Shown here in pieces: positions 1 through 64,000 of a stretch of 64,000 nt of DNA (the first letter of the stretch is position 1; each line of letters opens with the position of its first letter). Source of the DNA: Banduia mediterranea (GTDB lineage Bacteria; Pseudomonadota; Gammaproteobacteria; Nevskiales; Nevskiaceae); the NCBI RefSeq assembly GCF_031846245.1, contig NZ_JAVRIC010000003.1, positions 62,001 to 126,000 on the forward strand, read 5' to 3'. The position numbers were made by a program, and so were the translations under genes. Below the pieces are notes generated by a model. It ran no database searches, had not been told where the DNA came from, and saw nothing but the letters and a program-made list of their open reading frames with translations.

Positions 1-355
1 CGCCACCCAGAACCGCCAGGACGCCGTGAAGTCCCTGGCCCAGCAATGCGATCTGGTACTGGTGGTGGGTTCGCGTAACAGTTCCAATTCCAACCGCCTG
101 CGCGAGCTCGCCGAACAGCGTGGGGTAGTCGCGCATCTGATCGACGGTCCGGACGACATCAATCCCGAATGGACCTGCGGCAAGCTGCGCATCGGCGTCA
201 CGGCGGGTGCCTCCGCGCCCGAGGTCCTGGTGTCCGAGGTCGTGAACCGTCTGCGCGAATTGGGTGGCGAATTGGCCGAGGAGCTGAAGGGGCGCGAGGA
301 AAACGTGGTGTTCTCGCTGCCACGGCCCTTGAACCGTGTGGACAGGGAACGCTAA
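1..355 (+). CDS. ispH: 4-hydroxy-3-methylbut-2-enyl diphosphate reductase, C-terminal part
   Basis: Only the C-terminal ~117 residues lie in the window. IspH is a [4Fe-4S] enzyme that converts HMBPP to IPP and DMAPP, the last step of the MEP isoprenoid pathway. Visible family hallmarks are the segment [16 protein letters not shown], the substrate-contacting [13 protein letters not shown], the late iron-sulfur cysteine region [20 protein letters not shown], and a Leu/Glu-rich C-terminal helix. The reading frame is open to the left window edge and stops at 353-355. The neighbour is the 3' end of a converging minor-pilin operon; placement of ispH beside fimT/pil genes is common in gammaproteobacteria. 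Confidence 0.95.
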
Positions 356-425
356 GGCCCGCGTTATTTTTGCCCCGCGTTATTTTTGCTTTGTGATCCG
401 GCAGCAGCAGTGGCCGAGGCGCGTT

Positions 426-968
426 TCAGCCGGCGCAGGGAGTATCGGTTTCGCGCAGGCTGACACGTCCAGAAAGTTGCGTGCTGACTTCGCGCGGCTG
501 AAGTTTTTCGCTGTCCGGCTCGATCATGAAGCACACATTGCCGCTGGTCCTGCCCGAGGCGCGATAGACCACCCGGGTGATGTCGGTCGCCGGGATGACA
601 GAAACGCCGGCGCCGACGGCGTCGAATACCGCGATGAAGTCCTGATCGCAGGACGCGCCCACTAGCCAGCCGTTGTTCCAATCCTGATCGCTGCTGCCGC
701 AGGCCAGATCCGCGCCGCTGCTTCGCGGGAATACCGAAATCTCGGTATTGCGCGCAATCGCCTCCGAGCGCGCCTGGGCGAGCGCGCCGTACAGCTGAGT
801 CGAGGCCGCTGAACGCTGGGACGACAGCAGATAGAGCCGGAAGCTGGGGATTCCGATCGCCAGCAGGATGGCCAGCACCGCGATGGCGGTGAGCAGTTCT
901 ACGAGCGTGAAGCCGGACGAAGCACACGAAGCCGGATGCCCCGGGCCTCCAGAGCGCGCCACAGTCAT
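426..968 (-). CDS. GspH/FimT family minor (pseudo)pilin
   Basis: 180 residues. A type III signal precedes a class-IV pilin N-terminus: GFTLVELLTAIAVLAIL, with the prepilin-peptidase cleavage Gly and the Glu at mature position 5, then a long hydrophobic helix. The C-terminal domain has paired cysteines (around 90 and 107, and near the end), as in GspH/FimT proteins. It is the last gene of the minus-strand pilus operon, 5 bp after the preceding pilin. The ATG at 968 was chosen because it sits just after that stop. By family it is a minor pilin that primes or caps type IV pilus assembly in the inner membrane. The operon has a second, unrelated-looking FimT at its 5' end. Confidence 0.85.
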   Translation of the reverse strand: MTVARSGGPGHPASCASSGFTLVELLTAIAVLAILLAIGIPSFRLYLLSSQRSAASTQLYGALAQARSEAIARNTEISVFPRSSGADLACGSSDQDWNNGWLVGASCDQDFIAVFDAVGAGVSVIPATDITRVVYRASGRTSGNVCFMIEPDSEKLQPREVSTQLSGRVSLRETDTPCAG

Positions 969-973
969 GCGCC

Positions 974-1450
974 TCAGCGCCAACACAACAACCGCGCTTC
1001 GGCGGCCGTGTGACCGGTGGCCGTGGCCGAGCGCTGCCCGTTGTAGGCGACGCTCAGGGAAAGGCACTCGTCTTTGGCCTGCCGCCCTTTTGGCACCGCC
1101 TGGATGCCGTCGGCGAGCAGACTCAGGAGGTAGATCGAGTCCTCGTCGGCGCTGGCCACGTACTGTCCGTTTCGTTGAAGGTAGACCTTGGTCGCGTCGA
1201 TTGCGACCAGCGGCTCGAAACTGCCGGCATAACTGCGTCGTTTGATGTGAAACGCCTGCTGCCGCGAAGCAAGGTCGGCCAAGGCGGTTGTTGCCAGATC
1301 CCGCTGCGACTTGCGAATGTACTGCTGGTAGGCCGGAAGTGCGATCACGGTCAGGATCGTTGCAATGGCGACGACGATCATCAGCTCGATCAGCGTGAAA
1401 CCGTGCGGGGTGCCCCGTGGAGCAGTGGCGGTCTGTCGGGCGTTGGCCAT
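974..1450 (-). CDS. Type IV minor pilin, PilE-like
   Basis: 158 residues with a short basic leader and the prepilin motif HGFTLIELMIVVAIATIL (cleavage after Gly, Glu5 present), followed by AYQQYIRKSQR, typical of PilE-type minor pilins. Two cysteines near the C-terminus (KDECLSL and LLCWR) could form the D-region disulfide. It starts 3 bp after the upstream pilin stop, consistent with translational coupling. Processing by PilD and insertion in the inner membrane are inferred from the family. Confidence 0.88.
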   Translation of the reverse strand: MANARQTATAPRGTPHGFTLIELMIVVAIATILTVIALPAYQQYIRKSQRDLATTALADLASRQQAFHIKRRSYAGSFEPLVAIDATKVYLQRNGQYVASADEDSIYLLSLLADGIQAVPKGRQAKDECLSLSVAYNGQRSATATGHTAAEARLLCWR

Positions 1451-1453
1451 GGC

Positions 1454-1936
1454 TCAGTGACCCACCCAGCTCGTACTTCCGCCATCCGGCAGCAGGCGCT
1501 TCTTTGTCGTCGACTTGGAACCGAACTCGTAGCGAATTTGCAGATTCCCGTCCTTGACTTGCTTGCCCATGCTGTCCGCCCGAATCGAGACGCAGTTTCG
1601 AGAAGGACAATCCGCTTCCGACTCGATGGACAATCGATACAGGCCTTCATTTCCACATGAGTAGGCATTGCCGGCACTCGGAAATATCTCGTTCGCGGAT
1701 TCGGGATAACGCCCGATCCTGGTGTAATAGCTTTCCGCACGCCCCAGGGCATCGATCAGGCATTTTTGCCCAAGCGCACGATCGGCGCGCAGGCGATACT
1801 CGACGTAGGAGGGGTAGGCGATCATCGCAAGAATGCCGACCACGGCCACGGCGATCATCAACTCGATCAGGGTTACGCCCAGTTCGTGACGTGCTGGACC
1901 TGCTGCTGTCGCCGCGTGTCGTGCGGAGGGCCACAT
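1454..1936 (-). CDS. pilE: Type IV minor pilin, PilE-like
   Basis: About 160 residues. The prepilin motif LGVTLIELMIAVAVVGIL is followed by AYPSYVEYRLRADRA, the classic PilE minor-pilin N-terminus. The cysteine set CGN...ADCPSRNC fits a disulfide-stabilised globular head. The ATG at 1936 lies 2 bp beyond the pilY1 stop; a TTG at 1942 would give a 4-bp overlap and cannot be excluded. PilE minor pilins work with PilV, PilW, PilX and PilY1 to initiate the pilus. The next gene is a second PilE-like pilin only partly similar to this one. Confidence 0.87.
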   Translation of the reverse strand: MWPSARHAATAAGPARHELGVTLIELMIAVAVVGILAMIAYPSYVEYRLRADRALGQKCLIDALGRAESYYTRIGRYPESANEIFPSAGNAYSCGNEGLYRLSIESEADCPSRNCVSIRADSMGKQVKDGNLQIRYEFGSKSTTKKRLLPDGGSTSWVGH

Positions 1937-1938
1937 GC

Positions 1939-4900
1939 TCAAAAGCGCTCGCGCCAGTCAATTTCACCGCTGCGCGCGCGTTCCGTGACCAGGCCTGTTT
2001 CATTCACGATGGCGCCCGTTGAGGTCTGCGTGAAAATTGTGATGCCGCGTTGGTCACGCGCTACGCCGGTATGCAGGCTTGGCGAGGACGCAAGCCCGGC
2101 CCCAATCGTGACTTGGCGGATGCCGATGTCGAGTGTTTGTCCATCAACGGTGCTGGTCGTTGTGCCAAAGGTCGGAAGTGCGGCCTTGGGCGCCCCGGTC
2201 TTGTAGTACAGACCGTAGAGCTGGCTCGTGCCTTCGCCTCCGCACAGGTCGGTGCTCGGCGTGAACGCCGAGGCGAACAGGATGTCGCCCAGCAGGGACA
2301 TCTGCGTGACGCTGCGTTCAGCCACGCCGGGCAGTTCAAGATCGAGCCTCCAGCCACCGTTCTTGACGGCCAGGGTCGACAGCGCACCTTCGCTGCCGAC
2401 GCCGATCACGTTCGTCACGCTGCCATTGGTGGCTACGGTCGCGTCAGATACGTCCACGAAATTCGAGAAATTGTACAAGGTCGACGTGCCGATTGAATTG
2501 GACGAGTCGACTGCACCAAAAAGATACTGCTGCGGGGTTGAGGCCTTGTCCGGGTCGCCGAACAGTCTGCCTGTTCCTGCGAAGACCCATCGATTTCCTT
2601 GTGGGTCGAAAGTGACCGTCGGCGTTGACACGCTGGCCGTCCCCGGGTCGACCATCACCCGAGGTGCTGCCCAGTTGGCGGTTGCGCGCTGCTCCTCACC
2701 AACGCCATTTGCGAGCTGGAATTTGAAGAGTTTGCCGGAAGGGGCTGCGGCATCGCCGCCGATAGTCCCGAAGTAGACGCTATCCGCCATGAAGTCGAGA
2801 TCCCAATCGACGGTGACGGGGTCGCCGACAAAGCTCTTGCTGGCCGCATTTCCGAGGTCGTAGGGTTTGCCATTGACCAGTTTCATGGATTTGAGGTCGA
2901 GGACATAGAGCAATCCGCTGCGCGTGCTTTCGGCGTCCGTGATATTGCTCGAAATCGAATTGAGATTGTCGGGGCCGGATCCAAATACCAGATACCAGTC
3001 ATCGTCGATGCTGGCGCCGGCCTGATTGCCGCGCTGGCTCATCGCGATCACGGTGGGGAACGAGGTCGTGAAGCCCAGGTCCGGATCACTGAATTCCGCC
3101 AGGAGCGTGGGCGCTTTCTCCGGGTTGGTCACATCGAGCAGCACGATTGCGGAGTGCGTTTCGAGCTTGCGCTTTTTTGCCTGATTCTGGGACCAGTTGC
3201 TGAACGCTGAGAATGCATCCGCGTAGTTCCCGGCGGGCAGCGTCAGGTCGCCGCCGCCGAAGCGGAAGCCGATCGCCAGCACGGTGCCCCATCCGTTGGG
3301 GTGGTCGCTGTCGTCGTTGAAAATGCGGGCATCGAAGACGCGTGGTTTGGCATCGACGTACCAGACATGGGGATAGTCGGGATCGCTCAACCAGGTCAGA
3401 TGGGGCAGCAGGTTGTAGGGTACGTAGGCCCAAAGCTCCGAGCCCAGCGGGTGCGCCGTCTCGCCGTTGTAGCTGGTCTTGAATTGAGTGTTCTCGGCGT
3501 CATAGAAGCCGGCGTTAAAGGCATGCAGCATGCCGTCGTTGGCGCCCACGTAGACGACGTTGCGACGGTTCCGGTACTTGCGTCGGAATTCGCCGTAGCT
3601 GGCATCGTCGTAGAGCAGGTCGAAGGCTTCGGATGGCGCGGCCGCCACCGTGGGCGTCGACTGCACGATGTCGCCCAGGCGCATCGTTTCGGGTGTGCCG
3701 TCTCCGTCATAGTCCAGCGTGCGCGGTCGCAGATTGAGGCCACTGACGCCGGATTGGTCGTCGCCGCGTATGTACTTCACCAGTTTGTCCGCAGTATCGG
3801 AGCTCGGCGCATTCAGGACCCCGTACGTACCCGAGGCGCTTCCGAAGCTGGCCGGGACAAACGGCTTGATTTCCCCGGAGTCGACGGAGCCGTTCTGGTT
3901 GAGGTCCAGGAAGGTGAAGATGTACCGACCGGTCGTGGCCGAGCTGCCGTACGGGCGTTGCGTATTGATGTTGGAATTGCTGATGGCGGCCAGACGTTCA
4001 CGCGCGTCCCACAGGGTTCTGAGATCGTCGATCGACACCACGGACGAGGTCGTGGCTGAATCGGCGGGGTCCCCGGAATAGCGGCGAACCTTGGTCTTGT
4101 GCTCCTGCTGGTTGGCGCTGGAATCGTCGAAGAACAGCTCCACCACCGGATCGGTGCCGTAACCGTCGAGCACCGCGTCCTGATCGCCGTCCTCGCGCAG
4201 GTAGCCGTTGGAATCGACCCAGAGCGAGTGCAGCGAACCAAGCCAGCGAACTTCGTTGCCGTCCTTGTCGGATCGCGTGGGTTCGAACAGCGCTTGATAG
4301 ATCGCACCTTCGCCTTCGCGCGCATTGGCCACTACCGAGGCCGCGGTGCCGGCTGCAACGCGGCCGATGATCTGGTCGAATACACGCCGCAGCTGCGCTT
4401 CCAGCTGACGCGGTTCCACGGCATGGAAATAGTTGTCCGGGTCCCCGTCCGGATTCGGGTTTCCGTCCGCGTCCACATTGTCCCATTCAGCCAGACTGCT
4501 TGGTTTGTTGTCGCCGTCGAGATCGTCGAAGCCACCCCACTTGGCCGCGTACCAGAGCGGATCCTTGAGCAATTCAGCATCTGAAGCACCGATTGCATAG
4601 GTGTAAGACGTTGAGTCTTGGCTTATTTGGCAGCCATTGCCGGCCGAACAATCTGTTGCGCCGGTAGGGTCGGTGTATCGATAAGGAGTGCTGGTGCTGT
4701 TGCCGTTGTTGTCGCCGCCGCCGCCGGAGTGGTAGTGGGCACCGTCCTTTGTGGTGCCGCTGATGATGTAGCCGAACCCCATACGGGCCGAACCACCGCT
4801 GTAGCCAATTGCATCGGTGGTTACTGTGATTTCGGACGCCGTGATCTTGTAGTCGATCACCCCCCACATGTCCTGATCGTAGTCACCGCCCTGCTCACCG

Positions 4901-6996
4901 TTTTCCCAGTTCACGTAGAACTTCCCCGAACCCACGCCGGCGGATTCGGAATAGGGCTTGACGATTTTGAAGTCGACGATCGCACAGGCGCCACTGAGTC
5001 CGCTGACCGTGCTGCCGTTGGCATTTTTTAGATCCAAGTTCTGACAGGAAGGCAGCAGGAGAACTGAGTCGCCGCCGCCCGGAACGGGAATGTGTACTTG
5101 AGGAGTCGCTGACGCGAGATTGACTGCATACATCTTGACGGTCTGCACACCGTCGACGTCGTCGTTAATGTCGTTGAGGTGCGCGTAGTGCGCGACCCCT
5201 GCGATCTTGAACGTGCCTTCGACGCGTGGCGCCTCAGGGCAGAGCCCTTTCACGGCACCAAGCGAAGAGACGGTCTTGGCGGTGCACACTTGATGACCGG
5301 CGTCACCTTGGGAAGTGCTGCCATTTTCGCCGACGAAAAACTTGTTGCCGTAGACGCCTTCGCCAGCGCCGACGATATCGGTCAACTGGGCTGCGGTCAG
5401 GGTTGATCCAATGCTGCCAACTCCGTCGGAATTGCCATCCAGCTCATCGCCGTCGTACGAGATCGTGCTGTTGTTGAACGCAACCACATTCAGGGAGGCG
5501 CACGAGTTACTGTCTTCGATTGACGGCTTGATGTTGGTGGGTGGGTTGAGCCCCGGAATTTCGTTGGAATCGTTCGATTGGAAGTCGCCAATTGTTTTGC
5601 CCCGTCCATAGTAGTTAATGGCTTGGAAGAAGCCTTCGCCGAACGGGTTTCCCCAGTTCTGACAGGTTCCACTCCCGAACTCTGCGAGTCGAAACGTGCA
5701 GTTGTCGTTGCTGTTGCCTTTGACTCCGTAAGTGCCGTCATCATGGCTATACTTGATGATGCGGTAGAGCGACAAGGCGTTGACGATTCCGTTGGATTTG
5801 GACGGTTGACTACCGACGCCGTTGAGACCGGCCACCTTGATGAATCGTCCGTCGACGCTGACGTTGATCTCATCAGTGAAGGGCTCGGCGTTTTTCATGA
5901 TCGCGCCCCCGCTTTTGTTCTTGGAATAGCTGCCGGCGATCAGGCCGAACCACATGCGTTCGCCGTCCCCGTATTCCTGCAAGAGACCGATCGGCTTATA
6001 AGTACCGTCCGGATATTTCTTGCATCGATCGCCTTCTTCGAAATTTGTTGTGCACACTTCTATACGGACAACGTAATCGCCTTTGGCGACGCCAGTGCCA
6101 AGCGCAATGTTGGAACGGTCGGGATTCGAGCTTGCGGCTGCGATGCCGGAATAGGTGAGATCGTTGCCGTTACTGGCGCCTTTTTCGTCACTCCAGAGGC
6201 ACTGCCACCGCTCATTCGCAGCCCAAAGTGAGTAATTGCCTTCGGCTACCCGAATCAACGGTGGCGCAGTCACTTCCCCTGATGTTTTGGAGAAGCTGGA
6301 GTCCAGAGTGGTGTTGCAGATCGTGATGCCGTTGGCTTGGCCGCTGCCACCTGAGGGAGGGTTGAATGGTGTGAGGTTGTCGATGTCCGAGCCGTTGTAA
6401 TACTTTGCCCAGGAATGCGCGTCGTTCGGAAGATAGGTTCTCTCGAGGACGGTCAATGCAGGTTGATCGTAGGAGATAGAATTGTCGATGCTCCGTTTCC
6501 CCCCGAACAGTATCTTGCGAACTGCATCAATGCGGGCCATTGTCGCCCAGTTCAGGAAGTTTCCAGACCAGTTTCCGGAGCAGTATTTTGCGGCGAGATT
6601 GGTACTACTGGCAGCGCTGTCTGACTCAACCTTGTCGTATTCGGTTGTCGGAACGAAGCGTTGTGAAGTCGTGCTGTAGTCATAGCACTTGTAGCTGTCG
6701 AAATAGCCGTAATAGTCGAAGCCGTGGTTGTAGGTGACTTCATTCGGTTCGACGTTGCCGTCACGGTCCAGGTCGACGTAGTCATTGAAAGCCTTCATGA
6801 ACAGTTGATGATCCTTGGCCAAAGTGATCATCGCCTGAGGAATAGCCGAGTCCACGCTCGTGACCGGTAGGCTCGTGTATTTTACGACCGAATCCGATGA
6901 GATGTGCTCAAGTCCGCCGGCAAGTGCAAAACCGGGTACCAGCGCAATCAGTGCGACCGTGAGACGAAAGATCAATTTGGATATAAGAGCGCTCAT
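1939..6996 (-). CDS. pilY1: PilY1/PilC-type pilus tip adhesin and assembly factor
   Basis: 1685 residues with an N-terminal signal peptide (LIFRLTVALIALVPGFALA). The C-terminal half is the PilC beta-propeller: LRLGDIVQSTPTVAAAP near residue 1110, then VVYVGANDGMLHAFNAG near 1150. Calcium-binding-like loops are visible: DLDRDGNVEPNE near 77, DLNQNGSVDSGE near 1034, and several Asp-rich stretches before the propeller. The N-terminal third is long and Ser/Gly/Asn-rich. I do not see a clear MIDAS (DxSxS) von Willebrand A motif, unlike Pseudomonas PilY1. It lies between pilX and pilE, the usual order. The family role is pilus-tip adhesion, surface sensing and Ca-dependent control of retraction. 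Confidence 0.93.
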   Translation of the reverse strand: MSALISKLIFRLTVALIALVPGFALAGGLEHISSDSVVKYTSLPVTSVDSAIPQAMITLAKDHQLFMKAFNDYVDLDRDGNVEPNEVTYNHGFDYYGYFDSYKCYDYSTTSQRFVPTTEYDKVESDSAASSTNLAAKYCSGNWSGNFLNWATMARIDAVRKILFGGKRSIDNSISYDQPALTVLERTYLPNDAHSWAKYYNGSDIDNLTPFNPPSGGSGQANGITICNTTLDSSFSKTSGEVTAPPLIRVAEGNYSLWAANERWQCLWSDEKGASNGNDLTYSGIAAASSNPDRSNIALGTGVAKGDYVVRIEVCTTNFEEGDRCKKYPDGTYKPIGLLQEYGDGERMWFGLIAGSYSKNKSGGAIMKNAEPFTDEINVSVDGRFIKVAGLNGVGSQPSKSNGIVNALSLYRIIKYSHDDGTYGVKGNSNDNCTFRLAEFGSGTCQNWGNPFGEGFFQAINYYGRGKTIGDFQSNDSNEIPGLNPPTNIKPSIEDSNSCASLNVVAFNNSTISYDGDELDGNSDGVGSIGSTLTAAQLTDIVGAGEGVYGNKFFVGENGSTSQGDAGHQVCTAKTVSSLGAVKGLCPEAPRVEGTFKIAGVAHYAHLNDINDDVDGVQTVKMYAVNLASATPQVHIPVPGGGDSVLLLPSCQNLDLKNANGSTVSGLSGACAIVDFKIVKPYSESAGVGSGKFYVNWENGEQGGDYDQDMWGVIDYKITASEITVTTDAIGYSGGSARMGFGYIISGTTKDGAHYHSGGGGDNNGNSTSTPYRYTDPTGATDCSAGNGCQISQDSTSYTYAIGASDAELLKDPLWYAAKWGGFDDLDGDNKPSSLAEWDNVDADGNPNPDGDPDNYFHAVEPRQLEAQLRRVFDQIIGRVAAGTAASVVANAREGEGAIYQALFEPTRSDKDGNEVRWLGSLHSLWVDSNGYLREDGDQDAVLDGYGTDPVVELFFDDSSANQQEHKTKVRRYSGDPADSATTSSVVSIDDLRTLWDARERLAAISNSNINTQRPYGSSATTGRYIFTFLDLNQNGSVDSGEIKPFVPASFGSASGTYGVLNAPSSDTADKLVKYIRGDDQSGVSGLNLRPRTLDYDGDGTPETMRLGDIVQSTPTVAAAPSEAFDLLYDDASYGEFRRKYRNRRNVVYVGANDGMLHAFNAGFYDAENTQFKTSYNGETAHPLGSELWAYVPYNLLPHLTWLSDPDYPHVWYVDAKPRVFDARIFNDDSDHPNGWGTVLAIGFRFGGGDLTLPAGNYADAFSAFSNWSQNQAKKRKLETHSAIVLLDVTNPEKAPTLLAEFSDPDLGFTTSFPTVIAMSQRGNQAGASIDDDWYLVFGSGPDNLNSISSNITDAESTRSGLLYVLDLKSMKLVNGKPYDLGNAASKSFVGDPVTVDWDLDFMADSVYFGTIGGDAAAPSGKLFKFQLANGVGEEQRATANWAAPRVMVDPGTASVSTPTVTFDPQGNRWVFAGTGRLFGDPDKASTPQQYLFGAVDSSNSIGTSTLYNFSNFVDVSDATVATNGSVTNVIGVGSEGALSTLAVKNGGWRLDLELPGVAERSVTQMSLLGDILFASAFTPSTDLCGGEGTSQLYGLYYKTGAPKAALPTFGTTTSTVDGQTLDIGIRQVTIGAGLASSPSLHTGVARDQRGITIFTQTSTGAIVNETGLVTERARSGEIDWRERF

Positions 6997-7005
6997 CTTC
7001 GATGC

Positions 7006-7695
7006 CTAATTTCTAATGACGTGACGATACATCGCGGACGTTCGGGTTGCGGCCTCGGACTTGCCGGCTGTCGGGGTGCTGTCCAGTCCACGGCTTGAGA
7101 TCAGGAAGAAAATGTTTCCGCCGCTGGCTGCCGCCGCCTTGCCGGTTCCCTCGTAGCCGGCGACCATCGCGGCGCCGGCGCCCGGCGCCAGGTCGGTTCG
7201 GACCTTGAATACCGCCATGTCGCTGTGGACCCGGATCGGGTTGCTCGAATCCTGTCCTGAGAGCGTGACCGAGCGTTCGTAGCGTGCATCGGTCTGTAAC
7301 GCGTCCTGCTTCAGTATGCAGCTGGCGGCGCCGCCGCATTCCTCGTTGCCGAGGTACCACTGGCGCGGGCGTCCGCCCTTGTCCGGCTCGACGGTGTACC
7401 AGCCCGCCTTGATCCAGCTGATCAGCGGGTCATAGTCGAACTCCCCGTCGGTAATCTCGCTGTCCGGGTCCACCGTCCTGGGCCAGCCCCGGCTGAAGAT
7501 ATGCGCCTCGAGGGCCGGGACTGTCAGTAGCCGGGGTGAATCCGAGGATTCGAAGGACTCGATATGCAGCACCTGATTGGTGCTCATGTCCAGTTCGAGA
7601 CCGGACACGCGCAAGGCCAGCACGCCGACCAGCGCCAGCACCCCAAGCAGAATCAGGGCCGTGAACAGGGCAAAGCCTCGGGCGCGATGCTTCAT
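7006..7695 (-). CDS. pilX: Type IV pilus assembly protein PilX
   Basis: 229 residues. The N-terminus is basic then hydrophobic (RARGFALFTALILLGVLALVGVLAL), followed by a helix containing MSTNQVLHIESFES, the PilX pattern of a non-canonical prepilin with a helix continuing past the membrane segment. The start is fixed by a 4-bp ATGA overlap with the pilW stop (7692-7695). pilY1 begins 9 bp downstream. PilX partners PilV/PilW/PilY1 at the pilus tip complex. A Cys pair (ECGGAASC) is visible mid-protein. Confidence 0.88.
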   Translation of the reverse strand: MKHRARGFALFTALILLGVLALVGVLALRVSGLELDMSTNQVLHIESFESSDSPRLLTVPALEAHIFSRGWPRTVDPDSEITDGEFDYDPLISWIKAGWYTVEPDKGGRPRQWYLGNEECGGAASCILKQDALQTDARYERSVTLSGQDSSNPIRVHSDMAVFKVRTDLAPGAGAAMVAGYEGTGKAAAASGGNIFFLISSRGLDSTPTAGKSEAATRTSAMYRHVIRN

Positions 7696-8666
7696 TGGCG
7701 TGTCCTGTTCCTCAGCTGGAAGTCGCGAACGAACAATTTTCTTGGATAGAACCGTTCGCTGGCCGCGGGCGTGAAGTCGTACGCCCCGGGCATGGCATAA
7801 ACGTTCGTATCCGCGTCGCGTGCGTCGCGCGTATCGCCGCGTGCGACGATGCCCACCCGCACGCTGATGACCCGCGCCCAGTCGGCCGTGGCGAGCGCAC
7901 TCGCGGCGGCGTAGCGGTCGACGATGTCGTTGCTGTCGGTATCCAGGCCGTAGGCGATCTGCAGTTGTTCGATACCTTCGACCAGCGGTTGCGAATTCGA
8001 GGTGTCGGACGCATTGATGTACAGCGTTGGCCGATCGACCCCGCCACTTTTGAATGTTGCGATGTAGTAGGCCGCCCCTCGCACACCATAGTTGAAGACG
8101 CCGTTGGACTGGTCTCCCGACAGCGCCGCCTTGGCCGCATTTCGTTGCGCAGGTGCGAATACCAGCCCGCCGCGGCCGACGATCCCTCTGAACAGCAGGG
8201 CCGGCATCTCGTCGGCTGGATCCGAGACGAAGCTGGATTCGTCGATCAGATTGTTCGGGTCGGCGTGGCGGATCACCAGCACATCGGTCTGCGCCTGATA
8301 GCTCGACACCGTGCAAGTCGGCAGCGGCGAGCTGGCGGCCCCGTCATAGCCGCCGATGCCGTAGCGATAATCGGCAAACCAGCTCAGGCTGCAAGGGGCA
8401 GCGCTGTCGGAGATCAATTCGGGCGGCAAGGCGGCTTGGCCGGCGACATCGACGCCGCCCCAGAAATCGGCATGACGAAGATCGCGGCCCAGGGCGTCGA
8501 GCGCGAACCGGGCGGATTCCTGCATGCGTGCCGAACTCTCCTGCACGCGGTAGCCGTGTTTGCTCTGTACGAATATCTCGATCACGCCGGCGATCAGCAG
8601 CAGGCCGAGCACCATGGCCACCATGAGCTCGATCAACGACAAACCCAAAGCGCTTGATCGCCTCAT
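7692..8666 (-). CDS. pilW: Type IV pilus assembly protein PilW
   Basis: 324 residues. The prepilin-like N-terminus ALGLSLIELMVAMVLGLLL is followed by the amphipathic helix YRVQESSARMQESARFALDAL, typical of PilW. The ATG at 8666 gives an ATGA overlap with the pilV stop; an ATG 18 codons further upstream is in frame but would run deep into pilV. Both neighbours overlap by 4 bp, so pilV-pilW-pilX are translationally coupled. PilW is a minor pilin of the initiation complex. Confidence 0.9.
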   Translation of the reverse strand: MRRSSALGLSLIELMVAMVLGLLLIAGVIEIFVQSKHGYRVQESSARMQESARFALDALGRDLRHADFWGGVDVAGQAALPPELISDSAAPCSLSWFADYRYGIGGYDGAASSPLPTCTVSSYQAQTDVLVIRHADPNNLIDESSFVSDPADEMPALLFRGIVGRGGLVFAPAQRNAAKAALSGDQSNGVFNYGVRGAAYYIATFKSGGVDRPTLYINASDTSNSQPLVEGIEQLQIAYGLDTDSNDIVDRYAAASALATADWARVISVRVGIVARGDTRDARDADTNVYAMPGAYDFTPAASERFYPRKLFVRDFQLRNRTRQ

Positions 8667-9217
8667 GGAATGTGAATCAGTCGAAAGCACCGAAGACTGC
8701 CGCTGCTGTCCGGGTCGCAATCATATTCCTTGGCGTCGCTGCGTTCGGTGTCCCAATACACCGTGATGACTCTGGGACTGTTGTCGGTGCACGGGGTATC
8801 GGAACAGCGGACGCTGAACGTTCCGCTGGCCAGGGCAACCGGGGCGTTGACCTGCTTGTTGGCGTTGATCGCCCGCAAGGCGGTATCGAACCGGTCGAGG
8901 TCCCAGGTGGCGAGCTCGGTCGGGCTGCAGTTCGCCAGCGCGCAATCGGTGGCGGGGCTGTTGGGCGTGACCCCGGCAGCGACAGCGTAGTCATCCTGCA
9001 GAACCCCCTCGCGATTGGCTCGCATGCTTTCCGAGAGGTTCTGGGCGAGAAGCGCCGCCTGGGTATATTGAATCGACAGGTAGTTGTTCTGGAGCGCAGA
9101 GCCTTGGAGTGCGGCAATCCCGAGCAAACCGATCGCGATGATCACGATCGCAACGAGTACTTCAATCATCGATACGCCGCGAGAATCCGATCGAAAACTT
9201 CGGTTCGGGAAGCGCAT
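8663..9217 (-). CDS. pilV: Type IV pilus modification/minor pilin PilV
   Basis: 184 residues with the signature RGVSMIEVLVAIVIIAIGLLGIAALQ, a PilV/GspI-type N-terminus (Gly at the cleavage site, Glu at mature position 5). The SIQYTQAALLAQNLSESMRANR helix is also characteristic of PilV. It lies between fimT (1-bp gap) and pilW (4-bp overlap). Four cysteines in the C-terminal half may form disulfides. Confidence 0.92.
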   Translation of the reverse strand: MRFPNRSFRSDSRGVSMIEVLVAIVIIAIGLLGIAALQGSALQNNYLSIQYTQAALLAQNLSESMRANREGVLQDDYAVAAGVTPNSPATDCALANCSPTELATWDLDRFDTALRAINANKQVNAPVALASGTFSVRCSDTPCTDNSPRVITVYWDTERSDAKEYDCDPDSSGSLRCFRLIHIP

Positions 9218-9218
9218 G

Positions 9219-9791
9219 TCAGCAATTCCCGCTGGCGTCCGGCGTGCATACCGATGGGCGTCCCATCCAGTTGATCGTCAGCTTGCGTGTCGCTGCCGAT
9301 TCCCCGTTGGGCGTCAGCAAAAAGGATCCGAACGGACTCGCGCGACCATCCGACCCATACACGATCATGTTTCTTCCGCCATTCCAGCTCACCTTGCTGC
9401 GCGGTGCGAGCGGCGACTCGACGGCGATCAACGTCTCCTCGTCGACGCCGGTCGCGGTGCTGTCATAAGTACCGTCCCCGTCCGTGTCCAAAAAGACGAG
9501 CACACCGTCCGCCCAGGTGGCCGTCGTGCTGCAGCTGAGGCTGTCCGCGGTCTTGCACGCCGTCACGGACTGGTTGCGTTTGATGGCTTCGCTACGCGTC
9601 AGTGTCATCATGGTCAATAGGGCGTTGACTTCTGATGAAGCGCGATTGTTTCGGACGATATCGATCATCGAGGGCAGGGCGGCAGCGACCAGGATGCCGA
9701 GCACGGCGATCGTCACCAACATTTCGATCAGGGTGAAACCCCGGTCTTCTGCGGTGCGCTGCATTGTCCCCCAGCTGCCGATACCGCCCAT
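9219..9791 (-). CDS. fimT: FimT/GspH-type pseudopilin, first gene of pilus operon
   Basis: 190 residues with RGFTLIEMLVTIAVLGIL (cleavage Gly and Glu5), then PSMIDIVRNNRASSEVNALLTMMTLTRSEAIKRN, the FimT/GspH pattern, and the GspH-domain end GRPSVCTPDASGNC. The alternative ATG at 9764 gives a leader of more usual length, so the start is uncertain by 9 codons. It is the promoter-proximal gene of the minus-strand operon running to about 426, and is divergent from tRNA-Thr with a 67-bp gap. Confidence 0.88.
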   Translation of the reverse strand: MGGIGSWGTMQRTAEDRGFTLIEMLVTIAVLGILVAAALPSMIDIVRNNRASSEVNALLTMMTLTRSEAIKRNQSVTACKTADSLSCSTTATWADGVLVFLDTDGDGTYDSTATGVDEETLIAVESPLAPRSKVSWNGGRNMIVYGSDGRASPFGSFLLTPNGESAATRKLTINWMGRPSVCTPDASGNC

Positions 9792-9835
9792 TTCTCGTCC
9801 CAGTTCCCCAAGCTGTATTTCAAATCCGCTTTGCG

Positions 9836-9841
9836 TATACT
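9836..9841 (+). promoter_or_regulatory. -10 element of the tRNA-Thr promoter
   Basis: TATACT lies 17 bp before the mature tRNA 5' end, with a GC-rich stretch at the expected start point (TCGCGCCC). No convincing -35 hexamer is seen at 16-18 bp spacing. Confidence 0.5.
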
Positions 9842-9858
9842 TCGCGCCCTCTTTTAGG

Positions 9859-9934
<76 letters not shown>

Positions 9935-10901
9935 CATTGATTGTCGCACGCTGTGCGCTAGTGAATCTGACGGCCCAGTCGGTCGAAAAATCCCCCATTT
10001 CCGATTAGCGTGAATCCTGCCATATCCGTGGCGGAATTGTACCGGGCGTTTGAACGTCGTCGAGGCGGAACGCGTGTTTCGGCCGACACCGCAGCGTCGT
10101 GCTGCGCGCATCTGGTTGAACCGTTGATTTCGCCCGTGGGCTCGAAGTCGCCCGGCCCGCATGCGCCTTTTCCGAAAGGACACCGCCCACTGTGCTTGTG
10201 GCATCGATTGGGAGAGGATGGGCAAAGGCCGTAGGCCGTGCCCATCCTGGGATTTTCTGAGCGCCTTGCACTGCTCGGTGGGGTGTCTTTTCTGCTTGTA
10301 GCGCCGGTACCTCAAGCCCTATGAGCTTCCACCACTCCTGCGCCTTTGCCGTGGAGACTCGCGATGCCAAGGGCTAGATCCAAAAGCGCTACCCGAAAAA
10401 CCGGATCATGACGCCCTGCGACCGACTGCTCGCCATCCCAGACATCGTCTCCCAGCTCAAGCCCGACCTCACGCCCGCGCACCTCCGGAACACCGCCAGG
10501 ACCATGTCCGATTCCCAAACCACCCAAGGCCTCAACACCGCACGCCATACGCTCTTCGCTTCCTTCTCACCGCGATCCCGCGCTACCGCCTGACTCATCG
10601 CTACACATCGATGCGTTCAGACTCATTTGGGGATCGGAAAATACTCCGGAGCGTGGACAAGTGTCGGATTTCTTGTATTTTCTGCGCTTTACAGTGGATT
10701 TTCCGCCGCATACACTGCAATCACTCGTACCGCCCAGGGATTCTGAGGGAGATCAATGGGCGCAGCACCCGCGAGTCACTTTTTGAGACGAGCGTTCTGC
10801 GGTGTGTTCGCCGGTCGGGATTGTTTCGCGCTTACCCTCGCCGCTAGGGCGGCGGCGCACTGAATGATCGAAGTTCTGAACTATTCCGAGGGAGCACATT
10901 C
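9935..10901. other. Intergenic stretch without a convincing gene
   Basis: Nearly 1 kb between tRNA-Thr and the histone-like gene. Short open frames exist on both strands, but none has a recognisable motif, a ribosome-binding site or a family resemblance. The long antisense frame ending over the tRNA is the familiar artefact of tRNA complement translation. The only structured item is the hairpin at 10215-10248. The last ~50 bp hold the leader of the next gene, with a GAGGGAGC ribosome-binding site. Confidence 0.6.
10215..10248. repeat. REP-like hairpin
   Basis: Perfect 10-bp inverted repeat AGGATGGGCA / TGCCCATCCT enclosing a second small stem GGCC-GTA-GGCC. A related half-site (TGGGCACGGCCTGCGGCC) occurs at about 60065, and a GTGGGCA/TGCCCAC hairpin at 61304-61327, suggesting a dispersed family. 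There is no T-tract, so it is not a standard intrinsic terminator. Confidence 0.6.
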
Positions 10902-11492
10902 ATGCTGAAAAAAGCACGCGACAAAATCTCGAAAGCGCTTAAATCGTCAAAATCTGCGAAAAAGGCTGTTGCCAAGGCCGCAAAGAAAGCTGCCGTGGTC
11001 GTCAAGAAGCCCGTCGCGAAAAAGGCCCCGGCGAAAAAAGCCGCCGCCAAGAAGGCCGCAGTCAAAAAGCTCGTGGCGAAGAAGGCGGCAGCCAAGAAGG
11101 CTCCGGCCAAGAAACTGGTCGCCAAGAAAGCCATCGTCAAAAAGCTGGCCACCAAGAAGGTACCTGCGAAGAAAGTCGCCGTGAAAAAGGCGGCAGCGAA
11201 GAAGGTCGTGGCCAAGAAGGCTCCGGCCAAGGTCGCGGTGAAGAAGGCCATCGTCGCCAAGGCGCCAGTCAAGATGCCGACCAAGACCGTCACCAGGGCG
11301 CCCACCAAAGTGGTCAAGCGTCCCACTCGCGTAAAGCCTTCCCCGAATTCGCGCGCCGCGCTGGCAACCAGCAAAGCCAAGAAGGCCGGCGCGACGCCAA
11401 GCGCAGGAACACCGATGCCGACAGCGGCGCCGGCCGAACCGTCTATGACACCGGCAACGGAAACTCCCAAGGATTCGTCCGGCGAAAGCTGA
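10902..11492 (+). CDS. Histone H1-like Lys/Ala/Pro-rich DNA-binding protein
   Basis: 196 residues of very low complexity. After an N-terminal [20 protein letters not shown] come about 20 imperfect [12 protein letters not shown]/VKK repeats to about residue 115, then a Thr/Pro/Ala-rich, less basic tail ending DSSGES. Such eukaryotic H1-like or AlgP/HctB-like proteins bind DNA or RNA non-specifically and compact the nucleoid. Composition, not homology, drives the call. A ribosome-binding site GAGGGAG lies upstream and a strong terminator follows, so it is probably monocistronic. The repeats make its length prone to variation by recombination. Confidence 0.8.
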
Positions 11493-11517
11493 GCCCCGGT
11501 TTCCGGCAGCGCAGAAC

Positions 11518-11544
11518 GGCCGGGCATCAGCCCGGCCTGTTTTT
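11518..11544 (+). terminator. Rho-independent terminator of the histone-like gene
   Basis: Stem GGCCGGGC / GCCCGGCC with a 4-nt loop ATCA, followed by TGTTTTT, 26 bp after the stop codon. Confidence 0.85.
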
Positions 11545-11564
11545 GCCTGGAACAGCACGCGCCC

Positions 11565-13229
11565 TTAGCCCCGGCACTCTTCCAGGATATCCATCTCCGG
11601 TTCGTAGGCATCCGTCCGGATACGGAACAAGCCAAGCACCGAGTGAAACAGGTTGTCGTGCGAGTACGAAATATCGGCGTTGCCCAGCAGACAGTGACGC
11701 CGAAGGCCGGCATGGGCTTCAAGCTGCGGCGACAGCCACAGCATGAACGGCACATGTGTCTGTTCGGCCGGCGCCAGTGAATAGGGCATGCCGTGCAGGT
11801 ACAGACCGTTCTCCCCCAGCGATTCGCCGTGATCGGATAAATAGAGCATCGCGGTATCCAGGCTGTCCGCGCGGCGACGCAACTGCGCAATCGCCTCGGC
11901 CAGGATGTCGTCGGTGTAGACGATCGTATTGTCGTAGGCGTTCACGATCTCGGGCTGGCTGCAGGTCTGCACCTGCTGCGTGCGGCAATCCGGCGTGAAG
12001 CGGCGGAATGCCTCCGGATAGCGGCGATAGTAGGCCGGGCCGTGGCTGCCCTGGGGATGCAGCACGATCAGCGTATCGCCCCGCAGGTGATCCAGGATCG
12101 CGCTCAGCGAGCGAATCATGACGCCATCCTGGCAACCATCCTCATCGCACAGATCGGGCGCGACACCATGGCTGAGATCCTGAAAATCGGTGCCGACGCA
12201 GACGCCCTTGCAACCACCGTCGTTCTCGCGCCAGTAGACCGATACGCCAGCCGTTTGCAGTACCTGCACGAAGTCCACGTTAGCTTTGGCCTTGTCGTGA
12301 CTGAACTCGCTGCGCGGCAGGCGGGAAAACATGCAGGGCACCGACACCGCCGTCGCCGTTCCGCAGCTCGTGACCTGGGTGTAGTTGATCAGCAACGGCT
12401 CGTCCGACAGGCGTGGATTGGTGGTCCGCGCGTAGCCATTCAGCTGAAAATTGGCGGCGCGCGCGGTTTCGCCGACCACCAGCACCAGTACGGTCGGCTT
12501 GGCGGTGACCGTGGCGGCTGCCTGCGTCGCGGTCCGTCCTCGCGGATCGGGAGCGGCCGCTTCGCGACTCGGCAACAGCTTGCGCGCCGACCATACCGGA
12601 TAGTAGGGGTTCAGCAGGTAACGCAGCTCGTTGTGCTGGCGCGCCACGAACGAGATGTATTTGTAGTGCGTGAATAAGACGCCGACACCGATCATCAGAC
12701 TCAGTATCGCCGTGATCAGACGTAGCGGAACTTCGCGGCTCAGAGCACCGTGGCGGATCGGTGTGCGCCACAGCAGCACGCAGGGCAATACACCGAGCAG
12801 GCCAAGATAGATCAGCAACCGTGGCGACAGCAGTTCGGCGGCCTCACCGGCATCGGTCTCCAACACATTGCGCAACATCGAATCGTTGATGATCACGCCG
12901 AACGCATCCATGAAATATGCGCAGGCCGCCGCGACCATCAGGATCAGGCTCAGCATCGGCTTGAGCAGCCATCGCAGAGCCAGCAGCGAAAACAGCGCGT
13001 TGTAGATCATCACCAGGGCGATGAAGACGATGCCGTACATCGCCACTGCTTCCATGGACTCGGGCGGCGTGTCGCGGTAAAGCGAGGCCCAGAAGTGAAA
13101 GTTGTCGAAGATCACCACGAACAGGGCGCACAGCAGGGTGACCGCTGCGGCCGGCCGCCCTGCACGAATCGGCACGCGCTCGCTACGCTCGGCGGTGCGG
13201 GTGTCACGAACTGTCTCGGTATTGAACAT
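11565..13229 (-). CDS. eptA: EptA-like lipid A phosphoethanolamine transferase
   Basis: 554 residues from the ATG at 13229, chosen over an upstream in-frame ATG because the hydrophobic domain begins shortly after it. Five transmembrane helices occupy about residues 20-200, followed by a periplasmic sulfatase-fold domain. Metal and nucleophile motifs are visible: VLVVGETARAANF, the catalytic Thr in SCGTATAVSVPCMFS, YLSDHGESLGENGLYLHG, and the HVPF motif. Cysteine pairs expected for disulfides in this family are present. The reaction moves phosphoethanolamine from PE to lipid A phosphates at the outer face of the inner membrane, which is associated with polymyxin resistance. It stands alone, facing the histone-like gene tail to tail. 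Confidence 0.9.
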   Translation of the reverse strand: MFNTETVRDTRTAERSERVPIRAGRPAAAVTLLCALFVVIFDNFHFWASLYRDTPPESMEAVAMYGIVFIALVMIYNALFSLLALRWLLKPMLSLILMVAAACAYFMDAFGVIINDSMLRNVLETDAGEAAELLSPRLLIYLGLLGVLPCVLLWRTPIRHGALSREVPLRLITAILSLMIGVGVLFTHYKYISFVARQHNELRYLLNPYYPVWSARKLLPSREAAAPDPRGRTATQAAATVTAKPTVLVLVVGETARAANFQLNGYARTTNPRLSDEPLLINYTQVTSCGTATAVSVPCMFSRLPRSEFSHDKAKANVDFVQVLQTAGVSVYWRENDGGCKGVCVGTDFQDLSHGVAPDLCDEDGCQDGVMIRSLSAILDHLRGDTLIVLHPQGSHGPAYYRRYPEAFRRFTPDCRTQQVQTCSQPEIVNAYDNTIVYTDDILAEAIAQLRRRADSLDTAMLYLSDHGESLGENGLYLHGMPYSLAPAEQTHVPFMLWLSPQLEAHAGLRRHCLLGNADISYSHDNLFHSVLGLFRIRTDAYEPEMDILEECRG

Positions 13230-13493
13230 CGACGCTGGCGGTCTGCTGTGGGGAACAGGCAGACAGCGCAGCGACAGTGCCAGCCGGACGCCACATCCCG
13301 AACTCGCGCCATCTGATTGTTTCAGCAACGATTATCTGAGATTCTCGGTTCGGATTCGGCCGCTTCCACCGCCGCATGAAATGTCGAAGGTGCAAGAAAA
13401 GTCGACACTTGCTGCGCGACGGGATGCTCGCGCGGGCCGATACGCCGTAAGCGGCTTATCGCGCCGAAAACGCCCGCCGCCTACAATCGACGG

Positions 13494-14432
13494 ATGCCCT
13501 TCTCCCTGGACCAAAGCACCGCGCTGTGCCGTCTGCTGTCCGATGCCAGCCGCCTACGACTCCTGCTGCTGCTGGAACGCCACGAGCTCACCGTGGCCGA
13601 GCTGACCGACGTCACCGGCCTGGCGCAGAGTCGGGTCTCCACGCATCTGTCGCGGCTGCGTCGCGCCGGGCTGGTCGGGGACCGCCGGGTCGGCGCGTCC
13701 TCGTACTACTGCGCGCAGCCGATCGGTTCGGACGACCCGGCCGCCCAGGTCTGGGCGCTGCTGCGCGAACGCATCGATGATGTGCAGGCCGGACTGGATT
13801 TCGAACACGCCGAACAGGTGATTCGCGCCCGCCACGCCGGCCAGTCCTGGGCCGAGACCGTGGCCGGACGCATGGAACTGCACTACTCACCGGGGCGAAC
13901 CTGGGAGGCGACGGCGCGCGGCCTGATCACCCTGCTCGACCTCGGCGATGTACTCGACATCGCCAGCGGCGACGGCGTGCTCGCGGAATTGCTATCCGGC
14001 CAGGCCCGCTCGATCACCTGCATCGACGTCAGCGCCGCGGTGCTCGATGCGGCCGCCAAACGCCTTCAGGCCGTGGACCGCGTGAGTCTGATCCGGGCGG
14101 ACATGCATGCCCTGCCGCTGCCGGCCGCCGCCTACGACCAAGTGTTCCTGATGCATGCCCTGGCGTTCGCTCAGGCGCCGCAAACCGTGCTCGGCGAAGC
14201 GGCGCGCGTACTCAAACCGGGCGGCTGCCTGATCGTCACGGCGCTGAACCAGCACGAACATTCCGTGGCCGCCGAAGCCTACGACCACGTCAATCTGGGC
14301 GTGACGCCGCAAACCCTGCGCGCCTGGCTCAGCGACGCCGGGCTCGAGGTGCAAAGCTGTCAGATCAGTTCGCGCGAAAACCGCCCGCCCTACTTCGAGG
14401 TGCTCACCGCACTGGCGCGTCGGCCGGGCTGA
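13494..14432 (+). CDS. ArsR-family HTH fused to SAM methyltransferase
   Basis: 312 residues. Residues ~8-75 are an ArsR-type winged helix (ALCRLLSDASRLRLLLLLE, LTVAELTDVTGLAQSRVSTHLSRLRRAGLV). I see no ArsR metal-binding ELCVC motif. Residues ~140-250 are a class I methyltransferase with motif I VLDIASGDGVLAELL, an acidic CIDVS strand end and a RVLKPGGCLIVTAL post-motif segment. This two-domain architecture is widespread; its members are annotated as ArsR/SmtB regulators with a methyltransferase domain, sometimes linked to methionine or SAM metabolism. The 3' end overlaps the convergent acpH gene by 29 bp. Function beyond this is not inferable. Confidence 0.8.
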   Translation: MPFSLDQSTALCRLLSDASRLRLLLLLERHELTVAELTDVTGLAQSRVSTHLSRLRRAGLVGDRRVGASSYYCAQPIGSDDPAAQVWALLRERIDDVQAGLDFEHAEQVIRARHAGQSWAETVAGRMELHYSPGRTWEATARGLITLLDLGDVLDIASGDGVLAELLSGQARSITCIDVSAAVLDAAAKRLQAVDRVSLIRADMHALPLPAAAYDQVFLMHALAFAQAPQTVLGEAARVLKPGGCLIVTALNQHEHSVAAEAYDHVNLGVTPQTLRAWLSDAGLEVQSCQISSRENRPPYFEVLTALARRPG

Positions 14433-15012
14433 TTTCGGTGGCGGCCGCGCGCGCCACCTCGCGCAGCGAAGCCATCAGCAGGGGCAGCGTCCGCCGCCCC
14501 GACTGGATATGCCCGGCCCAGCCCTGGCTCGCCTCGATCAATCCTTCCGGCCGCTTCAATCGCCGTGAAATTCGATGCAGCGCACGGTCCAGACCGGCCT
14601 CGCGCCGATAGGACAGCAACAGGCGCTGAAACAGCCAGGGCTGCGGCACCCAGCCCCCTGCGTCCCGGAACGCATCGGCCGCCCCGGCCAGGGCCAGCGA
14701 GGCCCGGCGCGTGAACTGCTCCAGCGGCTCCTCGCTGTACCGGGACCAGTCCAGGGCCAGGCAGTGATCGAACAGCATGTCCACGATCACCGGCGCATAG
14801 CGTCTTTTCGGTGACGGAAATTCACGGATCAGGGCGTGCACATCCGGGTGTGCATCGGTGCTCGCATCTACGCTGCGATGCAAACGAATCGATGCTTCCA
14901 GGTTGGGGGTGAAGCGCCCCTCCAGATTGCCCCGCACCATGTCGCCGAGCAGCGCGCCTTCCAGCGGCAGGCCGGCCTCGTCCGTCAGCAGCAGATGCGC
15001 GAGGAAGTTCAT
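14404..15012 (-). CDS. acpH: ACP phosphodiesterase (acyl-carrier-protein hydrolase)
   Basis: 202 residues beginning MNFLAHLLLTDEAGLPLEGALLGD, the N-terminus of the AcpH/DUF479 family, with the conserved IRLHRSVDASTDAHP segment (metal-coordinating His and Asp in this HD-like fold) and a later FDHCLALDW motif. AcpH removes 4'-phosphopantetheine from holo-ACP to give apo-ACP. It converges on the ArsR-methyltransferase gene with a 29-bp overlap. The upstream glycosyltransferase gene ends 45 bp before the acpH start and faces the same way. Confidence 0.9.
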   Translation of the reverse strand: MNFLAHLLLTDEAGLPLEGALLGDMVRGNLEGRFTPNLEASIRLHRSVDASTDAHPDVHALIREFPSPKRRYAPVIVDMLFDHCLALDWSRYSEEPLEQFTRRASLALAGAADAFRDAGGWVPQPWLFQRLLLSYRREAGLDRALHRISRRLKRPEGLIEASQGWAGHIQSGRRTLPLLMASLREVARAAATEISPADAPVR

Positions 15013-15057
15013 GGCCCATTGTAGGATGCGATACCGACGCCACGCTGTTCGGAACGG

Positions 15058-16428
15058 TCACTCGCGTTCGCGGCGGATCCACAGGCGGTAGCGCTTGTCC
15101 TCGAACACCGGATGCCAACCGGCAATCGCATCCACGTCGCGCTTGCGCCGCGCCCAGCACGCAGCTTCGGGGGGTGCGACCACGCCGCTCAGTGGGTGCA
15201 CCCGGTCGCCGCCGTACAGCCTTGCCGAGAACGGTGGATCATCCGTAAAGAAGACCGGCCGTTGCGGGCCCGGGTATCGATCACATTGCGCGATCAGATC
15301 GCGCTCGGATCGCAAGGCGAAGCCACCGAACGCATGGACCAGCATGGCGGCGAACAGCAACAGCGGCGCCACACTCGACATCAGCAATAGCATCCCCGAA
15401 TTCTGCTGTGGCCGAGCGCATAGCCCACGTGACAACCACACCGCCAGCGGCATCGCGCTCGGCAGCAGATAGGTCGAGAGGATGTTGTGCGCGGCGGTGA
15501 AAAACAGCGCTGGCCAAAGCGCCCAGGCCAACAGCAACCAGCCCTCGAGGTCCTCGCGGCGGCCCCGCCAGGCCAGAGGAGCCAGCGGCAGCCACGGCAG
15601 GAACGCCGGAATCGCCAGCAGCCAGATCTTGCCGAGCGGCTGAAGATGCGCGCTGCCGTAGCGATCGCCGGCCCAGCCCGGCTCAAGATAGCGACGCCAG
15701 TGTTCCCCGACGATGAAATAGTCGATGAAACCGGGCGTCTTGAGTTCCGCGGCAAGGTACCAGGGCACGGTCAGCAGCCCGCCGAGCAAACAGGCCAGGC
15801 ACAGCAAGCCGATTGCTCTGAAACGCTTGCTGCCGAGCAGCCATGCGCTCAGCAAGGCCGGTGGACCACCCAGCACCACCACCAGCGGCCCTTTTGCGAG
15901 CATTCCGATGGCCACACCCAGCGTGATCGTCAGCAGCGCGATCACGCTGGATCGATGGCACTCGAAGCTGCCGACCACAATCAATCCCAGGCCCAGCGCC
16001 AGCCAGTTGTCGGTCAGCACGGAACCGGATGTGACGAAGAACAGCACACCCGACACCAGCATCAGGGACGCCAGGTTGGCGATGCTGGCGCCGTAACGAC
16101 GGCGCGCCCAGACCACAGTCAGCAAGGCCAGCAAAGCACTGGGAATCCAAGTGCCTGCACGCGCCGTGAACTCGCCGAATCCGAACAGCTGCATCAGTCC
16201 GCCGGTTGCCCAGAACAGCAGCGGCGGCTTGCCCCAGAACGGAACGCCGGACGCGAACCACGGCGTGATCCAGTCGCCCGAATCCGCCATCAGTCGCGCC
16301 ACCAGCGCGTAACGCGCCTCCGTGGTGTCGGTCAGCGGATACAGCGGCAGGCTCAGCAGGCGCAGCGCCAGCACCGCGATCGCGGCGAGCGCGTAGCGAC
16401 GCGCCGCCGTCTTTGGGAACAGCATCAT
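15058..16428 (-). CDS. ArnT-like integral membrane glycosyltransferase (GT83/PMT superfamily)
   Basis: 456 residues. The early periplasmic loop motif PLTDTTEARYALVARLMADS with WITPWF...PFWGKPPLLFWA is the ArnT/PMT signature carrying the catalytic acidic residues. About ten further hydrophobic segments follow, then a periplasmic C-terminal domain. The start at 16428 makes an ATGA overlap with the upstream GT2 gene, so the two are coupled. ArnT transfers aminoarabinose from undecaprenyl phosphate to lipid A; the sugar used here cannot be read from sequence. With the GT2 and GtrA genes it forms a three-gene envelope-glycosylation operon. Confidence 0.85.
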   Translation of the reverse strand: MMLFPKTAARRYALAAIAVLALRLLSLPLYPLTDTTEARYALVARLMADSGDWITPWFASGVPFWGKPPLLFWATGGLMQLFGFGEFTARAGTWIPSALLALLTVVWARRRYGASIANLASLMLVSGVLFFVTSGSVLTDNWLALGLGLIVVGSFECHRSSVIALLTITLGVAIGMLAKGPLVVVLGGPPALLSAWLLGSKRFRAIGLLCLACLLGGLLTVPWYLAAELKTPGFIDYFIVGEHWRRYLEPGWAGDRYGSAHLQPLGKIWLLAIPAFLPWLPLAPLAWRGRREDLEGWLLLAWALWPALFFTAAHNILSTYLLPSAMPLAVWLSRGLCARPQQNSGMLLLMSSVAPLLLFAAMLVHAFGGFALRSERDLIAQCDRYPGPQRPVFFTDDPPFSARLYGGDRVHPLSGVVAPPEAACWARRKRDVDAIAGWHPVFEDKRYRLWIRRERE

Positions 16429-17441
16429 ACCGACTGGCGTTCGAGCCGATCCGACTGCTGCCGCGCCGGGCGATAGGACTGCCGTAGATACAGCGGGCGC
16501 TGCTTGACCTCGGTGTAGATGCGCCCGACGTACTCGCCGAGTATGCCCAGCCCGCACAGTTGCAGGCCACCGATGAAGAAGATCGAAACGATCAGCGTCG
16601 GAAAGCCATCCACGGATTCGCCGAACAACACGGTCTTGCCGGCATAGACCAGCGCCATCACCAGTGCGAAGCAGGCGGCCAGCATGCCGGCGACACCGGC
16701 AAAGCGCAGCGGCAATACCGAGAACGAGGTCAGGCCGTCCGCAGCCAGTCCGATCAGTTTCATCAGCGGCCAGCGCGTGTTGCCGGCGGCACGCGCCGGC
16801 CGTTCGAATTCGAGTTGCACCTGCGGCATGCCGATCCAGGCGAACAGGCCCTTCATGTAGCGATTGCGCTCCGGCAGCGTGCGCAGGGCCAGAACCGCGC
16901 GCCGCGACATCAGTCGGAAGTCGCCCACGTCGACCGGAATCGGAATTTCCCCGACCCGCGCCAGCAGGCGGTAATACGCGGCTGCCGCGATGCGCTTGCC
17001 CGGACTGTCGCCGTTGCGGGAGCGGCGTTTCATGACGATCACGTCATTACCCTGAAACCAGGCGTCGAGCATGCGTGGCAGTTGCTCCGGCGGGTCCTGC
17101 AGGTCGGCGTCCATGACCACGACGACTTCGGCTTCGGCATGGTCGAGCCCGGCGGTCATTGCCGCCTCCTTGCCGAAGTTGCGCGACAGTTGCAGCAGGC
17201 CGATGCGCGAATCCGTCACCGCCGCCCGTTCGATCCAGGCAAGGCTGCCATCGCGGCTGCCATCGTCGACGAACAGGATTTCCGGCACCACGGGCAGCAT
17301 CGTCAACACTGCACCGAGGCGTTCCAGGAACAACGGCAATACATCGATCTCGTTGTGTACCGGCACCACCACGCAAAGACTGGGGCGTGCCGGGCGCGGC
17401 AAGCCGGCGACCGGCGCAACCAGCGGGGTTCGCGCGTTCAT
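16425..17441 (-). CDS. GT2 polyprenyl-phosphate glycosyltransferase (GtrB/ArnC-like)
   Basis: 338 residues. An N-terminal GT-A domain carries LCVVVPVHNEIDVLPLFLERL, ILFVDDGSRDGSL, LSRNFGKEAAMTAGLDHA and the DAD box VVVMDADLQDPPE. Two C-terminal membrane helices (FSVLPLRFAGVAGMLAACFALVMALVYAG and PTLIVSIFFIGGLQLCGLGILGEYVGRIY) are typical of GtrB/ArnC/DPM1-like enzymes that load a sugar onto undecaprenyl phosphate. The start is fixed by an ATGA overlap with gtrA. The product is presumably the donor for the downstream ArnT-like transferase. Confidence 0.9.
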   Translation of the reverse strand: MNARTPLVAPVAGLPRPARPSLCVVVPVHNEIDVLPLFLERLGAVLTMLPVVPEILFVDDGSRDGSLAWIERAAVTDSRIGLLQLSRNFGKEAAMTAGLDHAEAEVVVVMDADLQDPPEQLPRMLDAWFQGNDVIVMKRRSRNGDSPGKRIAAAAYYRLLARVGEIPIPVDVGDFRLMSRRAVLALRTLPERNRYMKGLFAWIGMPQVQLEFERPARAAGNTRWPLMKLIGLAADGLTSFSVLPLRFAGVAGMLAACFALVMALVYAGKTVLFGESVDGFPTLIVSIFFIGGLQLCGLGILGEYVGRIYTEVKQRPLYLRQSYRPARQQSDRLERQSV

Positions 17442-17848
17442 CGAAAGCTCCAATGCCGGTTCGCCAGAAAGCCTGCGAGGAATACGCTGGCCGTGGCGGC
17501 AATCTGCGCCGGCCAGGCCCCGATCCGCGGAGCCAGCGCGGCAAGCAGCGCAGCGTTGCCGAGTGCGACAGCCAAAGCCGTGATCGCGAATCTCGGCAGT
17601 GCGCGCGCATGTCCGCCGCGACGGCCGAAGGTCCAGGCGTGATTGAGTCGGTAGCTGAGCGCGGCGCCCGCCGGCGCGCCCAGCGCGGTCGCCGCAATCG
17701 GACCACTCCACCGGAGCAGCGCGGCGAACACCAGATAGTGCGCAACGGTCGCGGCGATCGATACGCTCAGATACCGGCCGACAGCCGTGCGGTGACGCGG
17801 GCCGGCGGCGCCGGCATTCGCGCCGAGGGATGCCATGTTTGGGGCCAT
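17438..17848 (-). CDS. GtrA-like flippase family membrane protein
   Basis: 136 residues, four transmembrane helices, with the GtrA features GRYLSVSIAATVAHYLVF, the RLNHAWTF motif between helices 2 and 3, and the terminal FLANRHWSF. GtrA proteins are proposed to flip undecaprenyl-phosphate-linked sugars. It is the first gene of the gtrA-GT2-ArnT-like operon and overlaps the next gene by 4 bp. Two closely spaced N-terminal Met codons leave the exact start uncertain. Confidence 0.88.
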   Translation of the reverse strand: MAPNMASLGANAGAAGPRHRTAVGRYLSVSIAATVAHYLVFAALLRWSGPIAATALGAPAGAALSYRLNHAWTFGRRGGHARALPRFAITALAVALGNAALLAALAPRIGAWPAQIAATASVFLAGFLANRHWSFR

Positions 17849-17981
17849 GAAAGCTTGCGGTCCGAATGGGGCGAGGATTTTCGCCCGGGTCTGACGGCTC
17901 TATGGCAATCGCAGTGCCAGCGTGAAGCGGCCCGGCATCATCGATTCAACTTTTTGTTTTTACGGTTATTTTTACTAAATC

Positions 17982-17996
17982 GAGGCGCTGAGCCTC
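17982..17996 (-). terminator. Weak hairpin downstream of the binding-protein gene
   Basis: GAGGC-GCTGA-GCCTC stem followed on the minus strand by GATTTAG and an AT-rich run. The stem is short and the T-tract poor, so termination activity is uncertain. Confidence 0.3.
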
Positions 17997-18057
17997 CCTC
18001 CGGGAAATGCAGGCTTGCAAGCCGCGTCGACAATTCTTGCGGGGTTTTCCGCGGTGC

Positions 18058-18558
18058 TCACGGAGCCGGGTCCGCGCATGGAGGCACTGTCTCGAAGGGC
18101 AGACGCCGCCCGCGCTCGTCGAGCAGAAACAGCACGCTGACATCACCGGCGACGTGACAGGCCGAGACATAACCAATGGCATTGGCCGTGGCGGCAACAA
18201 AGGCCAGCATCGCTGCCTCCGAGGCAAGCACGTAGGGCGGCGATACGCCCTGGAAGTACATTTCGTTCCAGTAATCCTGCATCTGCTCGGGTTTCAATCC
18301 CAGCACCGTGCGCGAGAAACGCAGACGCAGCGGATGATCCGCCGGCAGGTTGATCGGCTCGATGCGGCTGCCGTCCGCCCAGTGCAGACGCTTGCGACGA
18401 TAGATCAAAGTCAGAGCGTCGGGGTCGATCGCCTCGCGGGCATGCTCGGCGGCGACGATGACGGCGATCGGCACCGGTTCGGCATGCAGCGGCGCCATCG
18501 CCGCCAGCAGGCATAAGCCGGCCAGCCAGCGCCTCATCCGGATGCTTGCGTTTCGCAT
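18058..18558 (-). CDS. Small periplasmic binding-protein-like protein (phosphate-binding PstS-like fold)
   Basis: 166 residues from the ATG at 18558, which follows the upstream porin stop by 8 bp. A signal peptide (RRWLAGLCLLAAMAPLHA) precedes a domain with IAVIVAAEHAREAIDPDALTLIYRRKRLHWADG, FSRTVLGLKPEQMQDYWNEMYFQGVSPP and ANAIGYVSA, resembling a short single-domain relative of PstS-type substrate-binding proteins. No cognate ABC permease is nearby. Its operon partner is a porin, and a divergent two-component system lies beyond. A sensory or nutrient-capture role is inference; the ligand is unknown. Confidence 0.6.
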   Translation of the reverse strand: MRNASIRMRRWLAGLCLLAAMAPLHAEPVPIAVIVAAEHAREAIDPDALTLIYRRKRLHWADGSRIEPINLPADHPLRLRFSRTVLGLKPEQMQDYWNEMYFQGVSPPYVLASEAAMLAFVAATANAIGYVSACHVAGDVSVLFLLDERGRRLPFETVPPCADPAP

Positions 18559-18566
18559 TGCGCGGC

Positions 18567-19682
18567 TCAGAACAGAACCGCGAAAGACGTGAGCAGACCC
18601 TCGTCCACGCCGATATCGTTCTCGACGGCATAGCGATATTCGGCCTTGAACACCCACGCCGGACTGTAGCGCCAGGTGAGGCCACCGATCTGCAGATGCA
18701 CGCCTCGGTCGAAATCGACCTTGTTGAGATATTCGGTGCGCGCCACCGCGTACAGGCGCTCGCTCAGCGGAGCCACCAACTGCACGTAGTAACCACGCTC
18801 ATCGGCGCGTTCCGCTGCTTGCTGCAGGCGGCGATAAACCCATTCGCCCTGGAGTTCCCAACGGTGATATTTCCAAACGAAGTCCACGCCGAACATTTCC
18901 TTGCGCTCGTCCGGCGTCAGTTCCTGTTCGAACGACGCGAAGGAGGTGCCGATCTGCGTATGCACATCGAACGAGTAGTTCAGGCGGATGCCATAGGCTT
19001 CCTTGAAGGTGTCGAGCTCGGGATTGGGAAACAGCTCCTCCCCGATCGAACCATAGATCGAATAGTCGATCGCACGGTGGAACAGCGGCACCACGCCGAA
19101 GATCATGGCGCCCGTCGCATTGGTGGGGAACGTGGAATCGGTCATCAGCGGCCGTGAGGTGGTCCAGACCAGCGGCGCGGCGTGGATCAGGTTCCAGCGG
19201 CCGATCGGCGTCAGATACTTGCCGACCCTGAGCTGCAGGAAGTCCGACCGCGTGTAGTCGACATGCAGCCGTTCGAGGCTGACGTAGGCCTCGTCGGTGG
19301 TGCTGTCACCGGGCGAAAGGATCAAGGAATCCTCCAGCTCCACCTCGGCGAAGAAGCGCCAGCGCGCGCCGTCGTCCCAGTTCAGCAACAGGCTGATGCT
19401 GTCCAGCGTGGCGCGCCAGCGCTCGGCGTTGTCGTTCTCGTCGATGAAACTGACTTCGCCGTAACCGCCGATGCGCGCACGGGTGCCCGGCACGGTATAA
19501 CCGCGCGCCAAGCGATTGTCGGAATTCTGGGGCAGCTCGGGCTGCGGCGTCGGAACCGGCACTTCGTCCGCAGCGGCATCAGTCTGCGCGAACGCCTGAA
19601 CGTTCGCGCAGACCAGACCAGCTGCCAACAGCGCCGCCCACAGCTGCCGCCGCCGTAGCGCTATCATTTTCGAGTCACTCAT
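18567..19682 (-). CDS. Outer-membrane porin-like beta-barrel protein
   Basis: 371 residues. A signal peptide (LWAALLAAGLVCANVQAFA) is followed by a Pro-rich linker and alternating amphipathic strands ending in aromatic residues: RIGGYGEVSF, RWRFFAEVELED, LQLRVGKYLTPIGRWN, and a C-terminal LLTSFAVLF ending in Phe as outer-membrane barrels do. The KYLTPIGRWN segment resembles the pore region of OprO/P-like and related porins. It is transcribed with the small binding protein downstream and is divergent from the histidine kinase (99-bp gap), a layout that suggests regulation by that system. Confidence 0.7.
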   Translation of the reverse strand: MSDSKMIALRRRQLWAALLAAGLVCANVQAFAQTDAAADEVPVPTPQPELPQNSDNRLARGYTVPGTRARIGGYGEVSFIDENDNAERWRATLDSISLLLNWDDGARWRFFAEVELEDSLILSPGDSTTDEAYVSLERLHVDYTRSDFLQLRVGKYLTPIGRWNLIHAAPLVWTTSRPLMTDSTFPTNATGAMIFGVVPLFHRAIDYSIYGSIGEELFPNPELDTFKEAYGIRLNYSFDVHTQIGTSFASFEQELTPDERKEMFGVDFVWKYHRWELQGEWVYRRLQQAAERADERGYYVQLVAPLSERLYAVARTEYLNKVDFDRGVHLQIGGLTWRYSPAWVFKAEYRYAVENDIGVDEGLLTSFAVLF

Positions 19683-19781
19683 GATTCAAACCACTCCGGT
19701 CCCCAGCCCCAGCATGGACAGCCAGAAGCGGCGCTACTCTACGCGGCACCCGCGCGCGATCGCCACCGGTATCCCGGCACG

Positions 19782-21548
19782 GTGACGATACGCAAGACGC
19801 TGCTGCTCGCCTTTCTCGCGATCAGCCTGCTGCCGGCGCTGGCTCTGGGGGCGCTGTCGTTCTCGCAGATGCGAGCCTCGATGCAGCAGGAGATCGAGAG
19901 CAACCTGCAAAGCCGCGCCGAGTCCGTGTCCGCAGACATCGACCGCATGCTGTTCGAGCGCCTGCAGAACGCGGTGACCTGGAATCATCTGCAGGTGATG
20001 CAGGATCTTCGCATCGACGATGTGGACAAACGCGTGTCCGCGTTCCTCGGCGAGGTCAAACAGCGCTACGGCGGCGTCTACAACCTGATCTACTGCGTGG
20101 ACGCAGACGGTCGTGTGCTGGCATCCAGCGACGCCGGGCAGATCGGCCGCGTCGAGCCCTCGTCATACGCCTGGCTGCAGGCAAAGCTTCCCGGCGGCGT
20201 GGTCTGGATCGAACGCCCGCAGCGCGACCGTCCGGGTGGACCGGCCACCTTCACCATCCGCACTCGCATACCGTCACAGTTCAGCGACGGTGAACTCGGC
20301 GAGCTGGTCCTGCGTTTCGACTGGACGCAGATCGAGGGTCTGCTCGATCAGGCCGCGGAGGATCGGCGCGGTGTCATCGTCGCCGATGCCGACGGTCGCG
20401 TGATCGCGGCCTCGTCGCTGCTGGCGCCGCGCGCCGTGACCGCCTCGCTGCGCGACTGGGTGACTCCGCGCAACCGCGCCGCAGTGATGCTGCGCGATGG
20501 TGCCCCGCTGATCGACGGCAAGATCATCGTCGGTATCGACCGCTCGCAGGGTTACGAGCACTTCGCCGGCTTCGGCTGGACCACGATGGTGCTGCAACCG
20601 CTCGGTCAGGCGCTCAAACCGGTCCATCGAATGAGTCTGGTGTTCGCCGCGCTGATCGCCGGCATCGCCGCGATTTGCGTGCTGATGTCCTCGGCCGTGG
20701 CCAGCCGCCTGTCGCGGCCCATCGCCGCGCTCACCGACTACACCCGCGGCTTCATCCTCAGCGGACGCACCACGCCCCCGCCGCCCGGTTCCGGCGGCGA
20801 GATCGGGCGGCTGCGGGATACCTTCGTGCAGATGGTCGAGGACCTCGAACGCTCGCGTGAAGCGCTGATCCGGGCGTCGAAGCTGGCGGCGCTGGGCGAA
20901 ATGTCGGCGGTGATGGCTCACGAGATTCGGACACCGCTGGGCATCGTCCGCTCCTCCGCACAGGTGCTGGAACGCGAGCCCGCAATCAGTCCCGAAGGTC
21001 GCGAGCTGGTGGGTTTCATCGCCAGCGAGACCGAACGCCTCAACCGCCTGGTGTCGTCGATGCTCGACAGCACACGGGCGCGCCCGCTGCAGCTGGCGCC
21101 GACCGCGCCGGGTGGGCTGGTGCGCCGCTGTGTGGAACTGCTGAACAACCAGGCCGATGCACGCGGCGTCACGATCCGCACGCGGATCGCGGACGAACTG
21201 CCGGAAATCGAATGCGACGCCGAGCAACTCACCCAGGCCTTGCTCAATCTGCTGCTCAACGCCATTCAGATTCTGGATGCGGGTGGTCAGGTCGACGTCA
21301 GTGCACACATGCAGGACGATGGCCTGCACATCGCCGTGGCCGACAACGGCCCCGGCATCGATCCGGAGTATCGCGAGCAACTGTTCGATCCCTTCGTGTA
21401 TCAGCGTGAAGGCGGCACCGGCCTGGGCCTGGCGATCGTGCGTCAGATCGTCGAGGCACACGGCGGTTCTGTCACCATACTCGATGCACCCATCAGCGGC
21501 GGCGCCGTCTTCGAGATGGTCCTGCCGCTTCAGGCCACGGAGTCATGA
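19782..21548 (+). CDS. Membrane sensor histidine kinase
   Basis: 588 residues from a GTG. The order is TM1 (about 5-27), a large periplasmic domain (about 28-280, Cache/PDC-like by placement and length), TM2 (about 281-305), HAMP linker, HisKA with EMSAVMAHEIRTPLGIV (His380), and HATPase with the N-box LNLLLNAIQIL, DNGPGID, GGTGLGLAIVRQIV. The N-box is unusual in reading NAIQ where NAxQ/NAxE is common. It overlaps the NtrC-type regulator gene by 4 bp, so they form a cognate pair. The ligand is unknown; the divergent porin and binding protein are candidate targets. Confidence 0.9.
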   Translation: MTIRKTLLLAFLAISLLPALALGALSFSQMRASMQQEIESNLQSRAESVSADIDRMLFERLQNAVTWNHLQVMQDLRIDDVDKRVSAFLGEVKQRYGGVYNLIYCVDADGRVLASSDAGQIGRVEPSSYAWLQAKLPGGVVWIERPQRDRPGGPATFTIRTRIPSQFSDGELGELVLRFDWTQIEGLLDQAAEDRRGVIVADADGRVIAASSLLAPRAVTASLRDWVTPRNRAAVMLRDGAPLIDGKIIVGIDRSQGYEHFAGFGWTTMVLQPLGQALKPVHRMSLVFAALIAGIAAICVLMSSAVASRLSRPIAALTDYTRGFILSGRTTPPPPGSGGEIGRLRDTFVQMVEDLERSREALIRASKLAALGEMSAVMAHEIRTPLGIVRSSAQVLEREPAISPEGRELVGFIASETERLNRLVSSMLDSTRARPLQLAPTAPGGLVRRCVELLNNQADARGVTIRTRIADELPEIECDAEQLTQALLNLLLNAIQILDAGGQVDVSAHMQDDGLHIAVADNGPGIDPEYREQLFDPFVYQREGGTGLGLAIVRQIVEAHGGSVTILDAPISGGAVFEMVLPLQATES

Positions 21549-22909
21549 GCAACAAACACGTCCTCGTCGTTGACGACGAAACCAATATGCGGCGCGTGCT
21601 GGAAATCATGCTGCAGCGCATGGGCTATTGCACCGACAGCGTCGAAAACGGCGTCGCGGCACTCGAATTTCTCGACACCCGCGACACCGACCTCGTCATC
21701 AGCGATCTGAAGATGCCGGTGCTCGGCGGGCTCGGTCTGCTCGAAAAGCTGCGCGCCGGCGGCAACGACGTGCCGGTGATCGTGATCACCGCGCACGGCA
21801 CGGTGGAAAGCGCGGTCGAAGCGATGAAGCTCGGCGCCTTCGACTACCTGCTGAGGCCCTTCGATGTGGATGCACTCAACCTCGCGATCCGGCGGGTATT
21901 CGCCGCCGGCGAGGTTCTGCGTCAGAACCAGTTTCTGCGCGAGGAACTCGACCGCGGCTGGGGCGGACTCATTGGCAGCAGCGAGCCGATGCGCCAGGTC
22001 TACGAACAGATCAAGCAGGTGGCCCCCACGCGCACCGGCGTGATGATCCTGGGTGAAACCGGTACCGGCAAGGAACTGGTGGCTCGCGCGATCCACCGCG
22101 AGTCGGAGCGCAGCGATCGCCTGTTCGTTCCGATCAATTGCGCGGCGATTCCGGCGGACATGATGGAGGCCGAACTGTTCGGCTTCGACAAGGGCGCGTT
22201 CACCGGCGCCGTACGCGACCGCGTCGGCAAGTTCGAACTCGCCAACGGCGGCACGATCTTTCTCGACGAAATCACCGAAATGCCGATCGCGCTGCAATCC
22301 AAGTTGCTGCGCGTGCTCCAGGAACAGACCGTGGAGCGGCTCGGCAGCAACCGCACCCTGGAACTGGACCTGCGCGTGATTGCCGCCACCAACCGCCGCC
22401 CGCAGGACGCGGTACGCGATCAGCGACTGCGTGAGGATCTCTACTATCGCCTCAACGTATTCGCGATCGAATTGCCGCCGCTGCGCGAACATCCGCACGA
22501 CATTTCACTGCTGGTCGAGCATTTCGTCGCCGAACATGGCGGCCGCCGCGCACGCCTGACGCCGCGCGCCCTGGATCACCTGCAGCGCTATGCCTGGCCC
22601 GGCAACATCCGCGAACTGTCGAACATGATCGAGCGCGCCCTGGTGCTCACGCGCGGCGACACGCTGGATGTCGAGCACTTTCCGCTGGCCGCTTCGACGG
22701 CGGCCCATCCGGTGACGGGCGCGAGCAGCACGTCGACGCCGCCGCCGGATCTGTCTCTGGGCCTGGAACACGCGGTCGAAGCCCTGGAATCGCGCATGAT
22801 CCGCAGCGCGCTCGAACAGACCGAGGGCAACAAGACCAAGGCCTCCGCGCTGCTCGGAATCAGTGAACGATCGATGTGGTACAAGCTGAAGAAGTACGGA
22901 CTCAACTGA
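21545..22909 (+). CDS. NtrC-family sigma-54-dependent response regulator
   Basis: 454 residues. Receiver domain 1-120 with acidic pocket D10-D11, phosphoacceptor D54 in LVISDLKMPV and T/K residues in place. The AAA+ domain (about 140-370) has Walker A GETGTGKELVARAIH, the sigma-54-contacting GAFTGA loop near residue 217, and Walker B FLDEI. A Fis-type HTH lies at the C-terminus (NKTKASALLGISERSMWYKLKKYG). It should activate sigma-54 promoters when phosphorylated by the co-encoded kinase. The ATG overlaps the kinase stop (ATGA). Confidence 0.94.
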   Translation: MSNKHVLVVDDETNMRRVLEIMLQRMGYCTDSVENGVAALEFLDTRDTDLVISDLKMPVLGGLGLLEKLRAGGNDVPVIVITAHGTVESAVEAMKLGAFDYLLRPFDVDALNLAIRRVFAAGEVLRQNQFLREELDRGWGGLIGSSEPMRQVYEQIKQVAPTRTGVMILGETGTGKELVARAIHRESERSDRLFVPINCAAIPADMMEAELFGFDKGAFTGAVRDRVGKFELANGGTIFLDEITEMPIALQSKLLRVLQEQTVERLGSNRTLELDLRVIAATNRRPQDAVRDQRLREDLYYRLNVFAIELPPLREHPHDISLLVEHFVAEHGGRRARLTPRALDHLQRYAWPGNIRELSNMIERALVLTRGDTLDVEHFPLAASTAAHPVTGASSTSTPPPDLSLGLEHAVEALESRMIRSALEQTEGNKTKASALLGISERSMWYKLKKYGLN

Positions 22910-22921
22910 GTCGCAGCACGC

Positions 22922-23458
22922 TCACTGCCCCAGCAGCTGCCGCACCGCCGGCTCCATCCCGGTCAATCCGTAGTCACGTCCGATCTTCAGCGCATCTTCG
23001 GCGGAAGCGCCGTGCAACCAGTGCGCGCGCAGCGCCATCATCGCGCCCACACGATTGCCGGACGCGCAGTGAATCATCGTCGGCTCGCCGCCGGCGTCGG
23101 CCAGCGCCTCGTCGAGTGCCCTGACCGCCTGCGGCGTCAGGCCGACGCTTCCGGCCACCGGCACACGACGGTAGGTCACATCCAGCGATTGCAGCAGTGC
23201 CGGCTCGTCGAAACCGGCGTCCTCGCTCTCGGGACGAAGATCGATGACATGGCGAAGCCCGGCATTCGCCGCCGCGCGCAGCTGATCGGCCGTGGGCTGG
23301 CCGCCGCTGACTCGCCCGTCCTCGGGATGACGCATGTTCACGAAATCGATTTGATCGATCTGCATTCCGGTGCCCTCCTGGGCCTGTGCGGTGGGGATCG
23401 CCGGGACCAGCAGACAGGCCAGGCTCAAGGCGTATGCCATCAAGGAATTACTGGACAT
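22922..23458 (-). CDS. DUF442-type cysteine phosphatase (beta-lactamase-hydrolase-like), exported
   Basis: 178 residues. A signal peptide (LMAYALSLACLLVPAIPTAQA) is followed by a dual-specificity-phosphatase-like domain: VSGGQPTADQLRAAANAGLRHVIDLRPESED and the P-loop MIHCASGNRVGAM (HCx5R nucleophile). The fold is the one named beta-lactamase hydrolase-like (BLH, DUF442). Export to the periplasm is predicted. The ATG lies 11 bp inside the 3' end of the upstream Pat-like gene, so the two are translationally coupled. The substrate is unknown. Confidence 0.75.
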   Translation of the reverse strand: MSSNSLMAYALSLACLLVPAIPTAQAQEGTGMQIDQIDFVNMRHPEDGRVSGGQPTADQLRAAANAGLRHVIDLRPESEDAGFDEPALLQSLDVTYRRVPVAGSVGLTPQAVRALDEALADAGGEPTMIHCASGNRVGAMMALRAHWLHGASAEDALKIGRDYGLTGMEPAVRQLLGQ

Positions 23459-25790
23459 GGGCTGGTGCCCCGGTCTGAATTTCAGCATGCATGCTACCTG
23501 GGTCGTGCCGGGCATGCCGCACCGTGAAGCCGAGCGCGCGGGCCAGCGACAGCATCGGCCAGTTCTCCGCGAGAATTTCTCCGAAGACCGTGTGAATGCC
23601 CTGGCGGCGTCCGTGGCGGACCAGCTCACCCAGCAGAAACCGGCCCAGGCCGACACGCGCGAAGTCCTGATGAACCAGCAATGAGAATTCGGCGCTGCCG
23701 GCATCAGGATCGGCGATCAAATGCGCCAGCGCGACGATGCGCGCGGTGCCGCGCGGAATCGCGACGAAGGCGATCTCGCGGTCATAGTCGAGCTGGGTCA
23801 GACGCGCCGCCATCGCATGCGAGAACTGGCGGATGTAACCGAAGAAACGCAGGCGGATGTTCTCCGGGTCGCTGCGTTCCAGCAGGCGGATCACCGCCGT
23901 CTCGTCGGCCGGGCGCACCACCCGGATGTGGAATTCCCGCCCCTGCTTGAGCGTCACGCCCTGCGCCAGATCGGCGGGGTACGGCGCCAGGGCGAGGCGG
24001 CGCCTGGGCGGCTCCGGCGCATCGGTCAGCGTCAAGGTGGAATCGGGCAACAGGATCGGCAGCCCTCGTGCATCCGGCGCCAGCCGCAACACCGCATTGG
24101 CGATGGCCGGCTGATCGACCAGCATCTGGCCGATGTGCACGAGCACGGCGGCGTAGGCCGCGGCGTCCCAGCCGCGTCGTGCCATCGCCGCAACCACGCC
24201 CGCTTCTTCGAGCAGACGTCGCGCCAACAAGGGGTCCAGCGGCGCAAACCCATGGGCCGCGCCACGGCCGGACCACAGCGCCGAACCGCGGACACGCAGG
24301 TACTGCCCGAATTCCTCATGCCGCAGGATCGCGACTTCGACCACCAGCGTGGAATCGGCCTTGTCGGCCGCCATCGACAGGCCGTAATGACTCATGACCT
24401 CCGCCGTCAGCGCCGGCTCCATCGCCGTGCCGTGCCGTGCCGCCGCCGCCAGCAGCCCGCTAATCTTCTCGCGGTCGATCTGTGGCAGATCCAGCGGCGG
24501 CGGGGTCTGCATCAGCAGTTCCTGCGTGCTTCGGTACTGCTGGCGATAGCGCAAGGCGCGCATCGCCTCGTCGGCCGACGCGAACGTGGGCACGGTCATC
24601 TCGCTGCTGTAGGCGCGCGCCTGCAACGCGGTCTCCAGGCCCAGCCATACGGTCAGCACGCGCGCACCCAGACCCAGCCCGGCAACCGCCTGCGCGGTCT
24701 GATCGTGTGGCTGGCCGGCGCGCGGACTGTGCATCAGCAGCACCGAGTCAACGCCCGGATCTTCGCTCAGGGCACGCACGATCCGGGCGATCGATTCCGG
24801 CGGCGCGCCGCACAGATCGACCGAGCCGGCCAGAAAGCGCGTGCCGGCGAAGATGCCGCTGATGGCCGTGCGCGAGGACGCGGCCAGATCGGTGTACTGC
24901 AGGCCGTGACGACCGATCGCGGCCAGACCCAGCGCGCAGACCCCGGCCCCGTTGCCGGCCACGATGACGCGAAATCTTTGCTGATTCGGCAATCGCTCCA
25001 GGGCCGCGATGCCGTCGAACAGGCCGCCCAGAACCTCGCACTCGATCAGACCGGCACGCTGCAGCGCGGCGCTGCGCACCGGATCGCGCAGACCGATGCC
25101 GTGCGGCGGGGTCTGCAACACCAGAACCGGCTTGTTGCGGGCGCAGGCTCGCGCCGCCGACATGAACTTGCGCGCGCTCTTGAGGCGCGACATCTGCAGG
25201 ACCACGGCGTGGCTGATCGGATCCACCGCTGCGGTATCCAGCAGATCGCCGATATCGACATCCGCTTCGCCGCCGGTCACGGCCACCCATGAAAAGCCGA
25301 GTTCACGCCCGGCCGCCCAGTCCAGCGCCGCCGCCGCTACCGACGACGACTGCGCGATCAGGGCGACCCGCCCCTTGCCGATGGGCTGTTCATAGGTGGT
25401 GGCGTTGAGTGCGAGCCCGGGCCAGGCCACGCCACCGGAGCGCGGCCCCAGAATGCGAACCCGTTGCGGTCGTGCCGCCTCAAGCACGGCCTGCGACGGC
25501 GCCTCATCGGCACCCCACAACAGCGCACGGCAGCCACTTTCGATCAGGCGTCCGAGCGTGGCAACCGGCAGGCTGTCGGGCTCGAAGACGATGCCCAGCT
25601 CCACGATCGGCGGGGTATCGGCCTGGGCGCTGCCCCAGCCCTCGCGGTCGAAACCGAGGGTGTAGCGTTGCAGCACCGGCTTCGAGCGTTCCAGATTGGC
25701 GAGTATCTGCCGATGGCTGGCGGTACGTGGCGCACCGCAGATCACGATCCGCCGAGGGCGCAGCAGAAAGTCGAGATTGCGGATCGTCAT
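23448..25790 (-). CDS. Pat/YfiQ-like GNAT protein acetyltransferase with acyl-CoA-synthetase (NDP-forming) domains
   Basis: 780 residues. The N-terminal ~600 residues form the NDP-forming acyl-CoA synthetase-like region: CoA-binding fold from RPRRIVICGAP, ligase-CoA domain with RVALIAQSSSVAAAALDWA, and an ATP-grasp part. The C-terminal ~150 residues are a GNAT domain (HIRVVRPADETAVIRLLERSDPENIRLRFFG; acetyl-CoA loop DFARVGLGRFLLGELV). This is the architecture of Salmonella Pat / E. coli PatZ, which acetylates and inactivates AMP-forming acetyl-CoA synthetase and other proteins. The synthetase part is usually catalytically dead and acts as a sensor. The histone-deacetylase-family gene lies 40 bp upstream on the same strand. 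Confidence 0.88.
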   Translation of the reverse strand: MTIRNLDFLLRPRRIVICGAPRTASHRQILANLERSKPVLQRYTLGFDREGWGSAQADTPPIVELGIVFEPDSLPVATLGRLIESGCRALLWGADEAPSQAVLEAARPQRVRILGPRSGGVAWPGLALNATTYEQPIGKGRVALIAQSSSVAAAALDWAAGRELGFSWVAVTGGEADVDIGDLLDTAAVDPISHAVVLQMSRLKSARKFMSAARACARNKPVLVLQTPPHGIGLRDPVRSAALQRAGLIECEVLGGLFDGIAALERLPNQQRFRVIVAGNGAGVCALGLAAIGRHGLQYTDLAASSRTAISGIFAGTRFLAGSVDLCGAPPESIARIVRALSEDPGVDSVLLMHSPRAGQPHDQTAQAVAGLGLGARVLTVWLGLETALQARAYSSEMTVPTFASADEAMRALRYRQQYRSTQELLMQTPPPLDLPQIDREKISGLLAAAARHGTAMEPALTAEVMSHYGLSMAADKADSTLVVEVAILRHEEFGQYLRVRGSALWSGRGAAHGFAPLDPLLARRLLEEAGVVAAMARRGWDAAAYAAVLVHIGQMLVDQPAIANAVLRLAPDARGLPILLPDSTLTLTDAPEPPRRRLALAPYPADLAQGVTLKQGREFHIRVVRPADETAVIRLLERSDPENIRLRFFGYIRQFSHAMAARLTQLDYDREIAFVAIPRGTARIVALAHLIADPDAGSAEFSLLVHQDFARVGLGRFLLGELVRHGRRQGIHTVFGEILAENWPMLSLARALGFTVRHARHDPGSMHAEIQTGAPAHVQ

Positions 25791-25830
25791 TCAGGGGGGT
25801 CCGATCTGCGCCGCGTCGATGCCCGGGCGC

Positions 25831-26754
25831 TCACCCCGAAGCTTCGACAAACGGCCGCAGGAAGGCCTCGGTGCTGAGCGCCAGTGAGTGCAGGTCGTAG
25901 CCACCCTCCAGCGACGCGAGCACCCGCCGCTGCGCATGTTCGGCGGCGCGTTCGCGCAACCAGGCAGCAGTCCAGCGATAGTCGTCTTCGTGAAGCCGGA
26001 CATCGGCGAGTGGGTCGCCGGCATGCGCGTCGAAGCCGGCGGAGACCAGCAGCATCTGCGGCTGGAAGCGTTCCAGTGCCGGCCCCCACACGGTCTCCAC
26101 GGCTGTTCGGTAGTCCCCGCTGCCGGCGCCGGACCGCAAGGGTGCGTCGATCAGACCGCGCGCCTCGGGGTCGCCGGCCCAGTTCGGGTACAAGGCTTCC
26201 TGATAGGTCGAGCACATCATCACGCGCGGGTCGGCACGAAAGATGTCGGCGGTCCCATTGCCGTAGTGCACGTCGAAATCGATGATCGCAACGCGCTCCA
26301 GACCGCTGGCCAGCGCGTGCGCCGCCGCCACCGCAATGTTGTTGAACAGGCAGAATCCCATGGGGTGCGCGCGCTCCGCATGATGGCCCGGCGGACGTAC
26401 CGCGCAGAACGCGAATTCGGCGCGCTTCTGCAACAGCAGGTCCACGGCATGAACACAGGCGCCCGCCGCGTGCAAGGCGGCGGCGGCACTGCCGGTACTG
26501 ACCACGGTATCTGCATCCAGCCAGTCCCGGCCCTGCGCCACAGGCGCCAGGACACGGTCGATGAGTGCGGCATCGTGCACGCGCAGCAGGGCTTCGCGGC
26601 TTGCCGCCGGCGCCTCAATCTGCCACATCAGCGCCTCCAGCCCGCTCGCCATGAGACGGTCGTTGATCGCATGCAGGCGCTGTGGGCTCTCCGGATGAAC
26701 CGTCCCGGTGTCATGGTCGAGACAGGCGCGATGCGTCAGATAGGCGGCCTGCAT
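25831..26754 (-). CDS. Histone deacetylase family (class II-like) deacetylase
   Basis: About 307 residues from the ATG at 26754; an alternative start lies 9 codons upstream. Zinc-hydrolase motifs of the arginase/deacetylase fold are complete: the HH pair in [20 protein letters not shown], Zn ligands in [16 protein letters not shown], and the third Asp in [13 protein letters not shown]. The late Gly-Gly-Tyr (SLEGGYDL) provides the transition-state Tyr. Bacterial relatives act on acetylated proteins or small acetylamides. Placement directly before the Pat-like acetyltransferase in one operon suggests a writer/eraser pair. The substrate is unproven. Confidence 0.9.
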
Positions 26755-26820
26755 GGCGTCTCCAAATGTTGAAATAGTCAATCGCCTAGACTACGTGCCC
26801 GCGAGCAAGGCGCATAGATT

Positions 26821-27312
26821 GTGGAATTCGTACCAATACTCTGGTGGGGCCTGGCGGTCCTGCTGATCGGCGGCGGTCTGGTCGGCACGATCTACCCATT
26901 GCTGCCGGGCGTGCCGATGATCTTCATCGGCATGTGGATCGGCGCATGGGTCGACGGCTATGCCCGCGTCGGCACCAAGACCCTGGTCTTTCTGGGCGTG
27001 CTGACCGCGTTCAGCGTGATCCTGGACTTCATCGCCAGCGCGCTTGGCGCGCGGCGCGTCGGCGCCAGCAGGCAGGCCGTCACCGGCGCACTGATCGGCT
27101 CGATCGCCGGCATGTTCTTCGGGCTGCCGGGCCTGCTGATCGGCCCCTTCGTGGGCGCGGTCGTCGGCGAGCTGGTCGCCCGTGGCGGGCTGTCGCAGGC
27201 GATGAACGTCGGCGTCGCCACCTGGATCGGCCTGCTGCTCGGGGCACTCGCCAAACTGGCGATCTCGCTGGTGATGATCGGCGTCTTTGTGTCGGTGTTC
27301 CTGCTTTACTGA
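26821..27312 (+). CDS. DUF456 family membrane protein
   Basis: 163 residues from a GTG, almost entirely hydrophobic with four to five helices. The DUF456 signature is visible: LLPGVPMIFIGMWIGAW, the short cytoplasmic GARRVGASRQAVTGALIGSIAG, and FFGLPGLLIGPFVGAVVGEL with repeated Gly-rich helices. Function in the family is unknown. It is divergent from the deacetylase gene (66-bp gap). Confidence 0.8.
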   Translation: MEFVPILWWGLAVLLIGGGLVGTIYPLLPGVPMIFIGMWIGAWVDGYARVGTKTLVFLGVLTAFSVILDFIASALGARRVGASRQAVTGALIGSIAGMFFGLPGLLIGPFVGAVVGELVARGGLSQAMNVGVATWIGLLLGALAKLAISLVMIGVFVSVFLLY

Positions 27313-27406
27313 AGTCCGGAATCATCATCGCACGTGAAGCGCCCGCGTCGACAGTCGGCGTGCGGGCGGCTACCGTAGCCGGTCGCGACGCAGACCGGGG
27401 AAACTC

Positions 27407-28201
27407 TTGCAGAACAGTACCGAAGCATCGAGTCTGGTAACACCACCCGAGGTGGTTCGCCCGCGCATCGGCCTGATCGACTGGCTGATGCTGGCGCTGG
27501 CGATCGCCTCGATCGGCCTGCTCAGTTGGGAGACGTTCTGGGACGTTTCCGAACAGACCACCCGATTGATCATATTGACCGACTACCTGATCTGCGCGGT
27601 GTTCGCGCTGGAGTTCGTGTGGCGCTGGCGCGCCCAGGGCTGGGACCGCAGCTACGTGCTGCGCAACTGGTACGAAATTCTCGGCATGATCCCCGTATCG
27701 AGTCCGGCCTTCCGTGGTTTCCGGTTGTTCCGGGTGATTCGCATCATCGTGCTGCTGTCGCGTTTCGGCAAGGCCGCCGATCGTGCCTTTGGCGACGAAT
27801 TCACGTACCGGATCATCACGCGCTTCCGAAAGGGCTTCGTCGATGCGATCAAGGGCCCGATCACCATCGGTGTGCTCGAAGAGGTGGCCATCGTGCTGCA
27901 GCGCGGCCACTACACCCGCAACATCGCGCGCGCCCTCAACGAGAACGAAGGCGAAGTCGAGGAGATGATCCTCGAAAAACTGCGCGAGGATCCGCAGACC
28001 GGACGCCTGCGCAGGGTTCCGTTCTATGATGAGATCGTGCGTTCGGTGGTCCGGGCGGCCTATCGCGTGGTGATGGAAACGCTCAACGATCCGCGCACCG
28101 ACGAACTGGTGTCCGATCTGCTGCGCGAGAATCTCACGCAGATTCGCGATTCGGTGGAAAGCCGCGAGAACAGCCGACTGCGCCGTAACCGTTCCGCCTG
28201 A
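27407..28201 (+). CDS. Voltage-sensor-domain protein without a pore (ion_trans-like)
   Basis: 264 residues from a TTG. S1 about 22-46, S2 53-74 containing DYLICAVFALEFVWRW (acidic residues in the membrane), S3 86-98 (NWYEILGMIPV), S4 103-120 with Arg at exact three-residue spacing: R103, R106, R109, R112, and R119. After S4 the chain becomes hydrophilic and acidic/basic (122-264), with no S5-pore-S6, no selectivity filter (no GYG-like motif) and no further membrane helix. It is thus a voltage-sensor-only protein, architecturally similar to Hv1 or voltage-sensing phosphatases, though the C-terminal region shows no recognisable catalytic motif. Function unknown. Confidence 0.75.
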   Translation: MQNSTEASSLVTPPEVVRPRIGLIDWLMLALAIASIGLLSWETFWDVSEQTTRLIILTDYLICAVFALEFVWRWRAQGWDRSYVLRNWYEILGMIPVSSPAFRGFRLFRVIRIIVLLSRFGKAADRAFGDEFTYRIITRFRKGFVDAIKGPITIGVLEEVAIVLQRGHYTRNIARALNENEGEVEEMILEKLREDPQTGRLRRVPFYDEIVRSVVRAAYRVVMETLNDPRTDELVSDLLRENLTQIRDSVESRENSRLRRNRSA

Positions 28202-28268
28202 GCCCGACCGAACCGCTCCACCACCGCGCGGTCTGAACCAAGGCCGCATACCGACCCTCCCGATTTCG

Positions 28269-29105
28269 ATGCCGATCAGCTGGCTGCTGCCACCCCATTT
28301 CTCACCGACCGCCCAGATTCTGTTCTGGGGAACCCTGCTGCTGTACTGGCGCGGCCTGCGCGCAGGCGCACGGCCCGGCTTCGGCCGCGCGCTGAGCTTC
28401 GTGCTCGGCGCCGTGCTGATGTACGTGGTGGCGCAGACCCGCTTTGACTACTACTCGCAATACATGTTCTTCATGCATCGCCTGCAGCATCTGGGCCTGC
28501 ACCATCTCGGCCCGTTCCTGCTGGCGCTGGCGCAACCCCAGGCGGTGCTGGCCGCCGGCCTGCCAGCGGCATGGCGTGCCCGGCCGCTGCCGGCAGCGCT
28601 GAAACGCGCTGGACGCTGGCTTTATCTGGCGCTGCAGAATCCCCTGGTCGCACCACTGCTGTTCGTGGGCCTGATCGCCTTCTGGCTGACGCCATCGCTG
28701 CATTTCGACGCGATGCTCAATCTGAACCTGTACTGGCTGATGAACTGGAGCATGGCGCTGGACGGCCTGCTGTTCTGGTTCTGGGCTTTCGAGCGTGGTC
28801 GCAACGGCGCCGCGCCACCTTTCGGCTACGGGGTTCGACTGCTGGTGCTGGTGCTGATCGCGCCGCCGCAGATCGTGATCGGCTCACGCATCGCCCTGTC
28901 CGACCAGGAACTGTTCGACGTCTACGCCGTGTGCGGCCGCGCCTGGCCGCTCAGCCCGATCGTCGACCAGCAGATCGGTGGCCTGGTCACCTGGATACCG
29001 GCGGCGATGATGAGCGTGCTCGGCATGCTCGTGGTCCTCGCCGGCCTGCTGCGCCACAGCCGCAATGCCGCCACCCGCCCTCGCTACACGGAAATTGTGC
29101 AATGA
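28269..29105 (+). CDS. CtaG-like (caa3-type) cytochrome c oxidase assembly protein
   Basis: 278 residues, about seven transmembrane helices. Family features: FDYYSQYMFFMHRLQHLGLHHLGPFLLALA with its His cluster, LNLNLYWLMNWSMALDGLLFW, and LVLIAPPQIVIGSRIAL. Members of the caa3_CtaG family support copper insertion or assembly of cytochrome oxidase. A 4-bp overlap with the following Sco gene strongly supports a copper/oxidase-maturation operon. No oxidase subunit genes lie in the window. Confidence 0.85.
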   Translation: MPISWLLPPHFSPTAQILFWGTLLLYWRGLRAGARPGFGRALSFVLGAVLMYVVAQTRFDYYSQYMFFMHRLQHLGLHHLGPFLLALAQPQAVLAAGLPAAWRARPLPAALKRAGRWLYLALQNPLVAPLLFVGLIAFWLTPSLHFDAMLNLNLYWLMNWSMALDGLLFWFWAFERGRNGAAPPFGYGVRLLVLVLIAPPQIVIGSRIALSDQELFDVYAVCGRAWPLSPIVDQQIGGLVTWIPAAMMSVLGMLVVLAGLLRHSRNAATRPRYTEIVQ

Positions 29106-29701
29106 GACAGCTGAAACCGTCCTTGGCGTTCATCGCAATGCTGCTGCTCGGTCTGGCGACGGCCTGCTCGCGTGACGAGGGTTTTCACGCCAAGTCGATC
29201 GCCGGCCTGATGCCGGCATTGGAATTTTCCCTGACCAACGACGAGGGCAATGCAGCCAGTGCGCAGGATACGGCCGGCAAGATCCGGCTGCTGTTCTTCG
29301 GCTACACCTCCTGCCCCGACATCTGCCCGGTGACGCTGGGCCGGCTCGGCGCGGTGATCCAGGGCTTGCCGGAGGAACGGCGCGAGCGGGTGCGCGTGCT
29401 GTTCGTGTCGGTCGACCCGCAGCGGGACAGCGTCGCCAAGCTGCATGCCTACGTCGATTATTTCGGCGATCAGGTCATCGGCCTGCGCGGCCCGGAGCCA
29501 GCCTTGCGCAAACTGGCACAGCGCTACCGGACCACCTTCGGCTATGGCGATCCGGACGAGACCGGCTTCTACGAGGTGTCTCACAGCAGCGGCATCTACG
29601 TATTCGACGGTAGCGGCGCCGCACGTCTGCTGTTCCGCCCGGACGACCCGCTCGCCGCCATGCAGGACGACCTCGGGCAACTGCTCGACGAGGCAAGCTA
29701 G
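29102..29701 (+). CDS. SCO1/SenC copper chaperone lipoprotein
   Basis: 199 residues. Lipobox LATAC (Cys22), thioredoxin fold with the copper motif C71PDIC75P and the distal ligand His161 in EVSHSSGIYVF, all required for Cu binding to the CuA site of cytochrome oxidase. FVSVDPQRDS is the conserved SCO strand. The ATG overlaps the CtaG stop (ATGA). It is tethered to the membrane facing the periplasm. Confidence 0.93.
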   Translation: MRQLKPSLAFIAMLLLGLATACSRDEGFHAKSIAGLMPALEFSLTNDEGNAASAQDTAGKIRLLFFGYTSCPDICPVTLGRLGAVIQGLPEERRERVRVLFVSVDPQRDSVAKLHAYVDYFGDQVIGLRGPEPALRKLAQRYRTTFGYGDPDETGFYEVSHSSGIYVFDGSGAARLLFRPDDPLAAMQDDLGQLLDEAS

Positions 29702-29815
29702 CCGTCTCGGAAGTCGGCGGCGACGCGCTTGCGTCCCGCCCGCTTGGCCTCGTAGAGCCGTGCTCCACGGCCGCGAACAGATCGCTCAGATCGATGCCGT
29801 ACCCCGCCAGGCGGG
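29698..29815 (-). pseudogene. 3' remnant of a GGDEF (diguanylate cyclase) gene
   Basis: Read on the minus strand, the last ~38 codons encode DLSDLFAAVE then, after a one-base shift, RLYEAKRAGRKRVAAD, the typical end of a GGDEF domain (the helix ALYxAKxxGRxRV). Nothing upstream continues the domain; a tRNA-like gene follows directly. It looks like a gene tail left by an insertion or deletion at this site. Confidence 0.6.
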
Positions 29816-29845
29816 AATCAAGAGCAGGGGCAGGACAGCGACGGC

Positions 29846-29919
29846 AAGGGTGTAGCTCAATGGTGGAGCGGCGGTCTCCAAAGCCGGGGATCGGGGTTCG
29901 AGTCCCTGCACCTTCGCCA
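29846..29919 (+). tRNA. Divergent tRNA-Trp-like gene (anticodon CCA)
   Basis: A 74-nt cloverleaf with encoded CCA. D stem GCTC/GAGC; anticodon loop CTCCAAA, so anticodon CCA (Trp); T arm CGGGG-TTCGAGT-CCCTG. Defects: acceptor pair 1-72 is A.C, pair 3-70 G.T, anticodon-stem pair 27-43 G.G and 31-39 T.G, and the D loop and variable loop are each a base short. It resembles tRNA-Trp but may be a decayed or mobile-element copy rather than the main tryptophan tRNA. Confidence 0.6.
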
Positions 29920-29927
29920 CTCTTTTC

Positions 29928-29947
29928 TATATCAACACTGATATAAT
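29928..29947 (+). promoter_or_regulatory. Promoter -10 with overlapping palindromic operator of the HigBA-like pair
   Basis: Perfect inverted repeat TATATCA-ACAC-TGATATA (29928-29945) overlaps a consensus TATAAT at 29942-29947. It lies 66 bp before the toxin gene, the position expected for autorepression by an XRE-type antitoxin. No good -35 hexamer is visible. Confidence 0.6.
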
Positions 29948-30012
29948 GCGCGCGGACGACACCATGCCGACGAATAAGCCAAGGAAGGAAGCACCCGGAT
30001 ACAAAACCTCGA

Positions 30013-30294
30013 ATGGGGGGCTCCAAGGCTGTGTTCTGCAACTTCCCCGACGCCGTGCAACAGGACGCCGGTTTCCAGCTCAGCAAGGCGCAGCGCGGCG
30101 ATCCGGCCGACAGCTTCAAGTCTATGAAGTCTATGAACGCGGTCGGATCGGGCGTCATGGAATTGATCGTCAACGATGAAGATGGCTGGTTTCGCGTCTT
30201 CTACTTCGCCAAGTTTCCGCCAGCGGTCTATGTGTTGCACGCCTTCCTGAAGAACGAACGCTACGACCGCCGGCGACATCGAGAAAGGCCGTAA
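30013..30294 (+). CDS. HigB/Gp49-like (RelE superfamily) toxin, probably frameshifted at both ends
   Basis: 93 residues. The core matches phage-derived Gp49-like/HigB toxins: FPDAVQQDAGFQLSKAQRGD, GSGVMELIVNDEDGWFRVFYFAKFPPAVYVLHAFLKN. The usual C-terminus (DIEKGRKRYSE) is present in another frame at about 30271-30310, so a frameshift lies after LKNER. The N-terminal part of such proteins (PRKEA...) is found in a third frame before a run of six G at 30015-30020. The gene may therefore be inactive, or carry assembly errors. The antitoxin gene follows after 49 bp. Confidence 0.6.
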   Translation: MGGSKAVFCNFPDAVQQDAGFQLSKAQRGDPADSFKSMKSMNAVGSGVMELIVNDEDGWFRVFYFAKFPPAVYVLHAFLKNERYDRRRHRERP

Positions 30295-30343
30295 GCGTTA
30301 TTCCGAATCTTGTGGCGCGACTTCGCGCTGACAAGATCCTCAA

Positions 30344-30673
30344 ATGAGGATTTACCCAATGACCGCTGACCTGACCAACATGAGTGTGTGGCACCACCTC
30401 TACTCGCCGGAGGAAGCCGCGCTGATGGAATCGCGGGCCGAACTGATGGCCGTCCTGCAGAAGCGCGTGAAGGGCTGGCGAGTCACGCAGATCGAAGCCG
30501 CCGCACGGCTGGGCGTGACGCAACCGCGGCTCAGCGACTTGGTGAACGGCCGGCTCAGCAAGTTCAGCCTCGATGCGCTGCACAAGATGGCCAGCCGTTC
30601 CGGCCTGGCGCCCGTCATCGTCACCAAGCCAGCACGCCGAGCGCGCTCGGCGCCGAGCGCTGCCGCAGTTTGA
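30344..30673 (+). CDS. HigA-like XRE-family antitoxin
   Basis: 109 residues. The HTH is VTQIEAAARLGVTQPRLSDLVNGRLSKFSLDALHKMASRSGL, the pattern of XRE antitoxins paired with Gp49-like toxins. The start could also be the ATG at 30359. It follows the toxin gene in the order toxin-antitoxin typical of HigBA, and ends before a strong terminator. It presumably binds the palindrome at 29928-29945. Confidence 0.8.
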   Translation: MRIYPMTADLTNMSVWHHLYSPEEAALMESRAELMAVLQKRVKGWRVTQIEAAARLGVTQPRLSDLVNGRLSKFSLDALHKMASRSGLAPVIVTKPARRARSAPSAAAV

Positions 30674-30710
30674 CCGAAACCGAAGACCTCTAGCGCGTAC
30701 GCCCTATCAG

Positions 30711-30733
30711 AAGCCCGCTTCGGCGGGCTTTTT
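30711..30733 (+). terminator. Rho-independent terminator after the HigBA-like operon
   Basis: AAGCCCGC-TTCG-GCGGGCTT stem-loop with a TTCG tetraloop followed by TTT. Confidence 0.85.
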
Positions 30734-30759
30734 CATTTCACTTGTCAGGAGGGTTCGAC

Positions 30760-31257
30760 ATGAAGACCAAGCAACTGATCCTGTGTGGGCTGATCGCGCT
30801 GCTCAGCGCCTGCGCGACCGCCACGCCGTACCAGCCGGCCGACCAAGGCTATGGATACAGTGAACAGAAGCTCGAATCGAATCGCTACCGCGTGAGCTTT
30901 GTCGGCAGTTCCAAGACCTCGCGTGAGACCGTCCAGAACTACCTGATCTACCGGGCCGCCGAATTGACGCTGGCCAATGGCTACGACTACTTCGTGCTCG
31001 CCGGGCGGGACGCCGCGGCAGAACCCGGCACACGCAGCGGCTCGCGCACCGGCGTCAGCTTCGGTCTCGGCTCGTTCGGCGGTTCCACGGGTTTCGGCCT
31101 GGGCATCGGCACCGGAATTGGCGGCGGCGGTGAAGACTTTCGCGCACAGGCCGATGTGCTGATGTACCAAGGCGACAAGCCGGAAGATCGCAGCGATGCG
31201 CTCAGCGCGGCCGAAGTGAAGGCCAACCTCGAAGCAGGAATTCGACGTCCGAACTGA
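30760..31257 (+). CDS. CC0125/CC1285-like outer-membrane lipoprotein
   Basis: 165 residues. Start chosen at 30760, 6 bp after an AGGAGG ribosome-binding site; an upstream ATG lacks one. Lipobox LLSAC (Cys18). The body has ATPYQPADQGYGYSEQKLESNRYRVSFVGSSKTSRETVQNYLIYRAAELTLANGYDYF in part, matching a widespread proteobacterial lipoprotein family of unknown function, followed by a Gly-rich stretch (about 105-128). It is a single gene between the toxin-antitoxin terminator and ycgL, convergent with the latter by 5 bp. Confidence 0.75.
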   Translation: MKTKQLILCGLIALLSACATATPYQPADQGYGYSEQKLESNRYRVSFVGSSKTSRETVQNYLIYRAAELTLANGYDYFVLAGRDAAAEPGTRSGSRTGVSFGLGSFGGSTGFGLGIGTGIGGGGEDFRAQADVLMYQGDKPEDRSDALSAAEVKANLEAGIRRPN

Positions 31258-31262
31258 GTCCT

Positions 31263-31559
31263 TCAACCGCCCTGATTCAGCGGAGCCTCAACCAAGCCGC
31301 CCGGCGGCAACTGCAGAAAGTAGCCGGTGTTCTTGAGCGCTTCGACCACACGTCGCACATCGACCCGCGCCAGTCGGCTTGTCGGCCCCAGGCTCAGGCG
31401 CATCACCTCGTCGAGCTTGCCGAGTCGCCGTAGCAGTGCCGGCGGCAAGCTGTCCAGGTCCAGGCCCTCACGCAGATACAGGTACATCTCGGATTGCCTG
31501 GAGCAACGCAGTACCAGGCAGTTCAGGTTCGGAACTTGTTCAGGATGGATCGACGTCAT
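31263..31559 (-). CDS. ycgL: YcgL domain protein
   Basis: 98 residues with the YcgL core: RCSRQSEMYLYLREGLDLDSLPPALLRRLG, then RLARVDVRRVVEALKNTGYFLQLPP, where the final GYxLQLPP is the family hallmark. Function is unknown; in many gammaproteobacteria it sits beside rnd, which is not seen here. It converges with the lipoprotein gene. Confidence 0.85.
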   Translation of the reverse strand: MTSIHPEQVPNLNCLVLRCSRQSEMYLYLREGLDLDSLPPALLRRLGKLDEVMRLSLGPTSRLARVDVRRVVEALKNTGYFLQLPPGGLVEAPLNQGG

Positions 31560-31828
31560 TTGGCGATTGTCTCACCCCGTTGGCATCGCCGCCGGCCGGT
31601 TTCCAATCCCGAAGCCGAAGGCTGCCGGCGTACGTCCGTCGGCTGCTTTTGGACAAATCGAGAAAACTGCGGTAACGTCCGCGCCGCAGTGTTTCAAGCA
31701 TGTATTCAGCGTGAGTAAAAGCCGTATCAATATGCACGGCCGGTTTCTCCTCAATGCGTTCCTTGATCGCTTGCACCCTGCGGGCGTTCCGCGTCCGTAA
31801 TATTATTTTTTTATTCAGGAATGTATTC

Positions 31829-32041
31829 ATGAGCAACTCATCGACCGGCACCGTGAAGTGGTTTAACGATGCGAAGGGCTTCGGCTTCATCACCCCGAGC
31901 GAAGGCGGCGAAGATCTTTTCGCGCACTTCAAGGAAATCCAGGGCAGCGGCTTCAAGACCCTCAAGGAAGGCCAGCGCGTCGAGTACGTCGCCGCTCGCG
32001 GCCAGAAGGGCATGCAGGCCACGCAGATCCGCCCGCTGTAA
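31829..32041 (+). CDS. Cold-shock protein (CspA family)
   Basis: 70 residues: [18 protein letters not shown] contains RNP1 (KGFGFI), and [11 protein letters not shown] provides RNP2-like residues, completing an OB-fold single-stranded nucleic-acid binder. An AGGA site lies 8 bp upstream of the ATG. The ~270-bp leader region upstream is AT-rich near the gene (TAATATTATTTTTTTATT) and may be the promoter and long 5' UTR typical of csp genes. Confidence 0.95.
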
Positions 32042-32061
32042 GTCGAGCTTCACGCAGTACC

Positions 32062-32094
32062 AGAAACCGCGGCCTCGGCCGCGGTTTCTGTTTG
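32062..32094 (+). terminator. Terminator of the cold-shock gene
   Basis: 13-bp perfect stem AGAAACCGCGGCC / GGCCGCGGTTTCT with a tiny loop, then GTTT. Confidence 0.8.
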
Positions 32095-32199
32095 CGCGTC
32101 TGTTATTTTTCGGTGCGCAGATGCCCTCGTCTGGACTCGTTCTTGCGAACAGAAAGCCGCGTTTCACACGGATGAGTCACGCGACTCCATGGACGGCAC

Positions 32200-33000
32200 G
32201 TGCAGATCGAACTGACACACATGCCTACGCGGCCGGCGGCACCCGCAAGGTACTGGCGCAATCTGGCCGGCGCGATCCTGCTGCACCTGCTCCTGCTGCT
32301 GTTGTGGTTGCGCCTGCCGCCGCCGATGCAGGCGGCCTCTCCAGTGCCCGCCGCAGGCCGGACGATCACCGCGATCATGCTGTCTGCGCCCGCTCGTCCC
32401 TCATCGAAACCCGCGACACCGGCCGAAGCACCGCAAGCCGAGCCGGCGGCCGCCCTGAGAAGCGAATCCGAGTCGCGCGAGCAGGCCCGCTCGCGTCCGC
32501 AGGCGGTCGAATCACGTCAGCGCCCGGAACGCAGCGCCACCCAACAGGCAGCGCCGCCCGAACCGGCCGAAACCGATTCACTCCCGCCCCGCAGCAGTGC
32601 GGCCACCGAATCCTCCGCGCCGGCGTCGACACCGCCCTCGGCCACCGATTCGCGCGCGGGCGTCTCCAGCGGCTCGCAGCCACCGTCCGCGCTGACGGTG
32701 CAGGAATTCCCGCTGAGCTATCTCACGCAGCTCAGCCGCATCGTCAATCGCAACGTCAACTACCCGTCATGGTCGATGCGCAACGCGGAACAGGGCGTCG
32801 CCACCGTGCGCCTGCGACTGGCGCGCAACGGCCGCGTCATCGAGGCGCTGGTGGTGCGCAGCAGTGGATATGACTCCCTGGACGCGGAAGCCCGCGAAGT
32901 GATGATGCGCATCGGGCGGTTCCCGCCGATTCCGAGCGCGATCTATCCCGGTCAGCTGGCGTTTCTGATCGACCAGCCTGTGCGCTTTCGCATGCAATAG
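32200..33000 (+). CDS. TonB-family energy transducer
   Basis: 266 residues (start may instead be the ATG at 32221). One N-terminal helix (LAGAILLHLLLLLLWLRL) is followed by a long Pro/Ala/Ser/Glu-rich periplasmic linker (about 45-165) and a C-terminal TonB domain: INRNVNYP-like YPSWSMRNAEQGVATVRLRLARNGRVIEALVVRSSGYDSLDAEAREVMMRI. No ExbB/ExbD genes are adjacent. It should couple the proton-motive force to an outer-membrane receptor if it has partners elsewhere. It is convergent with the ArsC-like gene, 3 bp apart. Confidence 0.85.
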   Translation: MQIELTHMPTRPAAPARYWRNLAGAILLHLLLLLLWLRLPPPMQAASPVPAAGRTITAIMLSAPARPSSKPATPAEAPQAEPAAALRSESESREQARSRPQAVESRQRPERSATQQAAPPEPAETDSLPPRSSAATESSAPASTPPSATDSRAGVSSGSQPPSALTVQEFPLSYLTQLSRIVNRNVNYPSWSMRNAEQGVATVRLRLARNGRVIEALVVRSSGYDSLDAEAREVMMRIGRFPPIPSAIYPGQLAFLIDQPVRFRMQ

Positions 33001-33003
33001 GCC

Positions 33004-33360
33004 TCAGCCGCGCAGCCAGTCGAGCAGTTCGGACTCATCGCCGCGGGCAAAGCCGATGCGCAGCTCGCCGTCGCGATCGAACACCGGACGTTTGATCACA
33101 CTGCTGTGCTGCGCCAGTGCATCGGCTGCCGCCGGCCCGTGCAGCGCGGCCTGGCTTGCCTCGTCGAGCTTGCGCCAGGTCGTGCCGCGACGATTCAGCA
33201 CAGGCTCGATCCCCAGCCGGTCGATCCAGGATCGCGCGAGTTCCGGCGCAAGCCCGTCGCGCTTGAAGTCGTGAAAGCGAAAGTCGATGCCTTCGGCTTC
33301 CAGGCGTGCTCTCGCCCGCTTGACGGTGTCGCAGTTGCTGATGCCGTACACGGTGATCAC
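33004..33360 (-). CDS. ArsC/Spx-like thioredoxin-fold protein (YffB type)
   Basis: 118 residues from a GTG. ITVYGISNCDTVKRARARLEAEGIDFRFHDFKRDG carries a single active-site Cys (CDTVKRAR) followed by the ArsC-like helix, and LLNRRGTTWRKLDE plus VIKRPVFD give the family's Arg and cis-Pro (KRPV). The YffB/ArsC-like subgroup is distinct from true arsenate reductases and its activity is unclear. No ars genes are nearby. rarD lies 22 bp upstream on the same strand. Confidence 0.85.
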   Translation of the reverse strand: MITVYGISNCDTVKRARARLEAEGIDFRFHDFKRDGLAPELARSWIDRLGIEPVLNRRGTTWRKLDEASQAALHGPAAADALAQHSSVIKRPVFDRDGELRIGFARGDESELLDWLRG

Positions 33361-33382
33361 CGCTTCGCTTCCCCGCTTTTCG

Positions 33383-34360
33383 TCAGGTTCGGCATACCGG
33401 CGCCTCGGCCTCGATGCCGGCAACCACCGGCGGACGCCGCTGCTGCCAGGATCGCCGTAGCCCATCGGCGGCGAAGATCGCCAGGGCCAGCCAGATCAGA
33501 ATGAAGCCGATCGCACGTACCAGCGGAAACGACTCGCCGAACAGGCTCAACCCCAGAATCAGTTGCAGGCTTGGAGCGAGGTACTGGAGCAGGCCGATGG
33601 TCGAATACGGAATGCGCTGCGCACCGTACGCGAACAGCGCCAGCGGCACCGCGGTGACGATGCCCCCGGCCAACAGCAAACCGATCTGCAGAGCATTCGC
33701 GCCGCCCATCGCGCCGGTGCCGTGAAACTGCGCCCATAGCAGGTAGGCCAGTGCGAACGGTGTGATCAGCACCGTTTCGGTGGCCAGTCCGGTCACCGCA
33801 TCCACTCGCGTGGTCTTGCGGATCAACCCATAGCCGCCAAAGCTGACGGCCAGAACCAGCGCGATCCAGGGCAGCTGTCCGGCCTGCACCGTCAACCACA
33901 GCACACCGCCGGCAGCAATCGATACGGCGGTCCACTGGCGCGCATTGAGCCGCTCGGACAACAGCGTCACGCCGAGCAACACATTGACCAGAGGATTGAT
34001 GAAATAGCCAAGACTGCTGTCGACGACATGGCCATTGCCCACCGCCCAGACATAGGTCAGCCAGTTGACGCTGATCAGCGTCGCGCTGGCGGCCAGTCGC
34101 AGGCGCGTGGCCGGCTGCCGCAAGGCCCGCATGACACCGGACAACTCGCCACGCACGCCAAGCCACAGCAACACCATCAGCGCGCACCACACCACCCGGT
34201 GCGCCATGATCAGGACCGCCGACACACCCTGCAATTCGTGCAGATACAGCGGCAGCGCTCCCCAGATCGCGAATGCGGCCACACCGGCGATCAGACCACG
34301 CCGCGCCGGATTCGGCGCGCTTGCGGGATCGGCGGCCGGAACGGCCTTGGGTTCGCTCAT
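33383..34360 (-). CDS. rarD: RarD-type EamA/DMT transporter
   Basis: About 325 residues, ten transmembrane helices in two EamA repeats. RarD signatures: GLIAGVAAFAIWGALPLYLHEL, AHRVVWCALMV, NWLTYVWAVGNGHVVDSSLGYFINPLVNVLLG, and QRIPYSTIGLLQYLAPSLQLILG. It is a drug/metabolite-transporter superfamily member of the inner membrane, with substrate unknown. The ATG at 34360 is preferred over one four codons upstream. A decayed LysR gene is divergent upstream and may once have regulated it. Confidence 0.93.
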   Translation of the reverse strand: MSEPKAVPAADPASAPNPARRGLIAGVAAFAIWGALPLYLHELQGVSAVLIMAHRVVWCALMVLLWLGVRGELSGVMRALRQPATRLRLAASATLISVNWLTYVWAVGNGHVVDSSLGYFINPLVNVLLGVTLLSERLNARQWTAVSIAAGGVLWLTVQAGQLPWIALVLAVSFGGYGLIRKTTRVDAVTGLATETVLITPFALAYLLWAQFHGTGAMGGANALQIGLLLAGGIVTAVPLALFAYGAQRIPYSTIGLLQYLAPSLQLILGLSLFGESFPLVRAIGFILIWLALAIFAADGLRRSWQQRRPPVVAGIEAEAPVCRT

Positions 34361-34488
34361 CTCGGATTCCAATCGGACCGCCAGGTCCGCTAAGGCGAAA
34401 AGGGCGTGCAGTGTGCACCAAGCTCGCGCCGGCCGGAATCGAAAGCTTTTCCTCAGCGATGTGAGCGGAATTCACAGTACACTGGGAC

Positions 34489-34668
34489 ATGCTTTCCAAG
34501 ACCGTCCGGCTCCCGCCCCCGGCAACCTTGCAGGCCTTCGAAGCCGCAGTCCGTCATCGAGGCTACACCCGGGCCGCCGAGGCGGTTTCAAACGCTTCGC
34601 GCTCTTTTGGAGTCGCGAAGCTTTACCGTGCCCGCAACCCCGTGTTGTTTCACGCTAAGTTTGGCTAA
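34489..34668 (+). pseudogene. Truncated LysR-family regulator (N-terminal HTH only)
   Basis: A 59-codon frame. Residues 10-34, PPATLQAFEAAVRHRGYTRA then AEAVS, match the first helices of LysR HTH domains (GcvA type). Similarity stops at about 34592, after which the frame encodes unrelated residues to a TAA. It is divergent from rarD with a 128-bp gap, the usual layout of a LysR gene and its target. The break adjoins the VapBC island, implying that an insertion or deletion removed the rest. Confidence 0.65.
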
Positions 34669-34731
34669 AGTGCTTGGCGGATAGGGCATTTTATCCTGAC
34701 ATAGCACTTGAAGGCTGGCATTTCGCCCAGA

Positions 34732-35127
34732 TCACAAAAGGCGCGTTGATTGCCCTTGAGACGCGAGGAGTGCCACCGCCTTTTTGTCGAAGGAAACGAA
34801 GGTTTCTCCGCCAAGCCAATTGCCCTCGTAGGCAATAACGCCATCGGCAAAATCTCCACCCGCGTCGAGCACCAGCAGGCCAGCCTCTACGGCTGGCCGG
34901 TTCACCTCCACGTTCGCAGCGGCAAGTAGTACCCGGATCGCGCTGGCCGCGTCGGCTTGCTGGAAGCCATATACCCGGAGCAGCACCCAAACAAATTCGC
35001 AAAGGCACGGCAACGCGACAGCGATCAATTCGGCGTCGGTCAAGACCGTGGCGGCAACGTCCGCTTGTACGGGATCGTCGCGCACAACAGCACGCACAAG
35101 GACATTGGCATCTACTGCGACCTTCAT
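34732..35127 (-). CDS. vapC: VapC-type PIN-domain toxin
   Basis: 131 residues. PIN acidic residues: MKVAVDANVLVRAVV (first Asp), PCLCEFVWVL (Glu), GGDFADGVIAYEG (two Asp) and FVSFDKKAV (last Asp). VapC enzymes are Mg-dependent RNases that cleave tRNA or rRNA. Start at 35127 because the ATG overlaps the antitoxin stop (ATGA); an in-frame ATG upstream lies inside the antitoxin. The pair is complete and appears intact. Confidence 0.9.
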   Translation of the reverse strand: MKVAVDANVLVRAVVRDDPVQADVAATVLTDAELIAVALPCLCEFVWVLLRVYGFQQADAASAIRVLLAAANVEVNRPAVEAGLLVLDAGGDFADGVIAYEGNWLGGETFVSFDKKAVALLASQGQSTRLL

Positions 35128-35375
35128 TTCTTGCCTGCCCATCCTTGCGCTGCCGCCTCGTTGATCTCTTCGATGCTGGCTACCTTCTGCGTCCTGCCCG
35201 CGAGTAGGCCGATGAAGCTGGATATCGTCCCAGCGGGCCGCGCCGCCTTGAGTACGCCCCGACCATCTGGCAATAAATCCAGCTCGATCTTGTCGCCTGG
35301 CCTGATGCCGAGGTGTTGCAGTACGTCCTTCCGAAACGTCACTTGTCCCCGTGCGGTAACAGTCAATGTGGTCAT
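35124..35375 (-). CDS. vapB: AbrB/VapB-type antitoxin
   Basis: 83 residues. The swapped-hairpin AbrB domain MTTLTVTARGQVTFRKDVLQHLGIRPGDKIEL is followed by a C-terminal tail that would bind the PIN toxin (SSFIGLLAG...ASIEEINEAAAQGW). The ATG at 35375 was chosen because the domain begins right there. It overlaps vapC by 4 bp. Confidence 0.9.
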   Translation of the reverse strand: MTTLTVTARGQVTFRKDVLQHLGIRPGDKIELDLLPDGRGVLKAARPAGTISSFIGLLAGRTQKVASIEEINEAAAQGWAGKK

Positions 35376-35441
35376 GGTGTTGTGCCCTCGCGATCTCGTC
35401 GGTTGGTGCCTTGCATGGTAATGCAAAATCGCCTTACTGTC

Positions 35442-35614
35442 ATGGGGCTATTGACATGGAAAACTCGCATTGCCACCGAGCCGGGCGTGTTGGCCGGCAA
35501 GCCGATCACCAAGGGTACGCGCCTGGCGGTCGACTTCATCCTCTCACTGTTTGCCGAGGGGGGCGGAAAGGCCAAATGCTGGAAAATTATCCCCAACTTG
35601 GCCGCGAGATCTAA
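35442..35614 (+). pseudogene. Frameshifted DUF433 antitoxin gene
   Basis: The first 37 codons encode TRIATEPGVLAGKPITKGTRLAVDFILSLFAEG, the DUF433 start (normally ...ILELLAAGWS). After a shift near 35565 another frame supplies MLENYPQLGREI followed by a stop, the next conserved DUF433 segment (ILENYPxL). DUF433 antitoxins usually pair with a PIN-like DUF5615 toxin, not seen here. Confidence 0.65.
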
Positions 35615-35649
35615 AGGCAGTTCGACGACAAAAACACCTGAAATCATAA

Positions 35650-35850
35650 AAAGGCGAAGTCGCCAGAGAGCTTGGCAGGGAAGCCATCGTGCGCCTGTTC
35701 GGAAGCCGCGTGGATGACACACAACGTGGCGGAAATATCGATTCGCTCATCGAGCCGGGCCGGCCGCCGACTTTTTACTTACGCATGACAGCCATGCAGC
35801 GGCGATTTGTGAATTTGATCATGAAAAGTGGCAAAGAGACCCCCAAATAG
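35650..35850 (+). pseudogene. Remnant of a minimal nucleotidyltransferase (MNT) gene
   Basis: An open frame after a TAA reads VARELGREAIVRLFGSRVDD then TQRGGNIDSLIEPGRPP, the active-site region of MNT-type nucleotidyltransferases (normally GSRxxG...SDIDLLV). The second catalytic Asp is present, but the usual GDIDLL has become GGNIDSLI, and both ends lack the expected continuation. It is probably a fragment of a HEPN/MNT toxin-antitoxin system. Confidence 0.55.
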
Positions 35851-36029
35851 GGGATGACCTTTGTCCGCCATTGCCCTCTAATGGCAGCCAGGCGCTACAT
35901 AGGGAAAACCCCTTGGGATTTCAACGGAACTTCTTCTGGCATACTTCATGCTGCGTTGCACAATTGAAACGTGATGCATCTACAATGATGCCCGCGTGGA
36001 TGATGATCGCACTGTTGCACGCGTCGGGA

Positions 36030-36037
36030 GGGGGGGG
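36030..36037 (+). repeat. Poly-G tract (8 G) upstream of the sugar transferase gene
   Basis: Homopolymeric run 114 bp before the first EPS gene, in a stretch (35851-36150) that otherwise shows no gene. Its location in the likely promoter or leader could affect expression by slippage. Confidence 0.5.
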
Positions 36038-36150
36038 CTGAAAACGCCTGCCGCCGACGCATCAAACCCTCAAGGACGAGACGCGGCGATGTAGGAAGTC
36101 GGACCGCGATTTCTGTGCGCCTGCCCGTAAAGAATCGATAGAGGTTCGTA

Positions 36151-36915
36151 GTGGGTGAGGTCATGGAACCAATCAAATCGTCAAGTGGAGGCAACGTGGC
36201 ATTCGAACGCAGAGTTGAAGCAGGCCCTTATGAACAGGGGGTCAACACCGATTGGGCAATCGATCGAGCACGCGGGCGCCGAGCTGAGTCCGTCAACCAA
36301 ACGGTGCCGAAGAAGTCAGTCTATGCAAGATCAAGCAAGCGCGGCTTCGATGTCCTGTTCGCGCTTGCCTTTATGCTGCTGATCGGGTGCTGGCTGCTGC
36401 CCCTGATCGGGCTGCTGATCAAGCTCGATTCGCGGGGAACCGTATTCTTTATACAGCGCCGCGTCGGGGAAGGGGGCGGGGTGTTCCGATGCATCAAGTT
36501 TCGGACCATGGTTCACGACCCCCAAGCCGCGTTTGTCCAGGCCCGGAAAAATGACCCCCGCATCACGCGGGTCGGCGCCTTCCTTCGGAAGACAAACCTG
36601 GACGAGCTGCCGCAGTTCATCAATGTCCTGCGGGGTGACATGAGCGTTGTCGGCCCACGTCCGCACGTCCCGGAACTGGATGACGTTTTTGGCGCCGCCG
36701 TGCCCGGTTATACGGCGAGAACCGTCGTCCGCCCGGGCATTACAGGCTTGGCGCAGGTCTCCGGGTGCCGCGGGGAGACCAAAAGCATTCGCGAGATGAC
36801 GCACCGCATTCGCTTCGACCTGTTCTATGCGAAGAACATGAGTCTTCGTATGGACCTCAAGGTCATTGTGCTCACGGTACTCACCGTGCTACGCGGTGAC
36901 GAACGTGCCTATTGA
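36151..36915 (+). CDS. Polyprenyl-phosphate sugar phosphotransferase (priming transferase for EPS)
   Basis: 254 residues from a GTG (an in-frame ATG at 36163 is an alternative). After a variable ~50-residue N-terminus comes [19 protein letters not shown], the re-entrant membrane helix of monotopic phosphoglycosyl transferases, then [23 protein letters not shown], the catalytic stretch [21 protein letters not shown] (Asp-Glu dyad) and [13 protein letters not shown]. It transfers a sugar-1-phosphate to undecaprenyl phosphate and so starts the repeat unit. It heads the EPS locus. Confidence 0.92.
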
Positions 36916-37010
36916 GTCGCGCTTGGCTCCGTCGCAAGTCATCGCCATGCCGCCCACGTGCAAATGCCTGGCGGAATGGGCTTGTCCTTGCGCTGAGAGA
37001 CTGCAACAAT

Positions 37011-37025
37011 GTTCAACCGTTGAAC
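37011..37025. promoter_or_regulatory. 15-bp palindrome upstream of the MarR-type EPS regulator
   Basis: GTTCAAC-C-GTTGAAC, a perfect 7-bp inverted repeat with a 1-bp centre, 66 bp before the regulator start. Spacing and symmetry fit a winged-helix dimer operator. No second exact copy was seen in the window. Confidence 0.5.
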
Positions 37026-37091
37026 GCACCGCAGTGGCCCGAGTACGCGAGAGCAGGGGAGTTCGAATGAGATGGACGCAGCGTAACGCCA

Positions 37092-37478
37092 ATGGCTCAA
37101 ATGGACGCCCAAGAGGTTCGCTATCGTTTGCTGGAGCTGATCGAACAGCAACCGCAACTCACGCAGCGGCAACTGGCCGAAGAACTCGGCGTCAGTGTCG
37201 GCAAGATCAATTATTGTCTGCACGCGCTAATGGAAAAAGGTTATGTCAAGCTCGACAACTTTCGTCGCAACCCCAACAAGCGGGTGTATTCCTACCTGCT
37301 GACGCCGGGCGGCCTTGAAGCCAAGGCGCAGGCGACTCTGTTCTTCCTTCAGCGAAAAGTGGCGGAGTACGAAAAATTGCGCCTTGAGATTCTGCGCTTG
37401 AGCGCAGATGTGGAAGCCTATCGTGCGGCTGGCGAGAACGGTGCGGCATCGTCTCGGGCGGCCAGGAGAAAACGCTGA
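37092..37478 (+). CDS. MarR-family EPS-associated transcriptional regulator
   Basis: 128 residues. The winged helix YRLLELIEQQPQLTQRQLAEELGVSVGKINYCLHALMEKGYVKLDNFRRNPNKRVYSYLLTPGG (in part) matches the MarR-like group found at the head of exopolysaccharide loci. A coiled-coil-like C-terminus (KVAEYEKLRLEILRLSADVEAYR) follows. Its last base overlaps the start of the RfaH-like gene, so the two regulators are made together. It presumably controls the locus, possibly through the palindrome at 37011-37025. Confidence 0.88.
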   Translation: MAQMDAQEVRYRLLELIEQQPQLTQRQLAEELGVSVGKINYCLHALMEKGYVKLDNFRRNPNKRVYSYLLTPGGLEAKAQATLFFLQRKVAEYEKLRLEILRLSADVEAYRAAGENGAASSRAARRKR

Positions 37479-37972
37479 TGCGCCGTTGGTACGTCGTGAT
37501 GACCAAGCCCCGGCAGGAGCAGATCGCACTCGCCCAGCTCACGCGGCAGGGCTATGAGAGCTATCTACCCATCGTCAGTGAGCGTCGGCGCGAGCAAGGC
37601 AAATACGTTAACAAGCGCGTTCCCCTGTTCCCCCGCTACCTGTTCGTGAATCTGGATACGGCTGTGGACAACACCGCTCCGATCCGGTCCACCGTCGGCT
37701 GCTGCGGTCTGGTTCGCTTCGGCCTGCGATTGGCGTATTTGCCGAGCGGTGTTCTGGAATGGATTCAGGCGCGCTGCCGGGAAGGTGAATCGCGTCGCCG
37801 CCAAGCAAGCTGGATGCCGGGCCGGCGATTGGATGTATTGGATGGACCTTTCGCCGGTTTGGATGCCGTGTTCGCCGCCGCCAGTAGCCATGATCGGGTC
37901 ATTGTTTTGTTGAAGTTACTTGGTGCGTCGCGCCCGGTGGAACTGCCGCAAGAGCACCTGCGGGCCGTGTGA
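37478..37972 (+). CDS. rfaH: RfaH/NusG-like transcription antiterminator
   Basis: 164 residues. The NGN domain WYVVMTKPRQEQIALAQLTRQGYESYLP matches RfaH (WYLLYCKRGQ-type start), followed by RRVPLFPRYLFVNLD and the flexible linker, then a C-terminal domain with PGRRLDVLDGPFAGLDAVFA (KOW-like). RfaH-type paralogues ride with RNA polymerase after loading at ops DNA, and suppress Rho and pausing in long polysaccharide operons. A perfect ops site lies 79 bp downstream of this gene, just before the EPS operon. Gene name by family resemblance. Confidence 0.88.
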   Translation: MRRWYVVMTKPRQEQIALAQLTRQGYESYLPIVSERRREQGKYVNKRVPLFPRYLFVNLDTAVDNTAPIRSTVGCCGLVRFGLRLAYLPSGVLEWIQARCREGESRRRQASWMPGRRLDVLDGPFAGLDAVFAAASSHDRVIVLLKLLGASRPVELPQEHLRAV

Positions 37973-38050
37973 TCAACGGCGGCGGAGTAACGCTGCTGGC
38001 ATAATAGTCGGTGTAACTCATTGTAAATTGGCGGCTTATTGGTTCGCCCT

Positions 38051-38062
38051 GGCGGTAGCGTG
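38051..38062 (+). promoter_or_regulatory. ops element (RfaH recruitment site)
   Basis: GGCGGTAGCGTG, identical to the 12-base operon polarity suppressor consensus known from E. coli capsule, LPS and hly operons. It lies between the RfaH-like gene and gmd, on the strand of the EPS operon. Confidence 0.85.
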
Positions 38063-38088
38063 TCTGAATGAAACTGGCTTTTCGCTCC

Positions 38089-38122
38089 CCAAGTGCTACA
38101 AGAAGCGGCTAGCGCCACTTGG
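38089..38122 (+). repeat. Hairpin in the EPS operon leader
   Basis: CCAAGTG ... CACTTGG inverted repeat (7 bp perfect, loop 20 nt) 26 bp after the ops element. There is no T-tract. It could be a pause- or Rho-related leader structure that antitermination would need to pass. Confidence 0.4.
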
Positions 38123-38144
38123 CAGCGTTGGTGCGCATGATTCG

Positions 38145-38465
38145 GGTCCATGACGTTTCAGGTGGAACAATCGTGCCCTCATCGCGTGCAGTTACCGTTG
38201 ATGTGCTGGACACCCTTCTCAGTGTGTTGCGTCGATCATGGTGAGGACGAATGCTCCGTGGTCAAGGCTTGTCGGGCTAACTGCTTGCCCGACAAGCCTT
38301 TTCCGAGCATTTCACGCTGCCGCCGAGCGTCAAGGTCAAGCCCTTCGGGCGGCCTGCGGCCGACCTTGACGCTCAACAGCAGCTCGAGAAACTGGGCCTT
38401 GTCTTCCACCCGAAACGACATAGAGCCAGATTACAGGCCGATTCCACTCGAAACGGCATAGATCC
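38145..38465. mobile_element. MITE-like structured repeat, copy A
   Basis: Left end GGTCCATGACGTTTCAGGTG (38145 on) is the inverted partner of two successive right ends, one ending at 38427 (CCGAAACGACATAGAGCC) and one at 38465 (TCGAAACGGCATAGATCC). The interior holds a 13-bp stem GAGCGTCAAGGTC/GACCTTGACGCTC (38325-38374) enclosing two small hairpins, 30 bp of which are identical to copy B (49551-49824). No flanking duplication was found. It sits between ops and gmd. Confidence 0.65.
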
Positions 38466-38552
38466 TAGCCTGATGGGCAGTATCGCCCGCATTGCTTATG
38501 CTAGGCCTATACGCGAACGTTTACCTAATTACCGAATCAATAGGATCCTTGG

Positions 38553-39674
38553 ATGACTAAACGTGCCCTTATCACCGGCATCACTGGGCAGGACGGCTCC
38601 TACTTGGCCGAGTTTTTGTTGGACAAAGGCTACGAGGTGCATGGAATCAAGCGCCGAGCGTCATCGTTCAATACTCAGCGTGTAGACCATATCTACCAAG
38701 ATCCCCACGAGAGCGGCGCGCGCTTTCACCTGCACTATGGCGACCTGACCGATACCAGTAACGTGACGCGCATTGTGGCCGAGGTCCAGCCGGATGAAGT
38801 CTATAACCTTGGTGCGCAAAGCCATGTGGCTGTTAGCTTCGAGGCTCCGGAATACACGGCAGACGTTGATGCCATGGGAACTTTGCGCCTGCTGGAAGCG
38901 ATCCGCTTCCTTAAGCTTGGCGACAAGACCCGCTTCTACCAAGCCAGCACTTCTGAACTCTACGGTTTGGTGCAGGAGATTCCGCAAAAGGAAGCCACCC
39001 CGTTCTACCCCCGCAGCCCCTACGGTGTAGCCAAGCTCTACGCGTACTGGATCACAGTTAACTACCGCGAAAGCTACGATATGTATGCGTGCAACGGTAT
39101 TCTATTCAACCACGAAAGTCCGCGCCGCGGTGAGACATTTGTAACCCGCAAAATTACCCGTGGTTTGGCCAACATCGCGCAGGGACTGGACAAGTGCCTA
39201 TACATGGGCAACCTGGACGCGCTGAGAGACTGGGGCCACGCCAAGGACTACGTCCGCATGCAGTGGATGATGCTGCAGCAGGACCGCCCACAGGACTATG
39301 TGATAGCAACCGGGGTGCAGTACAGCGTGCGCCAATTCATCGATATGGCAGCAAAGGAATTGGGCATCACCTTGGCTTTCGAAGGCGAGGGCGTCGAGGA
39401 AAAGGCCGTGGTACGGTCGGTTGAGGGCGGCAACGCGCCGGCGGTGAGGCCGGGAGACGTGATCGTGGCTGTGGATCCGCGTTACTTCCGTCCAGCTGAA
39501 GTGGAAACTCTGCTGGGTGATCCGGCCAAGGCCAAGGCCAATCTAGGTTGGGTACCTCAAATCACCCTGCAGGAAATGGTGATCGAGATGGTGGCCGCGG
39601 ACCTGGATAGTGCGCGCCAGCACGCACTGCTGAAGCGCCATGGCTACGATGTGGCTGTAAGTCAAGAGAACTAA
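38553..39674 (+). CDS. gmd: GDP-mannose 4,6-dehydratase
   Basis: 373 residues. Short-chain dehydrogenase fold with [22 protein letters not shown] (GxxGxxG), the Gmd-specific [19 protein letters not shown], catalytic TSELYG and [12 protein letters not shown] (Tyr-x-x-x-Lys), and [19 protein letters not shown]. It converts GDP-D-mannose to GDP-4-keto-6-deoxymannose using bound NADP, the first step to GDP-L-fucose. The partner fcl is 10 kb downstream, separated by the variable block. First gene after ops. Confidence 0.97.
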
Positions 39675-39688
39675 TGGAAGATTCAAGT

Positions 39689-40381
39689 ATGCAGAAGAAT
39701 CTCGCCATTATCCCCGCGCGCGGCGGCTCCAAAGGCATCCCACGCAAGAACGTCCGCGACATCGGCGGCAAACCGCTGATTGCGTGGAGTATCGAGCAGG
39801 CGTTGGCTGCCGAATCAGTTGATCGTGTGTTGGTTTCCACAGATGACGACGAGATAGCCGAGGTGGCTTTGCAGTATGGCGCCGAAGTCCCTTTTCGACG
39901 TCCTGCGGCTCTTGCCAATGACACCGCAGCCACCGAGCCCAGTCTGATCCATGCGCTTGAATGGCTGAAAAAAAGCGAAAACTATCGTCCCGACAATGTA
40001 GTCCTGCTGCAGGCGACTTCACCAGTTCGCTATAGCGGAGCCATTGATCGGGCCATGCGGCAGTTTCTTCATGAAGGTGCCGACAGCTTGCTCTCGGTTT
40101 GCGAGTTCTGGCATTTCCTTTGGCAGGGGCGACCTGCGCCGGTCGCTCTATACGACTACAAGCGTCGGCCGCGCCGGCAAGACATTCGCGCTGAGGACAT
40201 CAAACTGAAAGAGAATGGGTCTATCTACATCACCCGCACCGACGTATTGGTGAAGGAAAAGAATCGCCTGAGTGGGAAGATTGCAGCCTTCGTCATGAGC
40301 GACGAGGAAAGCTACGAAATTGACTCGCTTGTGGATTGGGCGGTCGTCGAAACGCTACTGAAGCACACTGCAGGAAAATGA
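39689..40381 (+). CDS. CMP-nonulosonic acid (acylneuraminate) cytidylyltransferase
   Basis: 230 residues. The NeuA/LegF-type N-terminus [32 protein letters not shown] carries the CTP-binding loop; [19 protein letters not shown] and [11 protein letters not shown] follow. Start at 39689 chosen because a GGAAG site lies 8 bp upstream; an ATG 5 codons earlier overlaps the gmd stop. It activates a sialic, legionaminic or pseudaminic-type sugar to CMP form. The following gene makes the nonulosonate. A C-terminal DUF/phosphatase extension is absent. Confidence 0.9.
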
Positions 40382-40382
40382 C

Positions 40383-42629
40383 ATGTTGATCAGCAAGAAA
40401 ATTTCCGAGTTCCTGGTTTTTGAAACTGAGTCAGTTTTTCGAGCCTTGGAGAAGATCAACAATAATAAGAAGCGAGTCGTTTTCGTGGTCAATGAAGGCG
40501 GCACTTTGACAGGCTCATTCTCTGATGGCGATTTCCGCCGCTGGCTTACATCGTCGCCGGACTTTGATCTGCATCGCGAAGTGGGTTCTATCGCTCATGA
40601 TGCCGTTACGTCATGCAAGGTTGATGCGCCGCGCACCGAGATCGACGCCGCTTTCAGTCAAGGCATCGAGCTGATTCCGCTGGTAGACCACTACCAGCGA
40701 CTTGTTGCAATTGCATTTCAGAACGAGCGCGGCCTCGCCATTGGCAAGCATCTTATTTCTGATACTTCACCGGCCTATGTGATTGCCGAGATCGGCAACA
40801 ATCACAACGGTGATATAAAGCTGGCCAAACATTTGGTTGATCTGGCGCTAGAGGCCGGTGCTGACTGTGTCAAATTCCAGATGCGCGACGTGGAGTCGCT
40901 ATACAAGGGGGGGCGCGACAAGGACAAGAGCGCCGACTTGGGTGCTCAATACACCATGGATCTGCTGAGCAGGTTTCAGCTGAGCAACGTGGAGTTGATA
41001 GAGGTCTTTGATTACTGCAAAGAGTTGGGGCTGACGCCCCTATGTACCCCCTGGGACATCAAAAGCCTGCAAGTATTGGAAGCGTACGGAATGGAGGCCT
41101 ACAAAGTGGCTTCTGCAGACTTCACTAATCACCAGCTGCTTGGTGCTTTGGCTGCTACAGGCAAGCCATTGATTTGCAGCACCGGCATGAGCACAGAGGC
41201 GGAAATCCGTCGTTCCGTTGCTTTTCTGAAAAGCAAGGGCGCGAATTTTGTCATTCTGCACTGTAACTCGACGTACCCTACGCCGTTCAAGGACGTCAAC
41301 TTGGTGTACCTAAAGCGCCTTCAGGAGATAACGGGTGGCCTAGTCGGTTACTCGGGGCACGAACGGGGAATTTCTATCGCTGTAGCCGCAGTCACTCTAG
41401 GTGCCCGAGTGATCGAAAAGCACTTCACCATCGACAAGAGCATGGAGGGCAACGACCACAAGGTGTCGTTATTGCCGGATGAATTCCGCGATATGGTCCG
41501 GAAGATTCGCGAAGTCGAAGAATCCATGGGCAATGGTGGCGAGCGCATCATCACCCAGGGGGAGCTAATCAACCGTGAGTCCTTGGCAAAGAGCTTGGTG
41601 GCGAACTGCGAGATGAGCAAGGGGCAGGTGATTGAACCGGGCATGGTAGAAGTGAAAAGTCCTGGGCAAGGTCTCCAACCCATGTACTTGGAACAATTGC
41701 TCGGTAAGCGTGCCAAGCGAAACATGCAGGTTGGTGACTATTTCTACGAGTCGGACCTCAAGGATGAGTCGGTAGAGGCACGCAATTACCGCTTCAACCG
41801 CCCGTTCGGAATCCCGGTTCGCTACCATGACTACGACACGCTAGTGCCTAAGTCGAATTTCGATTTCGTCGAGTTTCATCTCAGTTATCAGGATATGGAA
41901 CTGGAGCCGGCAGATTTCTTCGATGGCCCACAGGACATCGGTTTTGCAGTGCACAGCCCGGAGCTGTTCGCCGGTGATCACATCATGGATCTGGCCAGCG
42001 AGAATGAAGCCTATCGCCGGCACTCCATCGCCGAACTTCAAAGAGTTTGTGACATCACCCGCAAGCTCAAGCAGTTTTTTCCAAAAACTGAAAAGCCGGT
42101 CATCGTCATCAATGCTGGCGGGTTCAGTACGTCGTCTTTCCTGCCCAGAGACGCGCGCCCAACTATGTATAAGCGCATCGCGGAGTCACTGGGGCAACTG
42201 AATCAGTCCGGCGTGGAAGTGATTATCCAGACGATGCCCCCTTTCCCCTGGCATTTTGGTGGCCAGAGCTATCACAACTTGTTTGTGGACCCGAACGAGA
42301 TTCGGGAATTCTGCAGTAGTTATGGTTATCGCATCTGCTACGACATTTCACACTCGATGATGGCCTGTAATTACTATAAGTGGAAGCTAACCGATTTCAC
42401 TAACGCAGTCGGTCTATATATCGCACATATGCATGTGGTAGATGCTTTGGGTGTAGACGGCGAAGGAGTGCAGATCGGTAAAGGTGATGTGGACTTTACT
42501 GAGCTTTCACTCGATCTCAATCAATGCGCGCCAAGCACACAGTTCATTCCGGAAGTTTGGCAAGGGCACAAAAATCACGGAGAAGGGTTTTGGTGTGCGT
42601 TGGACTTTCTAGAGAGCTACTTCAAGTAA
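40383..42629 (+). CDS. Multidomain nonulosonate synthase: CBS - NeuB - SAF - TIM-barrel
   Basis: 748 residues, far longer than a typical ~350-residue NeuB. Residues ~1-118 resemble a CBS pair (RVVFVVNEGGTLTGSFSDGDFRRWL; IELIPLVDHYQRLVAIA). About 130-380 is the NeuB barrel (YVIAEIGNNHNGDIKLAKHL, CVKFQMRD, VASADFTNHQLL, ICSTGMST, GYSGHERG, EKHFTIDKSMEGNDH) that condenses PEP with an N-acyl hexosamine. About 395-458 is the antifreeze-like SAF domain. About 460-748 is a second barrel resembling xylose-isomerase/AP-endonuclease-2-type proteins (VEFHLSYQDM, YDISHSMMACNYY, HMHVVDALGVDGEGVQIGKG). No NeuC-type epimerase is nearby; the extra barrel may help provide or modify the substrate (inference). 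Confidence 0.88.
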   Translation: MLISKKISEFLVFETESVFRALEKINNNKKRVVFVVNEGGTLTGSFSDGDFRRWLTSSPDFDLHREVGSIAHDAVTSCKVDAPRTEIDAAFSQGIELIPLVDHYQRLVAIAFQNERGLAIGKHLISDTSPAYVIAEIGNNHNGDIKLAKHLVDLALEAGADCVKFQMRDVESLYKGGRDKDKSADLGAQYTMDLLSRFQLSNVELIEVFDYCKELGLTPLCTPWDIKSLQVLEAYGMEAYKVASADFTNHQLLGALAATGKPLICSTGMSTEAEIRRSVAFLKSKGANFVILHCNSTYPTPFKDVNLVYLKRLQEITGGLVGYSGHERGISIAVAAVTLGARVIEKHFTIDKSMEGNDHKVSLLPDEFRDMVRKIREVEESMGNGGERIITQGELINRESLAKSLVANCEMSKGQVIEPGMVEVKSPGQGLQPMYLEQLLGKRAKRNMQVGDYFYESDLKDESVEARNYRFNRPFGIPVRYHDYDTLVPKSNFDFVEFHLSYQDMELEPADFFDGPQDIGFAVHSPELFAGDHIMDLASENEAYRRHSIAELQRVCDITRKLKQFFPKTEKPVIVINAGGFSTSSFLPRDARPTMYKRIAESLGQLNQSGVEVIIQTMPPFPWHFGGQSYHNLFVDPNEIREFCSSYGYRICYDISHSMMACNYYKWKLTDFTNAVGLYIAHMHVVDALGVDGEGVQIGKGDVDFTELSLDLNQCAPSTQFIPEVWQGHKNHGEGFWCALDFLESYFK

Positions 42630-42731
42630 CGGTCCCACGGCGGAACCCCATGGTTTTCGATTGATGTTGCCCTCAAGTATGTTTGACTTGCTTCACTGGG
42701 GCACCATAGCTATTTTCAATGGTAAAGCCGC

Positions 42732-43913
42732 GTGATAAAAAAATTCCTCTCCGGCTCTGGGATATTCGCGCTATCCGTACTGGTATTCAGCTTTGTCAGG
42801 CAGATCGTCGTCTTTCCAGCCGTTTCTAGATATAGTGACGATCTTTTTATCGGCCTTACTTTCATGATTTTTACGTTCGAGGCTATCGCCTATGGGTTTA
42901 CGGGCGCTATTCCAGACTACTATGTTCGGCGCGTTCATGGCGGTGCAGTCGACGCTGAACTGATACATAAGCTGGGTAGATTTAGTCTGATCAGCTTCGT
43001 CAGCTTGGCAGCATTTTTGATGCTCGGAATGGGGACGAGCGTATCGCTGCTATTGTCCGTTTACCTTTACTTGTTCGCCCTGAATGCGCTGAAGATTAAA
43101 ATCGTATTCAATAAAATGCGATTCGCCGAAAATTTTGTATACATGGCGTTCCGTAGTGCGCCTTACCTGCTGGTTCTCTGGGGCATCCAATCGAATGTGG
43201 TATGGGCGCGGGGAGTGGAGATCGAGTGCATGGCGGGGCTGCTGCTGGCATTCGAATGCATATATTGGATCAGGTTGAACGCCATCACCCATGAAGACAT
43301 GGTCATAGCTGCTCGTGCGGAAAGTGGAAATCAGCGGTCAGAGGTTCAATTTTTTTCCATTCTTCCATTTGTTGCCAGCGCTCTGCTAATGGGATTCATC
43401 CAACGCGGTGACCTGACCCTTATGAAAGTGCTAGACACCGATTACTACGTGGGCTATGCCAAGCTGATCTTGACGGTGAATTTCTTCTGCGCGCCGTTAT
43501 CTTTGATGGTGTCGAGTCCGCTACTCAGCTTCATGAGCCGATACGGGTTGTCGCTAGGATCGAAGGAAATACGCCACATATTGATTTGGGTTGCCGCGCT
43601 TATCGCGGTTACAGGATTAGGTTCGGTCGTTGTATTTAGATGGATGCACAGCATCCTGTACCATGAAGTATATGGAGGTCAGATGTGGTTGGTATTTTAC
43701 TTTACTACGACTGCGTTGGCATACTCTGTAGTTAGAACTTTGGTAGTGAAATATGCCAACATCCGATTTGCGCTGCACGCTAGTTCACTAGTTTTGGTAG
43801 CATCGGTAGGGATGGCTTTCTTAGCCCCCGTTGCATGGGTGCCAATTGTATTTTACGCTATCCGGTTTCTTTTTTTGTGTGCCATTCTGATAATTCCTAC
43901 AAGGCATAAATAG
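42732..43913 (+). CDS. Wzx-like polysaccharide flippase
   Basis: 393 residues with about ten to twelve hydrophobic segments and very few soluble stretches. It starts KKFLSGSGIFALSVLVFSFVRQIVVFPAVSRY, resembling the first helices of Wzx/MATE-type exporters (ordinary O-unit flippases start similarly), and has the mid-protein LPFVASALLMGFIQRGDLTLMKVL. Position in the locus, next to a Wzy-like gene, supports flipping of the lipid-linked repeat unit. The gene is AT-richer than its neighbours, suggesting horizontal transfer. Confidence 0.75.
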   Translation: MIKKFLSGSGIFALSVLVFSFVRQIVVFPAVSRYSDDLFIGLTFMIFTFEAIAYGFTGAIPDYYVRRVHGGAVDAELIHKLGRFSLISFVSLAAFLMLGMGTSVSLLLSVYLYLFALNALKIKIVFNKMRFAENFVYMAFRSAPYLLVLWGIQSNVVWARGVEIECMAGLLLAFECIYWIRLNAITHEDMVIAARAESGNQRSEVQFFSILPFVASALLMGFIQRGDLTLMKVLDTDYYVGYAKLILTVNFFCAPLSLMVSSPLLSFMSRYGLSLGSKEIRHILIWVAALIAVTGLGSVVVFRWMHSILYHEVYGGQMWLVFYFTTTALAYSVVRTLVVKYANIRFALHASSLVLVASVGMAFLAPVAWVPIVFYAIRFLFLCAILIIPTRHK

Positions 43914-43977
43914 TTGTGCGCCGCTATTTTTGCGAAAGGGCTTCAACCATTGCGGTTCAAATTAAACTGCCAGCGGA

Positions 43978-45306
43978 TTGCTTTCATTGAACGTTAACTA
44001 CCTGCATCTTATGTGCGTGCTGGTATTCATGGCTTATTCATTTAGAATGGGACTAAAAACTGCCGTAGTTAACTTTATCTATATTGCTCCATTCTATTCC
44101 ATTTCGTTGATTGATTTGCCGTGGAGCGCGTACATAAAGCCCCCAGAAGTATATGCTGCGGGATTGGCGGTACTGTTCATTGCGAAGAGGGGGTCCCTTA
44201 AATCGGCCCCGCTTATTTTTGCGCTTTTATTCTTTATCCCGTTCCTGATCTCGTTGGTTCTTAACGTGTACCACTTCAATCCGATTGACGCTTGGGAAAT
44301 CGACGCGGAAAAAAGAGAGGTTTTCTATGAAAAGTTAACAACTAGGCGCGAGATAACAAGTACAAATTTCACGCAGCTTCTCTATATTATTGCTGCACTG
44401 GTTGTTTTTGTTGTATCGGCCAGCGTGGATATGGCATCAAAGCGAGAGCATATAGGGGCGGCACTTGGGAAATCCGCCGCACTCATCTCAATAATCGGCC
44501 TATTCCAAATCGTCGCTTATTACTACAATTTCTATGGCGTATATTTGTGGATGTTTTATAATTCCGCCGCATCCAATTTTAGTGAACTGGCGTGGAACGA
44601 AATTGGAGGAATAAAGAGAATAAATTCGACGTTCTCGGAACCCTCAATTTTCGGGCTATATATTGGATTATATATGCTGGTTGCTTTGATATTGGGAGGC
44701 TGGAGGGTTGACTATCTGCTGAAAAGGCCCAGCTTCTGGGTCGCATTGTTTGCTGGGATGATATCTCTATCCGGAACATTTTATTTTTGCCTATTCACAT
44801 TGGCGGGATTCTATCTTGCTCATAAGTATAGGGGAATGACTGGCATCGCATTGTGCCTGTGCTGCATATTAGTAGTGGTTGCTGCAGCGAGTTGGTTGCC
44901 CTCACTTTTTTTATTCGAGCCCTCCACTTTTTTTGATCAAAAGAAAGCATCTTTTATTGAAAGATATTATTTTGGACTCGAATTGCCGCTAAAAAATATT
45001 TCAATAAATCCATTTTGGGGAGCCGCGCTCGGCTCCGACAGGCCCACAACCCTTATATTCAACCTGTTGGTTTCTGTTGGATTTGTTGGATTTTTTATTG
45101 CAATCGTTGCGGTGTCGTTCATATGGCGGCGCGGCGTAAAGGATATAATATATTTCTGGATGTTATGTGGAATGCTTTCTCCGGATCTAAATTTCATTTT
45201 TATATGGCTATACATTGGGATCGTTTACTCCGCATTAAGTGGGGCGGGAATAGGAGTAGAAAGCGTGCGTAATGTGAGCGCCCGAATTAAAACGAGTGCG
45301 CGATGA
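43978..45306 (+). CDS. Wzy-like O-antigen/EPS polymerase
   Basis: 442 residues from a TTG (other starts possible, for instance the ATG at 44011). About eleven transmembrane helices and one large hydrophilic loop (about 100-125 and 195-215). No strong sequence motif, as usual for Wzy; INSTFSEPSIFGLYIGLYMLV resembles the conserved Arg/Glu-Pro-Ser periplasmic segment of polymerases (FxEPS). It is the most AT-rich stretch of the window, a typical trait of horizontally acquired polymerase genes. Confidence 0.75.
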   Translation: MLSLNVNYLHLMCVLVFMAYSFRMGLKTAVVNFIYIAPFYSISLIDLPWSAYIKPPEVYAAGLAVLFIAKRGSLKSAPLIFALLFFIPFLISLVLNVYHFNPIDAWEIDAEKREVFYEKLTTRREITSTNFTQLLYIIAALVVFVVSASVDMASKREHIGAALGKSAALISIIGLFQIVAYYYNFYGVYLWMFYNSAASNFSELAWNEIGGIKRINSTFSEPSIFGLYIGLYMLVALILGGWRVDYLLKRPSFWVALFAGMISLSGTFYFCLFTLAGFYLAHKYRGMTGIALCLCCILVVVAAASWLPSLFLFEPSTFFDQKKASFIERYYFGLELPLKNISINPFWGAALGSDRPTTLIFNLLVSVGFVGFFIAIVAVSFIWRRGVKDIIYFWMLCGMLSPDLNFIFIWLYIGIVYSALSGAGIGVESVRNVSARIKTSAR

Positions 45307-45350
45307 CAATGGCTGGCTGAGGTCACTTTATCGTATAATGGGCTCTGTAC

Positions 45351-46547
45351 GTGTCGAATCGTTTAAATGCTGAATTGATTTTTAAAAATGAGCTTTTAGT
45401 TAAGCTGAATCAAATTTGTCGTCTCGATGGAGGCCTCCATAAAGGCCGGTTTCCATCAGCCGTCGTATACACTAAATCTCCGGGCTTCTTCATTAACGTA
45501 TTTTATTCATTTTTGTTGCGAGTGGCTTCCGCGTTTTCGTTTTTGATTCTTTTTTGTTTTAGAGTGCCGTCGGGCTCTAACCCAGAGTCGGCATTCATTT
45601 ATGTGGACAGGCGTCGTTTGAAATTTTCGGAGGGCGATTGCCCGGCTTACAATATTGGTCTCTATAAATATTTTTCCGTGTTTCGTGAGGATCATGTTTA
45701 TCAGCTTCTGTCTTTGCGTGAAGTGCTGCGTTGCTTAGTAGACGCCTTTAGCCGGCGGCGGTTGATGGCGGAGGATATTATGCGTATGCGCGGTATCACT
45801 CAGTTTTCAGGCAAGCAATTGCTAGCTCTTTCCGGATTCAGTTATCTGCGCTGCCTCGATCTATTGCTTGCAAAAACGGCCTTATCTAAATTTCAGCGGA
45901 TTAAGTGTGCCGGACATTTTGACGTCTACACGGCACTGATGTCCCAGCTTCGCCAAGATGGCTCGATAAAGAATTTTTCCGGAATTCAACATGGTCTGTT
46001 TGAAAATTTTTGGTTTGGTGAGCCGGCGCCCCTTTTCTTTGATGAGTACAAGTTACTTTTTCCGGAGTCAAGACGCTATTTCGAACAGCGCCTTAGCGCC
46101 AATCCTAATTGCGTCTTTCACGTCCGAGAGAAAATGCCAATATTTGAACACTGTGCCGCTATAGGAATCACGGTTGGAGTCGCTTTACAAACCGATGATG
46201 AAGCATCCGACGCGCGGCTGTTGGATGCGCTCCAGGTCATTGCGCGGGGGCGCTTCTCCTTGTTGGCTTATGCACATCCGGCGGCGCCAGCCAAGGGATT
46301 AGCGAAGCTGCATGTTCGCTTCCCGGATATTCGGTTTGAGCGAAAGCTGCGTTGTTCCAACGTCGCCGTAGTGATTACCCGATACTCAACGTTGGCAATG
46401 GAGTACGTAGCGGCAGGTGTGCCCGCCATTTTTTGGGCGGCGCCGGACCGAGTTTGCGTGTCGTTTTCCGGTCACCCGCTCATTCACGAGATCACTGAGC
46501 TGGATATGTTGCCGGAGGTTCTGAATACCATTCTTCCGCCATCATGA
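45351..46547 (+). CDS. Probable glycosyltransferase of unrecognised family
   Basis: 398 residues from a GTG. After about 90 residues containing a hydrophobic segment (FINVFYSFLLRVASAFSFLILFCF), the protein is soluble. GIQHGLFENFWFGEPAP resembles the nucleotide- or acceptor-contacting region of polysialyltransferase/CDP-glycerol-type GT-B enzymes, and VVITRYSTLAMEYVAAGVPAIFW resembles the C-terminal donor-binding signature (STxxxExxxxGxPxI) of GT-B transferases. By position it may add the CMP-activated nonulosonate. Family assignment is not secure. Confidence 0.5.
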   Translation: MSNRLNAELIFKNELLVKLNQICRLDGGLHKGRFPSAVVYTKSPGFFINVFYSFLLRVASAFSFLILFCFRVPSGSNPESAFIYVDRRRLKFSEGDCPAYNIGLYKYFSVFREDHVYQLLSLREVLRCLVDAFSRRRLMAEDIMRMRGITQFSGKQLLALSGFSYLRCLDLLLAKTALSKFQRIKCAGHFDVYTALMSQLRQDGSIKNFSGIQHGLFENFWFGEPAPLFFDEYKLLFPESRRYFEQRLSANPNCVFHVREKMPIFEHCAAIGITVGVALQTDDEASDARLLDALQVIARGRFSLLAYAHPAAPAKGLAKLHVRFPDIRFERKLRCSNVAVVITRYSTLAMEYVAAGVPAIFWAAPDRVCVSFSGHPLIHEITELDMLPEVLNTILPPS

Positions 46548-46754
46548 AACATCGCAGCGCCTTCATGAACCCCCGACCGAGTTCGACAACTCGCGGCGAA
46601 AATCGGCCATTTTAGGTTTCCGGGCAACGAAGAATCAATCGGTTAGCGCCAATTTTCGAAAAATACTTGTAGTGGCACGTTTGTAAGGAAATGAATTTTT
46701 GTTGACGTGTCATTGGCCAGTGATAAAGTGGCGGCATTCAAACGAAAAGCTCGC
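46548..46754. other. Intergenic stretch before the IS remnants
   Basis: No frame with recognisable content; AT-rich segments (for example CGAAAAATACTTG) and the left flank of the IS481-like remnant. I see no promoter or terminator I can defend. Confidence 0.5.
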
Positions 46755-46980
46755 CTTTTCTGCGGAAATGGGCCGCTGTGGTGGAGCGTTCTGCAGCGCG
46801 ACATCGTAAGATCAATCACTTATGGCGTTAACCGTCGAACTGGGGAGGAGGTGGTGGCGGTCGAACTGCGCCGGACGTTGCTGCTGCCGCTGGACGATCT
46901 GCTCGCGGTGGTGCGGAATTCATGTGTCCGCAGGTGTCGCGTTCGAGCCTAGACCGCTGCCTGCGTCGGCATCCCCCCGG
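46755..46980 (+). pseudogene. Degenerate N-terminal fragment of an IS481-family transposase
   Basis: Pieces of one transposase appear in three frames: FLRKW...VERSA..RHRK (46755 on), then VAVELRRTLLLPLDDLLAVVR (to about 46915), then EFMCPQVSRSSLDRCLRRH (to 46975). Together they match the HTH-to-DDE linker of IS481 proteins (LLLPLDDLLAVxREFxxPxVSRSGLDRCLRRHG). The DDE catalytic part is missing, replaced by the IS630 element from about 47016. Confidence 0.65.
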
Positions 46981-47015
46981 AACATGTCAACCTATTTTGG
47001 ACGATCAGTTGGAAA

Positions 47016-48123
47016 TTGCTCATAGGTCAGAAATAAAGGGGACGATTGGTTGAACTTTCCCGTGTCGTCGCGCTCCAAATGGTCATGAAAAGAGATGGTT
47101 GCAGCGTATCGCGCGAAGCATTGGAAGAAATGCGCCTGATGGCGCTGGATCGCCTGTCTGAAGGCGAGAGTCCTCGGGCGGTATCGGCCTCATTCGGGCT
47201 GCATCGAAGTTGGGCCTACAAGATTCGGGAAAAGGCACGAGGACGAGGCAAGGGCAAGCGAGCCTTGCGTTCGACGAAGGGCAGCGGCCGGCCGCGCAAA
47301 CTGGATGCGGCGCAGGAGCGCCAAGTGTTTCGTTGGGTCAACGGTAAGAACCCAATGCAGTACGGTTTCGACTTCGGACTGTGGACCCGCCAGATCGTCC
47401 GAGAATTGATTGAGCAGCGTTTTGGTGTGGCGCTGAGTCTGGCCTCGGTCGGTGCCCTGCTGGCGCGGGTAGGCCTGACGCCGCAAAAGCCATTGCAGCA
47501 AGCCTACCAACGAGACCCGCAGGCGGTGGCGCGTTGGCAGCGGGAGACTTACCCGGCAATCGCGCGCCAGGCCAAGCGGGAAAAGGCGGACATCTACTTC
47601 TGGGACGAATCCGGGTTTCGCGCCGATGCCGTGCAAGGCAAGACTTGGGGAGCCAAGGGTCAGACACCGGTGGTGTCGGTTCCTGGCCAGCGCCAGAGCA
47701 TCAGCGCGGCCTCGGCTGTTAGTTCCAAAGGCGCCTTTTGGTTTGTCACCTACACGGGCGGTTTGAACGGATCGCTGTTTATCGAGTTGCTGCGCAAGAT
47801 GATGCGCGGCCGCCGCAAGCCCGTGCATTTGATCGTGGACGGACTGCCTGCACACAAGACCAAGGCCGTGCGCGATCACGTCGATGAACTGGAAGGCAAG
47901 CTGACCCTCCATTTCTTGCCCGGTTATGCCCCGGACCTGAACCCGGACGAGTTGGTCTGGAGCTATGCCAAGCGGACAGGCAATGCACGCCGCCCTCTGC
48001 AAGCCGGTGAAAAGCTGGCCGAGCGCATCCACGCGCAGTTGGCCGAGATCGCACGGCGACCCGCGTTGGTGCGCTCATTCTTCAGGCACCCAAGTGTCGC
48101 CTATATTTCTGACTTATGAGTAA
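47016..48123 (+). mobile_element. IS630-family insertion sequence
   Basis: Imperfect terminal inverted repeats of about 26 bp: left TGCTCATAGGTCAGAAATAA (47017 on), right (reverse complement) TACTCATAAGTCAGAAATAT (ending about 48122), with mismatches at few positions. It encloses a single intact transposase gene. IS630 elements duplicate a TA dinucleotide; the precise TA pair could not be fixed by eye. The right end lies over the first codons of the next gene. Confidence 0.8.
47079..48119 (+). CDS. IS630-family transposase
   Basis: About 346 residues (a TTG at 47046 would add 11). N-terminal HTH (SEGESPRAVSASFGLHRSWAYKIREKARG), then a second helix-turn region, then the DDE domain: first Asp in YFWDESGFRADA, second in HLIVDGLPAHKTKAV, Glu in LNPDELVWSYAKR. 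It appears full length and potentially active. The stop codon lies inside the right inverted repeat. Confidence 0.92.
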   Translation: MVMKRDGCSVSREALEEMRLMALDRLSEGESPRAVSASFGLHRSWAYKIREKARGRGKGKRALRSTKGSGRPRKLDAAQERQVFRWVNGKNPMQYGFDFGLWTRQIVRELIEQRFGVALSLASVGALLARVGLTPQKPLQQAYQRDPQAVARWQRETYPAIARQAKREKADIYFWDESGFRADAVQGKTWGAKGQTPVVSVPGQRQSISAASAVSSKGAFWFVTYTGGLNGSLFIELLRKMMRGRRKPVHLIVDGLPAHKTKAVRDHVDELEGKLTLHFLPGYAPDLNPDELVWSYAKRTGNARRPLQAGEKLAERIHAQLAEIARRPALVRSFFRHPSVAYISDL

Positions 48124-49477
48124 TCGGACTCGCCGGGCATTGATACTGACCGCTTTAGGGGTGCCTCTGCTGGGACGAGTTTGGGGGCGAGTCAACGCAA
48201 CGGAGATGAACGACGACGGACTCACACCGCAATTGAGCCCGACTGCCGGTATCGGCGACGTTGCGGTTCGGCGCGCCGCGCTCAGCGTGAAAATGGCCCC
48301 TTTCTATGCAAGAGGTGACGGCATCGCCGACGATCGTGCTGCGGTCGATGCCGCGCTGGAGCGGGCTTCTGCGATTCGGGGAAAGCTATATTTCCCGCCG
48401 GGCGAGTACGTGATCAGGGCCAATGGGCCTGGGGCGGTGTTGCGAGGGCGCAGCAATGTTCAGGTCGAATTTGCTCAAGGCGCTGTGCTCAAACTGGAAA
48501 ACCCCGCTCGATACCCATTGACATGCTTTTTCGAGCACAGCTTTGTGGAAAATGCGACATACAAAGGCCTTACCTTGAACGGCGGTGGTGAGGTCGGACC
48601 GAACGGCTTCGGGGCAAATAATTCGAAGGGCATACAATGCGACGGTGCACACATATATGGCTTTCGACGAGATCCTCGCACGGGCGGTGGGCGTGGCATT
48701 ACGTTTCAGTTTAATTGTAAAAATATTGAGGTTAATAGCCCAAAAATCACTAATTGTACTACCGGAATTGACTTTCATGGGCGCCATAGCGCCCGCTTGG
48801 ATGGAATTATCGTCGTAAATCCTACGATTTCAGAATGTGAGGAAGCAATTAGTTTTTATGATCTTTTTGATGGGGATATCAACCTAAACAGCGCCGAAAG
48901 TGCCCAGGTAATCGTAAATGGTGGGACGGCATTCAATTGTGGAAAGTCCACCAGTGCACTTGCCCCAGGAACGAACGGAGAGGGGGGGGGGGTCGTTGTT
49001 TCCGAGCGAGGGCATTCGTTCTCGGTTCGTAACTTCTCGGTTGTGAACGAACCTAGCTATGGGGAAATCGGTGCGGTAATCCGTGGTTCCTTCTCTAATT
49101 CTGACGTTGATGTAAGTTACCGGGGGGAATGTATGGCGCTAGTTATGTTTTCTCCTGCGTTGAATTTGGCCCCTGTCAAGCCGAGTGCGGCAGCTGTTTC
49201 CAGTGGCAACAAAATTTCGATTATATGTGCAGGGATGTGCGACTACGTGGTCTACAGTGACAATATGCGAGGCGCCAATTTGGCATTTCAAAATAGAATA
49301 ACAGTGAGCTGCCATGTGCCTCGTATATCGCTCATGAATGATATTGCTGGAAGGAGCGCCGAAAATTTTCTTGAAGTTATTTCCCTGGAGAACTCCAAGG
49401 CTGTGCGTGGATATTGGGCGGAATTATATGAGAAAAATTCGACTTTCCCTGACGCGTCTTGGGATCCGGCTCATTGA
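48116..49477 (+). CDS. Pectate-lyase-superfamily (right-handed beta-helix) secreted protein, possible EPS lyase or hydrolase
   Basis: 453 residues. A twin-Arg-like leader (NRTRRALILTALGVPLLG) precedes ARGDGIADDRAAVDAALERAS...GKLYFPPGEYVI, the N-terminal motif of Pectate_lyase_3/GH28-like beta-helix proteins and phage tailspikes, and rungs rich in Asn/Gly (KNIEVNSPKITNCTTGIDFHG). The likely role is depolymerising or trimming the polymer. The ATG and next codons lie in the right inverted repeat of the IS630 element. An 11-G run at 48982-48992 is read through in frame (EGGGVVV). Confidence 0.75.
   Translation: MSNRTRRALILTALGVPLLGRVWGRVNATEMNDDGLTPQLSPTAGIGDVAVRRAALSVKMAPFYARGDGIADDRAAVDAALERASAIRGKLYFPPGEYVIRANGPGAVLRGRSNVQVEFAQGAVLKLENPARYPLTCFFEHSFVENATYKGLTLNGGGEVGPNGFGANNSKGIQCDGAHIYGFRRDPRTGGGRGITFQFNCKNIEVNSPKITNCTTGIDFHGRHSARLDGIIVVNPTISECEEAISFYDLFDGDINLNSAESAQVIVNGGTAFNCGKSTSALAPGTNGEGGGVVVSERGHSFSVRNFSVVNEPSYGEIGAVIRGSFSNSDVDVSYRGECMALVMFSPALNLAPVKPSAAAVSSGNKISIICAGMCDYVVYSDNMRGANLAFQNRITVSCHVPRISLMNDIAGRSAENFLEVISLENSKAVRGYWAELYEKNSTFPDASWDPAH
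48982..48992 (+). repeat. 11-bp poly-G tract within the beta-helix protein gene
   Basis: Eleven consecutive G in coding sequence, the longest homopolymer seen in the window. Gain or loss of one G would shift the frame after about residue 292 and truncate the protein, so it is a candidate slipped-strand phase-variation site. Confidence 0.75.
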
Positions 49478-49550
49478 TTTTTCGGTCGTTGCTCGGTAGG
49501 GATCCAAAACTAGGATCGTGACGGTCTGCATGCTTAGGCTCAAATTATGG

Positions 49551-49824
49551 GGTCTATGTCGTTTCGAGTGGAAGGATGAGGTCCAAGCGGAGTCGGTTTG
49601 CCACCGTGAGGGCGTTTGCTCTCGCACAGCCGGCAAACGGCTTGTCACCGAGGCTTGCCGGCCAAAACTGCCTGTCCGACAAGCCTTTCCGTAGGATTGC
49701 TTCGCCGTCGGCGGGCATCAAGGTCGAGCCCTTCGGGCGGCCTGCGGCCGACCTTGACACCCGCCGACGGCTCAATCGCAGCAACAACTGCGCCTCATCC
49801 TCCCACTCGAAACGTCATGGAACC
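49551..49824. mobile_element. MITE-like structured repeat, copy B
   Basis: 274 bp with ~31-bp imperfect terminal inverted repeats (49551-49581 and 49793-49824; shared CGTTTCGAGTGG and GGATGAGG blocks). It is flanked on both sides by the 9-bp direct repeat AAATTATGG (49542-49550 and 49825-49833), a likely target-site duplication. The interior has a ~21-bp stem CCGTCGGCGGG...CCCGCCGACGG (49705-49770) enclosing two small hairpins, a three-way-junction shape shared with copy A. Its short frames have no recognisable product. Confidence 0.75.
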
Positions 49825-49923
49825 AAATTATGGCGATTTATGTGTTTAAATGGCGCGCTGTGTAACTTTCGTTCATGGCTTTGTTAGAAGCCACCAATTT
49901 ATTGGCGCCGTTGCATTTGCAAG

Positions 49924-49952
49924 TTGACACCATTGGAGTATGGATGTTTATC
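49924..49952 (+). promoter_or_regulatory. Possible promoter of fcl
   Basis: Consensus -35 TTGACA (49924-49929), 17-bp spacer, weak -10 TTTATC (49947-49952), 49 bp before the gene. It would let fcl and the WcaI-like gene be expressed apart from the upstream operon. The -10 match is poor. Confidence 0.35.
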
Positions 49953-50000
49953 GTGGAGAGGGATTTGCGTTGGAACTCATAATGATGGAATTCGAAAGGA

Positions 50001-50942
50001 ATGAATAAAAATTCGACGATTTACGTTGCAGGCCACGGCGGCCTTGCCGGTAGTGCGGTCGTGCGTGCCCTGCGATGCCGGGGTTATGACAACATAGTAT
50101 GGCGGACGCACACCCAACTGGATTTGACTGACCAGGCTGCGGTTGAGCGTTTTTTTTCTGATGAGAAGCCGGGCTACGTGTTTCTCGCCGCAGCCAAGGT
50201 CGGAGGCATTCATGCCAACAACGCCTACCCAGCTGAGTTCATTCGCGATAATCTCGCAATTCAGACCAATGTTATCCATTCGGCATGGAAGAACGGTGTG
50301 AGTAAATTGTTGTTCCTTGGATCTTCGTGCATCTATCCCAAGCTCGCGCCGCAGCCGATGTCCGAGCACTGCCTGTTGACCGGCCCCTTGGAGCCGACGA
50401 ACGAGTGGTACGCCGTCGCCAAGATTGCGGGTATCAAGATGTGCCAAGCTTATCGTCGCCAATACGGTTTTGATGCGATATCGTTAATGCCTACGAATCT
50501 TTACGGTCCTGGCGATAACTTTAATCTAGAAAATTCTCATGTAATGCCGGCTTTGATCCGGAAATTTCATGAGGCAAAGTTGGGCGGTGCAAAGGAAGTA
50601 ATTATGTGGGGCACCGGTACTCCGCGACGCGAGTTTTTGCATGTCGACGATTTGGGAGCTGCTGCTGTTTTTCTTATGGAAAAATACACGGGCGAAGAGT
50701 TTATCAACGTGGGGGTGGGTAGCGATGTGGCCATCCGGGATCTTGCGGAAGCGATAAAGGTTGCGGTGGGTTACAGTGGCAAGATTACTCAGGATCTCAG
50801 CAAGCCGGATGGAACACCCCGGAAACTGATGGATGTGAGTCGCTTGGCGGCGCTGGGTTGGAAGCCAAGCATAACTTTGGAAGCAGGTATACGGATGACG
50901 TATCAATGGTTCCTTGAGAACGTGGGCCAGATGCGTGACTAG
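50001..50942 (+). CDS. fcl: GDP-L-fucose synthase
   Basis: 313 residues. Rossmann start [20 protein letters not shown], then [37 protein letters not shown], catalytic Tyr-x-x-x-Lys in [21 protein letters not shown], and [11 protein letters not shown], all GDP-fucose-synthase landmarks. The epimerase-reductase converts GDP-4-keto-6-deoxymannose to GDP-L-fucose with NADPH. In many genomes it follows gmd directly; here the variable block lies between them. Confidence 0.96.
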
Positions 50943-51068
50943 GATGACAGTGATTTCGGGCTTTTTCGCAACTGGGAGTCGGGGAGGCGGCTGGCACAGT
51001 ACGTTCGTTCCCGAAGTTTATCGCTTTCCGGTGCGCGTGGCGCACGCTAGTATAGTTCCCTGCTCCTA

Positions 51069-52322
51069 ATGCGCATTCTCGTTTATGGGCTTAATTTCTT
51101 TCCCGAGCTGACAGGCGTCGGAAAATACACGGGCGAGATGGTTCAGGCTTTAGTGTCTGCTGGGCACGACGTTCGGGTGGTTACAGCGCCACCGTACTAT
51201 CCAGAGTGGGTGGTTCCGCTGCCCCATACATCGCGCAGGTATTATATGGGCAACGAACTGGGTTGCGCTGTGTACCGTTGTCCGCTGTGGGTGCCGGTGA
51301 ATCCGGGGGGGGGCAAACGTTTGGTACACTTAGCGAGCTTTGCTGTATCCAGCTTGCCAATTGCTTTAAGGCAGGTGTTCTGGAAACCGGATGTCGTCTG
51401 GACGGTCGAGCCATCCTTGCTGACCGCGCCCATAGCCGCTGTCGTGGCCAAGCTTAGTGGAGCCGCTTCGTGGATTCACATTCAAGACTTCGAAATTGAC
51501 GCCGCGTTCGGGCTAGGGCTACTGCGTGGCGCCACGCTTCAGCGTATCGTATTGGTAATGGAGAGGATGTTGCTACGTCGATTCGACCGCGTCTCGACAA
51601 TTTCTAACCGAATGTTGGAGCGTGCGGCGAAGAAGGGTGTGGCGCCATCCAAGCTGACGCTTTTCCCAAATTGGGTTGACACCGCGGCGGTTCGCCCACT
51701 TGAAGGATTCAGCCCGTATCGCAGAGAACTCGGGATCCCCGCTGAGAGCGTCGTGGCACTTTATTCGGGAAACATGGGGGAGAAGCAGGGCTTAGAGATT
51801 CTTGGAGATACTGCTCGCCGGTTGTCCGGTCGTTCGGATATTAGGTTTGTATTCTGCGGTGGCGGATCCGGCAGGTCCGCGCTGGAGCGTCAGTGTGCTG
51901 GCTTAAGCAATGTCCAGTTCTTGCCGCTGCAGTCTATGGACCGTTTCAACGATCTGCTTGGTCTTGCTGACATCCATTTGTTGCCCCAGAGAGCAGACGC
52001 AGCAGATCTGGTTATGCCATCCAAGCTTACTGGCATGCTCGCCAGCGGTAGGGCCGTGTTGGCTACGGCTGTGGAATCAACGGAGCTTGCTAAGGCGGTT
52101 TCTGGGAGAGGCGTGGTCGTGCCTCCGGGCGACGTTGAGCGCTTCTCGGCGGCGCTAACGGAGCTGGCGTCGGACTCTGTTCGTAGAGCCGAACTCGGTC
52201 GTTGCGCGCGGCAGTACGCAGAAGACGCATTAGGCCGAGAGGCGGTGCTTGGGCGGTTTGTGGAAGAACTTGCAACGTTGGCTATAGATGGCAGGCAGCG
52301 GCGGCGAGTCACAGGGCCCTAA
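51069..52322 (+). CDS. WcaI-like GT4 glycosyltransferase
   Basis: 417 residues. RILVYGLNFFPELTGVGKYTGEM and HDVRVVTAPPYYPEW are signatures of the colanic acid WcaI group. The C-terminal Rossmann half has VVALYSGNMGEKQGLEIL (GT-B donor domain start), FVFCGGGSGRSALE, and LLPQRADAADLVMPSKLTGMLASGRAVLA (Glu/Asp-containing donor site, with the usual Glu of EX7E partly altered). It probably adds fucose or another sugar to the repeat unit. A 9-G run sits at 51305-51313. Confidence 0.88.
   Translation: MRILVYGLNFFPELTGVGKYTGEMVQALVSAGHDVRVVTAPPYYPEWVVPLPHTSRRYYMGNELGCAVYRCPLWVPVNPGGGKRLVHLASFAVSSLPIALRQVFWKPDVVWTVEPSLLTAPIAAVVAKLSGAASWIHIQDFEIDAAFGLGLLRGATLQRIVLVMERMLLRRFDRVSTISNRMLERAAKKGVAPSKLTLFPNWVDTAAVRPLEGFSPYRRELGIPAESVVALYSGNMGEKQGLEILGDTARRLSGRSDIRFVFCGGGSGRSALERQCAGLSNVQFLPLQSMDRFNDLLGLADIHLLPQRADAADLVMPSKLTGMLASGRAVLATAVESTELAKAVSGRGVVVPPGDVERFSAALTELASDSVRRAELGRCARQYAEDALGREAVLGRFVEELATLAIDGRQRRRVTGP
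51305..51313 (+). repeat. 9-bp poly-G tract in the WcaI-like gene
   Basis: Nine consecutive G encode PGGGK near residue 80. The frame is intact as sequenced; slippage would truncate the enzyme early. Confidence 0.6.
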
Positions 52323-52389
52323 GAGCCCGATGTTGGCCGTATCGCGCACTATGCCTGTTTACCTGTTGAGAGATTGATTGCGAAACGTG

Positions 52390-52418
52390 TTGCGTAGATG
52401 ACGAACCGACAGTAAACT
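52390..52418 (+). promoter_or_regulatory. Promoter of the tRNA-Ala/tRNA-Glu operon
   Basis: -35 TTGCGT (52390-52395), 17-bp spacer, -10 TAAACT (52413-52418), followed by a GC-rich start region GCGTCCC as in stable-RNA promoters. It lies 14 bp before the first tRNA. Confidence 0.6.
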
Positions 52419-52432
52419 TCGCGTCCCTTTTC

Positions 52433-52508
<76 letters not shown>

Positions 52509-52530
52509 GATTTATCGATTTTCCTAGTCC

Positions 52531-52606
52531 GTCCCCATCGTCTAGAGGCCTAGGACACCACCCTTTCACGGTGGGTACCGGGGTTCGAATCCCCGTGGGG
52601 ACGCCA
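52531..52606 (+). tRNA. tRNA-Glu (anticodon TTC)
   Basis: 76 nt with encoded CCA. Acceptor GTCCCCA/TGGGGAC; anticodon stem CCACC/GGTGG with loop CTTTCAC, so TTC reading GAA; T arm CGGGG-TTCGAAT-CCCCG. 22 bp after tRNA-Ala, presumably one transcript. Confidence 0.96.
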
Positions 52607-52613
52607 AGATGCG

Positions 52614-52641
52614 AAAGGCCGCCGTGTAGGCGGCCTTTTTT
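52614..52641 (+). terminator. Terminator of the tRNA operon
   Basis: AAAGGCCGCC-GTGTA-GGCGGCCTTT stem-loop followed by TTT, 8 bp after tRNA-Glu. Confidence 0.9.
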
Positions 52642-52703
52642 GCTTTACAGCTCTTGTCGGTGGTTGATATGACACACTTCGAATTCCAGAGCGTTAAGGC
52701 GGG

Positions 52704-53375
52704 ATGATCTTGCGGCTTTTCTCTTCTTCTTTGGCATTTGTGGCGGCCTTTTCCTGTGCTGGATGCCTTAGCGATGATTCCAGCTTGCGGCTGGCGGCGC
52801 GTGGTATGGGGCTGGGCAATTACGCTGCCGCTCAATATCCGCGCACGCGTCCGGAAATTGAGGCGTTTACGTATGCGCAGCTCGGGGTCCGTTTGCCGAA
52901 GTATCCGCCCAGCATTTTCGTGTTGACGGCCTTGGATCAAGGCGCGGAGACTTGGTCGTCCGCTGATGGCGTGGCGATCCGTATGGACTATGGACAGGTG
53001 GTCGAGCTTTCCGGGCTATCGCCTGGCTTCAAGGCCACTCGTTCATCGACGCCCCTTTCCCGTGCTCTTGAAGCGGGGAAAATGCCGCAGTCGGGCTCTT
53101 CTTACCCTGTCACCGTCACCATTGCTGGCGTCGAGCCGCCCCAAACCTACGCACTTAGTTGCAATCTGACTGAGGTGGGTGGGGCAACTGAGATTGAGAT
53201 CGTTGATTTGACGCTAAGTGCGCGGCCCTTCACTGAAGTGTGTTCGGATGGGCAATCCACCGTCCGAAATGAATACTGGATTTCAACGAAGCGGCCTTAT
53301 GTGTGGCGCAGCCGGCAGGAAGTGGCCCCCGGCCTTCCTTCGATACAGTTCGATGTCCTGAAGCGGCCGGGATGA
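52704..53375 (+). CDS. yjbF: YjbF/GfcB-family group-4-capsule-type lipoprotein
   Basis: 223 residues. Lipobox-type leader ending SCAGC (Cys21). The body RPEIEAFTYAQLGVRLPKYPPSIFVLT, ...AIRMDYGQVVELSGL, and NEYWISTKRPYVWRSRQEVAPGLPSIQFDVLKRP matches the YjbF/GfcB outer-membrane lipoprotein family linked to exopolysaccharide secretion. It is convergent with the yjbE-like gene through a shared terminator. GfcC/YjbG is absent. Confidence 0.85.
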   Translation: MILRLFSSSLAFVAAFSCAGCLSDDSSLRLAARGMGLGNYAAAQYPRTRPEIEAFTYAQLGVRLPKYPPSIFVLTALDQGAETWSSADGVAIRMDYGQVVELSGLSPGFKATRSSTPLSRALEAGKMPQSGSSYPVTVTIAGVEPPQTYALSCNLTEVGGATEIEIVDLTLSARPFTEVCSDGQSTVRNEYWISTKRPYVWRSRQEVAPGLPSIQFDVLKRPG

Positions 53376-53417
53376 CGGTGGCCGGGAGTCGTTGAGCGGG
53401 TTCCTCGAAATTGAGTG

Positions 53418-53459
53418 GATCATAAAAAGGGGCCGCAAAAGCGGCCCCTTTTTATGATC
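53418..53459. terminator. Bidirectional terminator between yjbF and yjbE
   Basis: A perfect 19-bp inverted repeat with a 4-nt AAAA loop: GATCATAAAAAGGGGCCGC and its complement, so T-runs follow the GC stem on both strands. Confidence 0.92.
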
Positions 53460-53465
53460 TGAAGC

Positions 53466-53723
53466 TTAGTTCGAGCCAGTGCTGCCGGAGCCAGTGCCGC
53501 CGGTGCCCGGAGTTGCCTCGTCGTCATTCGTTGCGGATTCGACGGTGACACCAATGATGCCAGCGGTCACGACGCCAACTGTGGTTGTGATCGCTGTCGA
53601 GGTTGAACCGGCTGCGCCACCGCCGGTAGCAACGGTGCCGCCATCCCCAGTGCCTTGCGCGAAGGCGGAGCCTGCGGACATGAAGCCGAGGGCAGTTACG
53701 GCGAGAGCGATCAGCTTTTTCAT
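53466..53723 (-). CDS. yjbE: YjbE-like small secreted Gly/Thr-rich protein
   Basis: 85 residues. Signal peptide KKLIALAVTALGFMSAGSAFAQ, then Gly/Ser/Thr-rich sequence with an apolar middle (TAITTTVGVVTAGIIGVTV) and a GTGGTGSGSTGSN tail. Size, composition and position next to yjbF and yjbH match E. coli YjbE, an exported protein of unknown function in an EPS operon. It is inverted relative to the others here, unlike the E. coli yjbEFGH order. Confidence 0.7.
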   Translation of the reverse strand: MKKLIALAVTALGFMSAGSAFAQGTGDGGTVATGGGAAGSTSTAITTTVGVVTAGIIGVTVESATNDDEATPGTGGTGSGSTGSN

Positions 53724-54002
53724 TGGAAGACTCCGTTTCTAATAAAGAGCCGGCGCGGACACCAGCATTGTTGACAAATCTAGGCGTAGCATAATGGACC
53801 TGCGGCGGCTTTGTCCAGTGGGCTTGGACAAGCGGTGAGCTCCGCGTCACAGTTGTAATTGTTTGATTGATTTCGGTATCTTCCCTTCCGGTATTCAAGG
53901 TGGCAGACCGGGAGCGGCGGGCTGCCGCTCTTTCCTCAAATTCAAGACCTCCCCCAGAGGCATCGGGTTCGGGGGTCTTTCTCGGGCGCGTCCATAATCT
54001 TC

Positions 54003-56168
54003 GTGGTCAACGTGATCAGGCTGGCTTTCAGTGGTCCCAGGGCATGGGCTGGCGCAGCCGTGCTTGTCCTGTGGCCCGCCACGGTTGTTTGGCCGCAGCC
54101 CCCGCAGTTTACGAATGACTTTGGCAACATCGGTCTGATGCAAACGCCCACGGCCAGGTTGGCTGGGGAAGGCGAGCTGCGCATGGGCTATTCACGTGCT
54201 CTGCCGTACGACTTCATTTTCATGTCTGCACAGCCGTATGACTGGATGGAGGCCACGTTTCGTTATTCGGAGTTCAACAACCAACCTTATGGGAGCAATC
54301 CCGATGAGGACTATCTGGATAAAAGCTTCGACTTCAAGTTCCGCTTGAGTCGGGAAGACGGGTTGATGCCGGAGGTGGCTCTGGGGTTTCAGGACATCGG
54401 CGGAACCGGTTTGCTTTCGGGCGAGTATCTGGTTGCCTCCAAGCGCTGGGGCGACTTCGATTTCTCGTTGGGATTAGGGTGGGGGCGGCTCGGATCTCGA
54501 GGTAAGTTTGGCAATCCACTGGGTGAGGTGTTGAGCCGCTTCAAGGAGCCGCGACCCACTGACGAGCCGGGCACGCCCGGATCGTTTTCGTTGTCGAGAC
54601 TGTTTACTGGTCGAGATACTGCCTTGTTCGGTGGCGTTCGCTGGCAGCCGGAAGGTGCTCCGTATGCCATTACGATTGAGCGGGAAGGTAATGACTACAA
54701 GAGCGAACCGTTCGGCAACGATTTGGAGGTTCACTTTCCGGTCAACCTGGGTGTGAGCTATCGCCTGGCTTCGATGGACCTGGGCCTTTCGTATGAGCGC
54801 GGCGACCAGGTGACCTTCCATTGGGCTTTGGCGACCAATCTGGAACAGGAGCATGGACCGGACAAGGTGTTCGATCCGCCACCCACGCCGGTGAGCCCCC
54901 AGCGTTATGTGACGCAAACGGATGGAGCAGGTGAAACAGGCGCAGCCGAAGCGGAGGCGCAGTTCGTTGAAGACCTGCGTCAGGCTTTGGCGCGGCAGGC
55001 GTTCACATTGGTGGCCGTCGACTTTCAGCGGACGCGGGGCCAGGCGACGATCTGGTTTCGGCAGGGGCGGTTCCGCAATCCTGCGCAGGCGGCAGGGCGC
55101 GTTGCGCGTTCTGCCGCGAGCTTGGCGCCGCAGGGTTATCAGTCATTCACCCTGGTCGCTTCGAATGATTCGATAGAGGAATATCGAATCACCATGGAGC
55201 GCGCCGCGATACGGGCGGCGGCGAATGCCGAGATCGGCGTGAATGAGCTTTCGGATGCCAGCCACCTTGAGCCGCCGTCTGTATCACCGCGCAATGCCGA
55301 CTATGACGACTTTGTTCCGTACCCGAACTTCGATTGGGGAATGGGGCCCAAGGTGCGTCAGAACGTGGGTGATCCGAATGGGTTCTACTACGGTCAGCTG
55401 TGGTGGAGCGTGACGGGCGAATGGGAGCTGACGGATCGCTTGTCAATCAATGGCGGGGTCGGCTTCAATATCTTCAATAATTTTGACGATCTGGAACGCG
55501 TATCCGACAGCGAGCTGCCGCACGTTCGCAGTGACGTCAAGGACTATCTGCAGGAAGGCAAGAACAATCTGGTGCGCTTGGAGGCCAACTACATCTGGCC
55601 GATCGCGGCGCAGTGGTATGGCCGCGTCTCTGCCGGCATCTTCGAGGAAATGTATGGCGGTGTGGCGGCAGAGGTTCTTTATCGCCCGTTCGGGCAGCCC
55701 TGGGCGGCGGGCGTGAACATCAACCGGGTGCGGCAGCGCGATTACGACCAGCGGCTTGCGTTCCGGGACTACGAGGTCACTACCGGACATGCCACATTGT
55801 ATTATCAATACCGGCCTATGAAGATGCGGGTGATCACCAGCGTCGGGCGTTATCTGGCGGGCGATTACGGGGCGACGCTGGATGTATCCAGGGAGTTTTC
55901 GTCGGGCGCGCGCGTTGGCGTCTTCGCAACCAAAACCGATGTGTCTGCCGAGGAATTCGGCGAAGGCAGCTTCGACAAGGGCTTCTACATCACCATGCCT
56001 CTGGACATGTTTTTCCCACGGTCGGTCAAGCGCACGACGACCTTCTTCTTCCGGCCGCTGACACGCGATGGTGGTCAAAAGGTGGACGATGGTCGCAGTT
56101 TGTACGGCGAAACCGGTGATAATAGTTTTTACGATTTCGCGGATGGTTGGCCACAGGTCATGAAATGA
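54003..56168 (+). CDS. yjbH: YjbH-family outer-membrane beta-barrel protein
   Basis: 721 residues from a GTG. Signal peptide, then FTNDFGNIGLMQTPTARLAGEGELRMGYS, the YjbH start motif (GxxGLxxxPTAR), GFQDIGGTGLLSGEYLVASKRWGDFDFSLGLGWG (YjbH core), a central periplasmic-like domain (about 320-400), and many C-terminal barrel strands. YjbH proteins accompany Wza-type exporters and are thought to aid polymer release. The proximal intergenic region (53724-54002) holds only the yjbE promoter side and its leader. Confidence 0.9.
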   Translation: MVNVIRLAFSGPRAWAGAAVLVLWPATVVWPQPPQFTNDFGNIGLMQTPTARLAGEGELRMGYSRALPYDFIFMSAQPYDWMEATFRYSEFNNQPYGSNPDEDYLDKSFDFKFRLSREDGLMPEVALGFQDIGGTGLLSGEYLVASKRWGDFDFSLGLGWGRLGSRGKFGNPLGEVLSRFKEPRPTDEPGTPGSFSLSRLFTGRDTALFGGVRWQPEGAPYAITIEREGNDYKSEPFGNDLEVHFPVNLGVSYRLASMDLGLSYERGDQVTFHWALATNLEQEHGPDKVFDPPPTPVSPQRYVTQTDGAGETGAAEAEAQFVEDLRQALARQAFTLVAVDFQRTRGQATIWFRQGRFRNPAQAAGRVARSAASLAPQGYQSFTLVASNDSIEEYRITMERAAIRAAANAEIGVNELSDASHLEPPSVSPRNADYDDFVPYPNFDWGMGPKVRQNVGDPNGFYYGQLWWSVTGEWELTDRLSINGGVGFNIFNNFDDLERVSDSELPHVRSDVKDYLQEGKNNLVRLEANYIWPIAAQWYGRVSAGIFEEMYGGVAAEVLYRPFGQPWAAGVNINRVRQRDYDQRLAFRDYEVTTGHATLYYQYRPMKMRVITSVGRYLAGDYGATLDVSREFSSGARVGVFATKTDVSAEEFGEGSFDKGFYITMPLDMFFPRSVKRTTTFFFRPLTRDGGQKVDDGRSLYGETGDNSFYDFADGWPQVMK

Positions 56169-56478
56169 TCGTGGCGCCGGTGCTTTGCGGATGCTTTCTG
56201 AAAGGGGTAGGCAAGGTTGACGGTGCATTCGTTGAGGCGCGCGAACATCGGATATCCTTTTGTCGTTTTTCGGGCGGTGTCGATCGCCATTGGCGGGCAA
56301 CGGGGGGAGTGTGTCCGCGGTATGTGGCGCGAATTCGCGTCAATTCCTCATTCGAACCAAGCGGGCGGCCGTGGCTCTTATTCTTGCCGTCAATCAGCCC
56401 GCTGCCATCGATCGGTGCATGTCTGTGCGAGTCATGGAGTGGTGAAACAATGCAGGCGCGTTTAACGGGGTTTATTCG
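56169..56478. other. Intergenic stretch between yjbH and wza
   Basis: 310 bp. No credible gene; a TTGACG-like -35 (about 56217) and scattered AT-rich patches are present, but no clear -10. The last ~20 bp are the wza leader. It may carry a separate wza-wzc promoter. Confidence 0.5.
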
Positions 56479-57639
56479 ATGATCATATGTGCGCGACAGT
56501 CAGCCATATTGGTGCTGGCCGCAGCTTTGCTGTCCGGCTGTTCCGTCTTGCCGGGACTGAACATCTCTGAAAAGTCTTGGGGCCTTTCCAGCGAGTATGA
56601 GGTGGTGCCGGGAGACCAGGCGGACACCTATCGCGTGATGCGGGCGGACGAAGCGGCTGGCTATCGTGTGGTGGCGATTACGCCGGAGACTCTGAAGGCT
56701 CTGAGCGCCACCGAACGTTCGAAACCGTTGGTGACGGAGCTCGACAGCGTGACGCCGGCGGCGGTGCCGCCGGAGTATCAAGTGGGGCCAGGGGATATTC
56801 TCTACGTCACGGTCTGGGATCATCCGGAGCTGACGACACCCGCTGGACAGCTTAATTCGCAACCTGATTTGTCCGGTCGACTTGTGTCATCGGACGGCAG
56901 AATTTTTTATCCATACGTTGGGGAGTTCGTCGCGGCCGGAAAGACCACCGAGCAACTGCGCGAGTACATTACCCAGAATCTCTCGCGTGTGATCGCTTCA
57001 CCGCAAGTGGATGTACGTGTTCTCAGCTTCCGTGCCAAGCGCGTGCAGGTGACGGGCGAAGTCAACGAGCCGGGCTTGGTCACGCTCGACGACACGCCTA
57101 AAGGAGTGCTGGAGGCAATCGGCGAGCGTGGCGGCCTGGCTCCGGAGGCAAGTCGCCGTCGTGTGACGCTGATTCGCGATGGTCGTTCCTATTCCGTGAA
57201 CCTGGCTGGCCTGACGTCCGGAGAGCATCCGGTTGCCAATCCGGTTCTGATGGCGGGCGATATCCTGCACGTTCCGGATCGGAATGCGGATCAGGTTTTC
57301 GTGCTGGGCGAGGTTTCGCAGCAGCAGCCGGTGTACTTGTCCCAGCAGTCGATGAGTCTCACGGAAGCCTTGACCAGCGCAGGCGGGCTCGACAAGTTGC
57401 GGTCCAATGACGGGGGCGTACTGGTCTTCCGCCGCCCGGCCAGCGCGGGGGAGTTGCCGACGGTTTTCACACTGGACATGTCTAACCCACTTGGACTACT
57501 GCTGGCCGGTGAGTTTGAACTCCAGACACGGGATGTTGTGTATGTGAAGGCGACAGACTTCGCGAAGTACAATGGCGTGATCAGTCAGATATTGCCGACG
57601 ATTACCACGATCTATCAGCTCGACCAGCTGACAAATTAG
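56479..57639 (+). CDS. wza: Wza-type polysaccharide export outer-membrane lipoprotein
   Basis: 386 residues. Lipobox LLSGC (Cys21). Poly_export domain YQVGPGDILYVTVWDHPELT with GRIFYPYVGEFVAAGKT, followed by two SLBB-type beta-grasp repeats (KRVQVTGEVNEPGLVTL and DQVFVLGEVSQQQPVYL) and a C-terminal hydrophobic helix-like segment (YNGVISQILPTITTIYQL) that forms the alpha-helical outer-membrane pore in E. coli Wza. It works with the Wzc kinase encoded next. Confidence 0.95.
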   Translation: MIICARQSAILVLAAALLSGCSVLPGLNISEKSWGLSSEYEVVPGDQADTYRVMRADEAAGYRVVAITPETLKALSATERSKPLVTELDSVTPAAVPPEYQVGPGDILYVTVWDHPELTTPAGQLNSQPDLSGRLVSSDGRIFYPYVGEFVAAGKTTEQLREYITQNLSRVIASPQVDVRVLSFRAKRVQVTGEVNEPGLVTLDDTPKGVLEAIGERGGLAPEASRRRVTLIRDGRSYSVNLAGLTSGEHPVANPVLMAGDILHVPDRNADQVFVLGEVSQQQPVYLSQQSMSLTEALTSAGGLDKLRSNDGGVLVFRRPASAGELPTVFTLDMSNPLGLLLAGEFELQTRDVVYVKATDFAKYNGVISQILPTITTIYQLDQLTN

Positions 57640-57761
57640 CTTAGTCCGATGAAAAACAGGCAAATGCGTACGCCCGCTGTAGAACTCTTCCTTCCCCGGT
57701 TTCATAGATTGAGCAAACCCGCCGGTTCCGCGGTTAACGAACCTCATAAGGATCTTTTTTG

Positions 57762-61270
<3,509 letters not shown>

Positions 61271-61303
61271 GCTACCTCAACTTCAACAACAGAATACTCA
61301 AGG

Positions 61304-61327
61304 GTGGGCAAAGCGCAGCGTGCCCAC
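61304..61327. repeat. REP-like hairpin
   Basis: GTGGGCA-AAGCGCAGCG-TGCCCAC, a perfect 7-bp inverted repeat similar in layout to the one at 10215-10248. It lies between the IS110 end and the OmpA-family gene. No gene is seen in 61328-61464. Confidence 0.55.
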
Positions 61328-61464
61328 GCGGAGGTAGCAGGCGAAATCGGCCCATCGTCAAGCCCCGCGCCTACCGGTCGCCCCGAGTCCGGTAAAACTC
61401 ATCAAGTCGCTGCAGGTGACCGCAGGAATGCAGCTGAAATCGGCGCTTCCGGACGGACACTAGC

Positions 61465-62619
61465 TTAGTCGATGATTTTGAGTTCGACGCGGCGGTTGAG
61501 CTCGCGGCCTTCCTCGGTCTGGTTGTCGGCCACGGAATTCGATTCTCCGTAACCCCGGGCTTCGAGCCGGTCCGCGGCGACGCCCTTTCCGGTCAGGTAG
61601 TCGACGACGCTTTGTGCACGTTGGTCGGAAAGCTCGAGGTTGTAGGCGTCTGCGCCGCGGGCATCGGTATGACCGGCAACCTCGACCCGAATCTGCGGAG
61701 CATCCGTCAGGGCGCCGACGACGCGGTTGAGGATGGTCCTTGCATTGGGGGTCAGGATCGCGCTGTCGAACTCGAACGTGACGCCTTGCAGCACGATGGT
61801 GTCGCCAGGCAGGCAGCCGGCCAGCTCCATCTCGGAACCCTCACCGTAGGGCGTGCACGCGGGCGGGGGCAGCGGGCAACCTTGGGGGTCGACCTCTGTT
61901 CCTGCCGGGGTGCCGGGGCACTGGTCGGACGGATCGTTGACGCCATCGCCGTCGGAATCGGCGACCGCTACCGGCGGCACGACAACCACTGGTTCGGGTT
62001 CGGGCTTCGGCGGCTGCGGGCCCGCGCCCAGCGGAATGAGCAGGCCCAGGTTGAACAAGCCCTCGTTGAGGGCGTTGTTGATGCTGTCTGCTGTCTGGTC
62101 GCGGCCATGGATATCGGTGCGCAAGGCGGCCTCCGCGCGCACGGAGATGCCGCTGGCGACAAAATCAAAAGGCCCCAGCAGGTAGCCCAGGCCCAGGGTC
62201 AGGAGCGCCGAGTCGTATTCCGGGTCGGCACCAGGATGATCCTCGAAGCGTCCGTAGCCCAGACCCAGCAGACCGTAGACGCTGCCCGAGGTGGGAAACA
62301 GGATGCCGCGCAGGCCGCCGCCGACCACCGTGGCGTCGTCGCCGCCGGACTCCGAGTCGTAGCCGGCATAGTTGGCTTCCAGCTCGATGCCGAACTGGGA
62401 GCGGAACATCTTGCCGACGACCAGCGTACCTCCCACGGCATCGTCAGTACCGCGATCTTGGTCGGCGAGTACATAGGACGCCATCGGTGATATGTAGAAA
62501 CGGTTGTGGATGGCCTCCGCTGCGGTTTCGTCGCCGGCCTGCACCACCGCCGACGGGCCGAGCAGCGCTCCGCCCATCAGTCCCGCCATCCATGCGATCA
62601 ACTGCCTCTTGCGATTCAT
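61465..62619 (-). CDS. OmpA-family outer-membrane protein with TSP3-type linker
   Basis: 384 residues from the ATG at 62619, which has a GGAGGAGAC site just upstream (another ATG 32 codons earlier lacks one). Signal peptide (LIAWMAGLMGGALLGPSAVVQA), an eight-strand-like beta-barrel (about 30-190), a Pro-rich linker, a calcium-binding DSDGDGVNDPSDQCPGTPAGTEVDPQGC motif, then the peptidoglycan-binding OmpA domain: VTFEFDSAILTPNARTILN, VEVAGHTDARGADAYNLELSDQRAQSVVDYL (Asp and Arg contacts), ending ELNRRVELKI. It anchors the outer membrane to the wall. Confidence 0.93.
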   Translation of the reverse strand: MNRKRQLIAWMAGLMGGALLGPSAVVQAGDETAAEAIHNRFYISPMASYVLADQDRGTDDAVGGTLVVGKMFRSQFGIELEANYAGYDSESGGDDATVVGGGLRGILFPTSGSVYGLLGLGYGRFEDHPGADPEYDSALLTLGLGYLLGPFDFVASGISVRAEAALRTDIHGRDQTADSINNALNEGLFNLGLLIPLGAGPQPPKPEPEPVVVVPPVAVADSDGDGVNDPSDQCPGTPAGTEVDPQGCPLPPPACTPYGEGSEMELAGCLPGDTIVLQGVTFEFDSAILTPNARTILNRVVGALTDAPQIRVEVAGHTDARGADAYNLELSDQRAQSVVDYLTGKGVAADRLEARGYGESNSVADNQTEEGRELNRRVELKIID

Positions 62620-62711
62620 GAGTCTCCTCCTTGTTTGGCCATGCATGTCGACAACAACCCAATTGCTCTCTGACTGTCGGCTATGGCGCTCTGGCTCTTG
62701 GTGCGTGCGGT

Positions 62712-63497
62712 TCACGGCACGAAGCGCGGCGAGCGCTTCTCGAGAATGGCGGTGATCCCCTCGCGGTGCTCGGGACTCTTGGCTGCGAGCACGAAATGCG
62801 AGGAAATCTGGTCCAGATGGCTCAGAAAATCCATGCCTTGCCCTTGGTAGGCCGCGCGCTTGGTCAGCCGCATCGCTGTGGCCGGGCCCGCGGCCAGCCG
62901 CCGCGCCAGCGCCCGTGCCTCATCCTCCAGCGCGGCAGCCGGCACGATGCGGTTGAACAAGCCCATGGCCAGCGCGCGCTGAGCGTCCACGAAATCGCCG
63001 GTCAGCAGCATCTCCAGGGCTCGAGGCAGACCGATCAGGCGCGGAAGCAGCCAAGCGCCGCCGTCTCCGGGCACCAGGCCGATGCGGATATAGCTGGCGG
63101 CCACGCGCGCGTCTTCGGCGCCGATCCGCAGGTCGCACTGCAGCGCCATGTCCAGACCGGCGCCGGTGGCCGCGCCCTGCATTGCTGCGACCACCGGCTT
63201 GTCAAGACGCTGCATGAGCCGCGGGATCCGGTGGACGCCGGACCAGAGTTTGTCCTTGTGGATCGACGGCGCGCCGTCCAGCTCGCGTTTCATGTCCTGC
63301 AGGTCGCCACCGGCGCAGAAGTGGCGGCCGTTCCCGCGCAGCAGGACCGCGCGCACGGCGTCCTCCGCGATGCAGCGCTCCAGTGCCTGTACCCAGGCGT
63401 CGAGCATCGCCACGGTAAAGGCGTTACCGGCTTCCGGCCGGTTGAGCACGATTTCGCCGACGCCATCGGCGACGACAAAGAGCAGCGGCGGGTTCAT
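62712..63497 (-). CDS. Enoyl-CoA hydratase/isomerase family protein
   Basis: 261 residues. The crotonase fold has VGEIVLNRPEAGNAFTVAMLDAW, the oxyanion hole FCAGGDLQDMK, VVAAMQGAATGAGLDMALQCDLRIGAEDAR and GLVPGDGGAWLLPRLIGLPRALEMLLTGDFVDAQRALAMGLFNRIVP. The first catalytic Glu of hydratases is not at its usual place (GATGAGLD, then GLVPGDGGAW with Asp), so it could be a hydratase, isomerase or other CoA-ester enzyme. The ATG overlaps the stop of the upstream lyase gene by 4 bp. Confidence 0.88.
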   Translation of the reverse strand: MNPPLLFVVADGVGEIVLNRPEAGNAFTVAMLDAWVQALERCIAEDAVRAVLLRGNGRHFCAGGDLQDMKRELDGAPSIHKDKLWSGVHRIPRLMQRLDKPVVAAMQGAATGAGLDMALQCDLRIGAEDARVAASYIRIGLVPGDGGAWLLPRLIGLPRALEMLLTGDFVDAQRALAMGLFNRIVPAAALEDEARALARRLAAGPATAMRLTKRAAYQGQGMDFLSHLDQISSHFVLAAKSPEHREGITAILEKRSPRFVP

Positions 63498-64000
63498 GTG
63501 GGTCTCCGGGCTTCTTCGTCGGGCCGGGAAGCGGCGCGAGCCAGAATGGCATGGGCGCGGTCGACCACGGGCCGGTCGACCATCTGGCCGCCGAGGGCGA
63601 CGGCCTGTCCCGCGGCGGCGGCATCTGCGGCCGTGACTCGCTGTGCCCAGGTGATCTCGGCTGGCGACGGGGCAAGGCCTCGGTGCACCGGCCCGATCTG
63701 CCGCGGATGGATACACAGTTTGCCGGTGAAGCCCAGCGCGGCTGAGCGGCGGGCGTCGGCCTCCGCTACTGCGGGATCGGCGAAGTCAGTGGTCACGCCG
63801 TCCACGGGCGGCGGCAGGCCGGCCAACCTGGATGCGAGCACCAGCTGCAGGCGGTAGGGGTCGAGCACCGGCTCATCACCGGGAATGCCCAGATCCAGGC
63901 GCAGATCCAGGCTGCCGAAGATTAGCCGCAGCGTCCCGGGAGTGCCTGCCAGGGTGTACACCTCGGCAAGCCCCTTCGCGCTTTCGACAGTCGGCAGCAC
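63494..64000 (-). CDS. CoA-ester lyase, citrate-lyase-beta-like (HpcH/HpaI fold), partial
   Basis: 168 residues of the C-terminal part; the 5' end lies beyond the window. LPTVESAKGL (metal-binding Glu), RLIFGSLDLRLDLGI (Asp) and AALGFTGKLCIHPRQIGPVHRGLAPSPAEITWAQRV are the hallmark strands of CitE-like/malyl-CoA-type lyases. It overlaps the enoyl-CoA hydratase gene by 4 bp, indicating an acyl-CoA catabolic operon. Confidence 0.88.
   Translation of the reverse strand: MLPTVESAKGLAEVYTLAGTPGTLRLIFGSLDLRLDLGIPGDEPVLDPYRLQLVLASRLAGLPPPVDGVTTDFADPAVAEADARRSAALGFTGKLCIHPRQIGPVHRGLAPSPAEITWAQRVTAADAAAAGQAVALGGQMVDRPVVDRAHAILARAASRPDEEARRPT

Follow-up and report, generated by a model that had tools for sequence, protein, structure and literature searches.

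Within a 64,000-nt stretch of the Banduia mediterranea genome (hereafter the window) we identified a regulatory module that combines a known kind of regulator, a NusG paralogue resembling RfaH, with a known signal, the ops element. Their arrangement is conserved in relatives and includes two further conserved elements, a palindrome upstream of the regulator genes and an RNA hairpin just before ops; we found neither of these, nor ops beside TIGR04176 genes, described in the main texts of openly licensed papers. We consider it likely that the parts together make up a compact switch, working in two steps, for a single polysaccharide locus, in which an autorepressed promoter would yield MarR_EPS and RfaH, and the latter would then be loaded at the sole ops.

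Layout of the module and the sugar genes behind it

The marR-type and rfaH-like open reading frames lie on the forward strand and have one base in common, within TGATG (Table 1). This overlap had been described in the initial annotation, together with an RfaH-like gene and a perfect ops, both of which are confirmed by matches to PF02357 and, under its cut-off, to TIGR01955 and by the identity of GGCGGTAGCGTG to the consensus at all 12 bases. The distance from the rfaH-like stop to ops, previously put at 79 bp, measures 78 nt. Sugar genes do follow ops as proposed, beginning with gmd at 38553 and continuing on the same strand; among them the family search found a GT4-type glycosyltransferase gene (51069-52322) within the putative target region. 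Overall, the original observation is confirmed and its interpretation is partly supported. Upstream of the module, the family search also found a gene for a sugar transferase of 254 aa (36151-36915), which corresponds to the C-terminal part only of the WcaJ type.

Table 1. Coordinates of the module, its putative target region and longer regulators from related loci.
Feature	Position	Strand	Basis
Promoter-like TTGTCC-17-AACAAT, abutting the palindrome	36982-37010	+	8/12 matches; suggested by position in relatives
Palindrome GTTCAACCGTTGAAC, predicted MarR_EPS operator	37011-37025		Exact in 100/125 related upstream regions
MarR_EPS winged-helix regulator, 128 aa	37092-37478	+	TIGR04176, 140.5 bits (cut-off 88); structure model
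RfaH-like NusG paralogue, 164 aa	37478-37972	+	TIGR01955 (under cut-off), PF02357; shares 1 bp with the marR stop
RNA hairpin just before ops (GGCGG..CGCC)	38030-38048	+	2 nt from ops; -7.5 kcal/mol, shuffle mean -3.9
ops element GGCGGTAGCGTG	38051-38062	+	12/12; sole exact copy in genome
7-bp hairpin of the initial annotation (CCAAGTG 38089, CACTTGG 38116)	38089-38122	+	26 nt after ops; not conserved
MITE-like repeat, 284 bp, between ops and gmd	38144-38427		Four other near-full genome copies, 99-100% identity
gmd, GDP-mannose 4,6-dehydratase, first gene after ops	38553-39674	+	TIGR01472, 581 bits
Putative target region, further same-strand genes	39674-52322	+	Open reading frames, family matches; single-operon status putative
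IS630-family transposase gene interrupting the putative target region	47046-48119 (with inverted ends 47015-48124)		Family search
Longer-class regulator examples	L152:6508-7116, L162:6501-7121, L131:6594-7208

The G+C content of the sugar genes (38553-52322) is 43-58%, against 62-64% in the flanks, which suggests acquisition; low G+C is common in acquired surface-sugar loci. A mobile repeat, missed previously, accounts for 284 of the 490 nt separating ops from gmd. A diverged relative of this repeat is present at the opposite end of the sugar block (49550-49824), and the copy on contig 14 is flanked on both sides by AAAATTCT. These insertions could mean that the module is decaying in the window, the repeat and the IS630 element having uncoupled it and gmd being served by another promoter. 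The repeat is recent, given its near identity to the four copies, the transposase gene sits inside the sugar block, and the window hairpin lacks the TGC..GCA base that is common at other loci. With the window ops, both regulator genes and the palindrome all intact, and with RfaH expected from general knowledge of the E. coli protein to carry polymerase across such insertions, we nevertheless regard decay as quite improbable.

Recurrence of ops behind rfaH and regulator genes

The initial annotation had proposed a genome scan for other ops copies. Among all 3,833,953 bases, the sole exact copy is the one beside rfaH, against four copies of the reversed pattern, and when up to one mismatch is allowed the counts are 52 for ops and 76 for the reversed control. 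An excess of ops by count was therefore rejected. No sign of further targets was seen among the one-mismatch sites of the whole genome and, judged from sequence, the RfaH-like factor seems to have one target. Because a single exact copy without excess over the reversed pattern proves nothing by its count, the comparison with relatives carries the case.

For this comparison, named genomes were scanned with an alignment of seven proteins, and the best 80 of 491 relatives were kept, giving 797 kb of loci. Within these best 80 loci, all 45 copies of exact ops lie on the rfaH strand and none on the opposite strand, and the reversed control occurs once. The gene orders (M, MarR_EPS; m, a longer TIGR04176-like regulator below the family cut-off; R, rfaH; o, ops) are R-m-o in 21 loci, M-R-o in 10, R-o-M and R-o in 4 each, R-M and R-m in 2 each, and m-R, M-R, o-M-R, o-R-o-M and m-R-o in one each, with R alone in 32. 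Exact ops is strongly associated with a nearby regulator gene, being present in 38 of the 44 loci that have one and in 4 of the 36 that do not (Fisher p 5.5e-12; p 5.8e-10 with 7 truncated loci removed). Among the 32 rfaH-alone loci, 7 have less than 1 kb of sequence after rfaH, and in two an exact ops lies further off, at 2.3 and 3.2 kb. Six loci have a regulator and no exact ops; in three of them a one-mismatch ops lies within 300 nt after the regulator.

Spacing is conserved along with order and strand. From the last regulator stop to ops there are 47-96 nt in all 10 M-R-o loci and 44-132 nt in 19 of the 21 R-m-o loci, the other two having 266 and 344 nt. Related genomes do not give independent loci. 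An RfaH tree was built from 79 of the 80 named loci (L120 was dropped) plus the window, whose protein is 36-56% identical to those of the 79 relatives. The window groups with [Pseudomonas] boreopolis and a Stenotrophomonas (100/95). Gene order changed at least 27 times along this tree and ops presence at least 17 times; for M-R-o, at least three changes on starred branches are required.

A census that started from the regulator, and so independently of RfaH, gave a similar picture. A TIGR04176 search of 369 genomes of the class matched 77, 43 of them above the cut-off, and the regions around all listed matches were taken, leaving out the window's own gene, L222 and L223. Around the resulting 80 TIGR04176-type genes (78 loci), exact ops lies within 1.5 kb on the same strand in 36 cases and on the opposite strand in none (reversed control 1). 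It accompanies 24 of the 34 regulator genes with an adjacent rfaH and 12 of the 46 without (p 1e-4); near the remaining 10 of the 34, none was found within 1.5 kb. In a first class-wide look at 8 further two-gene loci, exact ops follows rfaH in L004, L027, L042 and L046 and is absent behind rfaH in L006, L011, L029 and L051; L011, L029 and L051 have no ops in the first 330 nt after the gene. Several census loci have ops ahead of the regulator gene. For example, in L172, L181, L225, L230 and L239 it lies 35-174 nt upstream of the regulator and no rfaH was seen within 3 kb; these sites are probably served by an RfaH encoded elsewhere.

Exact ops thus recurs in relatives at the same position and on the same strand behind rfaH and regulator genes. 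The genome count of one exact copy against four reversed would fit a chance match to ops in a GC-rich genome, an explanation already contradicted by the recurrence of strand and position (45:0 and 36:0, with a control of 1 in each) and by the probability of 2e-5 that one randomly placed copy would fall on the right strand within 150 nt after rfaH; we give it almost no weight. The idea of a local, self-contained, two-layer module is in turn well supported by the comparison, with same-strand ops after rfaH or regulator genes in dozens of loci.

An operator-like palindrome and a hairpin before ops

The first of the additional elements, GTTCA-N5-TGAAC, is exact upstream of 100 of 125 regulator genes, whereas 119 other arrangements of its letters average 0.008 in the same 125 upstream regions. 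The spacing is 5 only, bar one site with spacing 3. Allowing up to one mismatch, the palindrome precedes 58 of 68 MarR_EPS genes and 50 of 57 genes of the longer class. It has 3 sites in the window's own genome and 0 for the reversed control, the other two being near the 3' end of an oxidoreductase-like open reading frame and at the start of a Ser-rich one. With so few genome sites, the palindrome probably serves the MarR_EPS promoter alone.

Promoter-like boxes (at least 8/12 matches) end 0-11 nt before the palindrome in 38 of 48 longer-class cases (control 1), usually abutting it, and boxes before the palindrome were found at 15 of 52 MarR_EPS genes (control 0). A promoter scan of the window with a threshold of 9/12 found none, the boxes there matching at 8/12. 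The location of the palindrome over the likely transcription start suggests autorepression, and on sequence grounds it is probably the autorepression operator of MarR_EPS. The palindrome, conserved ahead of the regulator genes and flanked by promoter-like boxes, is in keeping with the earlier proposal that one protein of the pair tunes initiation.

The regulator itself scores well above the TIGR04176 (MarR_EPS) cut-off, and its AlphaFold2 (AF2) model has a winged helix and one long helix. Foldseek gave no hit at E<=0.001 and no whole-chain match to the MarR dimer fold, its matches being mostly limited to about 50 winged-helix residues. The earlier label of MarR-type is therefore loose. Longer-class regulators (about 200 aa) have a TIGR04176-like winged helix scoring 65-67 bits, under the cut-off of 88, and a C-terminal half without a Pfam name; their genes have the same palindrome upstream, with an abutting TATAGT-like box. 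The module provides the TIGR04176 family, uncharacterised so far, with a DNA site and a role, both predicted.

The second additional element is an RNA hairpin that ends just before ops. The 30-nt segment directly ahead of ops has a mean folding energy of -10.0 kcal/mol over 47 sites, among them the E. coli K-12 rfb leader and the window, against -5.3 for shuffles (mean z -2.28, below -1 in 37 of the 47); the 30 nt preceding that segment, used as a control, have a mean z of -0.50. The alignment of hairpins comprised 44 of the 45 named sites (L162, at a contig end, was dropped) plus the window. The stem ends 0 nt before ops in 13 sites, 1 nt in 26 and 2 nt in 4, that is, in 43 of the 45 aligned sites, the window among them. 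This is presumably where pause hairpins lie relative to the RNA end at ops. The native arm pairs average -9.6 kcal/mol, and exchanging arms among loci weakened this to -5.8 (sd of means 0.36), which shows that the arms co-vary; like the energy test, this one used shuffles of single letters. A single-letter stem scan before ops gave a mean of 2.87 against 1.82 for shuffles. RNAalifold, run on the ungapped ops alignment, returned pairs only inside or just after ops and missed the upstream hairpin, as its loop lengths vary.

In the window the hairpin before ops is modest. Relatives also conserve letters outside ops, GCA ahead of it and CCTGAA behind it, of which the window has only the TCTGAA part. 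The initial annotation had pointed instead to a hairpin beyond ops. Its arms exist 26 nt after the element (z -1.3 in the window alone), but no conserved folding was found there (mean z -0.12 over 44 sites), and it was rejected as a conserved element; the conserved hairpin is the one before ops. A conserved stem-loop in JUMPstart was reported by Weinberg et al. (2010; PMC2864571). The corresponding Rfam model, RF01707, has no match in the window at E<=1 and none at the gathering score in 11 ops loci, while the E. coli leader scores 60 bits. The arrangement found here therefore looks like a JUMPstart-like variant.

The RfaH-like protein, the proposed switch and known systems

The window protein scores 134 bits against TIGR01955, under the equivalog cut-off of 144.5 for RfaH, and also falls below the cut-offs for UpxY (78.4 of 100 bits) and LoaP (43 of 125). 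Its closest solved relative by sequence is E. coli RfaH, and the top Foldseek match of its model is the E. coli RfaH:ops structure 5OND (E 9.9e-11). AF2 predicts the NGN domain fold with pLDDT 82-97 over residues 1-100. The C-terminal domain is modeled at low confidence as a mixture of strand and helix, residues 105-134 and 151-164 having pLDDT below 50. The whole genome has two PF02357 matches: the rfaH-like gene and, on contig 4, a second that is presumably NusG.

Zuber et al. (2018; PMC5995543) describe K10, H20, R23 and R73 as the RfaH side chains that read ops bases. The window protein has K, Q, R and V at these positions, so that K10 and R23 are kept, as are Q24, T72 and G74. All 80 aligned rows share R70 and S71, where E. 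coli has N and A; the invariance of R53 was discarded as evidence because this residue belongs to the seed pattern that picked the relatives. Among the autoinhibition contacts E48, I93, F130 and R138, the window has V48 and L93 and keeps F and R. Residue 48 is likewise V in L084 and L088; glutamate stands there in 7 of the 11 M-R-o proteins and in 18 of the 21 with R-m-o order. At the position of the NusG Rho-binding loop the window has L-L-G, E. coli RfaH L-I-N and NusG I-F-G.

Without E48, H20 and R73, the window RfaH may not be autoinhibited or ops-dependent. A protein that is constitutively active and taken up in cis, without ops, by the polymerase at work on its gene would leave the element as a pause site or a relic. 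Consistent with this, an E48A substitution is reported to make E. coli RfaH independent of ops, and cis-encoded homologues with a predicted NusG-like fold are reported to be active without ops in E. coli (2026 preprint, PMC13015549); the mixed, low-confidence C-terminal domain of the AF2 model points the same way. Set against these observations, the window protein retains K10, R23, Q24, T72 and G74; relatives with just 36-56% identity are still followed by an ops unchanged at all 12 bases, where an unused 12-mer should drift; and if ops had no use, its perfect copies immediately after the genes of these loci would be difficult to account for. We therefore consider an ops-independent protein unlikely.

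The two-step switch that we favor would operate as follows. A promoter just upstream of the palindrome would produce a transcript with the MarR_EPS and RfaH genes at its head. MarR_EPS, bound to GTTCA-N5-TGAAC over the likely start site, would hold its own promoter down, and its release would allow both proteins to be made by coupled translation at TGATG. About 80 nt further on, polymerase would reach the hairpin and ops, pause there with the help of the hairpin, and take up RfaH. Once loaded, RfaH would exclude NusG and Rho, and polymerase and ribosome would be carried across the leader, mobile repeat included, and on through the sugar genes. Such a module may represent a small portable switch for long operons.

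More tentatively, with the balance leaning somewhat against it, the window may belong to a widespread branch of RfaH that is cis-encoded yet ops-specific, combining hairpin-plus-ops loading on its own transcript, an R70-altered readout and initiation governed by a TIGR04176 autorepressor. In such a branch the pause would come 50-130 nt behind its own control genes, and the invariant R70 would replace R73 of E. coli. If so, sequence-specific loading need not accompany action in trans, and lineages like that of the window may not need the E48 lock.

The best-known comparison is E. coli RfaH with ops/JUMPstart (RF01707), which shares the 12-base ops, the NusG-type NGN fold and polysaccharide targets; the E. 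coli K-12 rfb leader also has a hairpin just before ops. In contrast to E. coli, the window gene sits behind an autorepressor-like gene and ahead of the one exact ops available to it, E48, H20 and R73 are replaced, and RF01707 matches the E. coli leader but neither the window nor any of the 11 ops loci compared. Another precedent is the RfaH cluster CL4, placed with an HTH regulator by Wang et al. (2020; PMC7593976), who describe others beside envelope genes; the account of CL4 compared here does not mention ops, a hairpin or an operator. UpxY of Bacteroides and LoaP are, like the window protein, NusG paralogues encoded with the polysaccharide or antibiotic operon that they serve (PMC7593976, PMC7819879). 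The window protein differs from them in its scores under both cut-offs and in having ops as a landmark.

How NusG paralogues, at first active on their own operon, came to read a DNA signal is presented as an open question of the field (PMC7593976, PMC7819879, PMC13015549). The cis-encoded monomorphic RfaH homologues of the 2026 preprint (PMC13015549) resemble the window in having an rfaH-like gene beside a long operon, and the window has also lost E48. These locally encoded, NusG-like homologues are argued there to work without ops, whereas a perfect ops follows the window gene. With dozens of loci in which a local RfaH precedes a perfect ops, whether a cis-encoded RfaH needs ops becomes directly testable.
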